Below are positions 1 to 64,000 of a stretch of DNA of 64,000 nt, piece by piece. The first letter of the stretch is position 1. Each line of letters begins with the position of its first letter. The DNA is taken from contig NZ_JAUEQY010000045.1 of NCBI RefSeq assembly GCF_030406325.1, positions 1 through 64,000 on the forward strand, given 5' to 3'. The notes beneath the pieces are model-generated. The model was not told the origin of the DNA, searched no databases, and was given only the letters and a program-made list of their open reading frames with translations. The translations under genes were made by a program, and so were the position numbers. The DNA comes from Actinomadura sp. DC4. Its GTDB lineage: Bacteria; Actinomycetota; Actinomycetes; Streptosporangiales; Streptosporangiaceae.

Positions 1-1
1 G

Positions 2-393
2 GCGCCGCGAGAACGTGCTGCGCGCGGCGTACGCCCCCTGCCCGGCGGGCTGGGCCCGGCCGCACCCGCCCCGCTGATGTGCACCGGGATCACGAGGTGG
101 GAGCCCCTGCGGGCCGCCGGCGTCGGGCCGGCCGGCCGGGTAGCGGTGGCCGGCCTCGGCGGCCGGGGCCACCTCGGAGTGAAGCCGGCCGCCGCCCTCG
201 GCGCCGAGGTCACCGTCCTCGGCCGCACCCCGGACAAGACCGGCGACGCCCGCGAACGCGGGGCCGCGGACGTGCTCCTGACCACCGACGAGAAGCAGAC
301 CCAGCGGGCGGGCGACCGCTTCGACCTCATCCTGGACACCGTCCCACCCCGCACGACCGGTCCCCGCTGCTGCGCCTGAGAGCCTGGGGGTGA
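2..393 (+). pseudogene. Decayed zinc-type alcohol dehydrogenase fragment (NAD(P)-binding domain)
   Basis: The frame opening at the left edge reads like the middle of a medium-chain zinc alcohol dehydrogenase. It has the helix before the Rossmann fold (LMCTGITRWEPLR, residues encoded near 74-112), then the dinucleotide-binding turn GLGGRGHLGVK and the following strand (EVTVLGRTPDKTGDA). The frame stops at 379. The expected continuation (PHDRSPLLRLR) lies in another frame near 340-390, so a frameshift separates the two, and the C-terminal third of the family (normally about 350 residues) is missing. The 5' part lies outside the window. A remnant is therefore more likely than a functional gene. 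Such dehydrogenases often neighbour XRE/MmyB regulators like the one that follows. Confidence 0.7.
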
Positions 394-436
394 CAGGGCC
401 AGGCTCCCGGCCCGGGGCCCGCCTAGGCTTTCATCC

Positions 437-1288
437 ATGGGCGAGGACACGAACATGCTCGGGGACTACCTTCACGCCCGGCGCGAGCTCGTCACGCCGG
501 GCAGTGTCGGACTCCCCCAGCTCGGCGTCCGCCGCGTGCCCGGCCTGCGGCGCGAGGAGGTCGCGATGCTCGCCGGCATCAGCGCCGACTACTACCTGCG
601 CCTCGAACAGGGCCGCGACCGCAACCCGTCGGTGCAGGTGCTCGAATCCCTGGCCCGCGTGCTCCGGCTCGACGAGGCCGGCACCGCCTACCTGCTCGGC
701 CTGGGGTCGGAGGCGCCTCGCCGCAAGCGCCGCCGGCCGCGCAGGGAGGCGGTGCCGCCCGGCATCGGCAAGCTGCTCGGCTCCCTCGCGCTGCCGGCCT
801 TCCTGGAGGGCCGCTACTTCGACGTGCTCGCGGCCAATCCCCTGGCCGCGGCGCTCTCACCCCGCCTCGCCATCGGCCGCAACCGCCTGCGCGACGTGTT
901 CCTCGACCCCGCCGAGCAGGCGCTCTACCCCGACTGGGAGGCCGCCACCGCCGGCCTGGTCGCCGGGTTCCGCGAGTCGGTCGGCACCGACACCGACGAC
1001 CCCCGGTTCATCGAGCTCGTGGGCGAGCTGTCCCTCGCGAGCGACCGATTCCGCCGGCTGTGGGCACGCCACGACGTCCAGGTACGCGAGGGCGCGTCCG
1101 TACGGCTCGACCACCCGCAGGTCGGCGAACTCACCCTGAACCGCGAGAAACTCGCCGTCGGCGGGTCGAACGGCCAGCTCCTCGTCGTCTTCCACGCCGA
1201 CCCCGGCACCGGCGACGCCGACAGGCTCGGCCTCCTCGCCTCGTTCCAGGCGCCGGCGCCCAAGGACCGCGCCGTGGCCCCGGACTAG
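437..1288 (+). CDS. XRE-family regulator with MmyB-like C-terminal domain
   Basis: This 283-residue DNA-binding regulator has an N-terminal helix-turn-helix around residues 8-70. The motif RRVPGLRREEVAMLAGIS followed by YYLRLEQGRD is diagnostic of this actinobacterial family. After an Arg-rich linker (RRKRRRPRRE) comes an MmyB-like sensor domain, with AANPLAAALSP and later FRRLWARHDV, HP..GELTLNREKL and LLASF. Family members usually control an adjacent oxidoreductase and may bind a fatty-acid-like ligand. An internal ATG at 455, preceded by GAGGA, is an alternative start. The stop overlaps the stop of the convergent aldo/keto reductase by four bases (CTAG). The natural targets would be the broken dehydrogenase upstream or the reductase downstream; this is inference. 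Confidence 0.9.
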   Translation: MGEDTNMLGDYLHARRELVTPGSVGLPQLGVRRVPGLRREEVAMLAGISADYYLRLEQGRDRNPSVQVLESLARVLRLDEAGTAYLLGLGSEAPRRKRRRPRREAVPPGIGKLLGSLALPAFLEGRYFDVLAANPLAAALSPRLAIGRNRLRDVFLDPAEQALYPDWEAATAGLVAGFRESVGTDTDDPRFIELVGELSLASDRFRRLWARHDVQVREGASVRLDHPQVGELTLNREKLAVGGSNGQLLVVFHADPGTGDADRLGLLASFQAPAPKDRAVAPD

Positions 1289-2178
1289 GACGGGACGGCG
1301 TCCAGTGCGGCGAGCGTCGTCTCGCCGAGCGTGATCGCGCCCGCGGCGACGTTCTCCTCCAGATGCCCGGCATCGGCCGTACCCGGGATGAGCAGGACGT
1401 TCGGGGAGCGGTGGAGCAGCCAGGCCAGCCCGACCTGCGACGGAGCCACGCCCAGCGACCGCGCCGCGGCCACGACGGCCGGCCGGCCGGTGACCTTCGG
1501 CAGGCCGGGAAGGGCGCCGCCGAGCGGGAAGTACGGCACCCAGGCGATGCCTTCGGACGCGCACAGGCCGAGCAGGTCCTCGTCCTCGCGCGCCACGAGG
1601 CTGTAGGCGTTCTGCACGCAGGCGATGCCCGCCGGGATCCCCCGCCGCAGAAGGTCCAGGCTCACCGCGCTGAGCCCGATCGCGCCGATCTTGCCCTCCT
1701 CGCGCATCGCGGCCATGGCCGCGAGCTGGTCGTCGAGATCGACCACCTGGTCGCCCTCCGCCCGGGGGCCGGGCCCGGCATCGGCGCGGCGCAGGTTCAC
1801 CAGCGGGATCTGCTCGAGGCCGAGGCTCCTGAGGTTGTCCTCGACGCTCGCCCGCAGCTCCTCGGGCCGCTGCGCGATACGGATCGGCAGAGGGCCGCCC
1901 GAGGCCGGGTCGGCGCCGACCTTGCTGACGACCATGACGCCGTCATCGGGGCGGATCGCCTCCCGGATGAGGCCGTTGACGAAACCGGCGCCGTAGATCT
2001 GGGCGGTGTCGACGTGGTCGACGCCGAGCTCGACCGCACGCCGCAGGATCGCGACGGCGGCGGCACGGTCGCCGAGTCCACGCAGCTGCATGGCCCCGTA
2101 GCCGACGCGGGAGACGGTGCGGCCCGCGAGCAGGCCGGGGCCCCCGGGGCGGGGCGAGGGGGTGTCGGTGGAGGGCAT
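1285..2178 (-). CDS. Aldo/keto reductase family oxidoreductase
   Basis: The product is a 297-residue NADPH-dependent (beta/alpha)8-barrel reductase. Visible motifs are GYGAMQLRG at the N-terminus, VDHVDTAQIYGAG with the catalytic Asp and Tyr, MVVSKVG with the catalytic Lys, and the C-terminal cofactor-binding segment LIPGTADAGHLEENV. The frame is open back to 2235, but the ATG at 2178 is preceded by GAGGA at suitable spacing, and the extra upstream residues do not resemble the family. The substrate cannot be told from sequence. Two copies of a 14-bp inverted repeat lie just upstream, so the gene is probably repressed or activated by a local regulator. Confidence 0.9.
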   Translation of the reverse strand: MPSTDTPSPRPGGPGLLAGRTVSRVGYGAMQLRGLGDRAAAVAILRRAVELGVDHVDTAQIYGAGFVNGLIREAIRPDDGVMVVSKVGADPASGGPLPIRIAQRPEELRASVEDNLRSLGLEQIPLVNLRRADAGPGPRAEGDQVVDLDDQLAAMAAMREEGKIGAIGLSAVSLDLLRRGIPAGIACVQNAYSLVAREDEDLLGLCASEGIAWVPYFPLGGALPGLPKVTGRPAVVAAARSLGVAPSQVGLAWLLHRSPNVLLIPGTADAGHLEENVAAGAITLGETTLAALDAVPS

Positions 2179-2211
2179 GGGAATCCCGTCCTCACAGGTT
2201 GCCGAGGGAAA

Positions 2212-2260
2212 CGGATAGTTCTCCGTTATGACCACCGGAACACTACCGGAGACATCTCCG
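2212..2260 (-). promoter_or_regulatory. Paired 14-bp palindromic operators upstream of the aldo/keto reductase
   Basis: On the minus strand two sites share the pattern CGGAGA-NN-TMTCCG: CGGAGATGTCTCCG (2247-2260, perfect) and CGGAGAACTATCCG (2212-2225, one mismatch). They are 35 bp apart centre to centre and lie 34-82 bp before the reductase start. A larger GGAAACGGA/TCCGTTTCC inverted repeat (2207-2215 and 2257-2265) frames them. Paired sites of this size suit a dimeric helix-turn-helix regulator. The XRE protein at 437 or the LuxR protein at 5092 are the local candidates; this is inference. Confidence 0.6.
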
Positions 2261-2278
2261 TTTCCGCCAGGGGATCCG

Positions 2279-5092
2279 TCAGCCGCGCCCGTCCGCCCGG
2301 ATGAGCCGGTGCCTCTGCGCGGTGGTCGCGGCCTGAAGACGGCCGGTCACGCCGAGCTTGGCGAGAATGCTGGAGACGTGGTTCCCCGCCGTCTTAACCG
2401 AGATGAACAGCTCCTCCGCGATCTGGCGGTTCGTCCGGCCCTCGGCGATCAGATCCAGCACCTCACGCTCACGCGGCGTCAAGCCGAAGCCCTCCCCGTC
2501 CTCCGCCGGCTCCCCGCCGCCTGAGGCCAGGGAGACGCGCGCGAGCCGCGCCAGCCGGTCGATCCGGGCGCGCAGCGGCCGGGCGGACAGCCGGTCCGCG
2601 TGAGACGCCGCGCGGCTCAGGCGCGTACGGGCCGAAGCCCGGTCCCCGGCCTCCGCGGCCACCTCCGCCGCCCGGACGAGCGCCAGGGCCTCCGGGTAGG
2701 GCTGGCACAGGTCCGCCCACGCGGCCGCGACGCCGTCCCACAGATCGGGCCGCCCCGCCTCGGCGGTGAAGGCGAGCCGGTGGGCGCGCTGGACCGGGCC
2801 GATGACCGGCAGCGCGGCCGCCGTCTCCTCCAGGCCTCCGGCGCCCGCCCGTGCCCCGGCCTCGACCACCGGCCACAGGTAACGCGCGCTCGTCTCGGTC
2901 TCACCGGTGCTCAGCGCCTCCTCCACCAGACGCACGGCCTCCGGCCGCCGGTCCTCGGCGAGCCGCAGATCGACCTCCAGGTGCACCAGCAGAAGGTGGT
3001 CCTGGGCGTAGGAGGTGCCCCGCGTGAAGACCTCCCGCGCGTAACCCGCGCACGTACCGGCCAGACCGAGGTCGCCCCGGCCCAGCGCGATCGTCCCGCG
3101 CAGGACCAGCAGATACGCGTGCAGGCTCGGCGTCGGCGACAGGCCGAGCGCGTGCTCGATCACGTCGCCCGCCTCGTCCCAGCGGCCCAGCGCGATCAGC
3201 GCCTCCGCGAGGTTGCCGGCCTGGGTGGGACCCGACGTACGGGCCAGCCCGGCCCCGGCCGCCGTACGCAACCCCCGCCGGGCCGCCTCGGCCGCCCCCT
3301 CGTAGCGGCCCGCGCCCTGCAGCACGTCCGCCTCACAGCGGCAGGCGTGCATGACGGCCTCGTGATCGCCGCCGGCCCGCTCGCGCGCGGCCACCAGGTC
3401 CGGCAGCCGCCCGTCGACGTCGCCGGCCCGCGCCTCGGCGTAGGCGAGGTTGATGGCGGCCATCCTCTCGGACCCGCGGTCACCGGCCGCCCGCGCCGCC
3501 GCGATGGCCTCCCGCGCGGCCGCCCGGCCCTCCTCCTCACGCGGAATGGTCAGCAGCCGGTTGGCCAGCCTGTTCAGCACAGGCGCCCGCGCCTCATGCC
3601 CGGCCGGGATGAGCCGCGCCGCCTCCCGCAGGTCCTCAAGGTCGCCCGGCAGCCCGAGCGCGACGCGCAGCTCACCACGGCACGCGAGCAACCGGCCCGC
3701 GCGGACCGGACCGGGATCCTCCGCGAGGCCCTCCGCGATCAGCTCCATGGCCCGCGCGCCCTCACCGGCCGCCATGCCCGCGTGCACCGCCGCCTCGACC
3801 ACCTCGGCGCGCGAGGCCGCGATGGCATCGGGGACCCGCTCCCACAGCTCCAGGACCTGCAGGAGCATGTGCAGCTGCTCGGCGTACGCGAGCGAGGCCA
3901 GGGCCTCGCCGGCGGCACGCCACGAGGCCACCAGCGCCCGGCCCGGATCGCGCTCTGAGGCGTACCAGTGATGGGCGGACTCGACCGCCGCCAGACCGCC
4001 CGGGGCGAGGGCCGGGTCCGTCTCCAGCACCCCGGCGTAGCGCGCGTGCAGCACGGCCCGGTCGCCCGGCAGCATGTCCTCGTACAGCGCCTCGCGGACC
4101 AGCGCGTGCCGGAGGACGTAGGCGTTCTCCTCGACCAGCATGAGGTTCGACGCCACCGCCGGCCGCAGCGCCTCCGTCAGCGCCGCGTCGTCCAGCCCGG
4201 TGACCGCCGACAGCAGCCCGTGACCGACACCGGGCCCGCCGGCCGCAGCGGCCCGAACGACCCCGCGGGTACGGGCCGGCAGCCGCTCGAACGGCGTGAG
4301 AAGCAGGTCACGGATCGACTCGGGCACCGGCGCGCCGGCCCGCTCCGACAGCGCCTCCACGAACAGCGGGTTGCCCGCGCTGCGCCGGAAGATCTCCTCG
4401 CTGAGCCCCGCGTCCGGCTCGCGGCCGAGCAGACCGCGAAGCTGGCCGACGACCTCGCTCCTGGTCATCCGGCCGAGCTCGCGGCGCGTCACCCACGCCA
4501 GCCGGTCCAGCTCCGCCCACAGCCGGCGCAGCGGATGAGACCGGTGCAGATGGTCACTGCGATGCGTGACGACCATGACGAGGCCCGGCGCGGCGTGCTG
4601 GTTGCGGGCGAGGAACCCCACCAGCTCCCGGCTGGACCGATCCGCCCAGTGCATGTCCTCCACGACCAGCACGACCGGCCCCTGCCGCTCGGCCAGGCCC
4701 GCGAAGAGCGCCAGGAACTCCTCGAACAGCCGCGCGCGGGCCATACCGCCGTCGCCGCCCGCCGGTCCCAGCGCCGGGAGCAACCGGCCCAGCTCCCGCA
4801 CCTCGCCCTGGGGCAGCAGCGCCGCGACACCGGCCACCCCGAACTCCCGCACCAGACCGCGCAGCACCGCGGTGAACGGCGCGAACGCCAGCCCGTTCGC
4901 GCCCAGCTCCACGCACCCCCCGGCGTACACGCCCCCGGGCAGCCGCGAGGTGAACTCCGCCACCAGCCGGGACTTTCCCACCCCGGCCTCACCGCCGATG
5001 AGCACCGCGGCGGGCGCCCCCTCCCCCGCCCGTTCACAGGCCTCGCCGAGCATGGTGAGCTCCGCCTCGCGCCCCACGAAGACCTCGTTCAC
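2279..5092 (-). CDS. Large ATP-binding LuxR (LAL) transcriptional regulator
   Basis: This 937-residue LAL-type regulator starts with VGREAELTML and a Walker A motif GGEAGVGKS (about residues 33-41). A Walker B stretch VVLVVEDMHWAD (about 137-148) follows, then a long Ala/Arg-rich helical, TPR-like sensor region. The C-terminal LuxR helix-turn-helix is LTPREREVLDLIAEGRTNRQIA...SVKTAGNHVSSILAKL. I place the start at GTG 5092 because VGREAEL then sits at the very N-terminus as in the family and GGGAG lies upstream. The upstream ATG at 5131 falls inside an inverted repeat. LAL proteins typically activate neighbouring catabolic or secondary-metabolite genes; the divergent MFS exporter is the closest candidate target. 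Confidence 0.9.
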   Translation of the reverse strand: MNEVFVGREAELTMLGEACERAGEGAPAAVLIGGEAGVGKSRLVAEFTSRLPGGVYAGGCVELGANGLAFAPFTAVLRGLVREFGVAGVAALLPQGEVRELGRLLPALGPAGGDGGMARARLFEEFLALFAGLAERQGPVVLVVEDMHWADRSSRELVGFLARNQHAAPGLVMVVTHRSDHLHRSHPLRRLWAELDRLAWVTRRELGRMTRSEVVGQLRGLLGREPDAGLSEEIFRRSAGNPLFVEALSERAGAPVPESIRDLLLTPFERLPARTRGVVRAAAAGGPGVGHGLLSAVTGLDDAALTEALRPAVASNLMLVEENAYVLRHALVREALYEDMLPGDRAVLHARYAGVLETDPALAPGGLAAVESAHHWYASERDPGRALVASWRAAGEALASLAYAEQLHMLLQVLELWERVPDAIAASRAEVVEAAVHAGMAAGEGARAMELIAEGLAEDPGPVRAGRLLACRGELRVALGLPGDLEDLREAARLIPAGHEARAPVLNRLANRLLTIPREEEGRAAAREAIAAARAAGDRGSERMAAINLAYAEARAGDVDGRLPDLVAARERAGGDHEAVMHACRCEADVLQGAGRYEGAAEAARRGLRTAAGAGLARTSGPTQAGNLAEALIALGRWDEAGDVIEHALGLSPTPSLHAYLLVLRGTIALGRGDLGLAGTCAGYAREVFTRGTSYAQDHLLLVHLEVDLRLAEDRRPEAVRLVEEALSTGETETSARYLWPVVEAGARAGAGGLEETAAALPVIGPVQRAHRLAFTAEAGRPDLWDGVAAAWADLCQPYPEALALVRAAEVAAEAGDRASARTRLSRAASHADRLSARPLRARIDRLARLARVSLASGGGEPAEDGEGFGLTPREREVLDLIAEGRTNRQIAEELFISVKTAGNHVSSILAKLGVTGRLQAATTAQRHRLIRADGRG

Positions 5093-5114
5093 GCCCCACA
5101 GACTCCCAGATGGG

Positions 5115-5132
5115 GATGCCTTATCCGGCATC
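5115..5132. promoter_or_regulatory. Inverted repeat in the LuxR/MFS divergent region
   Basis: GATGCC-TTATCC-GGCATC forms perfect 6-bp arms around a 6-nt loop, between the LuxR start (5092) and the divergent MFS start (5197). A related GGATGGCGGATA sequence follows at about 5136. The site could be an operator shared by both genes. No clear -10/-35 pair can be assigned. Confidence 0.4.
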
Positions 5133-5196
5133 TAGGGATGGCGGATAGGGAACTCGCCCGATTCACGCGAACCGCCCGCCGCGGGACGCTGTCCCC

Positions 5197-6363
5197 GTGA
5201 CCGATCTCGACGTGAGAACCGCGAAGCGGCCGACCCTGCTGACCCGCCAGATGATCTTCCTGCTGGTGGCCTCGATCGGGTCGACCGGCAGCTTCTACCT
5301 GCTGATCTCGGTGGTTCCGCTGTACGCGGCGACGAGCGGAGCCGGCGGTATGGGCGCCGGACTGTCGACCGGCGTGATGATGCTGGCCACCGTGCTGATG
5401 GAGCTCGCCGCGCCCACCCTGCTGAGCCGCTTCGGATACCGCGCCGGGTTCGGTCTGGGGCTGCTGCTCCTGGGCGTGCCGTCCGCCCTGCTGGCCGCCT
5501 CCCCCGCGCTCCCCCTCGTACTGGCCGTCTGCCTGGCCCGCGGAGCCGGACTCGGGATCGTCGTCGTGGCCGGCCCCGCGATGATCGCCGAACTCGTGCC
5601 CGACGAACGCCGCGGCGAGGCACTCGGCCTGTACGGCCTCGCCGTCGGAGTCCCCGCCATCGTCGGACTCCCCCTCGGCCTGTGGCTCAGCGTCCATCTC
5701 GGCTACGGACCCGTGTTCGCCGCCGGAGCCGCGGCCTCACTCGCCGCGCTGGCCACACTCGTCGGCCTGCCCGCCGCACGAGGACGGATCGACAAGCACG
5801 CCGGAGTCCTCGCCGGCCTCCGCGACGGTGCCCTCGCCCGGCCCGCGACGATCTTCTCCGCCATCACGCTCGCCGCCGGGATCCTCCTGACCTTCCTCCC
5901 CATCGCCGTACCCGCCACCTCCCGCGGCACAGCCGCGCTGGCACTCCTCGTCCAGGCCGCCACCATGCCCCTCGCCCGCTGGCTCGCGGGCCGGTACGGC
6001 GACCGCCACGGCACCGCGCGCCTGCTCCTGCCCTCGGTGTTCACCGCCGCCCTCGGCACCACCGGCCTCATCTGGCTGCACAACCCGTACGCGCTGGTCA
6101 CCGGCGCGGCGCTGTTCGGGATCGGTTTCGGCGCCGCCCAGAACGTCACCCTGACCCTGATGTTCCAGCGATCGCCGAAAACGGAGTTCGGCCGGGTGAG
6201 CGCGCTGTGGAACCTCGCCTACGACGGCGGCATGGGCATCGGCGCCACCGGCTTCGGCCTGATGGCCGGGCTCGTGGGCTACCCGGCGGGATTCGCGCTG
6301 ACCGCCGCCGTGCTGTTCCTCGCCCTCATCCCCGCCCGCCTCGACCGACGGAGAACACCGTGA
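5197..6363 (+). CDS. MFS transporter (12-TM drug/metabolite exporter type)
   Basis: This is a 388-residue polytopic membrane protein with about twelve hydrophobic segments. The first begins at LLTRQMIFLLVASIG. The loop 2-3 region is degenerate (LLSRFGYRAGFG) and the MFS-type motif LVPDERRGEALGLYG precedes TM5. The second half opens at ATIFSAITLAAGILLTFLP. The length suits small MFS exporters. Translation begins at a GTG 104 bp from the divergent LuxR regulator, which may control it. The substrate is unknown. The C-terminus ends in RLDRRRTP, 34 bp before the convergent menD stop. Confidence 0.88.
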   Translation: MTDLDVRTAKRPTLLTRQMIFLLVASIGSTGSFYLLISVVPLYAATSGAGGMGAGLSTGVMMLATVLMELAAPTLLSRFGYRAGFGLGLLLLGVPSALLAASPALPLVLAVCLARGAGLGIVVVAGPAMIAELVPDERRGEALGLYGLAVGVPAIVGLPLGLWLSVHLGYGPVFAAGAAASLAALATLVGLPAARGRIDKHAGVLAGLRDGALARPATIFSAITLAAGILLTFLPIAVPATSRGTAALALLVQAATMPLARWLAGRYGDRHGTARLLLPSVFTAALGTTGLIWLHNPYALVTGAALFGIGFGAAQNVTLTLMFQRSPKTEFGRVSALWNLAYDGGMGIGATGFGLMAGLVGYPAGFALTAAVLFLALIPARLDRRRTP

Positions 6364-6397
6364 CCGACCGGGCGCCTCTACGGCCGCCCGCCTGAGC

Positions 6398-8059
6398 TTA
6401 GGCGTGCAGCGACCGTCGTACGGCCTCGTGCGCCGCCTCACGCATCCGCGCGTGCAGTGCGGCGTTCGCCGCCCGGTCCGTCCGCACCTCCACCATCCGC
6501 AGGCCCTCCCCCGCGATGACCTTCGACAGCCCGTCCATCGTCTCCAGCCGCGCGTACGGCAGACCGTGCGCCGCCGCCACCGAGGCGAGGTCGACCTGGT
6601 GCGGAGTGCCGAAGACCCGCTCGAACGGCTCGGGGAACGCCGACTGCGGCAGCAACGAGAAGATCCCGCCACCCGCGTTGTTGATCACGATCAGCGCCAG
6701 GTCCGGACGCCGGTCCTGCGGCCCGATGATCAAACCGTTCTGGTCGTGCAGGAACGCCAGGTCACCCAGCAGGGCGTACGCCCGGTTGCCGTGCGCCAGC
6801 GCCGCGCCGATCGCCGTCGAGACCAGCCCGTCGATGCCGCTCGCCCCGCGGTTGGCCAGGATCCGGATCCCCCGCCGCGGATGCATCGTCTGATCCAGGT
6901 CACGGATCGGCATGCTCGACGCCGCCAGCAGCATCGACCCACCCGGCATCGCCGACACCAGGTCACGCGCCAGCCGCGGCTCCGACGGCTCGCTCGACTC
7001 ATCCAGCACCGAGTCCACCGCGTTGCGCGCCACCAGGTCGGCCGTCCGCCACCCCTTCAGCCACGCGTCGTCACCCGACACGACCGGGATCTCCGCCTCC
7101 TGCGCCACCTGCGTCGCCGACCGCACCGGATCCGGCCACCGCGACAGCGCCGGCGTCACCACGATGTGCTCCTCCGCACGCCTCAGGAACGACAGCAGCG
7201 GCCGCGACAGTCCCGGCTTGCCCAGCGTCACCACGACCTCGGGCCGATAACGCTCGGCGAACTCCGGCACCCCCAGCAGGAAGTGATGCGCCGACAGGGC
7301 GTGGTCGCCGTAACGCGCGTTGCCGTTCGGCTCCGCCAGCACCGGCCAGCCCGCCATCGACGCCGACGCGACGTAACGCTTGACGTTGACCGCGCCGTCG
7401 CCGACCACCAGCACGCCGCGCCGCGTCGGCGGCACGTGCAGCACCGAACCCGGCGTCGCCGCCCGTATCTTCGTCCACGGGCCCGTCGCGTCGCCGTCAA
7501 GCGGCTCACACCACGACTCGTCCTCATCGGGGGTCAGCGGCTCGCGGAACGCGAGGTTGAGGTGGACCGGGCCCGGATCCGGGCCGAGCGCGATGTGCCA
7601 CGCGCGGCTCGCCAGCGACCGCCAGTACGCCACCATCCCCGGGCGCTCCTCCGGCGTGCCGACCTCAGAGCTCCACCGCACCGCCGAGCCGTACAGCCCG
7701 ATCTGGTCGATCGTCTGGTTGGCGCCCGTCTGACGCAGCTCCGGCGGCCGGTCCGCGGTCAGCACCAGCAGCGGCACCCCGGACTCGTGCGCCTCCACGA
7801 CCGCCGGATGGAAGTTGGCCGCCGCCGTACCCGACGTGCACACCACCGCGACCGGACGGCCGCTCCGCTTGGCGATGCCCAACGCCAGGAACGACGCGGA
7901 ACGCTCGTCGATCCGCACATGCAGCCGGATCTTGGACTGCTCGTACAGCGCCAGCGCCAGCGGCGCCGACCGCGACCCCGGCGCCAGCACCACGTCCGTC
8001 AGCCCGCAACGCAGCAGTTCGTCGACCAGGACGGTCGCCAGAGCGGTCGCCGGGTTCAC
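6398..8059 (-). CDS. menD: MenD, SEPHCHC synthase of menaquinone biosynthesis
   Basis: MenD is the thiamine-diphosphate enzyme that joins isochorismate and 2-oxoglutarate to give SEPHCHC, the first committed step of classical menaquinone synthesis. Motifs: LAPGSRSAPLALAL near the N-terminus, RIDERSASFLALG with the cofactor-activating Glu region, CTSGTAAANFHPAVVEA, and the ThDP/Mg motif GDLAFLHDQNGL...LIVINNAGGGIFSLLP (about residues 431-470). The frame is open to 8104, but GTG at 8059 overlaps the menC stop (GTGA), which gives the family-like N-terminus NPATALATVLVDEL and a protein of 553 residues. It is translationally coupled to menC. Confidence 0.96.
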   Translation of the reverse strand: MNPATALATVLVDELLRCGLTDVVLAPGSRSAPLALALYEQSKIRLHVRIDERSASFLALGIAKRSGRPVAVVCTSGTAAANFHPAVVEAHESGVPLLVLTADRPPELRQTGANQTIDQIGLYGSAVRWSSEVGTPEERPGMVAYWRSLASRAWHIALGPDPGPVHLNLAFREPLTPDEDESWCEPLDGDATGPWTKIRAATPGSVLHVPPTRRGVLVVGDGAVNVKRYVASASMAGWPVLAEPNGNARYGDHALSAHHFLLGVPEFAERYRPEVVVTLGKPGLSRPLLSFLRRAEEHIVVTPALSRWPDPVRSATQVAQEAEIPVVSGDDAWLKGWRTADLVARNAVDSVLDESSEPSEPRLARDLVSAMPGGSMLLAASSMPIRDLDQTMHPRRGIRILANRGASGIDGLVSTAIGAALAHGNRAYALLGDLAFLHDQNGLIIGPQDRRPDLALIVINNAGGGIFSLLPQSAFPEPFERVFGTPHQVDLASVAAAHGLPYARLETMDGLSKVIAGEGLRMVEVRTDRAANAALHARMREAAHEAVRRSLHA

Positions 8060-8979
8060 CGGGCCGCCCCCGCCTGCGCCGCCGCGGCGGCACGCCGCCG
8101 CCACGCCTCGCCGTCGATCTCGTAACGGCCCAGCGCCGCCTCGTCGACCTCCGGGCGGCGCACCTCGATCACGCCGTCCACCGCCGCCAGCGGCTCACTC
8201 ACGACGTCACCCTCCAGCAGCGACAGCGTGCCGAGCCCGCAGGCGTACGGCAGCTCCGGCAGCGCGGCGGCCAGCGCCAGCCCGGCCGCGAGCCCCACCG
8301 AGGTCTCCACCGCGCTGGAGACCACCACGGGCAGCCCGCACGCCTCGGCCACCGCCAGCGCCGCGCGCACGCCGCCGAGCGGCTGGACCTTCAGCACCAC
8401 GACGTCGGCCGCGTCCGCCGCGCGTACCCGCAGCGGGTCCTCGGCCCGGCGGATCGACTCATCGGCCGCGATCGGCGTGTCCACCCGCCGGCGTACGTCG
8501 GCCAGCTCGCCGAGCGTCGCGCACGGCTGCTCGGCGTACTCCAGCTCGCCCAGCGCCTTGATCATCCGTACGGCGGTGTCCGGCGACCAGGCGCCGTTGG
8601 CGTCGACCCGCACCCGCCCGCCGGGCCCCAGCGCGTCGCGTACCGCCTCGACCCGCGCGAGATCGTCCACCTCGTCCTGCCCGGGTTCGGCGACCTTCAC
8701 CTTCGCGGTGTGGCACCCCGAGCCCGCCACGATCGCGTGGGCGGCCTCCGGGCCCACGGCCGGCACGGTCACGTTGACCGGGATCCGCGTCCGCAACGGC
8801 GCCGGCCAGCCCTCATCGGCGGCCTCGTTCGCGGCGGCCAGCCAACGGGCGCACTCGGCCGGGCCGTACTCGGGAAACGGGGAGAACTCCCCCCACCCGG
8901 CCGGGCCACGAACGAGCGCTCCTTCTCTGAGCGTCACGCCGCGAAACCGCGTGCGCATCGGGATGGCGAACACCCGCAA
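8056..8979 (-). CDS. menC: MenC, o-succinylbenzoate synthase
   Basis: This is an enolase-superfamily dehydratase of 307 residues that converts SHCHC to o-succinylbenzoate. The catalytic KVKV lysine motif (TAKVKVAEPG), the first metal ligand in RVDANGAW, the Glu in LEYAEQPC and the Asp in PIAADESIR are all present. A second lysine is in VVLKVQPLGG. The start is TTG 8979 with GAGGGG eight bases upstream; GTG 8973 is possible. It sits between menB (77 bp gap) and menD (GTGA overlap), consistent with one menBCD transcript. Confidence 0.95.
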   Translation of the reverse strand: MRVFAIPMRTRFRGVTLREGALVRGPAGWGEFSPFPEYGPAECARWLAAANEAADEGWPAPLRTRIPVNVTVPAVGPEAAHAIVAGSGCHTAKVKVAEPGQDEVDDLARVEAVRDALGPGGRVRVDANGAWSPDTAVRMIKALGELEYAEQPCATLGELADVRRRVDTPIAADESIRRAEDPLRVRAADAADVVVLKVQPLGGVRAALAVAEACGLPVVVSSAVETSVGLAAGLALAAALPELPYACGLGTLSLLEGDVVSEPLAAVDGVIEVRRPEVDEAALGRYEIDGEAWRRRAAAAAQAGAAR

Positions 8980-9056
8980 TGGCCTGACCCCTCAATCCTC
9001 GACTCTCGCGTCCGCCCAACCCTACGACCGCGCGCCGCCGGAGCGCGCACCGGAGG

Positions 9057-9956
9057 TCAGTAGTACCAGGGGAAACGACCCCAGTCCGGAGAGCGCTTCT
9101 GCAGGAAGGAGTCACGCCCCTCGGCGGCCTCGTCGGTCATGTAAGCCAGCCGGGTCGCCTCACCGGCGAAGACCTGCTGGCCGACGAGCCCGTCGTCGAT
9201 CATGTTGAAGGCGAACTTCAGCATCCGCTGCGCCGTCGGGCTCTTGCCGTTGATCTTCCGGCCCCAGTCCAGCGCGGTCCGCTCCAGCTCTGCGTGCGGC
9301 ACGACCGCGTTGACCATGCCCATGCGATGGGCCGCCTCCGCGTCATAGGTGTCGCCGAGGAAGAAGATCTCCCGGGCGAACTTCTGCCCGACCTGCCGCG
9401 CGAGGTACGCCGAGCCGAAACCGCCGTCGAAGCTGGCGACGTCGGCGTCGGTCTGCTTGAAGCGCGCGTGCTCGCGGCTCGCCAGCGTCAGGTCGGCCAC
9501 GACGTGCAGGCTGTGCCCGCCGCCCGCGGCCCAGCCCGGCACCACGCAGATGACCACCTTGGGCATGAACCGGATCAGCCGCTGGACCTCCAGGATGTGC
9601 AGCCGCCCCGAGCGCGCCGGGTCGATCGTCTCGGCCGTCTCCCCCTCGGCGTACCGGTAGCCGTCGCGGCCACGGATCCGCTGGTCACCGCCCGAGCAGA
9701 ACGCCCAGCCACCGTCCTTGGGCGAGGGCCCGTTCCCGGTGAGCAGCACGCAGCCGACGTCGCTGGACATCCGCGCGTGGTCGAGCACGCGGTACAGCTC
9801 GTCCACGGTGTGCGGGCGGAACGCGTTGCGGACCTCGGGCCGGTTGAACGCGACGCGTACGGTGCCGTGGTCGACGGCCCGGTGGTAGGTGATGTCGGTG
9901 AGGTCGAAGCCCTCCACCGCCTTCCACGCGTCCGCGTCGAACAGCTCGGAGACCAT
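9057..9956 (-). CDS. menB: MenB, 1,4-dihydroxy-2-naphthoyl-CoA synthase
   Basis: This crotonase-fold enzyme of 299 residues closes the second ring of the naphthoquinone from o-succinylbenzoyl-CoA. Visible are the oxyanion-hole segment FCSGGDQRIRGRDGY, VVICVVPGWAAGGGHSLHVVADL, FKQTDADVASFDGGFGSAYLARQVG and the C-terminal SPDWGRFPWYY typical of MenB. The frame stays open far upstream, but the ATG at 9956 follows AAAGGA at good spacing and gives the family N-terminus. It is divergent from menE across a 178-bp regulatory region. Confidence 0.96.
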   Translation of the reverse strand: MVSELFDADAWKAVEGFDLTDITYHRAVDHGTVRVAFNRPEVRNAFRPHTVDELYRVLDHARMSSDVGCVLLTGNGPSPKDGGWAFCSGGDQRIRGRDGYRYAEGETAETIDPARSGRLHILEVQRLIRFMPKVVICVVPGWAAGGGHSLHVVADLTLASREHARFKQTDADVASFDGGFGSAYLARQVGQKFAREIFFLGDTYDAEAAHRMGMVNAVVPHAELERTALDWGRKINGKSPTAQRMLKFAFNMIDDGLVGQQVFAGEATRLAYMTDEAAEGRDSFLQKRSPDWGRFPWYY

Positions 9957-10048
9957 GCCGTGTCCTTTCGTGGGGTGAGGCGCCCTGCCATTCAAGCGGC
10001 TGCCGCCCGTGTGGTGGAGGGTGGGGTGGTGTTCGTGGATGGGGAGAT

Positions 10049-10083
10049 TTGATGTTTCCAGCCGCCCGCCTTTACATTGTAAG
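10049..10083 (+). promoter_or_regulatory. menE promoter with overlapping TTACATTGTAA palindrome
   Basis: A sigma70-like promoter is visible: TTGATG (10049-10054), 17-bp spacer, TTACAT (10072-10077), about 55 bp before the menE ATG. The -10 lies inside the imperfect palindrome CTTTACATTGTAAG (10070-10083). The same palindrome recurs at 13995 and 34027, the latter just upstream of a tetR gene. A repressor bound here would block menE transcription and could affect divergent menB. Confidence 0.55.
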
Positions 10084-10134
10084 TTCAACCGTGAAGTACC
10101 CGGGCCGCCGGCCTGGAATAGCCTGGCCCCTGTC

Positions 10135-11265
10135 ATGAGCCGAACCCTCCACGCCGTGGTCCTGCCACCCGGCCCGCTCCTCGCCCGCCGCCTCGAAGCC
10201 GCCCTCGACGGCAGCGGCCCCGCGATCTGCCCCCTCTCCCCCGCTCTGCCCGAACCCGCGCTGCGCGCCGTCCTCGACGCCCTGGCCCCGGCGGCCGTCG
10301 AGACCCCCGACGGCACGGCGGCCCGCGAGTCCGGCCGTCCCACGGACGCCGCCGTGCTGATCGCCACCTCGGGCTCGACCGGGCGACCCAAGATCGTCGA
10401 GCTGTCCGCCGAGGCCCTGCGGTTCTCCGCCAACGCGACGCTCCACCGCGTCGGCGCCGCCCCCGGCGACCGCTGGCTCTGCTGCCTGCCCACCGACCAC
10501 ATCGCCGGCATCCAGGTGCTCACCCGCTCCGTCGTCGCGGGCACCACCCCGATCATCCAGGAGCGCTTCTCCCCCGCCGAGGCACTGGCGAGCGGCGCCC
10601 AGCACATCTCCGTCGTACCGACCCAGCTGCGCCGCATGCTCGACCACGACCTGTCGGTGTTCTCCTCGATCCTGCTCGGCGGGGCCGCCGCTCCCCCGGA
10701 CCTCCTCGCGTCCGCACGGGCCGCGGGCGCGCGGGTCCTGACCACGTACGGCATGAGCGAGACGTGCGGCGGCTGCGTGTACGACGGCGTGCCGCTCGAC
10801 GGGGTCTCCGCCGCCGTGGGCGACGACGGGCGGATCCGCCTCGCGGGCCCGGTGCTGTTCGGCGGCTACCGGCTGCGGCCCGACCTGACCGCCGGCGTCC
10901 TGGACGGCGACTGGTTCGTCACCAGCGATCTCGGCGTGATCGAGAAGGGCACCCTGCGGATCCGCGGCCGGGCCGACGACGTGATCAACACCGGCGGCGA
11001 GAAGGTCGTCGCCGGCGAGGTCGAGCACCTGCTGCGCTCCCACCCGGCCGTCCAGGACGTCGTCGTGGTCGGCCGGCCCGACCAGGAGTGGGGCGAGCTG
11101 GTCACCGCCGTCGTCGTCGGGTCGGTCACCCTCGGCGAGCTGCGCGACCACGTACGCGCGACCCTGCCCGCCCACGCCGCCCCGCGCGCCCTCGAACTGG
11201 TCCCCGAGATCCCGCTGCTCCCATCGGGAAAGCCGGACCGCGTACGGCTCCGCCGCCCCCTCTGA
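10135..11265 (+). CDS. menE: MenE, o-succinylbenzoate-CoA ligase
   Basis: This adenylate-forming enzyme of 376 residues activates o-succinylbenzoate with CoA. It shows the P-loop-like ATSGSTGRPKIVELS, LPTDHIAGIQVL, the adenylate-binding TTYGMSETCGG, DWFVTSDLGVI with the hinge Asp, RGRADDVINTGGEKV, and the C-terminal catalytic lysine in PSGKPDRVRL. The protein is shorter than most acyl-CoA ligases because the N-terminal domain is compact, as in actinobacterial MenE. The ATG at 10135 is chosen because upstream codons read through the promoter. It is followed after 14 bp by a lipoprotein gene. Confidence 0.93.
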   Translation: MSRTLHAVVLPPGPLLARRLEAALDGSGPAICPLSPALPEPALRAVLDALAPAAVETPDGTAARESGRPTDAAVLIATSGSTGRPKIVELSAEALRFSANATLHRVGAAPGDRWLCCLPTDHIAGIQVLTRSVVAGTTPIIQERFSPAEALASGAQHISVVPTQLRRMLDHDLSVFSSILLGGAAAPPDLLASARAAGARVLTTYGMSETCGGCVYDGVPLDGVSAAVGDDGRIRLAGPVLFGGYRLRPDLTAGVLDGDWFVTSDLGVIEKGTLRIRGRADDVINTGGEKVVAGEVEHLLRSHPAVQDVVVVGRPDQEWGELVTAVVVGSVTLGELRDHVRATLPAHAAPRALELVPEIPLLPSGKPDRVRLRRPL

Positions 11266-11279
11266 GAGAATCCCCCACC

Positions 11280-11669
11280 GTGGTCGTACGTCATGGATTC
11301 GCGCTGGTGGCGCTGCTCGCACTCACCGGGTGCTCAAGTGGTGGGCCTACGCGGCAGCAGAAGCCCTCCGGCCCGCCCCTGGTCATCCCCAAGCCCTCCG
11401 CCGCGCCCACCGGGCGGCCGCGCCCGGTCGGCGCGGGCACGGTCTGCGGCCGGGTCACGACCGTCACCGGGGCCCCGGCCCGCGTGGTCGTCGTACGGGG
11501 ACGGACGACGTGCGCCGAGGCGCTGCGCGTCTTCCGCAAGTACAGCGACCCGGCGACGCCCGCCGAGGGCACCGCGGGCCTCGCGGTCATCGACCGCTGG
11601 ACATGCGAGAGCCGCCTGAAGGTCTCGACCTGCACACTCAGAGCCACGACGATCCAGGCGCGCTCGTGA
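11280..11669 (+). CDS. Small putative lipoprotein
   Basis: The 129-residue product starts at GTG 11280. It has a short basic N-terminus (VVRHG), a hydrophobic stretch FALVALLAL and a lipobox LTGC, so Cys 18 or so would be lipidated and the protein anchored outside the membrane. The mature part is Pro-rich at first (KPSGPPLVIPKPSAAP), then has a small domain with three cysteines and DRWTCESRLKVSTCTL near the C-terminus. I do not recognise the family. It lies 14 bp after menE and 13 bp before the RidA-like gene, so it is probably cotranscribed with them. Confidence 0.75.
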   Translation: MVVRHGFALVALLALTGCSSGGPTRQQKPSGPPLVIPKPSAAPTGRPRPVGAGTVCGRVTTVTGAPARVVVVRGRTTCAEALRVFRKYSDPATPAEGTAGLAVIDRWTCESRLKVSTCTLRATTIQARS

Positions 11670-11682
11670 GAGGAGATCACGG

Positions 11683-12165
11683 TTGGACATCGAGAACCGC
11701 CTGCGCGAGCTCGGGCTGACGCTGCCCGAGCCGATGCGGATGCAGCCCGGCCTCACCCTCCCGTTCCCCTGGGTACGGATCCGGGGCGGGCGCGCGTTCG
11801 TCTCCGGGCACGGCCCGCTGCTCGCCGACGGCTCCCTGGCCGGTCCGCTGGGGAAGGTCGGGGACCAGGTGACGCCGGGTGAGGCGTACGAGGCCGCGCG
11901 CCTGACCGGTCTCGCGGTGCTGGCCAGCCTGCGGCGCGAACTCGGCGACCTGAACCGGGTGACGGCCTGGCTGCGGGTCTTCGGCATGGTCAACGCGGCG
12001 CCGGGGTTCACCGACACCCCGGGCGTCATCAACGGCTTCTCGGACCTGATCCTTCGCCTGTGGGGGCCGGAGGCGGGCAGCCATGCCCGGTCGGCGGTCG
12101 GCATGGCCGAGCTCCCGTTCTCGATCCCCGTGGAGATCGAGGCCGAGGTCGAGATCGACGGCTGA
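11683..12165 (+). CDS. RidA/YjgF-family protein
   Basis: This 160-residue member of the Rid superfamily belongs to the longer subgroup beginning with ENRLRELGLTLPEP. Rid proteins are trimeric; RidA itself hydrolyses reactive enamine/imine intermediates, and other subgroups have different or unknown roles. Visible family features are RAFVSGHGPLLADGSL, EAYEAARLTGLAVLASL, VTAWLRVFGMVNAAPGF and VGMAELPFSIPVEIEAEVEI. The start is TTG with AGGAG seven bases upstream, as part of the menE-lipoprotein-rid transcript. Confidence 0.88.
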   Translation: MDIENRLRELGLTLPEPMRMQPGLTLPFPWVRIRGGRAFVSGHGPLLADGSLAGPLGKVGDQVTPGEAYEAARLTGLAVLASLRRELGDLNRVTAWLRVFGMVNAAPGFTDTPGVINGFSDLILRLWGPEAGSHARSAVGMAELPFSIPVEIEAEVEIDG

Positions 12166-12510
12166 GGCCGCCGTACGGGTCGCCGCCATCGCTGCTGTCC
12201 GCTCCGCCGGGCCGCGCTGGGCGCTTGGTCCGCAAGAGTGGCGCTTGTCACATGGGGAGTCGGCGAGGCGGCGATGACCAGGGCCGCCGGACCCGTACAG
12301 AGCGAGTGTCACAGCGCCGTCACCGGCCAGGACACGCTGCTGAGAGGACGATCGGAACGTCAGGCTTTACGGTGGACCGGCCCGCTTGTGCGTGAAAGTT
12401 TCCGCCCTGCGGGAACAACCCAGCCACAACCGCGCGTTTCGGATAGTGCGCGCATATGCGAACGACACACGTCCCATGCCGCCAAGCTACGAAGGGAGGG
12501 AGGTGTCCTC
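12166..12510 (+). promoter_or_regulatory. rpoD upstream region with possible ECF-type promoter
   Basis: No gene is supported in these 345 bp. GGAAC (12412-12416), a 19-bp spacer and GTT (12436-12438) resemble the GGAAT-N18-GTT promoters read by SigR/SigE-type factors, which are known to drive one hrdB promoter in Streptomyces. The spacer is one base long, so the assignment is tentative. GGGAGG at 12498-12503 is the ribosome-binding site of rpoD. Confidence 0.35.
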
Positions 12511-13914
12511 ATGCCGCGAAACGCCGCCGCTGCAGCGTCTGCAGCGCCGACCACGACGCCTCTCGAGGAGCTTCTCGACCGTGGCCGTTTCCAGGGGCAC
12601 CTCTCGCTCGACGAGGTGCGTCACGCCTTTCAGGAAGCCGGTATCACCCCCGCGCAAGGCCGCTCCATCATCCGCGAGCTGACCGACGCCGGGGTCCGGC
12701 TGGCCAGCGGGGACAAGGCCGCCGGTGAGCAGGCCACGTCCACCAAGAAAAAGGGTACGGGCACTGTCAAGAAGGCCCCGCCCGCAAAGCCTGACGCGTC
12801 GACGGCCAAGCCGAAGACCAAGGCGACCCGTACGAAGACCACCCGCACCTCACGGGCGAAGAAGGCCGAACCCGCCGAGGCCGTGGAGCCGGCCGAGGTC
12901 GAGCACGGACCGGCCCAGGACGAGGTCGCGCCCGCCGGAGCGACCACGGTCGAGTCCGACGACTTCGAGGTGGACGCGCCGACGGACCTCGATGACCAGT
13001 CATCGGTCATGGGCGACTCGGTGCACACCTACCTCAAGGCCATCGGCCGCCGGCAGCTGCTGACCGCGGCGCAGGAGGTCGACCTCGCCAAGCGCATCGA
13101 GGCCGGGCTCTACGCCGACCACAAGCTGGAGAGCGGCACGAAGCTGACCGCACGGGCCCGCGAGGACCTGCGGCTCATCGCCGAGGACGGCCAGCGGGCC
13201 AAGGCCCACATGCTGGAGGCCAACCTGCGGCTCGTCGTCTCGGTGGCCAAGAAGTACGCCGACCGCGGCCTGTCGCTGCTGGACGTCGTGCAGGAGGGCA
13301 ACCTCGGCCTGATCCGCGCCGTCGAGAAGTTCGACTACACCAAGGGCTACAAGTTCTCCACGTACGCCATGTGGTGGATCCGCCAGGCCATCCAGCGCGG
13401 CTTCGCCGACTCGGCCCGTACGATCCGGCTGCCCGTGCACGTCCTGGAGATGCTCAGCAAGCTGAGCCGCGTCGAGCGCGAGATGCACCAGCGCCTCGGC
13501 CGCGAGCCGACTCCGGAGGAACTGGGCGTCGAGCTGGACAAGAGCCCGGCGCAGGTGCAGGAGCTCCTGCGTACGAGCCGTCAGCCGATCAGCCTCGACT
13601 CCACGATCGGCGAGGACGGCGAGACCCGGATCGGCGACCTCATCGAGGACACCGACACCCCCGAGGCCTCCGAACTGGTCGACCGGCAGCTCATGGCCGA
13701 CCAGCTACGGCGTGCGCTGGGCGTCCTGTCGGCCCGCGAAGAGAAGATCATGGCGATGCGCTTCGGCCTGTACGACGGCACCCCGCGCACGCTGGACGAG
13801 ATCGGGAAGCACCTGGGCCTGACCCGCGAGCGGATCCGCCAGCTCGAGAAGGAGTCGCTGTCCAAGCTGCGGCACCCGAGCAACGCCCAGCCGCTGCTGG
13901 ACTTCGCCAGCTGA
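12511..13914 (+). CDS. rpoD: Principal RNA polymerase sigma factor (HrdB/SigA type)
   Basis: This 467-residue primary sigma factor has a long Lys/Ala/Pro-rich N-terminal region of the actinobacterial type ([16 protein letters not shown]). Region 1.2 begins near residue 168 ([16 protein letters not shown]). Region 2 lies near 239-310, with the core-binding and -10 recognition segment [17 protein letters not shown]. Region 4 is near 424-455 with [20 protein letters not shown]. The ATG at 12511 follows GGGAGG at 7 bp; the open frame further upstream (to 12238) is not sigma-like. It forms a single transcription unit closed by a strong hairpin. Confidence 0.96.
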
Positions 13915-13921
13915 CACCCGA

Positions 13922-13960
13922 ACGAGAAGAGGCCCCGCCGGTGGCGGGTCCTCTTCTCGT
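13922..13960 (+). terminator. Hairpin terminator of rpoD
   Basis: Perfect 11-bp arms ACGAGAAGAGG and CCTCTTCTCGT flank a GC-rich 17-nt loop that can itself pair (CCCGCC/GGCGGG). It begins eight bases after the rpoD stop. There is no long T-run, as usual for actinobacterial terminators. Confidence 0.85.
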
Positions 13961-13994
13961 GGGGCCCGTGTGGGGGGAGGTCCAGGCCCGGCGC

Positions 13995-14008
13995 CTTTAC
14001 ATTGTAGA
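13995..14008. repeat. Copy of the CTTTACATTGTAAG palindrome between rpoD and the hemD-like gene
   Basis: The sequence CTTTACATTGTAGA matches the menE promoter palindrome at its first twelve bases, and the preceding GCGC/CCGC context is also similar. It lies in the convergent space between the rpoD terminator and the 3' end of the HemD-like gene, where no promoter is needed by either gene. Confidence 0.5.
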
Positions 14009-14024
14009 TTTTTAAGGGCGGCGC

Positions 14025-15209
14025 TCAGGGGGCACCGGCGAGGGGCGGCGCGGGCGTGTTCTCGGTGAACAGCGGGTCGCAGGCCAGGCGGTAGCCGCGC
14101 TTGACCACGGTCTCCACCAGCCCGCCACCCCCCAGGCCCCGGCGCAGCCGCGCCACCGCCATCTCCACCGCGTGCTCGTCCGGCTGCGGGCGGCCGTACG
14201 ACCCTCCCCCGGTCAGGGACCGGCTGGGCAGCACCTCGCAGAGCTCGGCGCGGGAGACGACGTGTCCCGGCCGGCGGGCCAGTGCCCGCAGGATCGCCAT
14301 CGGCGCCGGCGCGATCGGCTTCAGCTGCCCGTCGAGGACCACCGCGTGCCCGCGGAGCTCCAGCGCGTGCCCGTGCACCGCCACCCGGCTCGCCCGGCGG
14401 GCCGGCAGCTCCACCGCCAACTCGCTCACGAGCGCGCCCAGCCGCGCCTGCTCCGGGGTGATCGTCGGCACTCCCCGCTCCTCCAGCGGAGCGGCGGTCA
14501 CCGGACCCACGCAGGCGGCGACCACGTGGGTGCGCAGCGCCTCCAGGAGCATCTCCTCCAGGCTGTCCTCGGCCGCCACCGCGAGCGTCGCGGCGACCGT
14601 CGGGGCGCTGGTGAAGGTGATCGCGTCCACCGTCCCGGCCACCGCCTGCCCGACGAGGCGGCGCAGCGGCGTCGGATCGTCGGTCCGCGCCCAGCGGTAC
14701 ACCGGGATCTCGACCACCTCCGCGCCCGCGCGCCGCAGCGTGCTCGTCAGCTGCGGGGTCGGCTCGCCGTACAGCTGCACCGCGATGCGCCGGCCGGTCA
14801 GGTCCTCTTCCAGGAGGTGCCGCAGCACCTCCTCCCAGCTCTCCGACAGGGGCGACCAGGTCTCGGCCATGCCGGCGGCGCGCACCGCTCCCCTGGCCCG
14901 CGGCCCGCGCGTCAGGATGCGCGCGTCGCCGAGCAGCTTGACCAGGTCCTCGTGCAGACCCCAGCCGTCGGCGGTCTCCAGCCACGCGCGGAAACCGACG
15001 GCGGTCGTGACGATCACGTCGTCCACCGGCTTGGACAGCATCGTTCGCGTCGCGTCGAGGAGCTCGGTGTCGTCGGCGAGCGGCACCAGGCGGATCGCCG
15101 GGGCGTACACCACCCGCGCCCCCCTGCGCTCCAGCAGCGCTGAGAGCTCCTCACGACGACGGGCGGCCGTGACCCCGACCGTGAAACCGGCGAGTGGCTC
15201 GTCGCTCAC
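14025..15209 (-). CDS. Uroporphyrinogen-III synthase-like protein fused to a winged-helix DNA-binding domain
   Basis: The 394-residue hybrid has a HemD-like N-terminal part (about 1-270; GFTVGVTAARRREELSALLERRG, DAITFTSAPTVAATL, ACVGPVTAAPLEERGV). An OmpR-type Trans_reg_C winged helix forms the C-terminus (VVLDGQLKPIAPAPMAILRALARRPGHVVSRAELCEVLP... HAVEMAVARLRRGL...VETVVKRGYRL). Similar fusions in actinobacteria (for example Rv0260c) occur with nitrite/nitrate assimilation genes and are thought to be regulators, but no nir genes are in this window. The start is GTG 15209 with GGAGG ten bases upstream; the open frame to 15413 has no family similarity. Confidence 0.88.
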   Translation of the reverse strand: MSDEPLAGFTVGVTAARRREELSALLERRGARVVYAPAIRLVPLADDTELLDATRTMLSKPVDDVIVTTAVGFRAWLETADGWGLHEDLVKLLGDARILTRGPRARGAVRAAGMAETWSPLSESWEEVLRHLLEEDLTGRRIAVQLYGEPTPQLTSTLRRAGAEVVEIPVYRWARTDDPTPLRRLVGQAVAGTVDAITFTSAPTVAATLAVAAEDSLEEMLLEALRTHVVAACVGPVTAAPLEERGVPTITPEQARLGALVSELAVELPARRASRVAVHGHALELRGHAVVLDGQLKPIAPAPMAILRALARRPGHVVSRAELCEVLPSRSLTGGGSYGRPQPDEHAVEMAVARLRRGLGGGGLVETVVKRGYRLACDPLFTENTPAPPLAGAP

Positions 15210-15661
15210 GGCTCGGCCACCTCCGCGCGTACGGATGCCCACCGCGTCGTGGTCATTGTCACCGCGCCACCTCCAGCACCAGCGGCTTGATCGAGAATGC
15301 CGGGCCATCGCCGAAGAACATCCGGCCGGGTCTTCCGGCCGGATGCCTTGACAAAGTAAGGTTCGTACGAGCCGTTGGCCCGGCCGTCGTTTCGGCGAGG
15401 TGACGGGCCGCACCCGGCGACGACGCCGGCCATCTGTTCCCCTCTCCCCGACAACGACTTGACCACGATCTTTACGACAGGGCGTTTCGGGCCTGGGTCC
15501 CGCTTGTTACCGCTGTGCTACAAGCCGCTCACCACTGCCCTGACCAGGGATTATCCGGGGCGGCTGAAGCACGGGATGAGAACAAGACTGTGTTTTCCCG
15601 GTCTCAGGCGGCAGCCTGGACAGTCGGGGCGGGCGATCGGCCCGGGGGCGAGAGGAAGCAC
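15210..15661. promoter_or_regulatory. Divergent intergenic region with a strong hairpin
   Basis: These 452 bp separate the divergent hemD-like and helD-like genes. ATCCGGCCGG-GTCTT-CCGGCCGGAT (15320-15344) is a perfect 10-bp inverted repeat with a 5-nt loop in the leader of the hemD-like gene. Directly beside it is CCTTGACAAAGTAAGG (15346-15361), which carries a plus-strand TTGACA. GCTTGT-N12-ACAAGC lies at 15502-15525, upstream of the helicase. I see no gene, and no clear copy of the rifamycin-associated element known from some HelR genes. Confidence 0.5.
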
Positions 15662-17971
15662 GTGATCACCAGTGAGATCGACCGGGAGCAGGAGTACGTC
15701 GCGCGGCTCTACGAGCGCGTCGACCTGATGCGGGAGCAGGCGTCGGCACGCCTCGCCGGCACTCTCGAGCAGAACGGCGGCACCCCGCAGGCCAGGATCG
15801 AGCGGGACGTCGCCGTCACCCGCTACGCCGAGCGGGTGGCCCGGCTCGACGCGGCCGAGAGCGGACTGTGCTTCGGCCGCATCGACCTGCGGGACGGAGG
15901 ACGCCGCCACATCGGCCGGATCGGGCTGCTCGACGAGTCCGCCGAGGGCGAGCCGCTGCTGATCGACTGGCGTGCCCCGGCCGCCCGGCCCTTCTACGTC
16001 GCCACCGCCGGCGCGCCGCAGGGCGTCAGCCGCCGGCGCCACATCGCCACCCGTGGCCGCCGCGTGGTCGGCCTGGACGACGAGGTGCTGGACCGCGACG
16101 GCCTCGCGGACGCGGGCGGGCTGACCGGGGAGGCCGCGCTGCTCGCCGCGGTGGAGGCCGGGCGGACCGGCCGGATGCGCGACATCGTCGCGACGCTCCA
16201 GGCCGAGCAGGACGACATCATCCGCTCGGCCCACCGAGGGATCCTCGTCGTGCAGGGCGGCCCGGGGACCGGGAAGACCGCCGTGGCCCTGCACCGCGCC
16301 GCGTACCTCCTCTACACGCACCGGCGGCTCGCCGCCCGCGGCGTGCTGGTCGTCGGCCCGAACGCCACCTTCCTCACCTACATCGGCCAGGTGCTGCCGG
16401 GCCTGGGCGAGACCAACGTCCTGCTCTCCACGGTCGCCGAGCTGTTCCCCGGGGTCACCGCGGACCGCCACGAGTCCACGGCCGCCGCCGAGGTCAAGGG
16501 CCGGGCCGCGATGGCGGAGGTGGTGGCCTCGGCCGTACGGGCCCGGCAGGCGCCCGGGCCGCTGGAGGTGGAGTTCGGCGGAGAGACGCTCCGGATCGAA
16601 CGCGAGACGCTGCTGCGTGCCGCCGAGCGCGCGCGGGCGACCCGGCTCCCCCACAACCAGGCCCGGCCGATCTTCCAGCGGGAGGTCGTGGCCGAGCTCG
16701 CCGCACTGCTGGCCGACTCGACGCGACGGCTCACCGCACGCCTGGAGGCCGAGGTCGCCGACGTGCTCGCCGGCACCGAGGACGCCATCGCCGAGGACCT
16801 GGCGAGCATGCCCGCCGCGTTCGAGGAGGACACCGGCGATCTCGACCTGCGGCCGGAGCTGTGGGAGGACCCGGGCGTACGCGCCGCCGTCGAGGAGCAG
16901 TGGCCCGCGCTGACGCCCCAGCGGCTGCTGGCGGACCTGTTCGCCGACGCGGACCGTCTCGCCTCGGCCGCCCCGGACCTGACCCCGGCCGAGCGCGCGT
17001 CGCTGCTGCGTCCTCCGGGCGGCTGGAGCCCCGCCGACGTGCCGCTGCTCGACGAGGCCGCCGAACTCCTCGGCCGTGACGAGCGCGCGGCCGAACGCCG
17101 GGCGGCGCGGGCGCGCGAGCAGCGGGTCGCGTACGCGCAGGGCGTGCTCGACATCGCGGCCGGCTCGTGGTCCGCGGACGAGGCGCTGAGCGCCGCCGAC
17201 CTGCTGGGCGCCGAGGACCTGGCCGACCGGCACGAGGAGCGCGACCACCGTACGGTCGCCGAGCGCGCGGCGGCCGACCGTACCTGGGCGTTCGGCCATG
17301 TGATCGTGGACGAGGCGCAGGAGCTGTCGGAGATGGCCTGGCGGCTGCTGATGCGGCGCTGCCCCAGCCGGTCGATGACGATCGTCGGCGACGTCGCCCA
17401 GACCGGCAGCGCGGCGGGCACCACGTCGTGGGGCCATGTCCTGGCGCCGCACGCCGGCGACCGGTGGCGGCTGGCCCGGCTGTCGGTGAACTACCGCACC
17501 CCGGCCGAGGTGATGACGGCGACCGAGGACGTACTCGCCGCGATCGACCCGGACCAGGAGCCGCCCCGGTCCGTACGCGAGACGGGGGTACGGCCGTGGC
17601 GGCTCGCCGTCGCGGCCGGCGCGCTGCCGTCGAGGCTGGCCGAGGTCGCCGCCGAAGAGGTGGAGTCCCTGGGCGACGGCAGGCTCGCGGTGATCGTCCC
17701 CGACAGCCGGGCCGCCGAGCTGGGCGTGGCGGTGCCGTCCGCCTCCGGCGACGAACCCGACCTGACGAGCAGGGTCGTGCTGCTGGGCGTGCGGCAGGCC
17801 AAGGGGCTGGAGTTCGACTCGGTGCTGATCGCCGACCCGGCCGCGATCCTCGCCGAGTCGCCGCGCGGGCGCGGCGACCTGTACGTGGCGATGACGCGGA
17901 CCACCCGGCGCCTCGGCATCCTGCACTCCGGGCCGGCGCCGTCCGAGATCGCCGCCGTACCGCCGCGCTGA
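15662..17971 (+). CDS. HelD-family RNA polymerase-associated SF1 ATPase
   Basis: This 769-residue UvrD/Rep-like protein belongs to the HelD/HelR family. The N-terminal coiled-coil (EIDREQEYVARLYERVDLMREQ) is the arm that enters the RNA polymerase secondary channel. Walker A is GGPGTGKTAVALHRAAYLLYTHR (about 198-220), Walker B VIVDEAQELSEMAWRLL (about 549), then GDVAQTGS, and the C-terminal RecA lobe has RQAKGLEFDSVLI and YVAMTRTTRRL. HelD proteins recycle stalled polymerase; the HelR subgroup protects against rifamycins. Which subgroup this is cannot be decided here. The start is GTG 15662 with AGGAAG upstream. Confidence 0.9.
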   Translation: MITSEIDREQEYVARLYERVDLMREQASARLAGTLEQNGGTPQARIERDVAVTRYAERVARLDAAESGLCFGRIDLRDGGRRHIGRIGLLDESAEGEPLLIDWRAPAARPFYVATAGAPQGVSRRRHIATRGRRVVGLDDEVLDRDGLADAGGLTGEAALLAAVEAGRTGRMRDIVATLQAEQDDIIRSAHRGILVVQGGPGTGKTAVALHRAAYLLYTHRRLAARGVLVVGPNATFLTYIGQVLPGLGETNVLLSTVAELFPGVTADRHESTAAAEVKGRAAMAEVVASAVRARQAPGPLEVEFGGETLRIERETLLRAAERARATRLPHNQARPIFQREVVAELAALLADSTRRLTARLEAEVADVLAGTEDAIAEDLASMPAAFEEDTGDLDLRPELWEDPGVRAAVEEQWPALTPQRLLADLFADADRLASAAPDLTPAERASLLRPPGGWSPADVPLLDEAAELLGRDERAAERRAARAREQRVAYAQGVLDIAAGSWSADEALSAADLLGAEDLADRHEERDHRTVAERAAADRTWAFGHVIVDEAQELSEMAWRLLMRRCPSRSMTIVGDVAQTGSAAGTTSWGHVLAPHAGDRWRLARLSVNYRTPAEVMTATEDVLAAIDPDQEPPRSVRETGVRPWRLAVAAGALPSRLAEVAAEEVESLGDGRLAVIVPDSRAAELGVAVPSASGDEPDLTSRVVLLGVRQAKGLEFDSVLIADPAAILAESPRGRGDLYVAMTRTTRRLGILHSGPAPSEIAAVPPR

Positions 17972-17974
17972 GGC

Positions 17975-18361
17975 TCAGAGGTGCTCGGCGAGCACGGCGC
18001 GCTGCGTGCGGCGGGCCTCGGTGTGGCGTTCGCGGCCCGCGTCGGTGAGCGTGACGAAGATGGCGCGGCGGTCGTCGTCGCACATGCCGCGCTCGACCAG
18101 GCCGGCGCGTTCGAGGCGCGCGACGGTGCGCGAGAGCGCGCTCTGGCTGAGGTACATGTCGCCGGCCAGGTCGTGCATGCGCCGCTGCTCGCAGGTCGCG
18201 TCGACGAGGCGGTCCAGCGCCTCGAACTCGCTCATGCCGATGCCGTGGGCGTCTTGGAGCGCACGGTCCAGGGCGCAGGAGACGTTGCTGTAGCACGCGA
18301 GCACGTCGCGCCACCTCTGGACGATCACGTCCTCACGCGCACCGGTCATGCCGCGGACCAT
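17975..18361 (-). CDS. MarR-family transcriptional repressor
   Basis: The 128-residue winged helix-turn-helix protein has the recognition region MYLSQSALSRTVARLERAGLVERG and the wing CDDDRRAIFVTLTDAGR, both diagnostic for MarR. It ends three bases from the convergent helD stop. ATG 18361 has GAGGG upstream; ATG 18349 is an alternative. It is divergent from a 14-TM efflux pump, and the space between holds phased repeats, so it most likely represses the pump and itself. Confidence 0.92.
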   Translation of the reverse strand: MVRGMTGAREDVIVQRWRDVLACYSNVSCALDRALQDAHGIGMSEFEALDRLVDATCEQRRMHDLAGDMYLSQSALSRTVARLERAGLVERGMCDDDRRAIFVTLTDAGRERHTEARRTQRAVLAEHL

Positions 18362-18372
18362 AGCATGCCCTC

Positions 18373-18417
18373 ACATTAGTTGCAAACACATTTAATGTTT
18401 GGACATTGAATGCATGT
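18373..18417. promoter_or_regulatory. Three 15-bp phased ACATT repeats: MarR operator region
   Basis: ACATT occurs at 18373, 18388 and 18403, exactly 15 bp apart. Each is followed by a partial inverted copy: ACATT-A-GTTGC, ACATT-T-AATGT (a perfect 11-bp palindrome) and ACATT-G-AATGC. The sites fill the space between the divergent marR and MFS genes, as expected for cooperative repressor binding. Confidence 0.65.
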
Positions 18418-18435
18418 GCATGTAACTTCGGTCCG

Positions 18436-19899
18436 GTGACAACGACCGCTCCCCCTTCTCTGCTCGCCCACCCCGACGTTCCGCGACGTCAGCGCTGGCC
18501 GCTGCGCCTGTGGGGCGTCCTCGCCGTACTCTCGCTCGTGCTGTTCCTCGACGGCCTGGACGTGTCGATGGTCGGCGTCGCACTGCCCTCGATCGGCACC
18601 GAGCTGCACCTGGCGACGTCCAGCCTCCAGTGGATCGTCAGCGGTTACGTCCTCGGCTACGGCGGCCTGCTGCTGCTCGGCGGGCGCACCGCCGACCTGC
18701 TGGGCCGCCGCCGGGTGTTCCTGATCGCCCTGGCGGTGTTCGCCGTGGCCTCGCTGCTCGGCGGCCTCGTCGACTCGGGCCCGCTGCTGATCGCCACCCG
18801 CTTCATCAAGGGCGTCAGCGCGGCGTTCACCGCGCCGACCGGCCTGTCGATCATCACGACGACGTTCGCCGAGGGCCGGATGCGCAACAAGGCCCTGTCG
18901 ATCTACACGGTCTTCGGCGCCAGTGGATACTCCTCCGGCCTGATCTTCGGCGGCCTGATGACCGGGATCGGGTGGAGGTGGACGTTCCTGATGCCCGTGC
19001 CGATCGCGCTCATCGCGCTCGCCGCCGGCTACGTGCTGCTCCCCCGCGGAATGCCCGCCGCCTCCGGTGGCCACGACGTCCTCGGCGCACTGACCTCGAC
19101 GGGCGCGATGCTGCTGCTCGTGTACAGCCTGGTCTCCGCGCCCTCCCGGGGCTGGACGTCCCCGGCGACGCTCGGCCTGTTCGCCGCGGTGATCGTCCTG
19201 CTGGTCGCCTTCGTGCTCGTGGAACGCCGGGTACGGCACCCGCTGATCCGGCTGGGCATCCTGCGCAAGGGCACGCTCGTACGGGCCAACCTGGCGATCG
19301 TCGCGCTGTTCGGGTCGTACACGGCGTTCCAGTTCATCATCACGCTGTACCTGCAGGACGTGCTCGGCTGGGCGCCGCTGAAGATGGCCCTGGCCCTGCT
19401 GCCGACGGGCCTGCTGGTGGCCCTCAGCGCCCCGTTCGCCGGGACGATGATCGACCGGTACGGCACGGCGAGGTTCATCGTGGGGGGCCTGGCCGCGATG
19501 TCCGTCGGGTACCTGCTGTTCCTGCGCATCGACACCCACCCGGTGTACGTGGTGGCGATCCTGCCGACGGCGATCCTGCTGGGGGTGGGGTTCGCGCTCG
19601 GATTCCCCTCCATCAACGTCCAGGCCACGGCGGGCGTCTCGGATGACGAACAGGGTCTGGCGGCCGGCCTCGTGCAGACGGCCGCCCAGGTCGGCGCCGC
19701 CCTCGTGCTGGCCATCACGACGGCGATCATCGCGGGCGACGGCCGCCCGGCCCGGTCGGCGGCGGACGTGCTCGCCGACTACCGGCCGGGGCTGGTGTTC
19801 GCGACCTTCGTGGCGGTGGGCGGACTGCTCATGGCCGTGGTACCACTGGCCTTCCGCCGCCGCCGCGAGCCCGTGCCCGTACTGGAGGAGGCCGCCTGA
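18436..19899 (+). CDS. DHA2-type (14-TM) MFS drug exporter
   Basis: This proton-driven efflux pump has 487 residues. TM1 contains the DHA2 signature LDGLDVSMVGVALPSI. TM2-loop carries GGRTADLLGRRRVFL (motif A), and TM5 has FGASGYSSGLIFGG (motif C-like). About fourteen hydrophobic segments follow. The likely start is GTG 18436; the earlier TTG at 18406 would place codons inside the operator. It is controlled by the divergent MarR protein (inference) and closed by the hairpin at 19905. Confidence 0.92.
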   Translation: MTTTAPPSLLAHPDVPRRQRWPLRLWGVLAVLSLVLFLDGLDVSMVGVALPSIGTELHLATSSLQWIVSGYVLGYGGLLLLGGRTADLLGRRRVFLIALAVFAVASLLGGLVDSGPLLIATRFIKGVSAAFTAPTGLSIITTTFAEGRMRNKALSIYTVFGASGYSSGLIFGGLMTGIGWRWTFLMPVPIALIALAAGYVLLPRGMPAASGGHDVLGALTSTGAMLLLVYSLVSAPSRGWTSPATLGLFAAVIVLLVAFVLVERRVRHPLIRLGILRKGTLVRANLAIVALFGSYTAFQFIITLYLQDVLGWAPLKMALALLPTGLLVALSAPFAGTMIDRYGTARFIVGGLAAMSVGYLLFLRIDTHPVYVVAILPTAILLGVGFALGFPSINVQATAGVSDDEQGLAAGLVQTAAQVGAALVLAITTAIIAGDGRPARSAADVLADYRPGLVFATFVAVGGLLMAVVPLAFRRRREPVPVLEEAA

Positions 19900-19904
19900 G
19901 CGCC

Positions 19905-19935
19905 GGGAGGCGACCCTTACCGGGGTTCGCCTCCC
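19905..19935 (+). terminator. Hairpin terminator of the DHA2 pump gene
   Basis: GGGAGGCGA (19905-19913) pairs perfectly with TCGCCTCCC (19927-19935) across a 13-nt loop, six bases after the MFS stop codon. Confidence 0.75.
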
Positions 19936-19981
19936 ACGCGTCCGGCCTCCGGATGGGCGCGCCGTCGAGGCCGCGACCCAA

Positions 19982-20015
19982 CTGCAAAGGGTTCTTTGCA
20001 AAGAACCCTTTGCAG
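19982..20015. promoter_or_regulatory. 34-bp perfect palindrome: two overlapping operators for the ArsR regulator
   Basis: The 34-bp block is identical to its own reverse complement. It resolves into two copies of TGCAAAG-N4-CTTTGCA that share the central TGCA; the inner tetranucleotides are GGTT and AACC. It ends 16 bp before the regulator's ATG at 20032, so a bound dimer pair would cover the promoter or ribosome-binding site. Confidence 0.8.
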
Positions 20016-20031
20016 TCATATTTTGTCGGTC

Positions 20032-20664
20032 ATGGCCGATCTGAGTGGTGAGGCGCGCCGGGTGGCGGAAGCCGGTGCGGTCGTGCTGGACGCCAAAGGA
20101 CTGCGCGCGCTGGCCCACCCCGTGCGCGTACGGCTGATCGGGCTGCTGCGCAAGCACGGCCCGTCGACCGCCACCCGGCTCGCCGAACGGCTGGGCGTCA
20201 ACTCGGCCACGGCCAGCTATCACCTGCGCCGGCTGGGCGCGGCGGGCTTCGTCGAGGAGGACGAGGAACGCGGGAACTCCCGGGAGCGCTGGTGGCGTTC
20301 GGTGTACCACGCGACCTGGTTCGACGACCCGGACCTGGCCGAACGCGAACCGGACGCCGCTCTGTCGTACCTGCGGTCGGTCGCCGCCTTCTACACCTTG
20401 TGCGCCCAGCGGGCGCTGGAGGACTTCCCGGCGATGCCCCGCCCGTGGCGGGAGGTCCTCGAGATGAGCGGCTGGCCGATGCGCCTCACTCCGGCCGAGG
20501 CGGCGTCTCTGCGGTCGGAGCTGCGGGAGGTCATCGACCGCTACCGCCATGACACCCCGGCGGCCGCCGACGCCCCCGCGCAGGCCGAACGAGTCTCAGT
20601 GATCATGCACGTACTCCCCGAACTCGACACGCCGGCAGCCCCGTCCGGAAGGCCGGCGCCATGA
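20032..20664 (+). CDS. ArsR-type winged-helix repressor
   Basis: The 210-residue regulator has an N-terminal ArsR/HTH_20 domain. It reads AKGLRALAHPVRVRLIGLLRKHG, then ATRLAERLGVNSATASYHLRRLGAAGFVEE with the beta-wing GNSRERWWRS. A helical C-terminal part of about 110 residues follows, longer than in metal-sensing ArsR proteins and without Cys metal sites. ATG 20032 is used because earlier codons lie in the palindrome. Its stop overlaps the next gene (ATGA), so the pump below is its obvious target. Confidence 0.92.
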   Translation: MADLSGEARRVAEAGAVVLDAKGLRALAHPVRVRLIGLLRKHGPSTATRLAERLGVNSATASYHLRRLGAAGFVEEDEERGNSRERWWRSVYHATWFDDPDLAEREPDAALSYLRSVAAFYTLCAQRALEDFPAMPRPWREVLEMSGWPMRLTPAEAASLRSELREVIDRYRHDTPAAADAPAQAERVSVIMHVLPELDTPAAPSGRPAP

Positions 20665-22058
20665 CGGAGCCCACCTCTGGACCGCCTGACCGGGGTGCCG
20701 CCCCGGCGACCGCTGAGCTCTTGTCCACCGGCCCCTCGGCCGCCGCCGGTGGGCGGAGTCTCCGGCCGCTGGCCGGGGTGCTGGCGGCGATCGCGGTCTC
20801 CTCGACCGGGACGCGGGTCTCGGCGGTCGCGCTGCCCTGGTTCGTGCTGAGCACGACCGGGAGCGCCACGCTGACGGGGGTCGTGGCCTTCTGCGAGATG
20901 ACCCCGTACGTGCTGGTCAAGGCGTTCACCGGACCGCTGGTCGACCGGGTCGGCCCGCGGACCGTGTCCTGGACCGCCGACCTGGTGAGTTCGTGCGCCG
21001 CCGGAGCGGTTCCGCCGCTGTACGTCACGCACCTGCTGCCGTTCTGGCCGTTGTCGTGCCTGGTCGTACTGATCGGCGCGGCGCGCGGGCCCGGTGACCT
21101 GGCCAAGGAGGTCATGGTCCCCGAAGCCGCCGAGGCCGGCCGCGTACCCCTGGAGCGCGCCACCGGCCTCGCCGGCGTCACCGAACGACTCGCGTCGGGC
21201 GTCGGTCCCGCCGTCGGCGGGGCGCTCGTCGCGCTGCTCGGCCCCCTCACCGGTCTGGCCGTGAACGCGGCCTGCTTCGCGGCCGGATCACTGATCATCG
21301 CGCTGGCCCTCCCCCGCGGCATGGGCCGCGGAGCCGCACGGCCGGACCGCGACGGCGACGACGCCGGCCACCAAGGCGAGGGCTACTGGCGGCGCCTCGG
21401 CGAAGGCCTCGTGTTCCTGCGGGGCGAGCCGCTGATGCTCTCCCTCGTCATCATGATCGGCCTCACCAACCTGCTGGACGCGGCATTCCTGTCCGTACTC
21501 GTTCCGGTCTGGGCGCGGACCTCCGGCGGCGGACCGGCCGCCATCGGCCTTACCGAGGGCGTCTGGGGGGCCGCCGCGGTCGGCGGGAGTCTCGTCGCCG
21601 CGGTGGTCGCCCACCGGATGCGACGGCGGGCGGTGTTCTTCGCCGGGTTTCTCATCGCCGGTTCGCCGCGGTTCTTCGTGCTCGCCCTCGGGGTGCCGAT
21701 GTGGGTGGTACTGGCCGCGTTCGCCGCCGGAGGGATCGGGGCCGGCCTCCTCAACCCGATCCTCGGCGCCATCACCTTCGAACGCGTACCGCGCCGCCTG
21801 TGGGGCCGGGTCCACGCGCTCGGTGACTCGGTGGCCTGGGCCGGGGTCCCGTTCGGTGGTCTGCTCGCCGGGGCGCTGATCGCCGCCTTCGGTCTCGCAC
21901 CGGTACTCGTGGCCGGCGGCGCCGCCTACTTCCTCACCACCAACCTGGCCGGCCTCCGCCCCGAGTGGCGCGAGATGGACCGCCTACGCGGCCACGGCGC
22001 ACCCGCCGAGCCGCCCCGGCGGCAGGATCACGAGGACACGCACCGCGCCGCTCATTAG
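20661..22058 (+). CDS. MFS transporter (MFS_3 / enterobactin-exporter-like)
   Basis: This 465-residue membrane protein has a hydrophilic N-terminus followed by about twelve TM segments. LAAIAVSSTGTRVSAVALPWFVL is TM1, VSWTADLVSSCAAGAVPPLY lies in the first half, and VPRRLWGRVHALGDSVAWAGVPFGGLLAG matches the second-half signature of MFS_3 exporters. ArsR-MFS_3 pairs are common in actinobacteria and serve drug or siderophore export; the substrate is unknown. It overlaps the ArsR stop by four bases and the convergent AraC gene by four bases. Confidence 0.9.
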   Translation: MTEPTSGPPDRGAAPATAELLSTGPSAAAGGRSLRPLAGVLAAIAVSSTGTRVSAVALPWFVLSTTGSATLTGVVAFCEMTPYVLVKAFTGPLVDRVGPRTVSWTADLVSSCAAGAVPPLYVTHLLPFWPLSCLVVLIGAARGPGDLAKEVMVPEAAEAGRVPLERATGLAGVTERLASGVGPAVGGALVALLGPLTGLAVNAACFAAGSLIIALALPRGMGRGAARPDRDGDDAGHQGEGYWRRLGEGLVFLRGEPLMLSLVIMIGLTNLLDAAFLSVLVPVWARTSGGGPAAIGLTEGVWGAAAVGGSLVAAVVAHRMRRRAVFFAGFLIAGSPRFFVLALGVPMWVVLAAFAAGGIGAGLLNPILGAITFERVPRRLWGRVHALGDSVAWAGVPFGGLLAGALIAAFGLAPVLVAGGAAYFLTTNLAGLRPEWREMDRLRGHGAPAEPPRRQDHEDTHRAAH

Positions 22059-22771
22059 AGGCGTTCGGCGAGCAGGGCGGTGGGCGTCAGGCCCGACAGG
22101 GCGCGTACCTCCCGGCTCAGGTGGGCCTGGTCCGCGTAGCCGGCGCGTGCTGCCAGGTCGGCCAGGGACCGCTCCCGACCGGCCGAAAGCCTCAGGAACC
22201 GCTGGAGGCGTACGACCCTTCGCAGGGTTCTCGGCTCCAGGCCGGTGTGGGACAGGACCAGCCGGCGCAGGTGGCGTTCGGACAGGTTGAGGTCCGCGGC
22301 CACGTCCGCGACCCTGGCCGCCGGGCGCCGCAGGGCGTTCAGGGCGTGTTCCACCCGTTCGTCCCTCTCATCCGGCACCGGCACGGCCGCGGTGCGGTCG
22401 CCCTGCCACACCCGCTCGGCGATTCTCGCGGCCTCACTCGCGGGGAACACGTCGGACAGCGGCAGCTCGCGGTCGCGGATCTCGTCCGCGGGGAGGCCCA
22501 GGGCGGTGCCGATGGCGGCCGTACGGAGACGGAGCCCGCGCAGGCTCGTCCCGGCGGCCAGGCGTGGCAGCTGGACGGACGTGGCCGGCCCCACGACGGT
22601 CGCGCGGCCGTCCGATGACACGATCACGTCCGCGCAGGCGTCCGGCAGGACGCGCTGCACGTATCCGCCCGCCCGCTCGTCCACGCTCTGTTCCCACCAG
22701 CATTCGACGAACGGATGCCCGGCGGCCGGGTGGAACTCCCGGTAGAACGACGCGGTGTCCGATGCGTTCAA
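22055..22771 (-). CDS. AraC-family transcriptional regulator
   Basis: The 238-residue regulator has an N-terminal DUF6597-like domain (FHPAAGHPFVECWWEQSV...YVQRVLPDACADVIVSSDG). The C-terminal AraC domain has two helix-turn-helix motifs: VADVAADLNLSERHLRRLVLSHTGLEPRTLRRVVRLQRFLR and LADLAARAGYADQAHLSREVRALSGLTP. Translation starts at TTG 22771 with GGGGAAGG five bases upstream. It is divergent from a VOC protein (34 bp gap), its probable target. Confidence 0.92.
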   Translation of the reverse strand: MNASDTASFYREFHPAAGHPFVECWWEQSVDERAGGYVQRVLPDACADVIVSSDGRATVVGPATSVQLPRLAAGTSLRGLRLRTAAIGTALGLPADEIRDRELPLSDVFPASEAARIAERVWQGDRTAAVPVPDERDERVEHALNALRRPAARVADVAADLNLSERHLRRLVLSHTGLEPRTLRRVVRLQRFLRLSAGRERSLADLAARAGYADQAHLSREVRALSGLTPTALLAERL

Positions 22772-22805
22772 GACGGCCTTCCCCTGGTGGGCGCATAGTC
22801 AGGGT

Positions 22806-23243
22806 ATGCAACAACGCACTCATTTCATCACCCTGTCGACGCCCGACCTCGACGCCGCGCGCGCCTTCTACCGCGACGGGCTGGGCTGGACGGCACTCCT
22901 CGACGTACCCGGTGAGATCATCTTCTTCCAGGTCGCGCCCGCGATGGTGCTCGGTCTCTTCGACCGGGACCAGTTCGTGAAGGACATGGAGGGCACGGCC
23001 GCCGACGGCAGGGTCGGCGGGCTCACCCTCTCGCACAACGTCGGCTCTCCCGCCGAGGTCGACGAGACCGTGCGGAAGGCGGTCGCCGCAGGCGCGACGC
23101 TCGTCAAACCGCCGCAGGCCGCGGCCTTCGGCGGCTACCACGGGCACTTCGCCGACCCGAACGGCGTGGTCTGGGAGGTCTGCCACAACCCCGGCTGGCG
23201 GGTCGACGAGGACGGCACGGTCCATCTGGAGCCGGTTAATTGA
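22806..23243 (+). CDS. VOC (glyoxalase/bleomycin-resistance fold) protein
   Basis: This is a 145-residue protein of the vicinal oxygen chelate superfamily. The N-terminal betaalphabeta module is HFITLSTPDLDAARAFYRDGLGWTALLDVPGEIIFFQV, and the C-terminal module ends with GYHGHFADPNGVVWEVCHNP, typical of catalytic VOC domains. The likely metal ligands are His 7 or so and the final Glu. The reaction is unknown. It is divergent from the AraC regulator. The ATG at 22806 has GGG upstream. Confidence 0.9.
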   Translation: MQQRTHFITLSTPDLDAARAFYRDGLGWTALLDVPGEIIFFQVAPAMVLGLFDRDQFVKDMEGTAADGRVGGLTLSHNVGSPAEVDETVRKAVAAGATLVKPPQAAAFGGYHGHFADPNGVVWEVCHNPGWRVDEDGTVHLEPVN

Positions 23244-23276
23244 CCGATCGATCTCGATAGAGCTAGCGTACGGCGC

Positions 23277-23858
23277 GTGGCACGTACGAAGCAGTTCGAC
23301 CCGGACGCCGCGCTGCAAAAGGCGCTGGAGCTGTTCTGGGAACGCGGCTATGAGGCGACCTCGATGGCCGACCTCGTCGAACACCTGGGCATCGCCCGCG
23401 CGAGCATCTATGCGACGTTCGGCGGCAAGCACGAGCTCTACCTCAAGGCGCACGAACGGTACGTCCAGAGCCGCGACCCCGGCGTCGTCGAACTGCTCTC
23501 CCAGCCGGGCCCGGCCCTGCCCGCCGTACGCGGGCTGGTCAACGCCTACGCCGAGGAGTCCATCGGGGACGAGCGCCGGCGCGGATGCCTGGTGGTCAAC
23601 AGCGCCGTCGAGCTCGCCGCGCGCGACCCTCGTACGGCACGGCAGGTCGCGGCGAGCTGGGACACGCTGGAGACGGCGCTGACCTCGGCGCTCATCCGGG
23701 CACGCGCCCAGGGCGAGCTGTCCGGGGACCGCGACCCCCACGCCCTGGCGCGCTTCCTGCTCGTGCTGCTGCAGGGCATCCGGGTGCTCGGCCGCACCGA
23801 CCCCGACCCCGCCCGCCTGCGTGACGCGGCCGCCCAGGCCCTGTCGCTGCTGGGCTGA
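23277..23858 (+). CDS. TetR-family repressor of the following MFS/SDR genes
   Basis: The 193-residue protein carries a canonical TetR N-terminal domain: ALELFWERGYEATSMADLVEHLGIARASIYATFGGKHELYLKAHERY. A helical ligand domain of the TetR_C_16/YcdC-like type follows (RRGCLVVNSAVELAARDP). The start is GTG. A GATCGATC palindrome with nearby TCTCGATAGAGC (about 23243-23264) precedes the start and may be its operator. It lies nine bases before the MFS gene, so TetR, pump and SDR form one operon. Confidence 0.9.
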   Translation: MARTKQFDPDAALQKALELFWERGYEATSMADLVEHLGIARASIYATFGGKHELYLKAHERYVQSRDPGVVELLSQPGPALPAVRGLVNAYAEESIGDERRRGCLVVNSAVELAARDPRTARQVAASWDTLETALTSALIRARAQGELSGDRDPHALARFLLVLLQGIRVLGRTDPDPARLRDAAAQALSLLG

Positions 23859-23866
23859 GGCCGCCT

Positions 23867-25408
23867 GTGATGACGAAAAAGGCGTTCGCGCGTCCCGATA
23901 ACAGAACGATCGGTCTGGATAGGGCGGCTCATGTGCTGCTCGGCGGCGTCCAGGTCACCCTGATCGCGAGCATCACCCTCATCACCGTCGCCCTGCCGGC
24001 GGTCGAGCGGTCTCTGCGCGTGGCCCCGCCGGACCTGGTGCCGGTCGCCTCCGCGTACGGCCTGTCCTTCGGCGGCCTGCTGCTGCTCGGCGGACGGCTC
24101 GCGGACGTGTTCGGCCGCCGGCGGACCTTCGTCGCCGGCGTGGCCGTCTTCGGCGCCGCCTCGGCCGCCGCCGCCCTGGCCCCCGGCCTGGCGACGCTGC
24201 TGGCCGCCCGGCTCGCCCAGGGCGCGGGCGCCGCGCTGGCCGCGCCGTCCGCGCTCGCGCTGCTCGGCGACGTGGTCCGCGATCCACGCCGCCACGGCCG
24301 CGCGATGGCCGTCTGGGGCGTGCTGAGCAGTTCGGGAGCGACCGCCGGGAACGTCCTGTCCGGAGTCGCGATCACCTGGCTGCCGTGGCGCGCCCTGTTC
24401 CTGGCCCCGCTGGCCGTGTCGGTGATCGCCGTGACGGCCGCCCGCCACCTGCTGCCGGACGACCGGCCGGGGACGGGCCGGCCACCACGGTGGAGGAGAC
24501 CGGTCACGACGCAGAGCCCGACACGAACCGGGGCTCCTGCCGCCCGGCCGGGCACACCACCCCGGCCCGGGGCATCGGACGAACCGGCGAGCAGCCGGCC
24601 GGAGACTCCGCGCCGACACCGCGACGGCCGCCGAGGGCGAGCCGTCCCGCGCCGTACCGGCCCTCGACCGGCCGATCCGGCGCGGATCGACTGGACCGGC
24701 GCCGGCCTCGGCACCGGCGGGCTGGCCCTGCTCCTGTACGGCCTGCAGCACGCGGCATGGGCGGCCGGCGCCGGCCTCGTACTGCTGGGGCTGTTCGCCC
24801 TGGCCGAGCACCGCTCCCCCGACCCGCTCGCACCGCCCGCCTTCCTGCGCGAGCGGGCGCTGCCGCTCCTCGCCACGGCCCTGTGCGCGGCGGCCATGGC
24901 CACCGCCTGCTTCATGGTCGCGCTCTACCTCCAGCAGGTACGCGGGCTCTCGCCCCTGCGGACCTCGCTCGTCTTCCTCCTGCCCGCCCCGGCCCTCGTG
25001 GCCGCCGGTGCGCTCGCCGGCCGGCTCATTCCCCGGTTCGGCGCCCGGAGGGTGCTGGCCGGCGGGCTCGCGGTCGCGGCGGCCGGGCTGTACCTCCTGA
25101 GCCGCTTCGGCCTGCCCTGGGCCGGGCTGGTCGTCTTCCCCCTGGGCGCCGGGACGGCGTTCGCCGCCGCGACGGTCTCCGCCCTGGCCGGCGTGCCGCC
25201 CGCGCGCGCCGGGCTGGCCGGCGGCGCGCTGAACACCGCGATGGAGGTCGGGCCGCCGCTCGGCCTGACCGCCGCCGTCGCGCTGGCCTCCGCGCGCGCG
25301 GGCGACGCCGCCGCCGGGTACGCGTTCGCGCTCCGCTGCACCGCCCTCGTCTTCATCGTCACCACCCTGATCGCGCTCCGGCGCCCACACCAAGGAGAGA
25401 TGGAATGA
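23867..25408 (+). CDS. DHA2-type MFS exporter with an unusual Arg/Pro-rich central insertion
   Basis: The 513-residue pump begins GTG-ATG. TM1 is VTLIASITLITVALPAV, motif A is GGRLADVFGRRRTFV, and motif C-like is GVLSSSGATAGNVLSG. Between TM6 (ending AARHLLPDD) and TM7 (RIDWTGAGLGTGGLALLLYG) it has about 70 residues dominated by Arg, Pro, Thr and Gly (24470-24690), where relatives have a short loop. The frame is intact, so this may be a real cytoplasmic loop expansion or two compensating frameshifts. It overlaps the SDR gene start (ATGA). Confidence 0.85.
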   Translation: MMTKKAFARPDNRTIGLDRAAHVLLGGVQVTLIASITLITVALPAVERSLRVAPPDLVPVASAYGLSFGGLLLLGGRLADVFGRRRTFVAGVAVFGAASAAAALAPGLATLLAARLAQGAGAALAAPSALALLGDVVRDPRRHGRAMAVWGVLSSSGATAGNVLSGVAITWLPWRALFLAPLAVSVIAVTAARHLLPDDRPGTGRPPRWRRPVTTQSPTRTGAPAARPGTPPRPGASDEPASSRPETPRRHRDGRRGRAVPRRTGPRPADPARIDWTGAGLGTGGLALLLYGLQHAAWAAGAGLVLLGLFALAEHRSPDPLAPPAFLRERALPLLATALCAAAMATACFMVALYLQQVRGLSPLRTSLVFLLPAPALVAAGALAGRLIPRFGARRVLAGGLAVAAAGLYLLSRFGLPWAGLVVFPLGAGTAFAAATVSALAGVPPARAGLAGGALNTAMEVGPPLGLTAAVALASARAGDAAAGYAFALRCTALVFIVTTLIALRRPHQGEME

Positions 25409-26157
25409 CCGCACGTTTCACCGGCAAGGTCGCGCTCGTGACCGGCGGCGGCTCCGGCATCGGGCGGGCCACCGCGCTGGCGTTCGCCCGCGAGGGCGCG
25501 GCCGTCGTCGTCGCCGGCCGTACCCCCGGGCCGCTCGAGGAGACCGTACGGCTGGCCGAGAAGGAGGGCGGCACGGCGAGCGCGGTGACCGCCGACGTCT
25601 CACGCGCCGCCGACGTGGCCCGTCTCGTCGCGACCGCGGCCGGACGCCACGGCGGCCTGCACATCGCGTTCAACAACGCCGCCGTGCTCGCCGCCGGCCC
25701 GGTGACCGGCATCGACGAGGCCACCTGGGCCGCGATGGTCGGCACGAACCTGACCGGCGTCTGGCTCTCGCTGAAGGAGGAGGTCGCGTACATGAGCGCG
25801 CACGGTGGCGGCGTCATCGTGAACACCGCCTCGATCGGCGTCACCGCCGTCCCGGGCCTGGGCGCGTACGGCGCGACCAAGGCCGGCGTCGTCGCCCTGA
25901 CCAAGGCGGCGGCGCGGGAGGCCGTCGCCGACGGCGTCCGCATCAACGTGGTCAGTCCCGGCCCGATCGCCACCGCGATGTCGATGCGGCCCGGCGAGAC
26001 CGAGGCCGGCCGTGCGGCCCGCGTCGGCGAACGCGTCCCCGCGGGCCGCGTCGGCACGCCTGAGGAGGTGGCGGCGGCCGTCCTGTGGCTGGCCTCATCG
26101 GAGGCGGCCTTCGTCGTCGGCCACGAGCTGACCGTCGACGGCGGCGCCACCGCGTGA
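25405..26157 (+). CDS. Short-chain dehydrogenase/reductase
   Basis: This is a 250-residue classical SDR with the nucleotide-binding motif VTGGGSGIGRATA, the structural NNAA, the catalytic Ser in NTASIG, and YGATK carrying Tyr and Lys. Further motifs are VSPGPIATAM and the C-terminal LASSEAAFVVGHELTVDGGAT. The NAGRT segment after beta-2 suggests NADP preference. The ATGA overlap with the pump, with AAGGAGA upstream, shows coupling; the TetR protein at the head of the operon would regulate it. The substrate is unknown. Confidence 0.93.
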   Translation: MTARFTGKVALVTGGGSGIGRATALAFAREGAAVVVAGRTPGPLEETVRLAEKEGGTASAVTADVSRAADVARLVATAAGRHGGLHIAFNNAAVLAAGPVTGIDEATWAAMVGTNLTGVWLSLKEEVAYMSAHGGGVIVNTASIGVTAVPGLGAYGATKAGVVALTKAAAREAVADGVRINVVSPGPIATAMSMRPGETEAGRAARVGERVPAGRVGTPEEVAAAVLWLASSEAAFVVGHELTVDGGATA

Positions 26158-26170
26158 GGACGTAAGACCT

Positions 26171-26198
26171 GTTTCCTGCCCGATGTCGGGCAGGAAAC
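26171..26198 (+). terminator. Hairpin terminator after the tetR-MFS-SDR operon
   Basis: GTTTCCTGCCCGA (26171-26183) is exactly complementary to TCGGGCAGGAAAC (26186-26198), a 13-bp stem with a minimal loop, 13 bases after the SDR stop and followed by TTGG. Confidence 0.8.
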
Positions 26199-26236
26199 TT
26201 GGCTTACCGCACTGGAGTCCGGCAGGATCAGGGCGC

Positions 26237-26500
26237 ATGGCCGCGTACGACGATCTCCTCCTCCACCTCAGCCGGACGACCTCGCTGAGCCCGGGTGAGG
26301 CGGCACGCGTGGTCGCCGACGTTCTGGCCTACTTCGCCGAGCCCGCGGAGGAGTTCGTACGGCGGCGGCACGCGGAGCTGCGGACGCGCGGCCTGACCAA
26401 CGACCAGATCTTCGAACACGTCGCGGCCGAGCTGCCCCAGCGCCGGTTCGCTCCCCCGGAGCTGTCGCTCCGGCAGCTGCGGCGGATCGTCTACGGATGA
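26237..26500 (+). CDS. Small hypothetical protein upstream of glmS
   Basis: This 87-residue soluble, largely helical protein (DDLLLHLSRTTSLSPGEAARVVADVLAYFAEPAEEFVRRRHAEL...IFEHVAAELPQRRFAPPELSLRQLRRIVYG) belongs to no family I recognise by name. Codon bias is typical of the genome. ATG 26237 is the family-like start; the frame opens at 26183 inside the terminator hairpin. It ends ten bases before glmS, and GAAGGAG spans the gap, so the two are probably cotranscribed. Confidence 0.7.
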   Translation: MAAYDDLLLHLSRTTSLSPGEAARVVADVLAYFAEPAEEFVRRRHAELRTRGLTNDQIFEHVAAELPQRRFAPPELSLRQLRRIVYG

Positions 26501-26510
26501 AGGAGACTCC

Positions 26511-28313
26511 ATGTGCGGAATCGTGGCTTACACCGGACCGCGGGACGCCGTCCCGATCCTGACCGAGGGACTGGCCCGCCTGGAGTACCGCGGGTACGAC
26601 TCGGCCGGGCTCGCGGTCACCGGCCGCTCCGGTGACCTCCGGGTCCGCAAGGCCGAGGGGCGCGTCGCCGCGATGGCGGCCGGGCTGCCCGCGCGGTTCA
26701 AGGGCAACGCCGGCATCGGGCACACGCGCTGGGCCACGCACGGCGAGCCCAGCGACGCGAACGCCCACCCGCACGTCGCCGGAACCGTGGCGGTCGTGCA
26801 CAACGGGATCATCGAGAACGCCGACGAGCTGCGTGCCAAGCTCACCGCCGACGGGATCGAGCTCGTCTCCGAGACCGACAGCGAGGTCCTGCCGCACCTG
26901 ATCGCACGGTCGGACGCCGCCGATCTGGAGGACGCCGTACGCGAGGCGCTGTCGCAGATCGTCGGCACGTACGGCATCGCCGTCGTGGACACGCGCCACC
27001 CCGGGGTCCTCGTCGTCGCCCGCAACGGCAGCCCGGTCGTGCTCGGCATCGGGGAGAAGGAGATGTTCGCGGCCTCCGACGTCGCGGCGCTGGTCCGCTA
27101 CACGCGTCAGGTCGTGCACCTGGACGACGGCGAGCTCGCCACGATCCGGCCCGACGGGTTCCGCACGTCGACGCTCGACGCGCGGGCCACGAGCAAGGAG
27201 CCGTCGGTCATCGAGACCGAGGAGGCGGCCTACGACGCCGAGGGCTACACGCACTTCATGCGCAAGGAGATCCACGAGCAGCCCGCGGCGGTCGAGCGGG
27301 CACTGCGCGGGCGGCTCGACGCGCGGTTCCACACGGCGCACCTGGGCGGGCTCGACCTGGACCCGCGCGAGGCGCGGGCGATTCGGCGGGTGAAGATCCT
27401 CGGCTGCGGCTCGGCGTACTACGCGGGACAGATGGGCGCGCAGCTCATCGAGGAGCTGGCGCGCATCCCGGCGGACGCGGAGCCGGCCTCGGAGTTCCGC
27501 TACCGCAACCCGGTGGTCGAGGCGGACACGCTCTACGTCGCGGTGAGCCAGTCCGGCGAGACGTACGACACGCTCGCCGCCGTGCAGGAGCTGCGGCGCA
27601 AGGGCGGCCGGGTCCTCGGCGTCGTCAACGCGGTCGGCAGCGCGATCGCCCGTGAGTGCGACGGCGGCGTGTACCTGCACGCCGGGCCGGAGATCGCGGT
27701 GGCCTCGACCAAGGCCTACATCTCGACGGCGGTGGTGTTCGCGCTGCTCGCGCTGCACCTGGGGCGGATCCACGACCTGTCGCCCGCCGACGGGCGGCGG
27801 ATCGCCGAGGGGCTGCGGGCGCTGCCGGGCCAGATCGAGGAGATTCTGGCGCAGGAGGACCGGATCGCGGGCCTGGCCACGGATCTGGCGAAATATCGCA
27901 GCATGCTCTTCGTGGGCCGCGTACGCGGCTGGCCGGTCGCCCGCGAGGGGGCGCAGAAGTTGAAAGAGGTCTCCTACGTTCACGCGGAGGCATATCCGGC
28001 GAGTGAGCTCAAGCACGGACCGCTCGCGCTCGTCAGTCCCGAGCTGCCGACGGTCGCGATCGTCCCGGACGACGAGCTGGCGGACAAGAACCGCTCGACC
28101 CTCGGGGAGATCCGCGCGCGGCAGGGCCGGGTGATCACCATCGGCCATCGCGCGGCGGGCGAGGACGCGGTCGTCGTGCCCAAGAACGAGCCAGAGCTCG
28201 ATCCGATCCTGCTGACGATCCCGCTCCAGCTCCTGGCGTACCACGCCGCCGTTGCCCTCGGCCACGACGTCGACAAGCCCCGCAACCTGGCCAAGAGCGT
28301 GACGGTCGACTAA
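26511..28313 (+). CDS. glmS: GlmS, glutamine:fructose-6-phosphate aminotransferase (isomerising)
   Basis: The 600-residue enzyme makes glucosamine-6-phosphate for peptidoglycan. The catalytic Cys2 (MCGIVAYTG) exposes the glutaminase N-terminus after Met removal. RLEYRGYDSAG, HTRWATHG and HNGIIEN complete the glutaminase domain (about 1-220). Two SIS domains follow, with GCGSAYYAG, VSQSGETYDT, VASTKAY and the C-terminal KPRNLAKSVTVD. The ribosome-binding site is AAGGAG. Its last four bases overlap the convergent rho stop, leaving no room for an intrinsic terminator. Confidence 0.97.
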   Translation: MCGIVAYTGPRDAVPILTEGLARLEYRGYDSAGLAVTGRSGDLRVRKAEGRVAAMAAGLPARFKGNAGIGHTRWATHGEPSDANAHPHVAGTVAVVHNGIIENADELRAKLTADGIELVSETDSEVLPHLIARSDAADLEDAVREALSQIVGTYGIAVVDTRHPGVLVVARNGSPVVLGIGEKEMFAASDVAALVRYTRQVVHLDDGELATIRPDGFRTSTLDARATSKEPSVIETEEAAYDAEGYTHFMRKEIHEQPAAVERALRGRLDARFHTAHLGGLDLDPREARAIRRVKILGCGSAYYAGQMGAQLIEELARIPADAEPASEFRYRNPVVEADTLYVAVSQSGETYDTLAAVQELRRKGGRVLGVVNAVGSAIARECDGGVYLHAGPEIAVASTKAYISTAVVFALLALHLGRIHDLSPADGRRIAEGLRALPGQIEEILAQEDRIAGLATDLAKYRSMLFVGRVRGWPVAREGAQKLKEVSYVHAEAYPASELKHGPLALVSPELPTVAIVPDDELADKNRSTLGEIRARQGRVITIGHRAAGEDAVVVPKNEPELDPILLTIPLQLLAYHAAVALGHDVDKPRNLAKSVTVD

Positions 28314-29491
28314 CGAGCGACCTCGCGGAGGATCTGGGTGAGGAACTCCGCGTTGGAGGAGGTGTCGCGGAGCTTGCCGATAAGGAGTTCGAGGGACTCC
28401 TGAGGGCCGAGCGCGTGCAGGACCTGACGCAGCCGGCCCACGGTCTCCAGCTCGGCGGGGGACATGAGCAGGTCGTCGCGGCGGGTGCTGGAGGGCGCGA
28501 TGTCGACCGCCGGGAAGATGCGCCGGTCGGCGAGGTCGCGGCGGAGCCGCAGCTCCATGTTGCCGGTGCCCTTGAACTCCTCGAAGAAGACCTCGTCCAT
28601 GCGTGAACCGGTCTCCACGAGCACCGACGCGAGGATGGTCAGCGAGCCGCCGTCCTCGATGTTGCGGGCGGCGCCGAGGAAGCGGCGCGGCGGGTGGATG
28701 GCCGTGGTGGCGACGCCGCCGGCCAGGATGCGGCTGCTGGAGGGCGCCGCGATGTTGTACGCCCGGCCGAGCCGGGTGATCGAGTCGAGGATGACGACGA
28801 CGTCGTGGCCGAGTTCGACCAGCCGCTTTGCCCGCTCGATGGCGAGCTCGGCCAGGGCGATGTGGTCGCTCGCCGGGCGGTCGAAGGTCGAGTCGATGAC
28901 CTCGGCGTCGACCGAGCGCCGCATGTCGGTGACCTCTTCGGGGCGTTCGTCGACCAGCACGATCATCACGTGGCAGTCCGGGTCGTTGGCCCGGATCGCC
29001 TTGGCGATGGCTTGCAGGATCATCGTCTTGCCCGCTTTCGGCGGGGCGACGATGAGGCCGCGCTGGCCTTTCCCGATGGGCGCGACCAGGTCGGTGACGC
29101 GCCCGATGAGTTCGTTCGGGGCGGTCTCCAGGCGCAGCCGCTCCTGCGGGTAGAGAGGCGTGAGCTCGGCGAATTTCGGCCGTGCGGCCGCGCGGTGGGC
29201 GGGCAGGCCGTTGACGGTGTCGAGGCGGACGATGGTGCGGAACTTCTCCCGGCGGTTCCCCGGCCGGGGGCCGCGTGCCATGCCTTCGACGTGGTCGCCC
29301 TGGCGCAGGCCGTACTTCGTGACCTGGGCGAGGGAGAGATAGGTGTCGCCGGGGCCGGCCAGATAGCCGGAGGTCCGTACGAACGCGTGCTTGTCGTCGA
29401 TGTCGACGATGCCCGACACAGGGGTCGAGGGGTTCTCCTGGCCGGCCGTCCCATCGGGTGCGGCGGGCCTTTCGGTGGTAATGGTGGTCAT
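28310..29491 (-). CDS. rho: Short Rho transcription termination factor
   Basis: This is a 393-residue Rho lacking the N-terminal helical Rho_N domain and the long actinobacterial insertion; the M. tuberculosis enzyme is about 600 residues. The RNA-binding OSB domain is present (VSGIVDIDDKHAFVRTSGYLAGPGDTYLS), but the usual DGFGFLR RNP1-like motif reads DDKHAFVR. Walker A APPKAGKT (about 149-156), VDERPEEVTDM and LDSITRLGRAYN are intact. The Q-loop, normally GGVDANAL, is GGVATTAI. ATG 29491 has AAAGGA upstream. It is probably a second, specialised Rho, although a second copy cannot be seen here. It converges on glmS with a 4-bp overlap. Confidence 0.92.
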   Translation of the reverse strand: MTTITTERPAAPDGTAGQENPSTPVSGIVDIDDKHAFVRTSGYLAGPGDTYLSLAQVTKYGLRQGDHVEGMARGPRPGNRREKFRTIVRLDTVNGLPAHRAAARPKFAELTPLYPQERLRLETAPNELIGRVTDLVAPIGKGQRGLIVAPPKAGKTMILQAIAKAIRANDPDCHVMIVLVDERPEEVTDMRRSVDAEVIDSTFDRPASDHIALAELAIERAKRLVELGHDVVVILDSITRLGRAYNIAAPSSSRILAGGVATTAIHPPRRFLGAARNIEDGGSLTILASVLVETGSRMDEVFFEEFKGTGNMELRLRRDLADRRIFPAVDIAPSSTRRDDLLMSPAELETVGRLRQVLHALGPQESLELLIGKLRDTSSNAEFLTQILREVAR

Positions 29492-29840
29492 CAGGGTCCT
29501 TTCGGAGAGAAGCCTTCGCGAAGAAAGGCCGAAAAGGGCACGCGGCAACGCGCGCCGTCACAAGGGAAGAGAAAAGGCGACCCGGGAACGCGTACGCCCT
29601 GCGTACGCCAGAGGTTCACGAGAGCGATCTCAGGAGGAAGATTTACCGCCCGCGAGGAGTGATGTGGGGGGTACAGACCTCAGCCTCACGGCCGGGAAAC
29701 GCCTATCCGAAGTAATCCGGAATCTTCAGCGCTACGGTAAGCGTATAACACGGCGCCGTTATTCCGCCAGTCCGGCGCGCCCGTCTACCTCGCTCGTCCG
29801 GGGGAGGTGACACGCGGCGCGCTCTGCGAGGATCTGGGGC
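29492..29840. promoter_or_regulatory. Divergent region between rho and the sensor kinase
   Basis: These 349 bp hold no gene. On the minus strand the rho leader is pyrimidine-rich and weakly structured in places (CTTTTCTCTTCCCTTG near 29563-29578; CCTTTCTTCGCGAAGGCTTC near 29513-29532), like Rho-utilisation leaders. It also contains the hairpin GCGTACGC-AGGG-CGTACGC (about 29590-29608). TAACACGGCGCCGTTA (about 29745-29760) is a near-palindrome close to the kinase side. No promoter can be assigned firmly. Confidence 0.4.
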
Positions 29841-31118
29841 ATGAGATCCGTGGTCCGCCCGCTGGTCAGCGTCGTCACGTACCGGCGCTGGACCTTCCTG
29901 CTCGGCGGCACCGCGCTCCTCGTCCCCTACCTCCTGATCTACGCCGCGTTCGCGTCGGTCATGGACTCCTACCGTCAGCAGACCACCCACAGCCTCTTCG
30001 AGGGGCTGTCGATGCTGTTCGCCTTCATGGTGATCTCCGGCGCGGTGGCCTTCCTCCCGGCCGTACGCGTCCTGTGCCGGACCGCGGCCGAGACACTGCT
30101 GGGCGTGGCGCTTCCGCATGAGACGCCGGAGGGCCTGCGCTCGTGGCGCTCGCGGCGGCGTACGGCCGTGTGGTGGCTGCTGCACATCGGGTTCGGCGGC
30201 TCGGCCGGGTTCACCGTGGTGGTCGGCGTGCCCGCGGTGATCTACCTGCTGGAGGCGCCGTTCACCGAGCACGACCTCGGCCGGCGGTTCCTCGGCCGGC
30301 CCCTGACGTTCGAGCCGGTCTGGTCGGTGACGCTCGCCCTGGTCGTGCTGCCCGCGATCGTCTACCTGGGCGCCGGCGTCGGCGCGCTGTTCGCGCGGCT
30401 CGCGCCGATCCTGCTCGGGCCCTCCCCCGCCGACCGGCTGGCCCGGCTCGAACGCCAGGCCGAGCAGCTGATGGAGCGCAACCGGCTGGCGCGGGACCTG
30501 CACGACTCGGTCGGCCACGCGCTGACCGTCACCACGCTGCAGGCCGCCGCGGCCGCGCGGCTGCTCGACACCGACCCGGAGTTCGCCCGCCGGGCGCTCA
30601 CCGCGATCGAGGAGACCGGGCGCACCGCCCTGGAGGACCTCGACCACGTCCTCGGCCTGCTGCGCGAGGACGTGAGCGCCAAGACGCCGCAGCGTACGCT
30701 CGCCGACCTCGGCGGGCTCTTCGGCCAGACCCGGTCGGCGGGCGTCGAGGTCGACGCGCGGATCGGGCCGGTCGAGGAGGTCCCGCCGGTCGTGTCGCGC
30801 GAGGCGTACCGGATCGTGCAGGAGGGCCTGACCAACGCGCTCCGCCACGCCGGCAAGGTGCGGGTCACCGTACGGCTGGCGGTCACCGGCTCCCGCCTCG
30901 AGCTCGAGATGGTCAACCCGGTCGCCGGCGCGGGCCCGGCCCGCGCCGGCGGCGGTCGCGGGCTGCGCGGCGTCCGCGAGCGTGTCACCATCCTCGGGGG
31001 CCGGATGAGCGCCGGGATCGACGACGGGCGCTGGCGGGTCTTCGTCGCCATCCCCGTGGTGCCGTGGTCGGGCGGCGAAACCCCGGCGGACGACGACAAT
31101 CGGCGTGCGGGAGTGTGA
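29841..31118 (+). CDS. NarL-type sensor histidine kinase
   Basis: The 425-residue membrane kinase has about four TM segments in the first 200 residues (TFLLGGTALLVPYLLIYAAFA; FAFMVISGAVAFLPAV; GFTVVVGVPAVIYLL; VTLALVVLPAIVYLGAGVGALFA). A HisKA_3 dimerisation domain follows, with the phosphoacceptor His near residue 220 in RDLHDSVGHALT. The HATPase domain has REAYRIVQEGLTNALRHAG and the G-box GGGRGLRGVRERV. There is almost no extracellular sensor domain, so it probably senses within the membrane. It is followed after seven bases by its response regulator. Confidence 0.93.
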   Translation: MRSVVRPLVSVVTYRRWTFLLGGTALLVPYLLIYAAFASVMDSYRQQTTHSLFEGLSMLFAFMVISGAVAFLPAVRVLCRTAAETLLGVALPHETPEGLRSWRSRRRTAVWWLLHIGFGGSAGFTVVVGVPAVIYLLEAPFTEHDLGRRFLGRPLTFEPVWSVTLALVVLPAIVYLGAGVGALFARLAPILLGPSPADRLARLERQAEQLMERNRLARDLHDSVGHALTVTTLQAAAAARLLDTDPEFARRALTAIEETGRTALEDLDHVLGLLREDVSAKTPQRTLADLGGLFGQTRSAGVEVDARIGPVEEVPPVVSREAYRIVQEGLTNALRHAGKVRVTVRLAVTGSRLELEMVNPVAGAGPARAGGGRGLRGVRERVTILGGRMSAGIDDGRWRVFVAIPVVPWSGGETPADDDNRRAGV

Positions 31119-31125
31119 GGGACCG

Positions 31126-31776
31126 GTGACGGACGTTCTGATCGTGGACGATGAGGTGCTGATCCGCACCGGGCTGCGGGCCATCATCGACGCCGAGCCC
31201 GGCTTCACGGTCGTCGGCGAGGCCGGCGACGGCGCGGAGGTGCTGCCGATGGTGCGCAGCCTGCGCCCGGACGTGGTGATGATGGACGTCCGGATGCCCG
31301 CGGTCGACGGCATCCAGGCGACGCGGACCATCCTCGGCGCGGTCCCCGACCCACCGCGGATCCTCGTCATCACGACGTTCGAGAACGACGACTATGTGTA
31401 CGAGGCCTTGCGCGCCGGCGCGAGCGGCTTCCTGCTCAAACGCGCCCGCCCCGAGGAGATCCTCCAGGCGCTGCGCACCGTCGCGGTCAGTGACTCACTG
31501 CTGTTCCCGGCCGCGATCCGCGGGCTCGCGGCCCGGCACGCGGACCGCGGGCGCGAGGCCGACCGGCTGCGGCGGGCCCGCCTGACCGACCGCGAGGGCG
31601 AGGTGCTGGAGCTGATGGCGCGGGGCCGGTCGAACGCCGAGATCGCCGGCGAGCTCGTGGTGAGCGTGGAGACGGTCAAGACGCACGTGGGCAACCTTCT
31701 GGCCAAACTCCACGCCCGCGACCGTACGCAGGCCGTGATCCTGGCCTACGAGTCCGGCTTCGTCAGTCCGTCTTGA
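31126..31776 (+). CDS. NarL/LuxR-type response regulator
   Basis: The 216-residue protein has a receiver domain with VLIVDDE acidic pocket, phosphoacceptor Asp about 54 in VVMMDVRMP, Thr/Lys switch residues (VITTF, FLLKRA), and a C-terminal LuxR helix-turn-helix (LTDREGEVLELMARGRSNAEIAGELVVSVETVKTHVGNLLAKL). The start is GTG 31126 with GAGGG upstream. It is the partner of the kinase directly before it; targets are unknown. Its 3' end overlaps the convergent acyltransferase by 14 bp. Confidence 0.94.
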   Translation: MTDVLIVDDEVLIRTGLRAIIDAEPGFTVVGEAGDGAEVLPMVRSLRPDVVMMDVRMPAVDGIQATRTILGAVPDPPRILVITTFENDDYVYEALRAGASGFLLKRARPEEILQALRTVAVSDSLLFPAAIRGLAARHADRGREADRLRRARLTDREGEVLELMARGRSNAEIAGELVVSVETVKTHVGNLLAKLHARDRTQAVILAYESGFVSPS

Positions 31777-32422
31777 CGTCGCCCTTCTTCACCGAGGAGG
31801 CGTAGACGTCGACGTACTCCTGCCCCGACAGCGCCTGGATGGCCGCCACGATCTCGTCGGTGGCCTTGCGCAGGTCGGCGCCCTCGGAGTAGCTCAGCGG
31901 CTCGCCGAACCGGATCACCGGGCGCATGATCTTGCGCGGCATCCGGTAGCCGGTGGGCTGGATGTCGTCGGTGCCGATGAGGGCGCAGGGGTGGACCGGA
32001 GCGCCGGACTCCACCGCGAGGCGCGCCACGCCGGTCTTGCCGCGGTAGAGCCGCCCGTCCGGTGACCGGGTGCCCTCCGGGTAGATGCCGAACAGCCGGC
32101 CCTCCTTGAGCACGCGCAGCGCGGTCTCCAGCGCGTCGGCGGCCTCCGACCCGCCCCGGCGGTCGACCGGGATCGTGCCGACGCCGCGGAAGAAGGCGGC
32201 CATCACGCGGCCCTTGATCCCCTTGCGGACGAAGTAGTCGTCCTTGCCGATGAAGACCAGCTGTCCCGGCACGACGAGCGGCAGGAAGAGCGAGTCGCAG
32301 AACGAGAGGTGGTTGGCGGCGATGATGCCCGGCCCCTTGGGGACCGTGCCGGAGACCTTGGGCCGGAACAGCAGGCGCAGGAACGGACCAAGCAGGATGT
32401 GCTTGAGCAACCAGAAGAACAC
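31763..32422 (-). CDS. 1-acyl-glycerol-3-phosphate acyltransferase family (PlsC-like)
   Basis: The 219-residue membrane-associated acyltransferase has motif I NHLSFCDSLFLP (the HX4D equivalent is H-LSFC-D), motif II around GTIPVDRRGG, and motif III FGIYPEGTRSPDGRLYRGKTGVARLA. GAPVHPCALIG is motif IV. It probably forms phosphatidic acid. GTG 32422 with GGAAGG seven bases upstream gives the family N-terminus FFWLLKHILLGPFLRLLF; the long upstream frame (to 32878) is Arg-rich shadow sequence. The 197 bp upstream of it hold no gene. Confidence 0.9.
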   Translation of the reverse strand: MFFWLLKHILLGPFLRLLFRPKVSGTVPKGPGIIAANHLSFCDSLFLPLVVPGQLVFIGKDDYFVRKGIKGRVMAAFFRGVGTIPVDRRGGSEAADALETALRVLKEGRLFGIYPEGTRSPDGRLYRGKTGVARLAVESGAPVHPCALIGTDDIQPTGYRMPRKIMRPVIRFGEPLSYSEGADLRKATDEIVAAIQALSGQEYVDVYASSVKKGDVKTD

Positions 32423-32619
32423 GGTCCAGCCTTCCACCGAGGGGTGCCCGACAGTCTGACGCCTCACCTCCCGATGCGTCGGTGCGGGGGCGTTACAAGA
32501 AACAGGTGACGGTTCTTGTACCACACCCGCACTTGACGTGTCCGCCCACGCTTTCGAGCGTAGCGCGACACGCCGATGAAACACCGGTCTGCGCGCAAGC
32601 CGCGAGCGCGAGACGCCGC

Positions 32620-33249
32620 TCAGGCGGGCTGCCAGTCCGGGGCGCGACCGGAGGCGCGCAGGACGGCCTCCCAGCGGTCGCCGCCCATGGGTGCGGGCAG
32701 GTGGGGCACGCCCGTACGCCAGGCGGCCTCGACGACGTCCGGGCGGCTCGGGCGGTGGTCCTTGTCGAGCGCGCGGGCCAGATCCCACGCGTGCAGGTGC
32801 CATTCGACGCACACCGCGCCGGCGTAGTCGCCCGTTGTCAGCTTGGTGCCGCGGTAGGACAGGTAGGGTTCGTCCCATACGTCCGGCAACCGGTCGGCGT
32901 ACGCCTCAGCCGAGACCGCGAACGCCACGATGTGCTCGCGTCCCGTGGCGGCGGACAGCACGGCCAGCTCGGCGGCGTTCTGCCGGGACAACTGGCGTAC
33001 GAGGAGCGCGGCGGGCGCGTCCTGGGCGAACAGGCGGGAAAGGCGGCTGTCCGGCGCGTCGTTGAGGTACTCATGGAAGTTCTCCGCGACGCAGCGCAGG
33101 TGCCCGGCGAGGTCGATCGCGGCCCACTCCCGGCAGGGCGTCGGCACCGACCAGTCCGAGAAGTGCGCGGCCAGCTCACAGATCGCGACGACGCCCTCTC
33201 TGCACGCGTGCAGGAGGTCGCGCCGGTCTGGCGGCGGCCTGCGCTCCAA
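32620..33249 (-). CDS. Maleylpyruvate isomerase/mycothiol-dependent (DinB-like) domain protein
   Basis: The 209-residue protein resembles the MDMPI_N/TIGR03086-type DinB four-helix family: DLLHACREGVVAICELAAHFSDWSVPTPCREWAAIDLAGHLRCVAENFHEYL carries the first metal-binding His, and VEWHLHAWDLARAL the second His pair. Members are mycothiol-dependent transferases or isomerases; the substrate is unknown. The start is TTG 33249 with GGGGGA close upstream. No clear operon partners: plsC lies 197 bp downstream. Confidence 0.8.
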   Translation of the reverse strand: MERRPPPDRRDLLHACREGVVAICELAAHFSDWSVPTPCREWAAIDLAGHLRCVAENFHEYLNDAPDSRLSRLFAQDAPAALLVRQLSRQNAAELAVLSAATGREHIVAFAVSAEAYADRLPDVWDEPYLSYRGTKLTTGDYAGAVCVEWHLHAWDLARALDKDHRPSRPDVVEAAWRTGVPHLPAPMGGDRWEAVLRASGRAPDWQPA

Positions 33250-33525
33250 ATGATCCCCCCGGACAGAGCACTTCCTACTGACTCGCTTCGCCGCAAGCGG
33301 ACCGGGCGCCGTGGCCCACGACGATTTCCCTGAGCTGGTGGGTTCTCAGAGCCGGACGGCCCATGCCATCGAGCCGTGTTCACGCTGGTCGCGCGCACGA
33401 GACGATCAACGTCTGCCGCCCAGTGTGCACACCGGGCGGCATGGTGTGCGGTCAGGTCACCGTGCTGATGACCCGATGCAAGCGAACGATCTACGAGACG
33501 GCGGGCAACGGCGAACGGCCCGGTC

Positions 33526-33936
33526 TCAGCTCGCGACCGACGGGCTGGTGCGGAAGGTCAGCTTGTGCGTCTCGCGGAGCGTGCGCAGGCGGTCGACCTC
33601 GTCCGTGTAGGGGCGGACGGACGGCTTGGCGCGCGCCCGGCGCGCGGCGATCTGGGCGGCACGGCGCTGCTTGGCGTCGCCGTGCTCGTAGGTCTTGGTC
33701 CCCATGGCGACGCGCTCGGCGGCGTCGGCCGCGGCGATCGCGTCGTAGAGCGCGCGCTCGAAGCCGATCGCGAGCGGTCGCACCTCGCCGGACGGGCGGC
33801 GCTCGGCCTGGGCGGAGCGGAGGCGGGCTTCCGCCTCCTGCGCGCCGTCGAGCCTGTCGCTCAGTCCGGCGGCAAGCTCCTTGTCGGCGGCGTAGCGCTC
33901 GGCGACCTCCGGGCTCGTCTTGCGACCCAGGCTCAT
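33526..33936 (-). CDS. Hypothetical Ala/Arg-rich helical protein
   Basis: The 136-residue soluble protein starts at ATG 33936 with GAGGAG upstream. It is mostly charged helix (ADKELAAGLSDRLDGAQEAEARLRSAQAERR), then IGFERALYDAIAAADAAERVAMGTKTYEHGDAKQRRAAQIAARRARAK, and may form a coiled coil. I do not recognise a family. It is divergent from a TetR gene 112 bp away and shares the upstream region containing the TTACATAGTAA palindrome. Confidence 0.65.
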   Translation of the reverse strand: MSLGRKTSPEVAERYAADKELAAGLSDRLDGAQEAEARLRSAQAERRPSGEVRPLAIGFERALYDAIAAADAAERVAMGTKTYEHGDAKQRRAAQIAARRARAKPSVRPYTDEVDRLRTLRETHKLTFRTSPSVAS

Positions 33937-34026
33937 GACGGCGCTCCTCTCCCTTGTTGCGGTCCGTGCCCAAGAGTAGAGGGTGGCGGGGGGTGACATG
34001 CGGTTGGGACACTTCCGGGCCGTCGC

Positions 34027-34040
34027 CTTTACATAGTAAG
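34027..34040. promoter_or_regulatory. TTACATAGTAA palindrome at the tetR start
   Basis: CTTTACATAGTAAG lies 8 bp before the tetR ATG at 34049. It matches the menE promoter palindrome (10070-10083) at 13 of 14 positions and shares the preceding CGCC. A site at this position suits autoregulation by the TetR protein. Confidence 0.6.
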
Positions 34041-34048
34041 GTGCGTCC

Positions 34049-34588
34049 ATGTCCCAGAGACCGCCGCTCACCCGTGAGCGCATCATCGAGACCGCGCTCC
34101 ATCTCATCGACGGACAGGGCCTCAGCCGCCTGACCATGCGCCGGCTCGGCGACGCCCTCGAAGTGGAGGCGATGGCGATCTACCACCACCTCCCCCACGG
34201 CAAGGAGCAGCTGCTGGAGCAGCTGATCGCCTACGTCGCCGCGCATCCGGTGCCGCCGGGCGCCGGCAGCGCCCGGGACCGGCTGCGGTCCTGGGCGGGC
34301 GGCTACCGCGAACGCCTCCTCGACCACGTCGGCGTGATGCCGCTCATCGTGACGCGCCGCAACCCGGGCGCGCTGGCCGCCACGACGCAGTCCGTCCAGG
34401 ACCTGCTGCGCACCGCCGGCCGGACCGAGGCCGAGGCGGCGGTCGGCGCGCACACGGTGCTGGGCTACCTGCTCGGCACCGTCGCCCTCGAGGCGCGCGA
34501 ACGCGCCGCCGAGACGACGCCGGCCGGCCTCGACCAGGACGCCCGTTTCCTCGCGGGCCTCGACGGCGTCCTCGCCGGGTTCGCCTGA
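34049..34588 (+). CDS. TetR-family transcriptional regulator
   Basis: The 179-residue repressor has N-terminal helix-turn-helix RERIIETALHLIDGQGLSRLTMRRLGDALEVEAMAIYHHLPHGKEQLLEQLI and a TetR_C-type effector domain. The overlapping CTTTACATAGTAAG palindrome suggests autoregulation. The same palindrome at the menE promoter makes menaquinone genes a possible second target, which is inference. The downstream MpaB-like gene starts 110 bp later and may also be controlled. Confidence 0.92.
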   Translation: MSQRPPLTRERIIETALHLIDGQGLSRLTMRRLGDALEVEAMAIYHHLPHGKEQLLEQLIAYVAAHPVPPGAGSARDRLRSWAGGYRERLLDHVGVMPLIVTRRNPGALAATTQSVQDLLRTAGRTEAEAAVGAHTVLGYLLGTVALEARERAAETTPAGLDQDARFLAGLDGVLAGFA

Positions 34589-34698
34589 GTCCGACACACG
34601 AAGAGCATCCGTTCCGTCACTGTGAGCCATGCCACTGCACAGGGCCGGGCCTCTCCCGTACGATCGGCTCGCCGAGACACTCACCCCGGAGGGGCTGG

Positions 34699-35565
34699 AT
34701 GGCGCGATACTCCCGGCTTCGGCGGATTCAGCGGCTCGACCCCGAGCGCGACTACCAGGAGATCTACCGGCTGAGCGCGGAGTACGAGTTCCCCTGGGAG
34801 GTCACCCGGGCGCTCGAGCTGGCGCTGTTCCGCACCTACGCGGTGCCCTCGATCGGCGGCCTGCTCGACCGCACCGGTGAGTTCACCGACCGGGGGCAAA
34901 AGCGCTACGACGACACCGTCGTCCTGCTGTACGAGACGACGCGCGACGGCGGCATGGACTCCACCCAGGGCCGGGCCGCGGTCCGCCGGATGAACAAGAT
35001 CCACGGCCGCTATCCGATCAGCAACGACGACTTCCTGTACGTCCTGTCGACGTTCGTGGTCGTGCCGGTGCGCTGGATCTCAAAGTACGGCTGGCGGCCC
35101 TACAGCCGGCACGAGGTACGGGCCACGGTCAACAACTTCCGCCACATGGGCCGTCTCATGGGGCTGAAGGGCGTCCCGCGCACCTACGAGGAGTTCTCCT
35201 CGCTCATGGACGACTACGAGCGCAAGCACTACGCCTACAGCGAGCCGAACCGGCGGGTGGCCGAGGCGACGATCGCGATCTTCCAGGGCTGGTTCCCCCG
35301 CTTCGCCCGGCCGCTCGCGCGCCAGGGCGTGCTCGCCATGACCGACGCGCCCCTGCGGCAGGCCCTCGGCCTTGGAAGCGCGCCGCGCGCGATGGAGGTC
35401 GCCGCGGACCGGGGGCTGCGCGCCCGCGCGCTGCTCGTACGGCTGATGCCCGCCCGCCCGGAGTTCCTGCCGAAGCGGCCGCGGCCGCGCACCTACCCCG
35501 GCGGCTACACGCTCGGCGAGCTCGGACCGGCCTGGGCCTGCGAGCACGCGGCACGGGCCCACTGA
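34699..35565 (+). CDS. Oxygenase MpaB-family (DUF2236) protein
   Basis: The 288-residue helical protein of the MpaB/latex-clearing-like DUF2236 family begins YSRLRRIQRLDPERDYQEIYRLSAEYEFPWEVTRALELALFRTYAVPSI. It has the conserved RRMNKIHGRYPISNDDFLYVLSTFVVVPVRW with the candidate haem-related His, and a second region GLKGVPRTYEEFSSLMDDYE. Family members are b-type haem oxygenases or proteins of unknown activity. GGAGG precedes ATG 34699. Three tandem 12-bp repeats follow its stop directly. Confidence 0.85.
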   Translation: MARYSRLRRIQRLDPERDYQEIYRLSAEYEFPWEVTRALELALFRTYAVPSIGGLLDRTGEFTDRGQKRYDDTVVLLYETTRDGGMDSTQGRAAVRRMNKIHGRYPISNDDFLYVLSTFVVVPVRWISKYGWRPYSRHEVRATVNNFRHMGRLMGLKGVPRTYEEFSSLMDDYERKHYAYSEPNRRVAEATIAIFQGWFPRFARPLARQGVLAMTDAPLRQALGLGSAPRAMEVAADRGLRARALLVRLMPARPEFLPKRPRPRTYPGGYTLGELGPAWACEHAARAH

Positions 35566-35601
35566 TCAGTCCTCGACTCAGTCCTCGACTCAGTCCTCGA
35601 C
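35566..35601. repeat. Three tandem copies of a 12-bp unit carrying the lutC stop
   Basis: TCAGTCCTCGAC is repeated exactly three times (35566-35577, 35578-35589, 35590-35601). Read on the minus strand the unit is GTCGAGGACTGA, the last three codons (Val-Glu-Asp) and stop of lutC, so the gene has two in-frame spare copies of its own ending. Slippage duplication is the simple explanation. Confidence 0.9.
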
Positions 35602-36177
35602 GATGAGGATCTCCAGCGTCCGCCCCTCCGGCGGGCCGCTGATCCAGCTCAGCGGGTGGTACGGGTCGAGGCGCCGGACCGCCTCCGGCACGGTGCCCAC
35701 GATCTGGTCGGCGTGCACGACGCACAGGTGGTGGCGCGGGATCAGGGTGAGCGCGCGGCGCCCCTGCCCGCGCCCGCCGTCGAGCACGACGGTGCCGGTC
35801 TCGGCGATGGCGAGCGCGCAGCCGGTGACCACGCCGTCCATCTCGGCCAGCGCGGCCGGGTCGAGCGGCGGGTCGTCGGCGAGCGGGCGCACTCCGTCTA
35901 GGCCGGTGAGCCAGGCGCGTGGCAGGTCGGCGGGGACCGCGACGCGCTTGGCCTCGCGCGCCCACAGCATGGCGGCCATCGCGACGGCCAGCTCGTCGGC
36001 GGCCACGTGGCGTACGGCGGCCTGCCCCGCCGCGACCCGCTCGCCGAACCGCGCGATCACGTCGCCGCGCGCCAGCTCCGAGTGCCGCCGGTAGCCGCGC
36101 GGCACGGGGACGCCGCAGCCGTCCCGGCCGGGAGCGGCGGCGCGCACCCGGCGCAGGATCTCCTCGCGCGCGCTCAT
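35590..36177 (-). CDS. lutC: LutC, lactate utilisation protein C
   Basis: The 195-residue LUD-domain protein is a subunit of the LutABC L-lactate oxidation complex. It begins SAREEILRRVRAA and contains the conserved GVVTGCALAIAETGTVVLDGG and LIPRHHLCVVHADQIVGTVPEAV. ATG 36177 overlaps the lutB stop (ATGA). The last codons are triplicated downstream. Together the three proteins oxidise lactate to pyruvate through Fe-S centres on the cytoplasmic side. Confidence 0.92.
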   Translation of the reverse strand: MSAREEILRRVRAAAPGRDGCGVPVPRGYRRHSELARGDVIARFGERVAAGQAAVRHVAADELAVAMAAMLWAREAKRVAVPADLPRAWLTGLDGVRPLADDPPLDPAALAEMDGVVTGCALAIAETGTVVLDGGRGQGRRALTLIPRHHLCVVHADQIVGTVPEAVRRLDPYHPLSWISGPPEGRTLEILIVED

Positions 36178-37319
36178 CGCGCGCGCCACCAGGCGCGGAA
36201 GGTCTGGCGGGGCGGCGCGGGCAGGTCGCGGGCGTCGGTCCACTTGCCCAGCAGGCCCGGCAGCCGGCGGATCTTCCCGTCGCGCGCGAGTAACCGCGCC
36301 CAGCGCGCCCGGCGCACGAGGGTGCGCTCGTAGCGGCGCTGGTCGGCCATGCTCCACGCGACGCCGCGCATCAGCAGCAGCTCGGGCGTCGGCACCGGAC
36401 GGGCGCGGCGCGACTCCACGACGCGCCCGCGCAGGTGCGCGAGCAGCCCGGGAATGTCGATCTTCACCGGGCACACGTCGCCGCAGGCGCCGCACAGCGT
36501 CGAGGCGAACGGGAGCGAGGCCGCCAGCGGCGCCTCGACGCCGTGGACCTGCGGGGTGAGCACCGCGCCGATCGGCCCGGGGCGGCCCGGGGAGTAGGGG
36601 CGCGGCCCGGCGCGCTCGAAGACCGGGCACACGTCGCTGCAGGCCGAGCAGTGCACGCACCGCAGCGCCTCCCGCCCGACGGGGTCGGCCAGCACCTTCG
36701 TACGGCCGTTGTCGACCAGCACGAGCTCGAACTCTCCCGTGCGGGTCGCGACGGCCGGGTGCATCGGGCGGCCGGCGCCCGCGCGGGACAGCAGCTGGAG
36801 CAGCACCTCCAGGTCGGCCCAGTCCGGCACCATGTCCTCCAGGCCCGCCACCACGACCAGCGCGGCGGGGAAGGTAAGGCCCTCGCCGCGGTCGGCGACG
36901 ACGAGCGTGCCCGTCTCGGCCACCAGGAACCCGGCCCCGACGACGGCCGCCTTGGTGTGCGGGCCGGGCTCGCCGCCCGCCAGGCCGATCTCGTCGGTGA
37001 CGTCGGAACGGACGAGCGCGGCCTCGGTGTCGGCCGGGAGCAGGCGATGGACGATCCGGCGCGCCTCGCCGGCGTCGCGGGCCCAGTGCACGTGCCCGCC
37101 CTCGTCGAGCACCGCGGCCTCGAGCGCCTCCAGATGGGTGCCGAGGTCGCCGAGCGTGCGGTCGCGGATCGCCGCGCCCGCCTCGCGCAGGAGCTCCCAG
37201 TCGGGCGCCTCCTTGACCGCCTCCGTGCGGCGCGCCCGCGCGTCGGCCGCCGCACGGCGCCGGACGCGGCGGCCACGGGGGTCGCCGAGCTCGGGCCGGG
37301 CCGCGTCGGAGAACCTCAT
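36174..37319 (-). CDS. lutB: LutB, iron-sulfur subunit of the lactate oxidation complex (internally shortened)
   Basis: The 381-residue LUD-domain and double 4Fe-4S protein has the cluster motifs CVHCSACSDVCPV and CGACGDVCPV, and the conserved FLVAETGTLVVADRGEG and KWTDARDLPAP..TFRAWW. Relatives have about 470 residues. Here the stretch after VRSDVTDEIGL jumps straight to the AETGTL block, so about 70-75 residues that normally contain ETDLGEYI and SHI.AP.HK are missing, without a frameshift. Stops and starts overlap with lutA and lutC. Function is likely but not certain given the deletion. Confidence 0.88.
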   Translation of the reverse strand: MRFSDAARPELGDPRGRRVRRRAAADARARRTEAVKEAPDWELLREAGAAIRDRTLGDLGTHLEALEAAVLDEGGHVHWARDAGEARRIVHRLLPADTEAALVRSDVTDEIGLAGGEPGPHTKAAVVGAGFLVAETGTLVVADRGEGLTFPAALVVVAGLEDMVPDWADLEVLLQLLSRAGAGRPMHPAVATRTGEFELVLVDNGRTKVLADPVGREALRCVHCSACSDVCPVFERAGPRPYSPGRPGPIGAVLTPQVHGVEAPLAASLPFASTLCGACGDVCPVKIDIPGLLAHLRGRVVESRRARPVPTPELLLMRGVAWSMADQRRYERTLVRRARWARLLARDGKIRRLPGLLGKWTDARDLPAPPRQTFRAWWRAR

Positions 37320-38083
37320 GGCACGTCCGTCCGCGGTGCAATATCGGATGACCGAAAAGCGGCCGGAATGTCGGCCCGTTCGCCCGTGCCGAGCCCCGAC
37401 GCGAGGATCTCGGCGAGGTGCACGGCGCGTACGCCGCTGCGCAGACGGGACAGCGCACCGCCGATGTGGGTGAGGCAGGAGTCGTCGGTGGCGCACACGA
37501 CGTCGGCGCCGGTCTCGTGGATCCGCGCGATCGTGTCGGCGACCATCGCCACCGACATGTCGGCGTTCTTCATCGCGAAGGCTCCGCCGAATCCGCAGCA
37601 CTCGCCGGCGTCGGGCAGCTCGGCGAGCTCCAGATCGCGGACCGCGCGCAGGAGCCGCAGCGGCCGGTCGCCCACACCGAGCGCGCGCAGCGACTGGCAC
37701 GTCGGCTGGTAGGTCACCCGGTGCGGGTAGGACGCGCCGACGTCGGTGACGCCCAGCACGTCGATGAGCAGCTCGGACAGCTCGCAGACGGGTAACCCGG
37801 CCAGGGCCGGGTCCATGCGCGGATAGGCCGTCCGCACCGTGGCGGCGCACGAGGCGGACGGGGTCACGACCACGTCGTGACCGCGGAAGATCTCGGCGAA
37901 CCGGCGCGCGAGCGCGGTCGCCTCCGGGTGGTATCCGGTGGTCCAGTGCAGTTGACCGCAGCAGGTCTGCGCCGCCTCGAAGGTGACCTCGTGTCCGAGG
38001 TGTTCGAGCAGACCGACGACGGCCCGTCCGGTGGCGGGAAACAGCGCATCCCCCCAGCACGTGACGAACACGGCGATGCGCAC
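37316..38083 (-). CDS. lutA: LutA, CCG-domain subunit of the lactate oxidation complex
   Basis: The 255-residue protein has two cysteine-rich CCG domains: QTCCGQ...GY and GECCGFGGAFAMKN. The motif usually written HDSCHxLR appears as QPTCQSLR, keeping the Cys but losing both His. It is the first gene of lutABC, starting at GTG 38083 with GGGGAG five bases upstream. Regulation is likely from the 309-bp region before it; no GntR or IclR regulator is adjacent. Confidence 0.9.
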   Translation of the reverse strand: MRIAVFVTCWGDALFPATGRAVVGLLEHLGHEVTFEAAQTCCGQLHWTTGYHPEATALARRFAEIFRGHDVVVTPSASCAATVRTAYPRMDPALAGLPVCELSELLIDVLGVTDVGASYPHRVTYQPTCQSLRALGVGDRPLRLLRAVRDLELAELPDAGECCGFGGAFAMKNADMSVAMVADTIARIHETGADVVCATDDSCLTHIGGALSRLRSGVRAVHLAEILASGLGTGERADIPAAFRSSDIAPRTDVP

Positions 38084-38392
38084 GCGGGCTCCCCTTCCCT
38101 CCGACGCAGTACAGCATCCTAGGGCGGAGATTCAAGACTGATCATGGAAACTCGAACAGAGTCGCGGTCTGCACCAAGAGTTGTTCTTTGGCCGTTATTG
38201 ATGCGAGTGTGGACCGATAAGCCGTAAAGTGATCTGTGTCACCGGTGAGTACTGGGAGGCGAAGGGGCCAACTGGAAAACCCCCCGGCCGTGCTATGTCG
38301 CCGCGAGGTGAACCACAGCACACTTGACAACGTCTCACTGGAAGAGACACACACCGCACATCGACCCAGTAGTCAAGACCGGAGGCACGCGG
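38084..38392. promoter_or_regulatory. Divergent lutA/DUF5999 promoter region
   Basis: No gene is supported in these 309 bp. TAGGAT on the minus strand (about 38117-38122) may be the lutA -10. On the plus strand TTGACA (about 38322-38327) lies about 70 bp before the DUF5999 ATG, but no good -10 stands 17 bp on. GGAGG precedes 38393. Confidence 0.35.
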
Positions 38393-38596
38393 ATGTGCCA
38401 ACATCAGCCGCCATGTCCTAACGCGACGGCGCGTGACCGTGAGGCCGCACGCACCGTCACGTGTCACCCCGAACAAGGGTGGAGTCTCCTCTGCAACGGC
38501 ATCGTGCTGTTCGAGGACACTGGCGAGCTGCTTCCTGACGGGGAAATCATCGCTCCACACCGACCGACGGACCTTCCTGCTCCATCGGCGGCCTGA
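38393..38596 (+). CDS. DUF5999 family small protein
   Basis: The 67-residue protein has the diagnostic start MCQHQPPCPNATARDREAA and core HPEQGWSLLCNGIVLFEDTGELLPDG. The family is small, widespread in Streptomyces and relatives, and of unknown function; the N-terminal Cys-X-His-X3-Cys cluster may bind metal. GGAGG eight bases before the ATG fixes the start. The gene appears monocistronic. Confidence 0.92.
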   Translation: MCQHQPPCPNATARDREAARTVTCHPEQGWSLLCNGIVLFEDTGELLPDGEIIAPHRPTDLPAPSAA

Positions 38597-38650
38597 CTCG
38601 TTCCTCGTTCACGGGGGACTAGTTCTTTCAGGTGATCATCCTCGGGGGAT

Positions 38651-39259
38651 TCAGCTCTGACCGCTCCACCGACCCAGCCACTCGGCTGCGACCGCTCCGA
38701 CCCTTGACGGGTTTCGGGCGAGATCGTGCCGCTCCCCTGTCGCGACGTGCACGCACGTCGCGTCGGCCGGATCCGGGACTCCGAACGGGTCGCGGTCGCC
38801 GTTGACGACCACGACCTCCACTCCCGCGCCGCGCAGCTCGCCCTCTCTCGTCTTCGCCGGGTTCCACGGCGGACGTAGCGGGAACGCCAGCGCGAGCACG
38901 CCGCGCGCGCCGGCCTTCAGTGCCGTACGGCACGCCACCCGGGCTCCGTTGCTGCGCCCGCACTGGATCAGCGGCACGTCGCCGAACGGCTCACGTACCT
39001 GCGCGACGACGCGCAGCCACGCCTCGTCCTGCCCGTCCGCCGCCCCCGGCGAGCGCCGGCCCGCCAGGCGGTAGGGCTGTGTGACCCCGGCCACCGCGCC
39101 GCCCAGCCGTAGCGCCTCCTCGCGCACGGCGAGCAGGTCGGGCGCGTCCACCCCGCCGTTCGAGCCGTGGGTGAGGAACAGCAGGAACGCCGCGTCCTCG
39201 CGGTCTGGCGGATGGTCCAGCGCGACCTCGGCCGGCCCGGCCGGCGTCACGATCTCCAC
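38651..39259 (-). CDS. Alpha/beta-hydrolase fold protein (TEX30/KANSL3-like)
   Basis: The 202-residue compact hydrolase shows the strand-loop FLLFLTHGSNGGVDAPDL, the nucleophile elbow CGRSNGARVAC (GRSNG with Ser), the acid region VVVVNGDRDPFG, and the late His in GERHDLA. This is the short bacterial family related to TEX30/KANSL3. The substrate is unknown. The start is GTG 39259. It is divergent from the PPOX-type oxidoreductase (84 bp gap). Confidence 0.85.
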   Translation of the reverse strand: MEIVTPAGPAEVALDHPPDREDAAFLLFLTHGSNGGVDAPDLLAVREEALRLGGAVAGVTQPYRLAGRRSPGAADGQDEAWLRVVAQVREPFGDVPLIQCGRSNGARVACRTALKAGARGVLALAFPLRPPWNPAKTREGELRGAGVEVVVVNGDRDPFGVPDPADATCVHVATGERHDLARNPSRVGAVAAEWLGRWSGQS

Positions 39260-39343
39260 GTCGGCTCCATGTCACGCACCGTACTACCCCAGGTCCGGCC
39301 GCTCGCCGGTGCGGCCCGCCGCCGTACGGGACACAATGTGATC

Positions 39344-39772
39344 ATGGCTGCGAAGATGACCACGGATGAGTGGCGGGCGTTCGTCTCGGCGGGGACGCGT
39401 ACGGGCAAGGTCGGGGTCACCACCGGCGACGGCGCGCCGCACGTCACCCCCATCTGGTTCCTGCTCGACGGCGACGACCTCGTCTTCACCACGGACAAGT
39501 CGGGCGCCAAGGGCGTCGCCCTGCGTCGCGATCCGCGCGTCAGCCTGTGCGTGGACGACGACGAGCCGCCGTACTCCTTCGTCGCGCTGTGGGGCACCGC
39601 GTCGCTGTCGTCGGACCCCGGTGAGCTGCGGCGCTGGGCGACCGCGCTCGGCGGGCGTTACATGGGCGCCGAGCGCGCCGAGGAGTTCGGCACGCGCAAC
39701 GGCGTGGCCGGCGAGCTGCTCGTCCGCGTACGGATCACCAAGGTGGTCGCGCTGCGGGACATCGCCGACTGA
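39344..39772 (+). CDS. PPOX-class F420-dependent oxidoreductase
   Basis: The 142-residue split-barrel flavin/F420 protein has the family N-terminus MTTDEWRAFVSAGTRTGKVGVTTGDGAPHVTPIWFLLDGDDLVFTT, the basic KGVALRRDPRVSLCVDD and a C-terminal VRVRITKVVALRDIAD. Such enzymes reduce biliverdins, quinones or unsaturated lactones with F420H2. ATG 39344 is chosen; GTG 39338 is in frame. It abuts the convergent TPR gene with no spacer. Confidence 0.9.
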   Translation: MAAKMTTDEWRAFVSAGTRTGKVGVTTGDGAPHVTPIWFLLDGDDLVFTTDKSGAKGVALRRDPRVSLCVDDDEPPYSFVALWGTASLSSDPGELRRWATALGGRYMGAERAEEFGTRNGVAGELLVRVRITKVVALRDIAD

Positions 39773-40903
39773 TCACTCGCCCTCGGGCCAGTTGGAGGGC
39801 AGCGCGGGTGGCCGCGGGTCCGCGGCCTCGCCGAGCCGCGCGTCGAAGCTCTCGCGCAGGGCCTCTCCCCAGGGGTAGCCGGCGGGGACGCCGACGAGCT
39901 GCTCGAGCAGGTCGCGGACGTCTTCGGGCAGGCCGTCCGTGCCCTCCGCGTAGCGCATGGCGGCCAGCGCGTAGATGTGGTCGAGCGCGCCGAACACCTC
40001 ACCGGTCAGCACCGGGAGTGCGCCCGCGCGCAGCGCGGCCTCGATGTCGTCCTCCCACCACAGGTGCTCGCCGCCGTCCGCGGCGAACGTGCGCCGCAGC
40101 CGGGCGCGTACGTGCTCGCCGAGCTCGGGGTCGGCCAGGCCGCGGCGCCACACCTCCTGCGCCGACTCGTCACGGCCGCGCAGCGGGAGCGTGCGCGCCA
40201 GCAGCTCGATGGCGAGCGGCACGACCTCCGGGTCGGCCTCGTCGGTCGGCGTGACGCTGCCGAAGGCCGCGATCGCCTGCTCCAGGTGGGCGATGCCGAG
40301 GTTGACCGCGAGACGCGCGTGCGTCTGCGGGTCCTGCTTTCGGTCGAACACCTCCAGCGCGCCGTCGAGGGCGCGCTGGGCCCGCGCGGGCTCGCCCCAG
40401 TCGAGCAGCCGCAGCGCGAGGTCGTGCGCGGCGACCGGGGCGAAGCGCTCGTCGCGGGTGGCGATGACGCGCTCCCACCATTCGCAGGCCTGCGCCGCGT
40501 CGCCGTCCTCGTCGGCCAGCTGCGCGAGCGCGAGCAGGGCGGGCGGCAGGTAGGCGGCGTTGCCGAAGTCGACGACGGCCTGCCAGGCCTCCCGCGCCGC
40601 ATCGCGTTCGCCGGAGCGCTCCCACGACAGCGCCAGGTGGTAGGCGGCGCGCGCGCCGTACTCCGGATCGCGGGTCTCGATCGCGACCCGGTCGGCCGCG
40701 CGGGCGCCGTCATGGTCGCCGGTGCCTTCGAGCACGACCGCCAGGCCGAGGGCCGCCTGCGCCCGTTCGGAGTCCTCGCCGGTCTCCAGCACTTCGCGGA
40801 ACAGCTCGGCGGCCTGGTCGAACCGGCCACCCTCCGCGTGCCCACGTGCCTCGTCGAGGCGGGTGGACGGACTCGCGGCCGTCTCGTCCGGCGGGGTCGT
40901 CAT
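39773..40903 (-). CDS. Tetratricopeptide-repeat protein
   Basis: The 376-residue soluble protein is built of helical repeats. TPR-like units include DEARGHAEGGRFDQAAELFREVLETGEDSERAQAALGLAVVLEGTGD and AAYHLALSWERSGERDAAREAWQAVVDFG, and DDGDAAQACEWWERVIAT also fits. The C-terminal third is different, with LWWEDDIEAALRAGALPVLTGEVFGALDHIYALAAMRY. No catalytic motif is visible; an adaptor or scaffold role is likely. ATG 40903 overlaps the stop of a 25-codon ORF (ATGA) and has GGAG upstream. Confidence 0.85.
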   Translation of the reverse strand: MTTPPDETAASPSTRLDEARGHAEGGRFDQAAELFREVLETGEDSERAQAALGLAVVLEGTGDHDGARAADRVAIETRDPEYGARAAYHLALSWERSGERDAAREAWQAVVDFGNAAYLPPALLALAQLADEDGDAAQACEWWERVIATRDERFAPVAAHDLALRLLDWGEPARAQRALDGALEVFDRKQDPQTHARLAVNLGIAHLEQAIAAFGSVTPTDEADPEVVPLAIELLARTLPLRGRDESAQEVWRRGLADPELGEHVRARLRRTFAADGGEHLWWEDDIEAALRAGALPVLTGEVFGALDHIYALAAMRYAEGTDGLPEDVRDLLEQLVGVPAGYPWGEALRESFDARLGEAADPRPPALPSNWPEGE

Positions 40904-40977
40904 GACTCGCTCCAGCTCTGGGGGGTCCCGTCGCCGGACGTGTTCACCGGCGCCTCACAGGCGTCGTTCGCACTCAT
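40900..40977 (-). CDS. 25-codon ORF coupled to the TPR gene
   Basis: A short frame starting at ATG 40977 with AAGGG nine bases upstream encodes MSANDACEAPVNTSGDGTPQ and five more residues, and its TGA overlaps the TPR start (ATGA). It is hydrophilic with a single Cys. It could be a leader peptide, a genuine microprotein or a translation-coupling ORF. Stop-start overlap and ribosome-binding site are the only evidence. Confidence 0.45.
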   Translation of the reverse strand: MSANDACEAPVNTSGDGTPQSWSES

Positions 40978-41642
40978 TTCCGTGCCCTTGGGGGTAGGCG
41001 GCGTGTGGGACGAGCCTAACGGGACGAAGGCCGTCAAGTCCCGCAGCGCCGCGGCCATGTCCGGCACGGGCCACCGAGAACCGCCGCCGCCGTACGGTGA
41101 AGGGAGGTGTCCCGGGCCGGTGCGCGGACTTCGCGGCCACGACCGCCCGCGGCGACCGGTCCGCGGTCGGCCGCCGGCCCGACCGCGAGGCGGACGCAAG
41201 CCCGTCGACCGCGGCCGCCCGCTCACGGCCGCCGTCGGGCGGGGCGTGAGACCCTCGCGCCGCCGCATGCGGACGCCCGGGACCAACGCCGCAGGCTGAC
41301 CGCGGCCACCCCGTACGCGCGGGTGGCCTTCCGACCCCTGCAGCGCGCGGTCGGGAATCGAGCGGGCTGCCGCGACCCGTCGCGCCGCCGCACGGGGAGG
41401 ACCCGGACGCCGCAGGCCGAAGGCCACCGGCGCGTACAGGGTGACGGCGGTCTTGGCCGTGATCAGCGCGGCGCCGCGGGAGTCGCTCAGGGCGGCCTCC
41501 GCCGGCGTGAGGTCGCCGCCGCGCCGCGCCGGCCAGACCCATCCGCCCTCGGCCCGGCGCGCGCGGTCTCGATCGTCCGCGAGGCGCGCTGCTCCGTACG
41601 CCGGGCCGGGATCCCCGGAGGGCCCGGCCCGGCGGCGCGCGG
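40978..41642. other. 665-bp region without a supported gene
   Basis: Long frames here are Arg/Pro/Gly-rich and look like shadows. One minus-strand frame is gene-like over a short stretch (GGDLTPAEAALSDSRGAAL then ITAKTAVTLYAPVAFGLRR, about 41505-41410), but it has no family match I recognise and no start with a ribosome-binding site. It may be a decayed gene. The gcvP terminator occupies 41599-41634. Confidence 0.5.
41599..41634 (-). terminator. Hairpin terminator of gcvP
   Basis: CGCCGGGCCGGG (41599-41610) and CCCGGCCCGGCG (41623-41634) form a perfect 12-bp stem with a 12-nt loop, nine bases beyond the gcvP stop. Confidence 0.8.
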
Positions 41643-44477
<2,835 letters not shown>

Positions 44478-44545
44478 CGGGAGCCTTCCAGAGAGGGCGG
44501 GCGCGGGCACCACCGGGCATGCCGATGGCCGGTCTCCCCCTCTGT

Positions 44546-44732
44546 CACCTGGACCTGAGAGCTTCGCCGCGGTTGCCGCGGCTTGCACCTTCGGTGAGGG
44601 CAGGCGGCCGGATGACCGCGAACCCCGCTTTCCAGAGGTGCCTGGCCCACGCGGTCCTTTTGCCTGAGAGGTTCCGGGGAGGTTTGCTCCTTCGGCGCTC
44701 CGGCGCTGGCTGTGCCGGAGTCTCTCCCGCGT
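44546..44732 (-). ncRNA. Tandem glycine riboswitch controlling gcvP
   Basis: Two glycine aptamers lie in the gcvP leader. Aptamer I (44732-44649) opens ACGCGGGAGAGACTCCGG, contains GCGCCGAAGGAGCAA and closes CTCTCAGGCAAAAGGACCGCGT, with ACGCGG/CCGCGT as P1. Aptamer II (44640-44546) opens CACCTCTGGAAAGC, contains CACCGAAGGTGCAA and closes CTCTCAGGTCCAGGTG, with CACCT/AGGTG as P1. About 70 bp separate it from the gcvP start. Glycine binding is expected to switch on expression. Confidence 0.93.
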
Positions 44733-44807
44733 GGGTTCGACGGCGATCTCCAGCCTACCGGAGGCTTGTTGCGCGAGCGTAAAGCGCTCGGCCGCCGTCC
44801 GAAAGGC

Positions 44808-45644
44808 TCAGCGCTCGACCGTGCGGTAGCGGTGGACCGCCAGCGGAGCGAAGATCATGATCAGTCCCACGGACCAGACCAGCGTCGCCGCGACCGGATG
44901 CTGCAGCGGCAGGGCGATGTGCCCGGACCGCGGCACGCCGGGGTTGCCGAACAGGTCGCGAGCCGCGGCGACGGCCGCGCTCACCGGGTTCCAGTCCGCG
45001 ATGGTCCGCAGCCAGGCCGGCATCCCCGCGGTGGGCACGAAGGAGTTGGACAGCATCGAGAACGGGAAGATCAGCGGCACCAGCTGGTCCGCCGTCTCCT
45101 CGTTCTTCACCAGCAGACCGAAAAGGACGCCGGCCCACGACAGGGCGTAGCGCATCAGGATCAGCAGGCCGAACGCGGCGAGCGCGGACAGGATGCCGTG
45201 GTGGATGCGCCAGCCGACCGCCAGGCCGCAGGCGGCCAGGATGACCATGCCGACGAGACCGACCAGGATGTCCGCTCCGACCTGCCCGAACGGCACGGCG
45301 GACCGGGCCATCGGCATCGAGCGGAAGCGGTCCATGACGCCCTTGGAGGCGTCGGTGGCGACCGCCATCATCGTGCTCATGAGGCTCGTGAGCGTGGTCA
45401 TGGCGAACAGCCCCGGCAGGAGGTACTCCCGGTAGTTCCCGCCGCCCGGCACCTTGATCGCACTTCCGAAGACATAGCCGAAGAGCACGATCATGATGGC
45501 CGGGAAGACGACCGCGCCGACGAGCTCGCCGGGCTGGGACTTGAGCTGGACGAGGTTGCGCCAGACCACGGTGGTGCCGTCCGCGAGCGCCCAGCGGACG
45601 CGGCCGGCCACGGTCGCCGGGGGTGCGGGGAGTTCGAACGCCAT
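44808..45644 (-). CDS. DrrB-like ABC-2 transporter permease
   Basis: The 278-residue permease has six hydrophobic segments of the ABC-2 type, starting LVGAVVFPAIMIVLFGYVFGSAI. It carries the conserved YREYLLPGLFAMTTLTSLMSTMMAVATDASKGVMDRFRSMPMARSAV, and later PLIFPFSMLSNSFVPTAGMPAWLRTIADWNPVS. It pairs with the ATPase upstream, whose stop overlaps its start by one base (TGATG). The pair is expected to export a drug or lipid-like metabolite. Confidence 0.93.
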   Translation of the reverse strand: MAFELPAPPATVAGRVRWALADGTTVVWRNLVQLKSQPGELVGAVVFPAIMIVLFGYVFGSAIKVPGGGNYREYLLPGLFAMTTLTSLMSTMMAVATDASKGVMDRFRSMPMARSAVPFGQVGADILVGLVGMVILAACGLAVGWRIHHGILSALAAFGLLILMRYALSWAGVLFGLLVKNEETADQLVPLIFPFSMLSNSFVPTAGMPAWLRTIADWNPVSAAVAAARDLFGNPGVPRSGHIALPLQHPVAATLVWSVGLIMIFAPLAVHRYRTVER

Positions 45645-46597
45645 CAGCCGCTCACCTTCTCTTCGATCTTTCCGGTCAGGCGGAGGAACACCTCGTCGAG
45701 CGTGGGACGGCGCACCGCGACGTCCTCGACCGCGACGCCCGCGCGGTCCAGCTCCCGTACGACGGCCGGGAGGCTCATCGACTCGCCGCCGACGGGCACG
45801 CTCACCCGCCGGGCCACCGGGTCGGTGTCGGGCTCGCCGATCCGCGCCAGCACCGCGACCGCCTCCGGCAGGCCCTGCGTCTCGGGCACCACGACGTCGA
45901 TCCGGCTGCCGATCTCGGCCTTGAGCTCGTCCGGGGAGCCCGTGGCGATCACCGTGCCGGTGTCCACGACGGCGATGCGGTCGGCGAGCTGGTCGGCCTC
46001 GTCGAGGTACTGCGTGGTCAGCAGCACGGTCGTGCCCTCGGCGACGAGCTCCCTGATCGTCTCCCAGATCTCGCCCCGGCTGCGCGGGTCCAGCCCGGTC
46101 GTCGGCTCGTCCAGGAACAGCACCGGCGGCGCCGTGATCAGGCTCGAGATCAGGTCGATCCGGCGGCGCATGCCGCCGGAGTAGGTGCGGACCGGGCGGT
46201 CGCCGGCGTCGGCGAGGCCGAAGCGGGTGAGCAGCTCGTCCGCACGCAGGGCGGCGGCCTTGGCCGGCAGGTGGTAGAGCCGGCCGAAGAGGCGCAGGTT
46301 GTCCCGGCCGCTGAGCTTTTCATCCATCGAGGCGTGCTGCCCGGCCAGGCCGATGCGGTAGCGCACCTTGTCGGCGTCGCGGAGCACGTCGTAACCGGCG
46401 ACCCGCGCCTGACCGGCGTCGGGCGTCGTGAGCGTCGCCAGGATCCGCACCGTCGTCGTCTTGCCGGCGCCGTTCGGGCCGAGCAGCCCGAAGACGCTCC
46501 CCCGCGGCACCTCCAGGTCGACTCCGCGCAGCGCCTCTGTGCGCCCGAAGCGCTTGCGCAAGCCCTCGGCCCAGACGGCCGATTCGGAACTGTTCAT
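45644..46597 (-). CDS. DrrA-like ABC transporter ATPase
   Basis: The 317-residue ATPase has Walker A GLLGPNGAGKTTTVRIL, the Q-loop region IGLAGQHASMDEKLSGRDNL, signature TYSGGMRRRIDLISSL, Walker B PVLFLDEPTTGLD and the switch His equivalent in LLTTQYLDEAD. The C-terminal DUF4162-type domain ends with RPTLDEVFLRLTGK. The start is ATG 46597 with GAGGAG; upstream frame is not conserved. It is divergent from a TetR gene across four phased palindromes. Confidence 0.95.
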   Translation of the reverse strand: MNSSESAVWAEGLRKRFGRTEALRGVDLEVPRGSVFGLLGPNGAGKTTTVRILATLTTPDAGQARVAGYDVLRDADKVRYRIGLAGQHASMDEKLSGRDNLRLFGRLYHLPAKAAALRADELLTRFGLADAGDRPVRTYSGGMRRRIDLISSLITAPPVLFLDEPTTGLDPRSRGEIWETIRELVAEGTTVLLTTQYLDEADQLADRIAVVDTGTVIATGSPDELKAEIGSRIDVVVPETQGLPEAVAVLARIGEPDTDPVARRVSVPVGGESMSLPAVVRELDRAGVAVEDVAVRRPTLDEVFLRLTGKIEEKVSG

Positions 46598-46615
46598 CGT
46601 GGATCTCCTCTTACT

Positions 46616-46690
46616 GCGTACCTTGTACGCGCAGTGGGTACACCGTACGCACGACTGCGTACGTTGTACAACCGCTGGTAGGTTGTACGC
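46616..46690. promoter_or_regulatory. Four phased 6-3-6 palindromes between the ABC exporter and its TetR regulator
   Basis: The sites are GCGTAC-CTT-GTACGC (46616-46630, perfect), GGGTAC-ACC-GTACGC (46636-46650), GCGTAC-GTT-GTACAA (46657-46671) and the weaker TGGTAG-GTT-GTACGC (46676-46690). Starts are 19-21 bp apart, about two helical turns, so dimers would line up on one face. They fill the divergent promoter region. Confidence 0.75.
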
Positions 46691-46712
46691 GGGTTCCGGA
46701 TGAGAGGGCGGT

Positions 46713-47510
46713 ATGGCAGATTCGGCGGATTCGGCAGGTGAGGGCCCGGACGCGGTCCTGCGCAAGCTGGCCGATGAGTACGAGGAGCAGCGGGCGAAGG
46801 ACCCTCGCCTGAAGCCCGTGCTATGGGAGCGCGTCGAGGGCTCCTCCCGTGGCCCGCGCCCGGCTCTGACGCACGACCAGATCGCCCGCGCCGCCGTCGA
46901 GATCGCCGACGCCGACGGCCTGAGCGCGGTGTCGATGCGGCACCTGGCCGAGCGCCTGGGCGTCGCCACGATGGGCCTCTACCGCTACGTCACCGGCAAG
47001 GACGAGGTCTATGAGCTGATGCTGGACGCGGTGGCCGCCGAGGTCGAGCTGCCGGACGCCGGCTGGCGCGAGGTCGCCGACGCGTACGCGCGGCAGCTTC
47101 GCGCGCTGAGCCTCCAGCACCGCTGGATGCAGCAGGCCTACACCCGCGTGCCGTCCGCGCTGTCCCCGGCCAACCTCGCCCTGACCGAAAGGGCGCTGGG
47201 CTCCATCGACGGTCTCGGCCTCGACGTCGACACGATGATGGCCGTCTTCGGCACCGTCGGCTCCTTCGCCCGCGGCGCCATCGTCGCCGAGGTGGCCCAG
47301 CTCGACTCCCTGGAGCGCCGCGGCTGGGCGGACGAGGACGACGTGCGGATGGCCTACCTGCCCTGGGTGCGCTGGATGTTCGGCACCGGGCGCTATCCGA
47401 CCCTCAGCCGCTACATCATCGAGGGCTCGAACGAGGACGACGCGGAGTGGCAGTTCGAGTTCGGCCTGCGGTGCGTCCTGGACGGCATCTCGGCCCGCCT
47501 CGGCATCTGA
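46713..47510 (+). CDS. TetR repressor of the DrrAB-like exporter
   Basis: The 265-residue regulator has an acidic N-terminal extension of about 50 residues. The helix-turn-helix follows (THDQIARAAVEIADADGLSAVSMRHLAERLGVATMGLYRYVTGKDEVYELML), then a TetR_C_1 ligand domain (GWREVADAYARQLRALSLQHRWMQQAY). This subfamily typically represses neighbouring ABC drug exporters. ATG 46713 has GAGAGGG upstream. The adjacent operator array supports cooperative, tight repression. Confidence 0.93.
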   Translation: MADSADSAGEGPDAVLRKLADEYEEQRAKDPRLKPVLWERVEGSSRGPRPALTHDQIARAAVEIADADGLSAVSMRHLAERLGVATMGLYRYVTGKDEVYELMLDAVAAEVELPDAGWREVADAYARQLRALSLQHRWMQQAYTRVPSALSPANLALTERALGSIDGLGLDVDTMMAVFGTVGSFARGAIVAEVAQLDSLERRGWADEDDVRMAYLPWVRWMFGTGRYPTLSRYIIEGSNEDDAEWQFEFGLRCVLDGISARLGI

Positions 47511-47594
47511 ACGGACGGCTCCGCGAGGCCCGCTTTCGGCCTCCGGCGGGTGTCCCCCGGGTGAGCCGGGACCCGGGCTGGGAAGATTCCTCTC

Positions 47595-50051
47595 GTGCCC
47601 GCCAACGAATCCCCCGGCCCGCCCCGCGACGGTGACATGCTGACGCGGGCCCCGGACGCGGCCGCCCGCGACGCGGCGCCGGATCCGCTCGTCGAGGAGC
47701 CCTCTCTCCCGGCGCGCATCCGCCGGCCGGCCGACGCGATCCGGTTCCTGCTGTCCGTCGGGATCATCGTCGTGATCCTCGGGCTCGCGCACATCGCGCG
47801 GCAGACGACCAGCGGGCTCGCCTCCGACATCACGCACGGGACCGAACAGGCCCCCCACCTGCTGCTCACGCTCGCCGGGCTCGCCTCCGGGATCGGCGTC
47901 CTCGCCGTCCCGGTCGCCTTCGGCGTCGACCGGCTCATCCACCGCGACGGCCTGCGCATCGCGATCGGCGTGCTCGCGGCGGTCGTCGCGCTCGGCGTGT
48001 CCCTCGCCGTCGACTCGTGGGTCACGGCCGCCGGCATGCGCGACCTCGCCTGGTACCTGACGTGGAAGCGGCACGGCGGCTGGTTCCCCGGCCCGGCGCA
48101 CATCGACATCACGCCCGTCATCGCGTACGTCACGGCCGTGCGGCTCGGCGGCCGTACCCGCTGGCAGCTCGTCACCTGGCTCGTCATCGGCCTCGACGCG
48201 GTGGCCGCGCTCGCGGCGGGCGGGATCACGCCGCTCGCCATCGTCACGACCTACGTCATCGGACGCGCCATCGGCTACGGCACCCTGTACGCGGCCGGGT
48301 CGCCCAACACGCGGCCCCCGGGCCGGGCCGTCATGGCGGCGCTGCGGCGGCTCGGGCTCGATCCGGTCCACGCCACGCGCACCTCCGGCGACCACGACGA
48401 CTCACGCGGGTACGGCGCGACGCTCGCCGACGGCCGCACCATCCACGTCACGGTGCTCGACCGCGACCAGCAGACCTCCGACCTGCTCTACCGGCTGTGG
48501 CGGCGCGTACGGCTGCGCGGCGGCACGCCACGGCGCACGATCCGATCGCTGCGCCGGTCGCTGGAGCAGGAGTCGCTGATGGCCTACGCCACCGCGTCGG
48601 CGGGCGCGGCGACGCCACGGCTCCTGGCCACCTCCGAGGTCGGCAGCGAGGCGGCGCTGCTCGCGTACGAGGACGTGCCCGGGCGCACGCTCGCCGGGCT
48701 GCCCGACGAGGAGCTGACCGACGAGCTGCTCACGGCCGTCTGGACCCTCCTCGGCACGCTCCAGAAGCACCGGCTCGCCCATCGCCGGCTCGTCGCGGAC
48801 AGCATCCTCATCGACGCCGGCGGCGAGCCGTACCTCATCGACCTGCGCACCGGCGAGACCGCCGCCGGCGACCTGGCCCTGCGCATCGACCTGGCCCAGC
48901 TCCTGACCGACGTCGCGCTCCGGGTGGGGCCGGAGCGCGCCGTACGCACGGCGGCGGGCGTGCTCGGCCCCGAGTCCCTCGCCTCCGCCGTGCCGCTGCT
49001 GCAGAAGGTCGTGCTCGCCCGCAGCACGCGTACGGCGCTGCGCAGGGACAAGCGCCTCCTCAGCGGGATACGCGAGCGGATCCGCGTGCTCCGCCCGGAG
49101 ATCGCCGCCGAGCCCGCCCAGCTCGACCGCTTCAGCCCGCGCACGCTCGTCAGCGTGATCGCCGGCATGCTCGGGGCGTACCTCCTGCTGTCCCAGCTCG
49201 GCAACGTCGACGTCGTCGCCCTCGCCTCGCACGCCGACTGGCGGTGGTTCGGCGTCGGTGTGGCCGGCTCGGCGCTGAGCTACCTGGCGGCGGCGTTCAT
49301 GCTGATCGGCTTCGTGCCCGAGCGGCTGCGGCTGTCCCGTACGGTGCTGGTGCAGCTCGCGGCGTCGTTCGTCAAGCTCGTGGCGCCGGCCGCGGTGGGC
49401 GGCATCGCGATCAACACGCGCTACCTCCAGAAGGCCGGGGTCCCGGCGGGGCAGGCGGCGGCCAGCGTCGGCGCCTCCCAGGTCACCGGGATGGGCTGCC
49501 ACGTGCTGCTGATCCTGTTGTTCGGCTACGTCACCGGGAGCGACACCTCGGGGCCGGCGCTGCCGCCGTCGCGGATCATCATCGTCGCGCTGCTCTCCGC
49601 GGCCGTGCTCGCGATCGTCGTCTTCTCGATCGGGCCGATCCGGCGGCTCATCACGTCGCGTACGCGGTCCCTGTTCGCCGGGGTGATCCCCCGGCTGCTG
49701 GACGTGCTCCAGTCGCCGAAGAAGATCGCCACCGGGCTGGGCGGCACGCTGATGCTCACGGCCGCGTTCGTCCTGTGCCTCGACGCCTCGATCCGGGCGT
49801 TCGGGGGTTCACTCGGCCTGGCGACGGTCGCCGTGGTGTTCCTCACCGGCAACGCGCTGGGCTCGGCCGCGCCCACTCCGGGCGGCCTGGGCGCCGTGGA
49901 GGGCGCTCTGTCGCTGGGCCTGACGCTCGCGGGCCTGCCCGCCGGGACGGCGACCTCGGCGGTGCTGATGTTCCGCCTGCTGACGTTCTGGCTGCCGGTG
50001 CTGCCGGGCTGGGCGGCGTTCTCCCACCTTCAGCGGCAAGAGGCGATCTGA
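47595..50051 (+). CDS. Kinase-like domain fused to a lysylphosphatidylglycerol-synthase-type flippase domain
   Basis: The 818-residue membrane protein has an N-terminal membrane region of about six segments (50-240) and a cytosolic kinase-like domain (about 270-480). The C-terminal TM domain (about 510-810) is of the LPG_synthase_TM/UPF0104 family, with SFVKLVAPAAVGGIAINTRYLQKAGVP and AAPTPGGLGAVEGALSLGLTLAG. In the kinase-like part the catalytic loop reads HRRLVADSIL where active relatives have HRD...N, while LIDLRTG retains the metal Asp, so it may be a pseudokinase. The start is GTG 47595. A role in lipid or polymer translocation is inference. Confidence 0.8.
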   Translation: MPANESPGPPRDGDMLTRAPDAAARDAAPDPLVEEPSLPARIRRPADAIRFLLSVGIIVVILGLAHIARQTTSGLASDITHGTEQAPHLLLTLAGLASGIGVLAVPVAFGVDRLIHRDGLRIAIGVLAAVVALGVSLAVDSWVTAAGMRDLAWYLTWKRHGGWFPGPAHIDITPVIAYVTAVRLGGRTRWQLVTWLVIGLDAVAALAAGGITPLAIVTTYVIGRAIGYGTLYAAGSPNTRPPGRAVMAALRRLGLDPVHATRTSGDHDDSRGYGATLADGRTIHVTVLDRDQQTSDLLYRLWRRVRLRGGTPRRTIRSLRRSLEQESLMAYATASAGAATPRLLATSEVGSEAALLAYEDVPGRTLAGLPDEELTDELLTAVWTLLGTLQKHRLAHRRLVADSILIDAGGEPYLIDLRTGETAAGDLALRIDLAQLLTDVALRVGPERAVRTAAGVLGPESLASAVPLLQKVVLARSTRTALRRDKRLLSGIRERIRVLRPEIAAEPAQLDRFSPRTLVSVIAGMLGAYLLLSQLGNVDVVALASHADWRWFGVGVAGSALSYLAAAFMLIGFVPERLRLSRTVLVQLAASFVKLVAPAAVGGIAINTRYLQKAGVPAGQAAASVGASQVTGMGCHVLLILLFGYVTGSDTSGPALPPSRIIIVALLSAAVLAIVVFSIGPIRRLITSRTRSLFAGVIPRLLDVLQSPKKIATGLGGTLMLTAAFVLCLDASIRAFGGSLGLATVAVVFLTGNALGSAAPTPGGLGAVEGALSLGLTLAGLPAGTATSAVLMFRLLTFWLPVLPGWAAFSHLQRQEAI

Positions 50052-50085
50052 GGCCCCTTGCGGGTCGTTCGGGGTCGTTCGGGGG

Positions 50086-50679
50086 TCAGCCCGTACGCCG
50101 GGCGCGGCGGCGGTGGGCGAGCTCGTCACTGGGGCCGTCGTCGTCGCTGTGCGCCCGCTCAGCGGGCAGCTCCGCCAAGCTGCCCTCCACCTCCTGCCAG
50201 ACCCTGCCCAGCGCGATGCCGAAGACCCCCTGGCCGCCCTGGAGAAGATCCACCACCTCGTCGGCCGACATGCACTCATAGACGCTCACGCCGTCGGACA
50301 TCAGCGTGATCTGCGCCAGGTCCTCGACCCCCCGATCCCGCAGGTGCTCCACGGCCGTACGTATCTGCTGCAACGACACCCCCGTGTCGAGCAGCCGTTT
50401 CACGACCTTCAGCACCAGGATGTCGCGGAAGCTGTAGAGGCGCTGCGAGCCCGAACCGTGGGCGGAGCGCACGCTCGGCTGCACGAGCTCGGTACGTGCC
50501 CAGTAGTCGAGCTGGCGGTACGTGATGCCGGCGGCAGCGCATGCCGTGGGACCGCGGTACCCGACGTCGTCGGGCAGGGGTGACACCACGCCACCGAACA
50601 GGAGTCCCTGTTCACCGGCGCGCTGAGAGGCATCGCGCCTGTCGCGGGCCGCCTTGCCCTCGCCGCTGCTTGCCGCCAC
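50086..50679 (-). CDS. MerR-family regulator (second MerR of the garA cluster, Rv1830-like)
   Basis: This 197-residue MerR protein has the diagnostic GYRGPTACAAAGITYRQLDYWARTELVQPSVRSAHGSGSQRLYSFRDILVLKVVKRLLDTGVSLQQIRTAVEHL. The C-terminal domain is ...EDLAQITLMSDGVSVYECMSADEVVDLLQGGQGVFGIALGRVWQEVEGSL. GTG 50679 has GGAGG five bases upstream; ATG 50700 is in frame. In mycobacteria the ortholog follows the DUF151 gene, as here. It is 35 bp from the convergent flippase gene. Confidence 0.9.
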   Translation of the reverse strand: MAASSGEGKAARDRRDASQRAGEQGLLFGGVVSPLPDDVGYRGPTACAAAGITYRQLDYWARTELVQPSVRSAHGSGSQRLYSFRDILVLKVVKRLLDTGVSLQQIRTAVEHLRDRGVEDLAQITLMSDGVSVYECMSADEVVDLLQGGQGVFGIALGRVWQEVEGSLAELPAERAHSDDDGPSDELAHRRRARRTG

Positions 50680-50735
50680 GCGGACCTCCGGCTCTATCAT
50701 CCCGCAGTGATCCACCAAGGGGGTTTGACGGAATT

Positions 50736-50786
50736 ACACCGCAGGTGTTCAAGCAGCACGGTAGGTCGCGGCCAGACCAGGGTCAA
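50736..50786 (-). promoter_or_regulatory. Promoter and inverted repeat upstream of the Rv1830-like merR gene
   Basis: TTGACC (50786-50781), a 17-bp spacer and TACCGT (50763-50758) make a good sigma70-type promoter on the minus strand. The inverted repeat ACACC-TGC-GGTGT (50748-50736) lies at the expected transcription start, a plausible MerR or FtsR operator. The rest of the 348-bp gap up to 51027 holds no gene. Confidence 0.6.
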
Positions 50787-51027
50787 CGTCCGCCCTCGGC
50801 GCGTCGCACGCGACTGCAAACCGTTACTACGTCTCCAAAACACCGCAGTCGCTGTCAATGAGGCATCTGCCCACGTACCACCGGCGCTTGGACACAAGCT
50901 ATGCCCATGAGTGGGGAAAAGAAACTTTCCCGCCGGATTGCCGTCGGGGCATGAAAAGTCGGACGCCGGGCGTCCGCATGTGACCGTCGGCGGCGGACCG
51001 TGACGCGTGGGCTCTTCAGACCCGGGG

Positions 51028-51498
51028 TCAGGTGGCGCGGCCGAAGTCCTCGGGCGAGATGGTGTCGAGGAACTCGCGGAACTTTTCCACCTCGTCCTCC
51101 TGCTCGTCCGGGATGGCGACGCCGGCCTCTTCCAGCACGTCCTCGCTGGCGAAGATCGACGCACCGGTGCGCAGGGCCAGTGCGATCGAGTCGGACGGCC
51201 GGGCGCTCACCTCGACGCCGTTGGAGAAGACCAGATCGGCGAAGAAGATGCCCTCGCGCAGGGCGGTGATGTTCACCGTGCGAAGCTGGACCTCGAACGC
51301 GTCCAGCACGTCACGGAAGAGATCATGGGTGAGCGGCCTGGCGGGCAGCACACCCTGCTGGGCGAAGGCGATGGCGGTGGCCTCCACCGCTCCGATCCAG
51401 ATGGGCAGATAGCGGTCCCCATCCGTCTCCTTCAGGAGCACGATGGGCTGGTTGGAGGGCATCTCGACCCGTACGCCGACGACCTCCATCTGCTTCAC
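51028..51498 (-). CDS. Bifunctional nuclease (DUF151) family protein
   Basis: The 156-residue protein begins MEVVGVRVEMPSNQPIVLLKETDGDRYLPIWIGAVEATAIAFAQQG and continues PLTHDLFRDVLDAF and ARPSDSIALALRTGASIF, the DUF151 core. Plant and some bacterial members have DNase/RNase activity; the actinobacterial ortholog (Rv1829-like) is uncharacterised. The acidic C-terminal tail PDEQEDEVEKFREFLDTISPEDF is typical. The start is GTG 51498 with GGGAG six bases upstream. Normally it directly follows ftsR, but here a 1.4-kb repeat array intervenes. Confidence 0.94.
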   Translation of the reverse strand: MKQMEVVGVRVEMPSNQPIVLLKETDGDRYLPIWIGAVEATAIAFAQQGVLPARPLTHDLFRDVLDAFEVQLRTVNITALREGIFFADLVFSNGVEVSARPSDSIALALRTGASIFASEDVLEEAGVAIPDEQEDEVEKFREFLDTISPEDFGRAT

Positions 51499-51639
51499 TG
51501 CGGCTCCCTGCTGAGACGGCTTTCCTGAAACCCTTTAGCCCAACGTACACCCCGGCACGGCCGCGACGGGGCCCTGTGGAAGGCCCAAACAGGATCCCGC
51601 GACGCGTACCGGAGGGGTACCTCAGCAGCCCAGAGCGAC

Positions 51640-53000
51640 GTCGGGCACGGGGGTCGGTGCGATGATCTTCGCCCCGACCACACCGGTCCCGGGCGTGCCG
51701 ACCGCCCCCGGCCGTGGCCGGACCGGGCCGCCCCGACGAACGCCGGACGCCGCCGCGAACACCGCGCGATGCCCGAACACCGCTCACCCGGCGAACGGGC
51801 TCCGGTACGCGGGCCCGAGCGCCGTGCGCGGGCCGCTCAGGGCGGGCCTGCCTGCGGACTCGGGGACAGCGAGGCAATCTCCTTGGCCGTCTCCTCGGCC
51901 CGCCCATGCACGCCCAGGCCGCGCCGACGCAGCGGCAGCGATGGACCGGCCGTATGAGCGACCCGCGCAGCTGCGCCCGGACCACGCCGACGCAATGATC
52001 TTCCTTGGGACCGCGCAGGTCCGCTGCGCGGACTACCTCTCGGCCGAGGGCCGGAGCAGACCGCCAGGGCGAATCACCGCCCACACGGCCGGTAGGCGCG
52101 CAGAGATCGAGCGCCACGCGCAGACCACTCGACACAAGCGGCGTACAGGCCGGCGACAGCGACGCGATTCCCCTGGCCGTCCGGGGCACCCGCGTATGCG
52201 CGCCCCAGCCGCGCCGACGCGACGATCTCCTTTCGACCGTGCGGCCATGGGCACGCGCCGGCGGCCGAGGTACCGGAGCAGGACACGGCGAACGGAGCCC
52301 AGGTGACGGTCCAGCGTCGTGCGCGGGCCATTCGGTGCGAGTGCGGGATGCGGCTTCAGCGGCGAGGACACGATCCCCTCCGCCGCGTCTGCGGCCCGCG
52401 CATCCGCGCTCGGGCCACGCCGACGCGAATCTCGACGCGACGGTCTTCCTTGCGACCGCACCGGATCCCGGGCACGCCGACCGCTCCAGGCCGGCGGACC
52501 GCCGGCGCGATCACCGCCCGCGCGGTGAGCAGGTGCCGCTCGAGGATCGAGCGCCACGCGAGCCGCGCAACACGCGCCTGGCGCGCAGGCTCAGCGGCAG
52601 CGACACGATCTCCTTCGCCGTCCCGGGGCACGGGCCGGGCACGTCTCCGCAGCCCACGCACGCGCGCCCAGGCTTGGCCGGCGCCGACCTCCACGCGACC
52701 ATCTTGCCGACCACAGCGGGTCATGCGCGCGCCGACCGCCAGGGCGAACCACCGCACACCACCGCAAACAGGTGCAGGTCAGGAGTCCAACGCGGCGCGC
52801 GAGCCGCTTGACATCATGCAGTTTCAGAACGGCGACGCCATCTCCTTAACCGTCCCCGCAGCCCGCGCATGCATGCGGGCTCCGCCGATGCGGCGGTCTT
52901 CCCGACACAGCGGGTCACGCATGCGCCGACCGGCCACAGACAAGGGGTCCGCGCTGGCCACCAGAGCGAACCACCGCACACCGCCGCGAACAGGTGCAGG
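51640..53000 (-). repeat. Decayed tandem array of ~230-bp repeats derived from the 3' end of ftsR
   Basis: A core equivalent to the ftsR 3' coding sequence (ATCTCCTTGGCCGTCTCCGC and flanks; genuine copy at 53071) recurs at 51877, 52167, 52373, 52608 and 52840. The spacings are 290, 206, 235, 232 and 231 bp. Between cores the same order of phrases returns: GCGAACCACCGCACACC-type, CAGGTGCAGGTCAGG, CCGCTTGACA, GCGCCGACC. Conservation is highest near ftsR and falls with distance. Read on the minus strand the copies resemble the tail AETAKEIASLSLKLHAAL of FtsR but carry stops and frameshifts (nearest copy: AAGTVKEMASPF then stop). No separate gene is supported in the 1.4 kb. Confidence 0.8.
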
Positions 53001-53720
53001 TCAGGGGTCCAGCGCTGCGCGCAGGCCGCTTGACACCAAGGCCGCGTGCAGCTTCAAAGACAGTGACGCTATCTCCTTGGCCGTCTCCGCGGCCCGCCCG
53101 TGCGCGCCCGGGCTGCGCTGGCGCAGCGTCGGGGCGACCGCGGCCTCGATCAGGCCGATCTCCCGGTCGGCGGCGGCCTTGACCGCCCGCAGGTGGCGGG
53201 CCTCGAAGCCGAACGCCCGGAGTTCGGCCGCCGCCCGGGCGACCGTCAGCGCGTCGCCGTCGTACTGGCCGCCCGTCCGGCTGACGAGGCCGAACTCCTC
53301 CAGCTCGGTCAGTACCTCCGGGTCGACGCCGGTGGTGTCGAGGAGTTGGCGGCGGGTGAGGCGCACGTCGCCGGCGTCCTCGTACACGCTGTCGGTGGCG
53401 ACCAGACCGCGCGGCTCGCGGCGGCGCCGGGCCCGCGCTTCGAGCGGCGGCAGGGTCTCGCCCCGGCCGGCCGCGTCGAGGTGTTCCTTGATGACCCGCA
53501 GCGGCAGGTAGTGGTCGCGCTGCGCCGTCAGGATGAAGCGCAGCCGCTCGACGTCGCCCGGACCGAACCTCCGGTAGCCCGACGGGCTGCGCTCCGGTTC
53601 GATCAGCCCCTCCGACTCGAGGAAGCGGATCTTGGAGACGGTGACGTCGGGGAAGTCCGCCGACAGGAGCCCGAGCACCTCACCGATGCTCATGTGGGCA
53701 CGGGCGGCCGAGGCGCTCAT
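53001..53720 (-). CDS. ftsR: FtsR-like MerR-family regulator (Rv1828 type)
   Basis: The 239-residue regulator has an N-terminal MerR helix-turn-helix, HMSIGEVLGLLSADFPDVTVSKIRFLESEGLIEPERSPSGYRRFGPGDVERLRFILTAQRDHYLPLRVIKEHLD. The effector domain LTRRQLLDTTGVDPEVLTELEEFGLV...FGFEARHLRAVKAAADREIGLIE follows. The corynebacterial ortholog activates ftsZ and cell division genes. ATG 53720 is chosen; upstream frame belongs to the garA 3' end. The 3' end of the gene is the apparent source of the repeat array downstream. Its last residues (SSGLRAALDP) are not unusual. Confidence 0.93.
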   Translation of the reverse strand: MSASAARAHMSIGEVLGLLSADFPDVTVSKIRFLESEGLIEPERSPSGYRRFGPGDVERLRFILTAQRDHYLPLRVIKEHLDAAGRGETLPPLEARARRRREPRGLVATDSVYEDAGDVRLTRRQLLDTTGVDPEVLTELEEFGLVSRTGGQYDGDALTVARAAAELRAFGFEARHLRAVKAAADREIGLIEAAVAPTLRQRSPGAHGRAAETAKEIASLSLKLHAALVSSGLRAALDP

Positions 53721-53796
53721 CCGCGCCCCCGCCGCTCGCCCACGGCGTCCCCGGAGGCGTGGCCGAGCCACGCCCCGGGGAATCGCTCGTACGCCC

Positions 53797-54354
53797 TCAC
53801 AGCCCTCCTGGAGGCCGGCCGTCGGCGGCGTTGTGCTGAGCCGGGTTGGTGAGGAACACCAGCCGGAACTTGCCGATCTGGACCTCGTCGCCACCGGACA
53901 GGCCCGCCTCGTCGATGCGCTCGCGGTTGACATAGGTGCCGTTGAGGCTGCCCACGTCGCGTACGGAGAACTGCGCGCCGCGGCGGTAGAACTCGGCGTG
54001 CCTCCGCGACACCGTCACGTCGTCGAGGAAGATGTGGCTCTCGGGGTGGCGGCCGGCGGTGGTCGTATCGCTGTCGAGGAGGAACCGGCTCCCGGCGTTC
54101 GGCCCTCGCTTGACGACGAGCAACGCGGTGTTCGGCGGGAGGGCCTCGACACCGGCGTGATCAGCCGGTAGCTCGTCGCCCGGCTCGCCGTCGGCGGCAT
54201 CCACCGCGCCCAGCGAGATGGTCGACGTCGAAGAATCGCCGGGATCGCCCATCACCGGCGGAACGCCCCGGGTCAGCGGCGTACCGCAATTCGAGCAGAA
54301 GCGGGCATCCTCCGGATTGGCGTGACCGCACTGCGTGCAGAAGACGCTCGGCAT
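53797..54354 (-). CDS. garA: GarA-like FHA-domain protein with N-terminal zinc ribbon
   Basis: The 185-residue protein opens with a zinc ribbon (CTQCGHANPEDARFCSNCG). A Ser/Thr-rich segment DSSTSTISLG follows, corresponding to the phosphothreonine site targeted by PknB-type kinases. The FHA domain then has GRHPESHIFLDDVTVSRRHAEF and DVGSLNGTYVN. In mycobacteria GarA, when unphosphorylated, binds and regulates 2-oxoglutarate-using enzymes. The zinc ribbon is typical of Streptomyces/Streptosporangiales versions. AGGAGG lies 12 bases before ATG 54354. The 76 bp to ftsR suggest cotranscription. Confidence 0.93.
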   Translation of the reverse strand: MPSVFCTQCGHANPEDARFCSNCGTPLTRGVPPVMGDPGDSSTSTISLGAVDAADGEPGDELPADHAGVEALPPNTALLVVKRGPNAGSRFLLDSDTTTAGRHPESHIFLDDVTVSRRHAEFYRRGAQFSVRDVGSLNGTYVNRERIDEAGLSGGDEVQIGKFRLVFLTNPAQHNAADGRPPGGL

Positions 54355-54536
54355 TTATCGGCTCGGCCTCCTACCTATGGCCTCGAGTGTGCCTATGGCA
54401 CCGTACGGCGCGGAAGTCGAGGACTGACGGGCCTTAGCGGCGCCGTACGTCCGGCATGTCCCCAGCACGCGATCCCCCCTTCGAGCGCCGCCGGGCGATG
54501 ACGCCCGTTTTCGTCCCTCACCCGCCACAACGACGG

Positions 54537-54573
54537 TTGCCGCAACTTACGCGGCAATGCCCGAGGGGGTCAA
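54537..54573 (-). promoter_or_regulatory. garA promoter with inverted repeat over the -10
   Basis: TTGACC (54573-54568), an 18-bp spacer and TAAGTT (54549-54544) form a promoter on the minus strand. TTGCCGC-N7-GCGGCAA (54537-54557) is a perfect 7-bp inverted repeat that covers the -10, so a bound regulator would block it. The remaining 337-bp gap between garA and the DUF881 gene, where gcvH stands in mycobacteria, holds no gene. Confidence 0.55.
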
Positions 54574-54691
54574 CCGCGACAGGCGTCGTATGCCCTCAAG
54601 CTACCGGTGGCACTGATCCCCGGTCCATGCCGCCGCGCGGGGGAAGAACCGGATGAAACACGCGCTGCCCCAGAAGTTAATAAGGACACGC

Positions 54692-55387
54692 CTAAGGTGA
54701 TCTTACCGCTTGAATAGTGATTTTCTGCCGCTGTGTGACCACCCCTTGGGCGCCGCTGGTGTGCAGCGTCCGGAGTACACCGCCGGGAATGTTCAACGCG
54801 GTCGCGAGCGTGTGCGGGTCGCCGATGGCGAGAAAACGATAAGGCCGGGTGAGCGCGTGCCCGTCGGCCATGACACCGCCGCCGGGCTCGTCGGTGAAAT
54901 AGGTGCTGACCCCGACCCGTACGTCGTCCACCTGGACGACCTCGGCCCCCGCGTCGCGAAGCTCCTCCAGCGTGTCGAGGAGCGAGGCCGCGTGCACCTT
55001 CGCCTGCGGGTCGTTCACCGTCAGCTCGATGCCCGGGCCGGCCGCGGGCAGCGTGCCGGCCAGGATGCCGTACGTCTCCGCGCGCCGCCGGGCGTCCTCC
55101 ATCGCCGCCTGCCCCTGCGTGTCGTGCTGCAGGCCGGCCCTGGTGTCGTCCAGGTCGCGGATGTCCGAGCGCAGCCGGTCCGAGCGCTGGGACAGGTCGC
55201 CGAGGATGCCGACGAGCTCGTCCTGGCGCGCGGTGGCGAACTTGGTGCCCTTGTCGTTGGAGTGCACCTGCGTCGCGACGGCGAAGCCCAGCAGCGCGCA
55301 CAGCAGGGCCACGATGAGCTGCCCCCGGTTGACGCGCGGGCGCAGCAGGCCGGCGCGTTCCTTCTCCTCCTCCGCGGGTTCGCTCAT
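54692..55387 (-). CDS. DUF881 membrane protein (Rv1825-like)
   Basis: The 231-residue protein has one N-terminal TM helix (LIVALLCALLGFAVATQ), a coiled-coil segment (DELVGILGDLSQRSDRLRSDIRDLDD) and the DUF881 core (GPGIELTVNDP...VQVDDVRVGVSTYF, RPYRFLAIGDPHTLATALNIPGGVLRTL). Most of it lies outside the membrane. ATG 55387 overlaps the DUF1290 stop (ATGA). The DUF881-DUF1290-DUF881 trio is a conserved unit near cell-division genes; its role is probably envelope-related but unknown. Confidence 0.93.
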   Translation of the reverse strand: MSEPAEEEKERAGLLRPRVNRGQLIVALLCALLGFAVATQVHSNDKGTKFATARQDELVGILGDLSQRSDRLRSDIRDLDDTRAGLQHDTQGQAAMEDARRRAETYGILAGTLPAAGPGIELTVNDPQAKVHAASLLDTLEELRDAGAEVVQVDDVRVGVSTYFTDEPGGGVMADGHALTRPYRFLAIGDPHTLATALNIPGGVLRTLHTSGAQGVVTQRQKITIQAVRSP

Positions 55388-55716
55388 GCCTGGAAGAGCT
55401 TCCGCCGGATCGCCGCGACGTTGGAGAAGATGCGGATGCCGAGCACGACGACGACCCCGGTGGACAGCTGCGAGCCGACGCCGAGCTGGTCGCCGAAGAA
55501 CACGATGAGCGCGGCGATGATCGTGTTGCTGAGGAACGACACGACGAAGACCTTGTCGTCGAAGAGGCCGTCGAGCCGGGCCCGCAGGCCGCCGAACATC
55601 GCGTCGAGCGCGGCCACGATCGCGATCGGGAGGTACGGCTGCAGCCACAGCGGCACCCCGGGATGGAGCACGAAGCCGAGGACGACCCCGGCGACGAGGC
55701 CGATCAACGCGATCAC
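55384..55716 (-). CDS. sbp: Small basic protein Sbp (DUF1290)
   Basis: The 110-residue membrane protein has three hydrophobic segments: MIALIGLVAGVVLGFVL, LPIAIVAALDAMFGGLRA and VVSFLSNTIIAALIVFFGDQLGVGSQLSTGVVVVLGIRIFSNVAAIRRKLF. This matches DUF1290, called small basic protein in Bacillus, where it lies near ftsA/ftsZ. Both ends overlap the flanking DUF881 genes by ATGA, so the three are cotranslated. Confidence 0.94.
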   Translation of the reverse strand: MIALIGLVAGVVLGFVLHPGVPLWLQPYLPIAIVAALDAMFGGLRARLDGLFDDKVFVVSFLSNTIIAALIVFFGDQLGVGSQLSTGVVVVLGIRIFSNVAAIRRKLFQA

Positions 55717-56567
55717 TTGGGCGTCTCCGTCCGTGCGTAGCGGAGGTCGAGGGCGGGGGCCGCGGGTAGTCGCACGCTGCCATCCTGGCGGATGTCGTAG
55801 CGGATGCCGAACGTGGCCTTGAGGGTGCGGAAGGCGTGGCTCGCCGCCGAGTCGGCGAAGTCGTCTCCGAGGTCGTCGCCGCCGATCGCCGAGACGGTGT
55901 ACGGGGGCGACAGCGGCCGGTAGTCCACGAGGATGGCGTCACCGGCCGACCGGATCGCGGTCGTCGAGGTCATCCGCTGACCGTTGATGGCGACCGCCGT
56001 GGCGCCGGCCGCCCAGAGCCCGTTGACGAGCCGCTGCAGGTCCTGGTCGTAGATCCGGCCGTCCTGCTGGGCCTCCCGGCCGCGCGCCGTACGGGAGTCG
56101 TCCACGGTGACGACCGTCCCGGAGCCGCTGACCGGCGTGGCCGCGGCCACGTCGGCGGCCCGGTCGAGCTCCTGCCGGGCGTCCTGCCCGGCGTCGCTGC
56201 GGGCCAGGGCGGACCTCCGGAGCGCCTCGGTCTGCCCGCGCAGCGCGTCGGCCTGCCGCTGCAGCGTGTCGGTCTCCTGGGTGCGCTGGTGGATCTGGGC
56301 GATGAGGGCGTTGCGCTGCCGTTCGGCGACCGGCGCGCCCCGGCGTACCTGGACGACCGCGATCGCGCCCAGCAACCCGAGGAGCACCGTCGCGGCGAGC
56401 AGCCGGGAGACACGCCCCGAACGGCTGCTCCGCTCGCCCGAGGCGGCGCGCCGGGCCGCGGCGGCCTCATAGTCGGGGTCGAGCCCGGAGCCGGACAGCA
56501 GGTCGGCGAGCAGCGACATGGAGGCGTCCGGCCGGTCCCAGCGCCGCGGTGCTCCCTGTTCGCTCAT
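55713..56567 (-). CDS. DUF881 membrane protein (Rv1823-like)
   Basis: The 284-residue protein has a cytosolic N-terminus (MSLLADLLSGSGLDPDYEAAA), one TM (LLAATVLLGLLGAIAVVQ), a coiled coil (NALIAQIHQRTQETDTLQRQADALRGQTEALRR) and the DUF881 core (SGSGTVVTVDDS...QDLQRLVNGLWAAGATAVAINGQRMTSTTAIRSAG). ATG 56567 has GGGG close upstream; ATG 56576 is nearby. It is the first gene of the DUF881-DUF1290-DUF881 unit. Confidence 0.92.
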   Translation of the reverse strand: MSEQGAPRRWDRPDASMSLLADLLSGSGLDPDYEAAAARRAASGERSSRSGRVSRLLAATVLLGLLGAIAVVQVRRGAPVAERQRNALIAQIHQRTQETDTLQRQADALRGQTEALRRSALARSDAGQDARQELDRAADVAAATPVSGSGTVVTVDDSRTARGREAQQDGRIYDQDLQRLVNGLWAAGATAVAINGQRMTSTTAIRSAGDAILVDYRPLSPPYTVSAIGGDDLGDDFADSAASHAFRTLKATFGIRYDIRQDGSVRLPAAPALDLRYARTETPK

Positions 56568-56725
56568 CCGCCCCATTGTGGCAAGCCCGCGGCACCGCGC
56601 CGAACCACGCGCCCGCGGCCGGCGCCATGAGGCCGGTTCACAGCGAACTTCCAGCCTGCCTGCACGCGCCGTCAAGGAGGAGGCGATGGACTGGCCGTCA
56701 CACGCTCGACGATGGGGGTCTTCCG

Positions 56726-57130
56726 ATGGAACAGACCGGGCCGGCGCCGCTGATGCGGCTGCCGATGAGCGGCTGGACCGTCCGGGTCGGCCGGGGCGCC
56801 GCCGACCGGGCGGCGCTGGAGGTGTACGAGGACGGCCGCATGGCCGACGTCTGCGTCGCCAACCCCGTCTCGGTCTCGGTCTTGCGCGGCGCGCGGCGGA
56901 ACGCCCGCGGCGGCGCGCCGTGGGCGCTGGCCTGGGGCCAGCTGCCCACCGGAGTCACCGCGGTCACGGTGCGGTTCACCGGCCGTAACGCGACGCCCCG
57001 CCCCATCCCGGCGGTCCTGATCGAGAACACCTACTGGGTGGCCGAGACGCCCGGCGACTTCACCGGCGTGACCGTGCACGCGGGCCCGGCCGTCGTCTCC
57101 GGGCGGCTGCGCCGCTCCGGTGGCGCCTGA
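56726..57130 (+). CDS. Hypothetical beta-rich protein
   Basis: The 134-residue protein starts at ATG 56726 with GGGGGTC upstream. The sequence is mostly short strands (MSGWTVRVGRGAADRAALEVYEDGRMADVCVANPVSVSVL, then GVTAVTVRFTG and FTGVTVHAGPAVVSGRL), suggesting a small beta-sandwich. There is no signal peptide. I do not recognise the family. It is divergent from the DUF881 gene and convergent, four bases away, with the hydrolase gene. Confidence 0.6.
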   Translation: MEQTGPAPLMRLPMSGWTVRVGRGAADRAALEVYEDGRMADVCVANPVSVSVLRGARRNARGGAPWALAWGQLPTGVTAVTVRFTGRNATPRPIPAVLIENTYWVAETPGDFTGVTVHAGPAVVSGRLRRSGGA

Positions 57131-57134
57131 CGCG

Positions 57135-58136
57135 CTACCTCCGCGCCGCCAGCGTCTCGACCAGGCGCGCGACCACGTCCGGCGAAGAGATCATCGTCAG
57201 GTGGCGCGCGCCCGGGATCAGCGTGGGCGGCGGAGCGCCGATGCGCCGGGCGGTGTCCGCGGCCGAGGACGGGCTGAAGACGTGGTCCTCGGCGCCGTAC
57301 ACGACGGCCTTGGGCAGCGCGACCTCGCGCAGGTGGGCCAGCCGCGCCTCGCTCAGGCCCGGCACGCCGTACCGCAGCGAACCCCAGACCCCCGTCTCGG
57401 CCCCCGCGACCTGGTACGGCCGGCGCCACACCTCCACGCCCGCGGCGTCGAGGCGCGGGCACGCCGGGCCGCACTGGGAGGAGTAGATCGTCCGGATCAG
57501 CCAGTCGGACCGCAGGACGAGGCGCAGCAGCGTGGTCCGGTACGGCGGGACGACCACGTAACGCACCGCCGGGCCGGGGCCCGCGCCGCTCTTCAGCGCG
57601 TCGCCGTCCAGGAACATCACGCCGCCGGCCCGCCCGGGAGCGCGCAGCACCGCCTCGGCCGCGGTCGCGGCGCCCGCCGAGTGGGCCACGAGCACCGGCC
57701 GGTCGAGCCGCATCGCGTCCAGGAAGGCCAGGAGCTGCCGCACCTGGTGGTCCAGCGTGTACGGCGCGCGCCGCGAGGTGTAGCCGGCGCCGTTCAGGTC
57801 GAGGGCGTAGACGCGGTGGTCGCGGGCGAGCAGCCCGGCCAGGCGCTCCCACGTGTCGGCGGACTCCGCGGCCCCGTGCACGAGCACGATCGGCGAGCCG
57901 GCGCTCCCCCACACGCGGTAGCGCGTCATCAGGTCGCCGGTCCGTACGTACGTCAGCCCGGCCGGCGGGCGGGCGCGCGCCGCGGTCGCCGCGTTGTAGA
58001 CGAATGAGAAGACCGTGCCGGCCACGGCCAGGGCGAGGACGGTCACGCCGGCGCGCCGCAGCCACTTTCGCATGCGGGGAAACCGCCGCCGCGGGACCGC
58101 CTCGTCCTCGCCGGCCGGCGTGTCGGTACCGATCAA
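57135..58136 (-). CDS. Membrane-anchored alpha/beta hydrolase
   Basis: The hydrolase has an N-terminal TM anchor (MRKWLRRAGVTVLALAVAGTVFSFVYN), then a classical fold: IVLVHGAAESADTW oxyanion region, nucleophile elbow VAHSAGAAT (Ser), acid in VYGAEDHVFSP and His in PGARHLTMISSP. TTG 58136 overlaps the stop of the upstream gene (TTGA), giving 333 residues; ATG 58073 would give 312 and still keep the anchor. It is probably cotranscribed with the ManC-like gene. The substrate is unknown. Confidence 0.85.
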   Translation of the reverse strand: MIGTDTPAGEDEAVPRRRFPRMRKWLRRAGVTVLALAVAGTVFSFVYNAATAARARPPAGLTYVRTGDLMTRYRVWGSAGSPIVLVHGAAESADTWERLAGLLARDHRVYALDLNGAGYTSRRAPYTLDHQVRQLLAFLDAMRLDRPVLVAHSAGAATAAEAVLRAPGRAGGVMFLDGDALKSGAGPGPAVRYVVVPPYRTTLLRLVLRSDWLIRTIYSSQCGPACPRLDAAGVEVWRRPYQVAGAETGVWGSLRYGVPGLSEARLAHLREVALPKAVVYGAEDHVFSPSSAADTARRIGAPPPTLIPGARHLTMISSPDVVARLVETLAARR

Positions 58137-60631
58137 GTACCGGCGCTCTCGACGACGCGGGCCCAGTCCTGCAGGAGGTCCTGCGCGGAGTCGCGGTCGG
58201 CGCCCTCGGCCCACAGGTGGGTGACGGCCTCGGCCGGGTCGGGCAGCACGAGGATCCAGCTTGCGTCGTCCTCGATGACGCGTACGCCGTCGGTCGTGTC
58301 GACGACGCGGTCGCCGGCGGCCTCCACGACGTGGCGCATGACGCTGCCCTTGGCCGCCCACGGCGTGGGCACGGACCGCTTGAGCAGGTGCGCCTCGGGG
58401 ATCCGGTGGTCGATCTGGGACAGCGTCAGGCGCGTACGGGCGACCAGGCCGAGCATGCGGATGAAGGCGGCGATGCCGTCCACGGTCGGGCTGAACTCCG
58501 GGATGATGAAGCCGCCCCGGCCGTCGCCGGCGAAGATGCTGTCCTCGGCGGTGGCCGCCTTGGTGAGCACGTCTTGTGAGGTGGAGGTCCATTCGACCTG
58601 CACGCCGTGGAACCTGCAGACCTGCTCGGCCACGCGCGTCGTGGTGACCGGGAGCGCCACGCGCCCGCCCCGGCGCTCGGAGGCGACCAGGTCGAGCACG
58701 ACGAGCAGGCCGCGGTCGTCGCTGATCAGCTCGCCGTTCTCGTTGACGAGGCTGATGCGCTCGCCGACCGGGTCGAACCGCACGCCGAACGCCGCCCGTG
58801 AGGACGACACGAGCTCGCCGAGGCGCTGCAGGTCGCGCATGCGCTCGGCGAGCGTCTCGGTGGGCGACACCTCGTCGAGCCGGTTGTTGACCGTCAGCAC
58901 CTCGACGCCGAGCCGGCCGAGCAGCTGCGGGAGCACCAGAGACGCCGTGCCGCCCGCGCAGTCGATGACGATCTTCAGACCCGCCTCCCGTACGCCGCGC
59001 ATGTTGACGCAGCTCTGGAGGTCGCGCACGTACGTCTCCACGACCCGGGAGGGGTAGGACAGCTCGGCGATCTCGCCGGGGAAGGCCCGGCGGTACTCCT
59101 GGCGGCCGAAGACCCGCTCCAGCTTGCGCTGGGCGCTCTGGGACAGGTCGGCGCCCTGGTCGTCGAGGAACACGATGTCGACGCCCTGGGAGTCGCCCGG
59201 GGTCGTACGGATCACGATGCCGCCGACGGAGTCCTCGCGCGCGGTCTCATAGCGCGCGACCGGGACCGGGCACGCCTCCAGGTCCTGCACGTTGATGGCG
59301 CTCGCGGTGAGCGCGCTCTGCACGGCGCGGTTGAGGGTGCGGGCGGCGCGGGAGGCGTCGCGGGAGGCGGTGACGCTGGCGCCCTTCTTGAGCGTCGTGG
59401 CGTACGCGCTCGCGAGGCGTACGGCGAGCTCAGGCGTGATCTCTACGTTGATGAGGCCGGACACGCCGCGCGGGCCGAAGAGCGTGCGCTGGCCGCGGGA
59501 CTCCCAGATGACGCTCGTGTTGACGACCGCGCCGGCCTCGATCGTCTTGAAGGGGTAGACCTTGACGTCGCTGGAGACGTACGCCTCGGACTCGATGACG
59601 CACTCGTCGCCGATGACCGCGCCCTCCTCGATGCGGGCGCCGGCCATCACGTCGGTGTTCTTGCCGACGACGCAGCCGCGGAGGTTCGTGGAGGGCCCGA
59701 TGAAGACGTTGTCGTGCACGACGGCGCGGTGCAGGAACGCGCCCTCCTTGACGACGACGTTGCTGCCGAGCACGGTGTACTCCCGCAGCTCGGCGCCGGC
59801 CTCGACCTTGGCGTAGTCGCCGATGTAGAGCGGGCCCTTCAGCACCGCCTCGGAGTCGACCTCCGCGCCCTCGGCGACCCAGACGCCCGGGGAGACCTCG
59901 AAGCCGTCGGGCTCGATGTCCACCTTGCCGGACAGCATGTCGGCCTGGGCCTTGAGGTAGCTCTCGTGGGTGCCGACGTCCTCCCAGTAGCCGTCGGCGA
60001 CGTAGCCGTACAGCGGCGCGCCCTCGGCGAGGAGCTTGGGGAACACGTCGCCGGACCAGTCGACCGACTCGCCCGCCGCGACGTGGTCGAGGACCTCGGG
60101 CTCCATGACGTAGATGCCGGTGTTGGCCGTGTCGGAGAACACCTGGCCCCAGGTCGGCTTCTCCAGGAACCGCTGCACGCGGCCGTCGTCATCGATGATG
60201 ATGATGCCGAACTCCAGCGGGTTGGGCACCCGCTTGAGGCCGATGGTGACCAGCGCGCCGTTCTCCTTGTGGAAGCGCACGAGGTCGGTCAGGTCGATGT
60301 CGGTGAGGGCGTCGCCGGAGATGACAAGGAAGCGTTCGTCGCGGAGGGCGTCCTGGGCGTTCTTGACGCTGCCGGCGGTGCCGAGCGGCATCTCCTCGGT
60401 GGCGTAGCTCAGCGCCATGCCGATCTCTTCGCCGTCGCCGAAGTAGTTGCGCACGAGCGCGGCGAGGAACTGGACGGTGACGACGGTCTCGGTGAAGCCG
60501 TGCCGCTTGAGCAGGCGCAGCACGTGTTCCATGATCGGTTTGTTGACCACCGGGAGCAGCGGCTTGGGCTGGTTGGCCGTCATCGGCCGCAGCCGCGTCC
60601 CCTCGCCACCCGCCATCACAACGGCCTTCAC
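58133..60631 (-). CDS. Mannose-1-phosphate guanylyltransferase fused to a degenerate phosphomannomutase domain
   Basis: The 832-residue protein has an NTP-transferase domain (KAVVMAGGEGTRLRPMTANQPKPLLPVVNKPIMEH; NPLEFGIIIIDDDGRV), a left-handed beta-helix (about 250-370), and a C-terminal phosphohexomutase fold. The mutase part lacks the usual active-site signatures. The phosphoserine loop TASHNP is absent (GGIVIRTTPGDSQGVD in the corresponding place) and the metal loop DGDxDR reads DPVGERI. It would therefore make GDP-mannose (or another NDP-sugar) but not interconvert hexose phosphates. GTG 60631 with AAGGAG eight bases upstream is preferred to GTG 60640. Confidence 0.9.
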   Translation of the reverse strand: MKAVVMAGGEGTRLRPMTANQPKPLLPVVNKPIMEHVLRLLKRHGFTETVVTVQFLAALVRNYFGDGEEIGMALSYATEEMPLGTAGSVKNAQDALRDERFLVISGDALTDIDLTDLVRFHKENGALVTIGLKRVPNPLEFGIIIIDDDGRVQRFLEKPTWGQVFSDTANTGIYVMEPEVLDHVAAGESVDWSGDVFPKLLAEGAPLYGYVADGYWEDVGTHESYLKAQADMLSGKVDIEPDGFEVSPGVWVAEGAEVDSEAVLKGPLYIGDYAKVEAGAELREYTVLGSNVVVKEGAFLHRAVVHDNVFIGPSTNLRGCVVGKNTDVMAGARIEEGAVIGDECVIESEAYVSSDVKVYPFKTIEAGAVVNTSVIWESRGQRTLFGPRGVSGLINVEITPELAVRLASAYATTLKKGASVTASRDASRAARTLNRAVQSALTASAINVQDLEACPVPVARYETAREDSVGGIVIRTTPGDSQGVDIVFLDDQGADLSQSAQRKLERVFGRQEYRRAFPGEIAELSYPSRVVETYVRDLQSCVNMRGVREAGLKIVIDCAGGTASLVLPQLLGRLGVEVLTVNNRLDEVSPTETLAERMRDLQRLGELVSSSRAAFGVRFDPVGERISLVNENGELISDDRGLLVVLDLVASERRGGRVALPVTTTRVAEQVCRFHGVQVEWTSTSQDVLTKAATAEDSIFAGDGRGGFIIPEFSPTVDGIAAFIRMLGLVARTRLTLSQIDHRIPEAHLLKRSVPTPWAAKGSVMRHVVEAAGDRVVDTTDGVRVIEDDASWILVLPDPAEAVTHLWAEGADRDSAQDLLQDWARVVESAGT

Positions 60632-60662
60632 TGGAGCCACTCCTTCGCGATGGGTGCGCCGA

Positions 60663-61256
60663 TCATGGTCTGGGTTCGGCTCCCTTCAGTTCACCGGTGC
60701 TGTCTCCGGCCCGTACGAGCTGCCGGACCTGGACGGTGTAGAGGACGGCCGCCCACCAGTACAGGCCGGTTCCCCAGAGAGTGAACGCCCAGCCGATGAC
60801 CTTCGCGACCGTGGCCCAGGAACCGTCGTGCGCGCCCAGGAGGAGGAGCGGGAAGGCGTACAGCAGGCAGAGGGTGGCGGCCTTTCCGATGAAGTGCACC
60901 GGCGGGGGGCCGTAGCCGTGTCTCTTCAGCAGGAACAGCGGCAGTCCCATGTACACCTCGCGGGCGACGAGCACCACGGCCAGCCAGAGCGGGACGATGT
61001 CCCGTACGACCAGGCCGATCAGGGTCGCGAAGATGTAGAGACGGTCCGCCGCGGGATCCAGGAGCGTGCCGATCCGGCTGGTCTGGTCGAGCATCCGGGC
61101 GAGCTTGCCGTCCAGCCAGTCCGACAGCGCGGCGAAGACGAGGATGCCCAGCGCCCACCAGTCCTGCTTGATCAGCACAAGCCACAGAAAGACGGGCGTG
61201 CCCAGTAGACGGGCGAAGCTCAATGCGTTCGGCCACGTCCACAGTCGGTCGTTCAA
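60663..61256 (-). CDS. CDP-alcohol phosphatidyltransferase (PgsA2-like, Rv1822 position)
   Basis: The 197-residue membrane enzyme has the CDP-alcohol signature DWLDGKLARMLDQTSRIGTLLDPAADR, containing all four Asp residues in the D-x2-DG-x2-AR-x8-G-x3-D-x3-D arrangement. Several TM segments follow (LYIFATLIGLVVRDIVPLWLAVVLVAREVYMG; ATLCLLYAFPLLLLGA). It transfers a phosphatidyl group to an alcohol, probably glycerol-3-phosphate or an inositol derivative. The start is TTG 61256 with GGGAGG upstream. Position and order match mycobacterial pgsA2. Confidence 0.92.
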   Translation of the reverse strand: MNDRLWTWPNALSFARLLGTPVFLWLVLIKQDWWALGILVFAALSDWLDGKLARMLDQTSRIGTLLDPAADRLYIFATLIGLVVRDIVPLWLAVVLVAREVYMGLPLFLLKRHGYGPPPVHFIGKAATLCLLYAFPLLLLGAHDGSWATVAKVIGWAFTLWGTGLYWWAAVLYTVQVRQLVRAGDSTGELKGAEPRP

Positions 61257-61481
61257 CGGCCACCTCCCGCTCCCCAGCGCTGGTCATGACCTTACCTGTC
61301 GGTACTGGCGTGCCGAATAAGTGGTGCGGAACGTGGCCGGAATACGGCATTGACGGCGCACGCTGCCCGGACGCGGGCGGGGCGCCGACGGTCGCGGCGG
61401 GGTGACGCGCTTTCGCCCGTACGAGCCGTCCGGCTTCGGCCAGCCAGGCGGGCGCCGCTGGCCGAGACGGCCGGCGGCGTG

Positions 61482-61670
61482 CTAAAGGTCCGGCCGACGT
61501 GCGCATTCCGCATTACGGCCGTCCGTGTCGCGCGGATGGCGGGTCCCGGCCGGGACGAGTGCCAGCTCCACACAGTTGCCACTCGGGTTGCTCCGGCTGC
61601 TCTTACGCCACGCCACCCCCGAGGGGCCGGGCGGTGCGTCATGTCCCATGTCACCGATCCGACGACGCAT
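61482..61670 (-). CDS. DUF397-domain small protein (C-terminus probably altered)
   Basis: The 62-residue protein has the unmistakable DUF397 core VAWRKSSRSNPSGNCVELALVP. The second half normally reads VAVRDSKDPDGP...EWRAF, but here it continues GTRHPRDTDGRNAECARRPDL, which fits poorly; other frames look no better. It may be a frameshifted or young, divergent copy. DUF397 proteins usually sit next to an XRE regulator, and none is here. ATG 61670 has GGGGG upstream; ATG 61649 is an alternative. The 225 bp up to pgsA hold nothing clear. Confidence 0.6.
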   Translation of the reverse strand: MRRRIGDMGHDAPPGPSGVAWRKSSRSNPSGNCVELALVPAGTRHPRDTDGRNAECARRPDL

Positions 61671-62205
61671 CGGTCCCCCTAAGAACGACGCCCTCACGGA
61701 TGCGGCGTCACAGGATCGGCGGATCGTGTGGCGTTCTGTGATCGATGCGGAGGCTCACGGGCCAGCGCGCCCGCCGGTGATTGCGGACATCATAGATCGT
61801 GCACATGCTATGCGCACGTGCATAATGACAGTGCACATTTAGGACATGCTGCCATTACGCGGTGTATGCGGCCGAATTACACAATAACGTCAGCAGGCTG
61901 TCGAAATCAGCCGAACGGCGAGTGAGAGGGCGCCGGACGCCCGGCGGCCGTGACCGTCGTCGGCGTCCGGCGCCCCTATCGCCGGCTCCGGATGCGCGTG
62001 GAGCCGGTCAAGTGACGGGGCCGGACCTTCTGGGGCGGATCGACGACCTCGTCATCCTTTTCTCCCGGCCGCCGGGGCCACACGGGCAGGGCGGTGCGAT
62101 GAGTCGTGCACCTTCGCGGGATCGGAACACCCGCGGGCCTCGCGGCACACTACGACGGTAACCCCGCAGGTCAGCCCGGCGGAAGGGGGGTGCGCTCCCC
62201 GGCGG
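61671..62205. other. 535-bp intergenic region with GTGCAC repeats, a strong hairpin and a doubtful Cys-rich ORF
   Basis: Base composition is noticeably lower in GC at 61730-61920. GTGCAC and related palindromes recur (about 61800, 61813 as GCACGTGC, and 61832). A plus frame 61728-61925 encodes 65 residues rich in Cys and His (AFCDRCGG...GDCGHHRSCTCYAH), but its third positions are about half A/T, unlike real genes here. GGGCGCCGGACGCC/GGCGTCCGGCGCCC (61928-61941 and 61962-61975) is a perfect 14-bp stem with a 20-nt loop, a likely terminator. Confidence 0.5.
61928..61975. terminator. 14-bp perfect stem, likely bidirectional terminator
   Basis: The arms GGGCGCCGGACGCC and GGCGTCCGGCGCCC are exact complements around a 20-nt loop. 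It lies two bases after the doubtful Cys-rich frame and 230 bp downstream of the glucoamylase stop on the other strand, so it may end either transcript. There is no T-run. Confidence 0.65.
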
Positions 62206-64000
62206 TCAGGAGATCCCGTAGCGCGCGGCGACGACCGAGGGCCGGTCGACCGGGCGCCCCGCGTCGATCGACTGGGCGAGCCGGACGTACTCCGCCTCGG
62301 CCCAGGCGAGTGGCGCCGCCGAGCCCGTCGCGCCGCCGAACGTGAAGCCGTACTGGCTCGCGCGGTCCCACACCTGCTCGGGGAGGAGACGGCCGGCGTT
62401 CGCGCTGTCGGCCATCGCCTTCAGCTGCGCGGTCGCCGGCCGGCCCGCGGCCAGTTCGTACTCCCCGCGCTCGCCCGACAGCAGCGGCCACGCGCGGCCG
62501 GTCGGGTGGCCGTGGCCGGCGGGCCAGCCGGTGCCGTCGTCCTGGCTCTCGCCGTAGGAGTCGTGGTCGTAGCGGTGCCAGTACACGTCGCCGTTCGGCG
62601 CGGTGACCGAGTCGACCGCGTCGAGCTCGGCCAGCGAGGCCGTCACGGGGGCGTACGAGGCGGGACGGACGCCGAGGCGGACCAGGTCGAGGAAGCCGCC
62701 GTCGACGATGTCGCGCTCCCACCACGTCCCGTCGGAGAACGTACGGGCGTAGGTGTCGTCCGGGTTCGTGTCGTGCTCGATGCGCTCGTAGTAGGAGTGG
62801 TCGCCGAAGGACCCCGTCGTGGTGAACGTCCGCCCGTCGAGGGCGTTCCGCCACGCGTCGGCGGTGCTCTCGTACGTCGCGGCGCTCGCCGTGTCGCCGT
62901 TGCGGCGGGCGATGTCGCCCGCGCAGACCAGGCCCGCGATCTCGGCCGCGACGGTGGACGACGACAGGCCGCCCTGCTCCTCCCAGCGCTCCCCCGGCGT
63001 GGCCGGGCCGAAGCTCACGATGTGGTCGGCGGTCAGCTTGATCTTGTTCCAGGTGGCGGCGTCCGTGAGCCCGGTCTGCCACGCCAGGACGATCGGGAAG
63101 GCGTCCTCGTCGAGCTGCTCGCAGCACCCGAGCTGCTGCGGGGTCGCGCCGCTCACGCCGCCGACCGGCGAGTAGCGGGGAAAGGACCCGGGTCCGTACG
63201 TGACGCCGTCGCCGGGCGTCCACGCGGTGATCTGCTGGCGGTCCCAGAGCCACTGGGCCATGCGCCTGGACTGCGCGGCGTCGCCGGCCGCGAGCAGGGC
63301 GGTGCCCTGCTGGTAGAGGTCGCGCGCCCAGACGCGGTGGTAGCCGTCGTTCAGCGTGCCACCGTCGACGTAGTCGCCCCAGGGCGTGGCCAGGCCGGCG
63401 ACGTTCGCGCCGGGAAAGGTCTTGTCCTCCAGGCCGTGCAGCGTCATGAGGCCCACGAGGTACGTGCGGCGGCGCGCCGTGTCGCCGGACACGCTCACCG
63501 GCACCGTCCTGCCGGTGAGGTAGCCGTGCCAGCCCGAGGCGTAGGAGGTCTCGGCCGCGGCGAAGCCCGCCGAGAGCGAGGCGGTGGCCGCCGAGGCCGC
63601 CGCCGTACGGTCGGCGCCGAAGCCCAGCGCGAGCGTGAACGTCGTGTCCGCGCCGACCGGGACCTCGCCGGTCTGGACGATGTTGCCGGCGGCGCTCGCG
63701 GTGTCGTACTGGCCGGTGAGGTGCCTGTTCGCCCGCAGGTCGGTCAGGCCGTCGCTCGCGGTGCCGCTGTAGCCGCTGTCGTGCGTGCTGAAGCCGGTCG
63801 AGGACCTCAGCGCCGAGGCCACGGTCGACCCGAACACCGGCTGTCCGTCGGAGGCCACCAGCGCGGACCCGTCCCAGCCGCCGGTGTCGTTGCCGCCGCT
63901 GCCCGCCAGGGACGGGTTGAACAGCGCGTAGAGCCGGTACGTGCCGCCGTCCAGCGACTCGAAGCGCGTCCTGACCAGGAGGGTGGAGCGGGCCGGGTCG
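62206..64000 (-). CDS. GH15-family glucoamylase/glucodextranase-like enzyme (5' end outside window)
   Basis: 598 residues are visible; the start lies beyond 64000. The first part (to about 63500) is the beta-sandwich N-domain (TYRLYALFNPSLAGSGGNDTGGWDG). The (alpha/alpha)6 catalytic domain has LNDGYHRVWARDLYQQGTALLAAGD with the substrate Arg-Asp. The general acid lies in RWEEQGGLSSSTVAAEIAGL and the second Glu in GRAWPLLSGERGEYELAAG. It hydrolyses alpha-1,4 (or alpha-1,6) glucans from the non-reducing end and is normally secreted. It stops at 62206 and has no downstream partner. Confidence 0.92.
   Translation of the reverse strand, partial: DPARSTLLVRTRFESLDGGTYRLYALFNPSLAGSGGNDTGGWDGSALVASDGQPVFGSTVASALRSSTGFSTHDSGYSGTASDGLTDLRANRHLTGQYDTASAAGNIVQTGEVPVGADTTFTLALGFGADRTAAASAATASLSAGFAAAETSYASGWHGYLTGRTVPVSVSGDTARRRTYLVGLMTLHGLEDKTFPGANVAGLATPWGDYVDGGTLNDGYHRVWARDLYQQGTALLAAGDAAQSRRMAQWLWDRQQITAWTPGDGVTYGPGSFPRYSPVGGVSGATPQQLGCCEQLDEDAFPIVLAWQTGLTDAATWNKIKLTADHIVSFGPATPGERWEEQGGLSSSTVAAEIAGLVCAGDIARRNGDTASAATYESTADAWRNALDGRTFTTTGSFGDHSYYERIEHDTNPDDTYARTFSDGTWWERDIVDGGFLDLVRLGVRPASYAPVTASLAELDAVDSVTAPNGDVYWHRYDHDSYGESQDDGTGWPAGHGHPTGRAWPLLSGERGEYELAAGRPATAQLKAMADSANAGRLLPEQVWDRASQYGFTFGGATGSAAPLAWAEAEYVRLAQSIDAGRPVDRPSVVAARYGIS

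Follow-up and report, generated by a model that had tools for sequence, protein, structure and literature searches.

Diverged tandem copies of the ftsR 3′ end fill an enlarged interval between ftsR and its DUF151 neighbour

Why do ftsR and the DUF151 gene lie 1506 bp apart in this Actinoallomurus genome, and what fills the space between them? Within the window, the whole 64,000-nucleotide stretch of DNA analysed here, the minus strand carries an intact ftsR (53001–53720; a homologue of Rv1828 encoding a MerR-type regulator, identified by Pfam MerR_1 at 3e-13 and by tblastn), then a repeat array, and then the DUF151 or bifunctional nuclease (BFN) gene (51028–51498; Pfam BFN_dom, 3e-41). Orthologues of ftsR were found by tblastn in all seven congeners, at 76–88% identity, and the closest named records came from A. 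iriomotensis, an Actinoallomurus MAG and A. spadix. In PMC6683498, the odhI/garA-ftsR-nuclease-MerR cluster is described as strongly conserved across Actinobacteria, and its co-transcription is reported in Corynebacterium glutamicum. We compared one genome per species, taking interval lengths between tblastn alignment ends and not counting second copies of congeners (L017–L019) twice. In place of the 1506 bp, the seven congeners have 635, 312, 274, 105, 103, 103 and 100 bp, and 77 outgroup loci (L020–L096) have 55–385 bp.

The interval is filled by five degenerate copies of a unit of ~230 bp, which comprises the last ~125 bp of ftsR and ~100–160 bp of the DNA behind it. The source of the array, unit F, is the genuine ftsR 3′ end (last ~125 bp) with ~110 bp downstream (52892–53128), and all units lie on the minus strand. 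Self-alignment, alignment and profile match delimited F, unit 1 (52690–52900; 79% identical to F, with frame-breaking gaps) and unit 5, the farthest (51654–51941; 69% identical to F overall). Alignment and profile match delimited unit 3 (52245–52433; 57% identical to F) and unit 4 (51988–52240; 63%), and the same two approaches together with local self-matches delimited unit 2 (52432–52698; 68%). A possible partial unit, also on the minus strand (51948–51995), matched the profile weakly, at 12.7 bits. The units run head to tail, the first being continuous with the intact ftsR, and they share a common start while their far ends vary more. Matches to ftsR start within ~10 bp of one place in units 1, 3, 4 and 5 and in a short piece of unit 2; furthermore, the best ftsR matches of units 1, 2, 4 and 5 extend past the stop codon into homologous spacer. 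The initial annotation had marked five cores at 51877, 52167, 52373, 52608 and 52840 besides the genuine one at 53071, and these proved to be correctly placed and homologous; on its coordinates, the core spacing from ftsR outwards is 231, 232, 235, 206 and 290 bp.

In gapped local self-alignment of the interval, three matches scored 135, 89.7 and 82.4 bits, and another seven exceeded 45 bits. With a GC content of 68–77% in 250-bp steps, such matches might be put down to chance similarity of GC-rich DNA or to an assembly artefact. Both are refuted: the top score in 100 dinucleotide-preserving shuffles was 32.8 bits against the 135 observed, the cores thus aligning well beyond chance in the self-alignment that had been proposed as a check, and misassembly of one copy would not give copies so diverged. 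Tandem Repeats Finder did not report the array with the minimum score set as low as 30; according to the description of that program, arrays less than ~70% alike usually fall below threshold. The profile built from the six units scores its own units at 115–190 bits, values that are high by construction. A scan of the 64-kb window for non-coding clusters of local direct repeats (at least 45 bits, within 600 bp) returned the array and nothing else.

Long open reading frames on both strands could be read as a real gene or reading frame in the interval, a reading to which we give almost no credence. The self-trained gene finder called no gene between ftsR and DUF151, six open reading frames of the interval gave no Pfam match at E 0.001, and the unit profile found no matching sequence in the congener intervals. 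Moreover, there are frameshifts between the units, with frame-breaking gaps in units 1, 2, 4 and 5 of the alignment. The units show a weaker coding pattern, with a residue of codon-position signal in their raw differences from ftsR. These differences amount to 49 of 210, 62 of 210 and 85 of 213 sites at codon positions 1, 2 and 3 (our own sums); in the three nearest congeners, the corresponding counts for the ftsR tail are 9 of 129, 8 of 129 and 49 of 132. Where four orthologues are unchanged, the units keep the base at 150 of 186, 135 of 190 and 48 of 73 sites of the three positions. The residual third-position excess would reflect third-position change in ftsR itself after duplication. The ftsR tails of this genome and of the sister genome G001 differ at 17 of 44 third positions, and their spacers align in short pieces alone; judged from these comparisons, the divergence of the units could lie within the range of drift.

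The initial annotation had raised, as an alternative to duplication, a 3′ element retained for the sake of RNA or DNA structure. Such an element, for example processing sites, an attenuator or an insulator between ftsR and the nuclease gene, would have been multiplied because more copies work better. We regard this as improbable. Phrases do follow the same order in all units of the alignment; a near-palindrome near the unit start pairs 32 of 40 cells, against 6–20 in slid registers; and both sides change in at least one of the six units at 7 of 59 predicted pairs. However, the palindrome is no better than in column shuffles, a fraction of 0.496 of which reach it, and its one covarying pair is reached by a fraction of 0.80. 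The RNAalifold covariation term was unfavourable at +0.89, a test with little power on six sequences, and fold z-scores ranged from −1.8 to +1.4 on both strands with 60 shuffles each. Conserved columns showed no clustering in six permutation tests (p 0.35–1.0). A scan of the array returned no terminator-like site, and the single Rfam match at a relaxed threshold scored 22.7 bits, far below the 44-bit gathering score. With these six sequences, the structural alternative thus found no support in covariation, folding, terminators or column clustering. The same scan returned no sigma-70-like promoter in the array, a result that says little here because the promoter of the DUF151 gene was likewise missed. 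The copies look free of evident constraint, and we infer an array of no evident function.

Mobile-element integration, in which the gene is restored and the displaced tail is left behind, is also expected to produce such a scar, an orphan tail 3′ of the intact gene. Repeated integration into the ftsR 3′ end would account for orphan ftsR tails behind an intact gene. Against this, the units are arranged head to tail and carry homologous spacer in addition to the ftsR end, and none of the six open reading frames gave a Pfam match; we consider such scars very improbable, more so than a structural element.

The relationships among the units also bear on how the array grew. The initial annotation described similarity as declining steadily away from ftsR, a trend that the identities to the ftsR end do not follow (0.79, 0.68, 0.57, 0.63 and 0.69 for units 1 to 5); the local match of unit 5 to ftsR, 73.8% over 164 columns, even ranks second among the units. 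The only younger pair to stand out is ftsR with unit 1 (ultrafast bootstrap 89), and the branches among the older units 2–5 have bootstrap values of 43–47. Units 2 and 4 have their best local match at 75% over 148 columns with an offset of 440 bp, and across the full alignment the identity of unit 2 is slightly higher with unit 1 (0.70) than with unit 4 (0.67); the match between units 2 and 4 could reflect a two-unit duplication. In a tree of 11 sequences, the five congener tails used were split from ftsR and the units with a modest ultrafast bootstrap of 84. Dating by substitutions of the own lineage gave five informative sites with mixed states.

In the seven congener intervals, of which three are long enough for an extra unit and four measure 100–105 bp, the unit profile detected the ftsR end alone and no extra unit. 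Apart from that end, the profile scored at most 1.5 bits there (in G001) and at most 0.4 in 150 shuffles, and neither value is significant. In A. iriomotensis the ftsR end and spacer match as one single unit (profile positions 17–250, 74 bits). When the array was aligned directly to the longest three congener intervals, it gave short, weak matches of at most 32.8 bits, the best of them a phrase shared near the DUF151 side; the far end of unit 5 has a phrase in common with the region before DUF151 in G001 (22 columns, 95%), of which 12 letters occur also in G002. The proposal that repeated partial duplication pushed the two genes ~1.5 kb apart is therefore upheld by the comparison with relatives, with 1506 bp here, 100–635 bp in the congeners and no extra copy there.

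The suggestion of a lineage-specific repeat family was too strong. In the own genome outside the locus, a 321-bp query covering the ftsR end and the unit 1 region found nothing below E 0.01 among the 40 of 109 candidates scored, and both matches to a whole-array query lay at the ftsR locus (2 of 601 candidates scored). When the 1364-bp array was searched against 297 genomes of the family, with two candidates scored per listed genome, eight passed E ≤ 1e-6, namely the own genome, two others whose match was to ftsR itself and five with short matches inside predicted genes. An array of ftsR tails did not appear in the literature among the top matches listed, as judged from titles and abstract openings of open-licence papers.

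On the DUF151 side, outside the array, sequence comparison (L010–L047) outlined a conserved minus-strand block at 51499–51553, 5′ of the DUF151/BFN gene, which holds GTGTACGTTG. This core precedes the gene in all eight Actinoallomurus loci and recurs unchanged, as counted by eye, in 23 of the 26 loci from Actinomadura, and many loci from Streptosporangium, Planotetraspora and related genera have a GTGTTACGTTGAA-like version there; the block is possibly a promoter or regulator site for the DUF151/BFN gene. In the sister genome G001, a separate tandem duplication lies directly 3′ of DUF151 (L174, 1747–2225; offsets 105–135 bp, 82–91% identity), in another spacer than the ftsR array but within the same gene cluster.

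We consider it highly probable that the array is a decayed local tandem duplication of the ftsR 3′ end and its spacer, which grew by unequal recombination and was then abandoned. Duplication and decay are supported by the sequence comparisons; the recombination route and the order of events are what we infer from them. In the founding step, an ancestor of the species would have gained a second copy of a ~230-bp block through one recombination event linking a position ~125 bp 5′ of the ftsR stop codon with a position in the spacer behind the gene. The upstream copy would have stayed joined to ftsR, leaving the extra copy as an orphan tail, and ftsR would have remained whole because the duplicated block covers the 3′ end of the gene alone. 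Unequal recombination between the then-identical units could subsequently have produced five extra copies, with growth ending short of the conserved block before the DUF151 gene. Once the units had diverged, unequal recombination would have stopped and the copies would have decayed, ftsR and unit 1 being the youngest pair. Junction homology at the unit boundary is weak, at ~7 of 9 bases by eye. For the spontaneous duplications detected in bacterial cultures, PMC3411829 deduced a minimum junction homology of 11 bp; the homology here lies below it, and the founding step therefore rests on analogy.

We scanned for further non-coding clusters of local direct repeats of at least 45 bits within 600 bp. 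In 1.2 Mb of the own genome (~11%, with the window excluded), 18 other such clusters were present. On the predictions of a home-made gene finder, three of them span a gene 3′ end or fall just within one (L121, L126 and L127), L135 overlaps one by 6 bp, and two lie at the 5′ side of a gene (L125 and L148). In L127 (8317–8730, contig C56), the 3′ end of a predicted gene (7779–8399) recurs 284 bp downstream at 79.5% identity, the repeated tail sitting just before a tRNA-Ala gene, in an arrangement like that at ftsR. L126 (16074–16438, C56) carries two downstream repeats, 84% and 74% identical, of the 3′ end of a gene predicted on the minus strand, and is a third array of gene tails beside those at ftsR and L127. 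L138 (11606–12336, C56) is a non-coding array of diverged repeats, 64–71% identical and comparable to the ftsR array. In L148 (6010–7681, contig C34), about six tandem copies, 70–81% identical and recurring every 276 bp (92 codons), lie inside one long predicted minus-strand gene (4036–8130), whose product is probably a protein with repeated domains.

Scans of 400 kb in each of three congeners revealed three clusters in G001, one in G007 and eight in G002, and 556 kb of outgroup loci held seven, all with copies 83–100% identical. Per 100 kb of non-coding DNA, this corresponds to 9.8 clusters in the own genome (18), 11.3 in G002 (8), 5.3 in G001 (3), 2.0 in G007 (1) and 5.1 in the 77 outgroup loci (7). 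We make no claim of an excess of such duplications in this genome, since these rates were taken over regions that differ, rest on few clusters and depend on a home-made gene finder. Counting matching rows of at least 45 bits up to 4 kb apart, the ftsR array has ten, two of them overlapping, against six in L138, and under the 600-bp limit each has six. The ftsR array is a large example of a common process, with at least one peer in the sample. It is conceivable, albeit unlikely in our estimation, that intergenic DNA in some large Actinoallomurus genomes expands through recurring tandem duplication of gene ends and spacers, which would show as decayed arrays at ftsR and other gene ends, with weak deletion keeping old copies. 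If so, the ftsR array would be one of dozens, by extrapolation from 1.2 Mb.

The significance of the locus is modest: a conserved actinobacterial gene pair has been driven apart by what is very probably tandem duplication, and the upstream gene was never broken. The array offers a readable record of the growth and decay of a spacer, and, if such arrays prove commoner in the genus than elsewhere, they could serve to measure the growth and loss of bacterial intergenic DNA.

Among known systems, minisatellite or VNTR loci, such as mycobacterial MIRU-VNTR, consist of intergenic tandem units of tens to hundreds of bp that may touch an upstream stop codon, and the ftsR array likewise consists of tandem units between genes. 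In contrast to MIRU-VNTR, the ftsR units are 57–79% identical to their source, occupy a single locus and derive from a gene tail. A second likeness is to partial (3′-end) tandem gene duplication, in which part of a gene and its flank are copied beside the gene and the extra copies lose the frame (PMC3449122, in the part available). That part of the source deals mainly with eukaryotes, whereas the ftsR array is bacterial, has several copies and consists of non-coding remnants alone. Finally, spontaneous duplications arise at short junction homologies, as described in PMC3411829; although those are fresh rearrangements with a deduced minimum of 11 bp of homology and the ftsR array is ancient with a weaker junction match, the founding step proposed here would be of the same kind.
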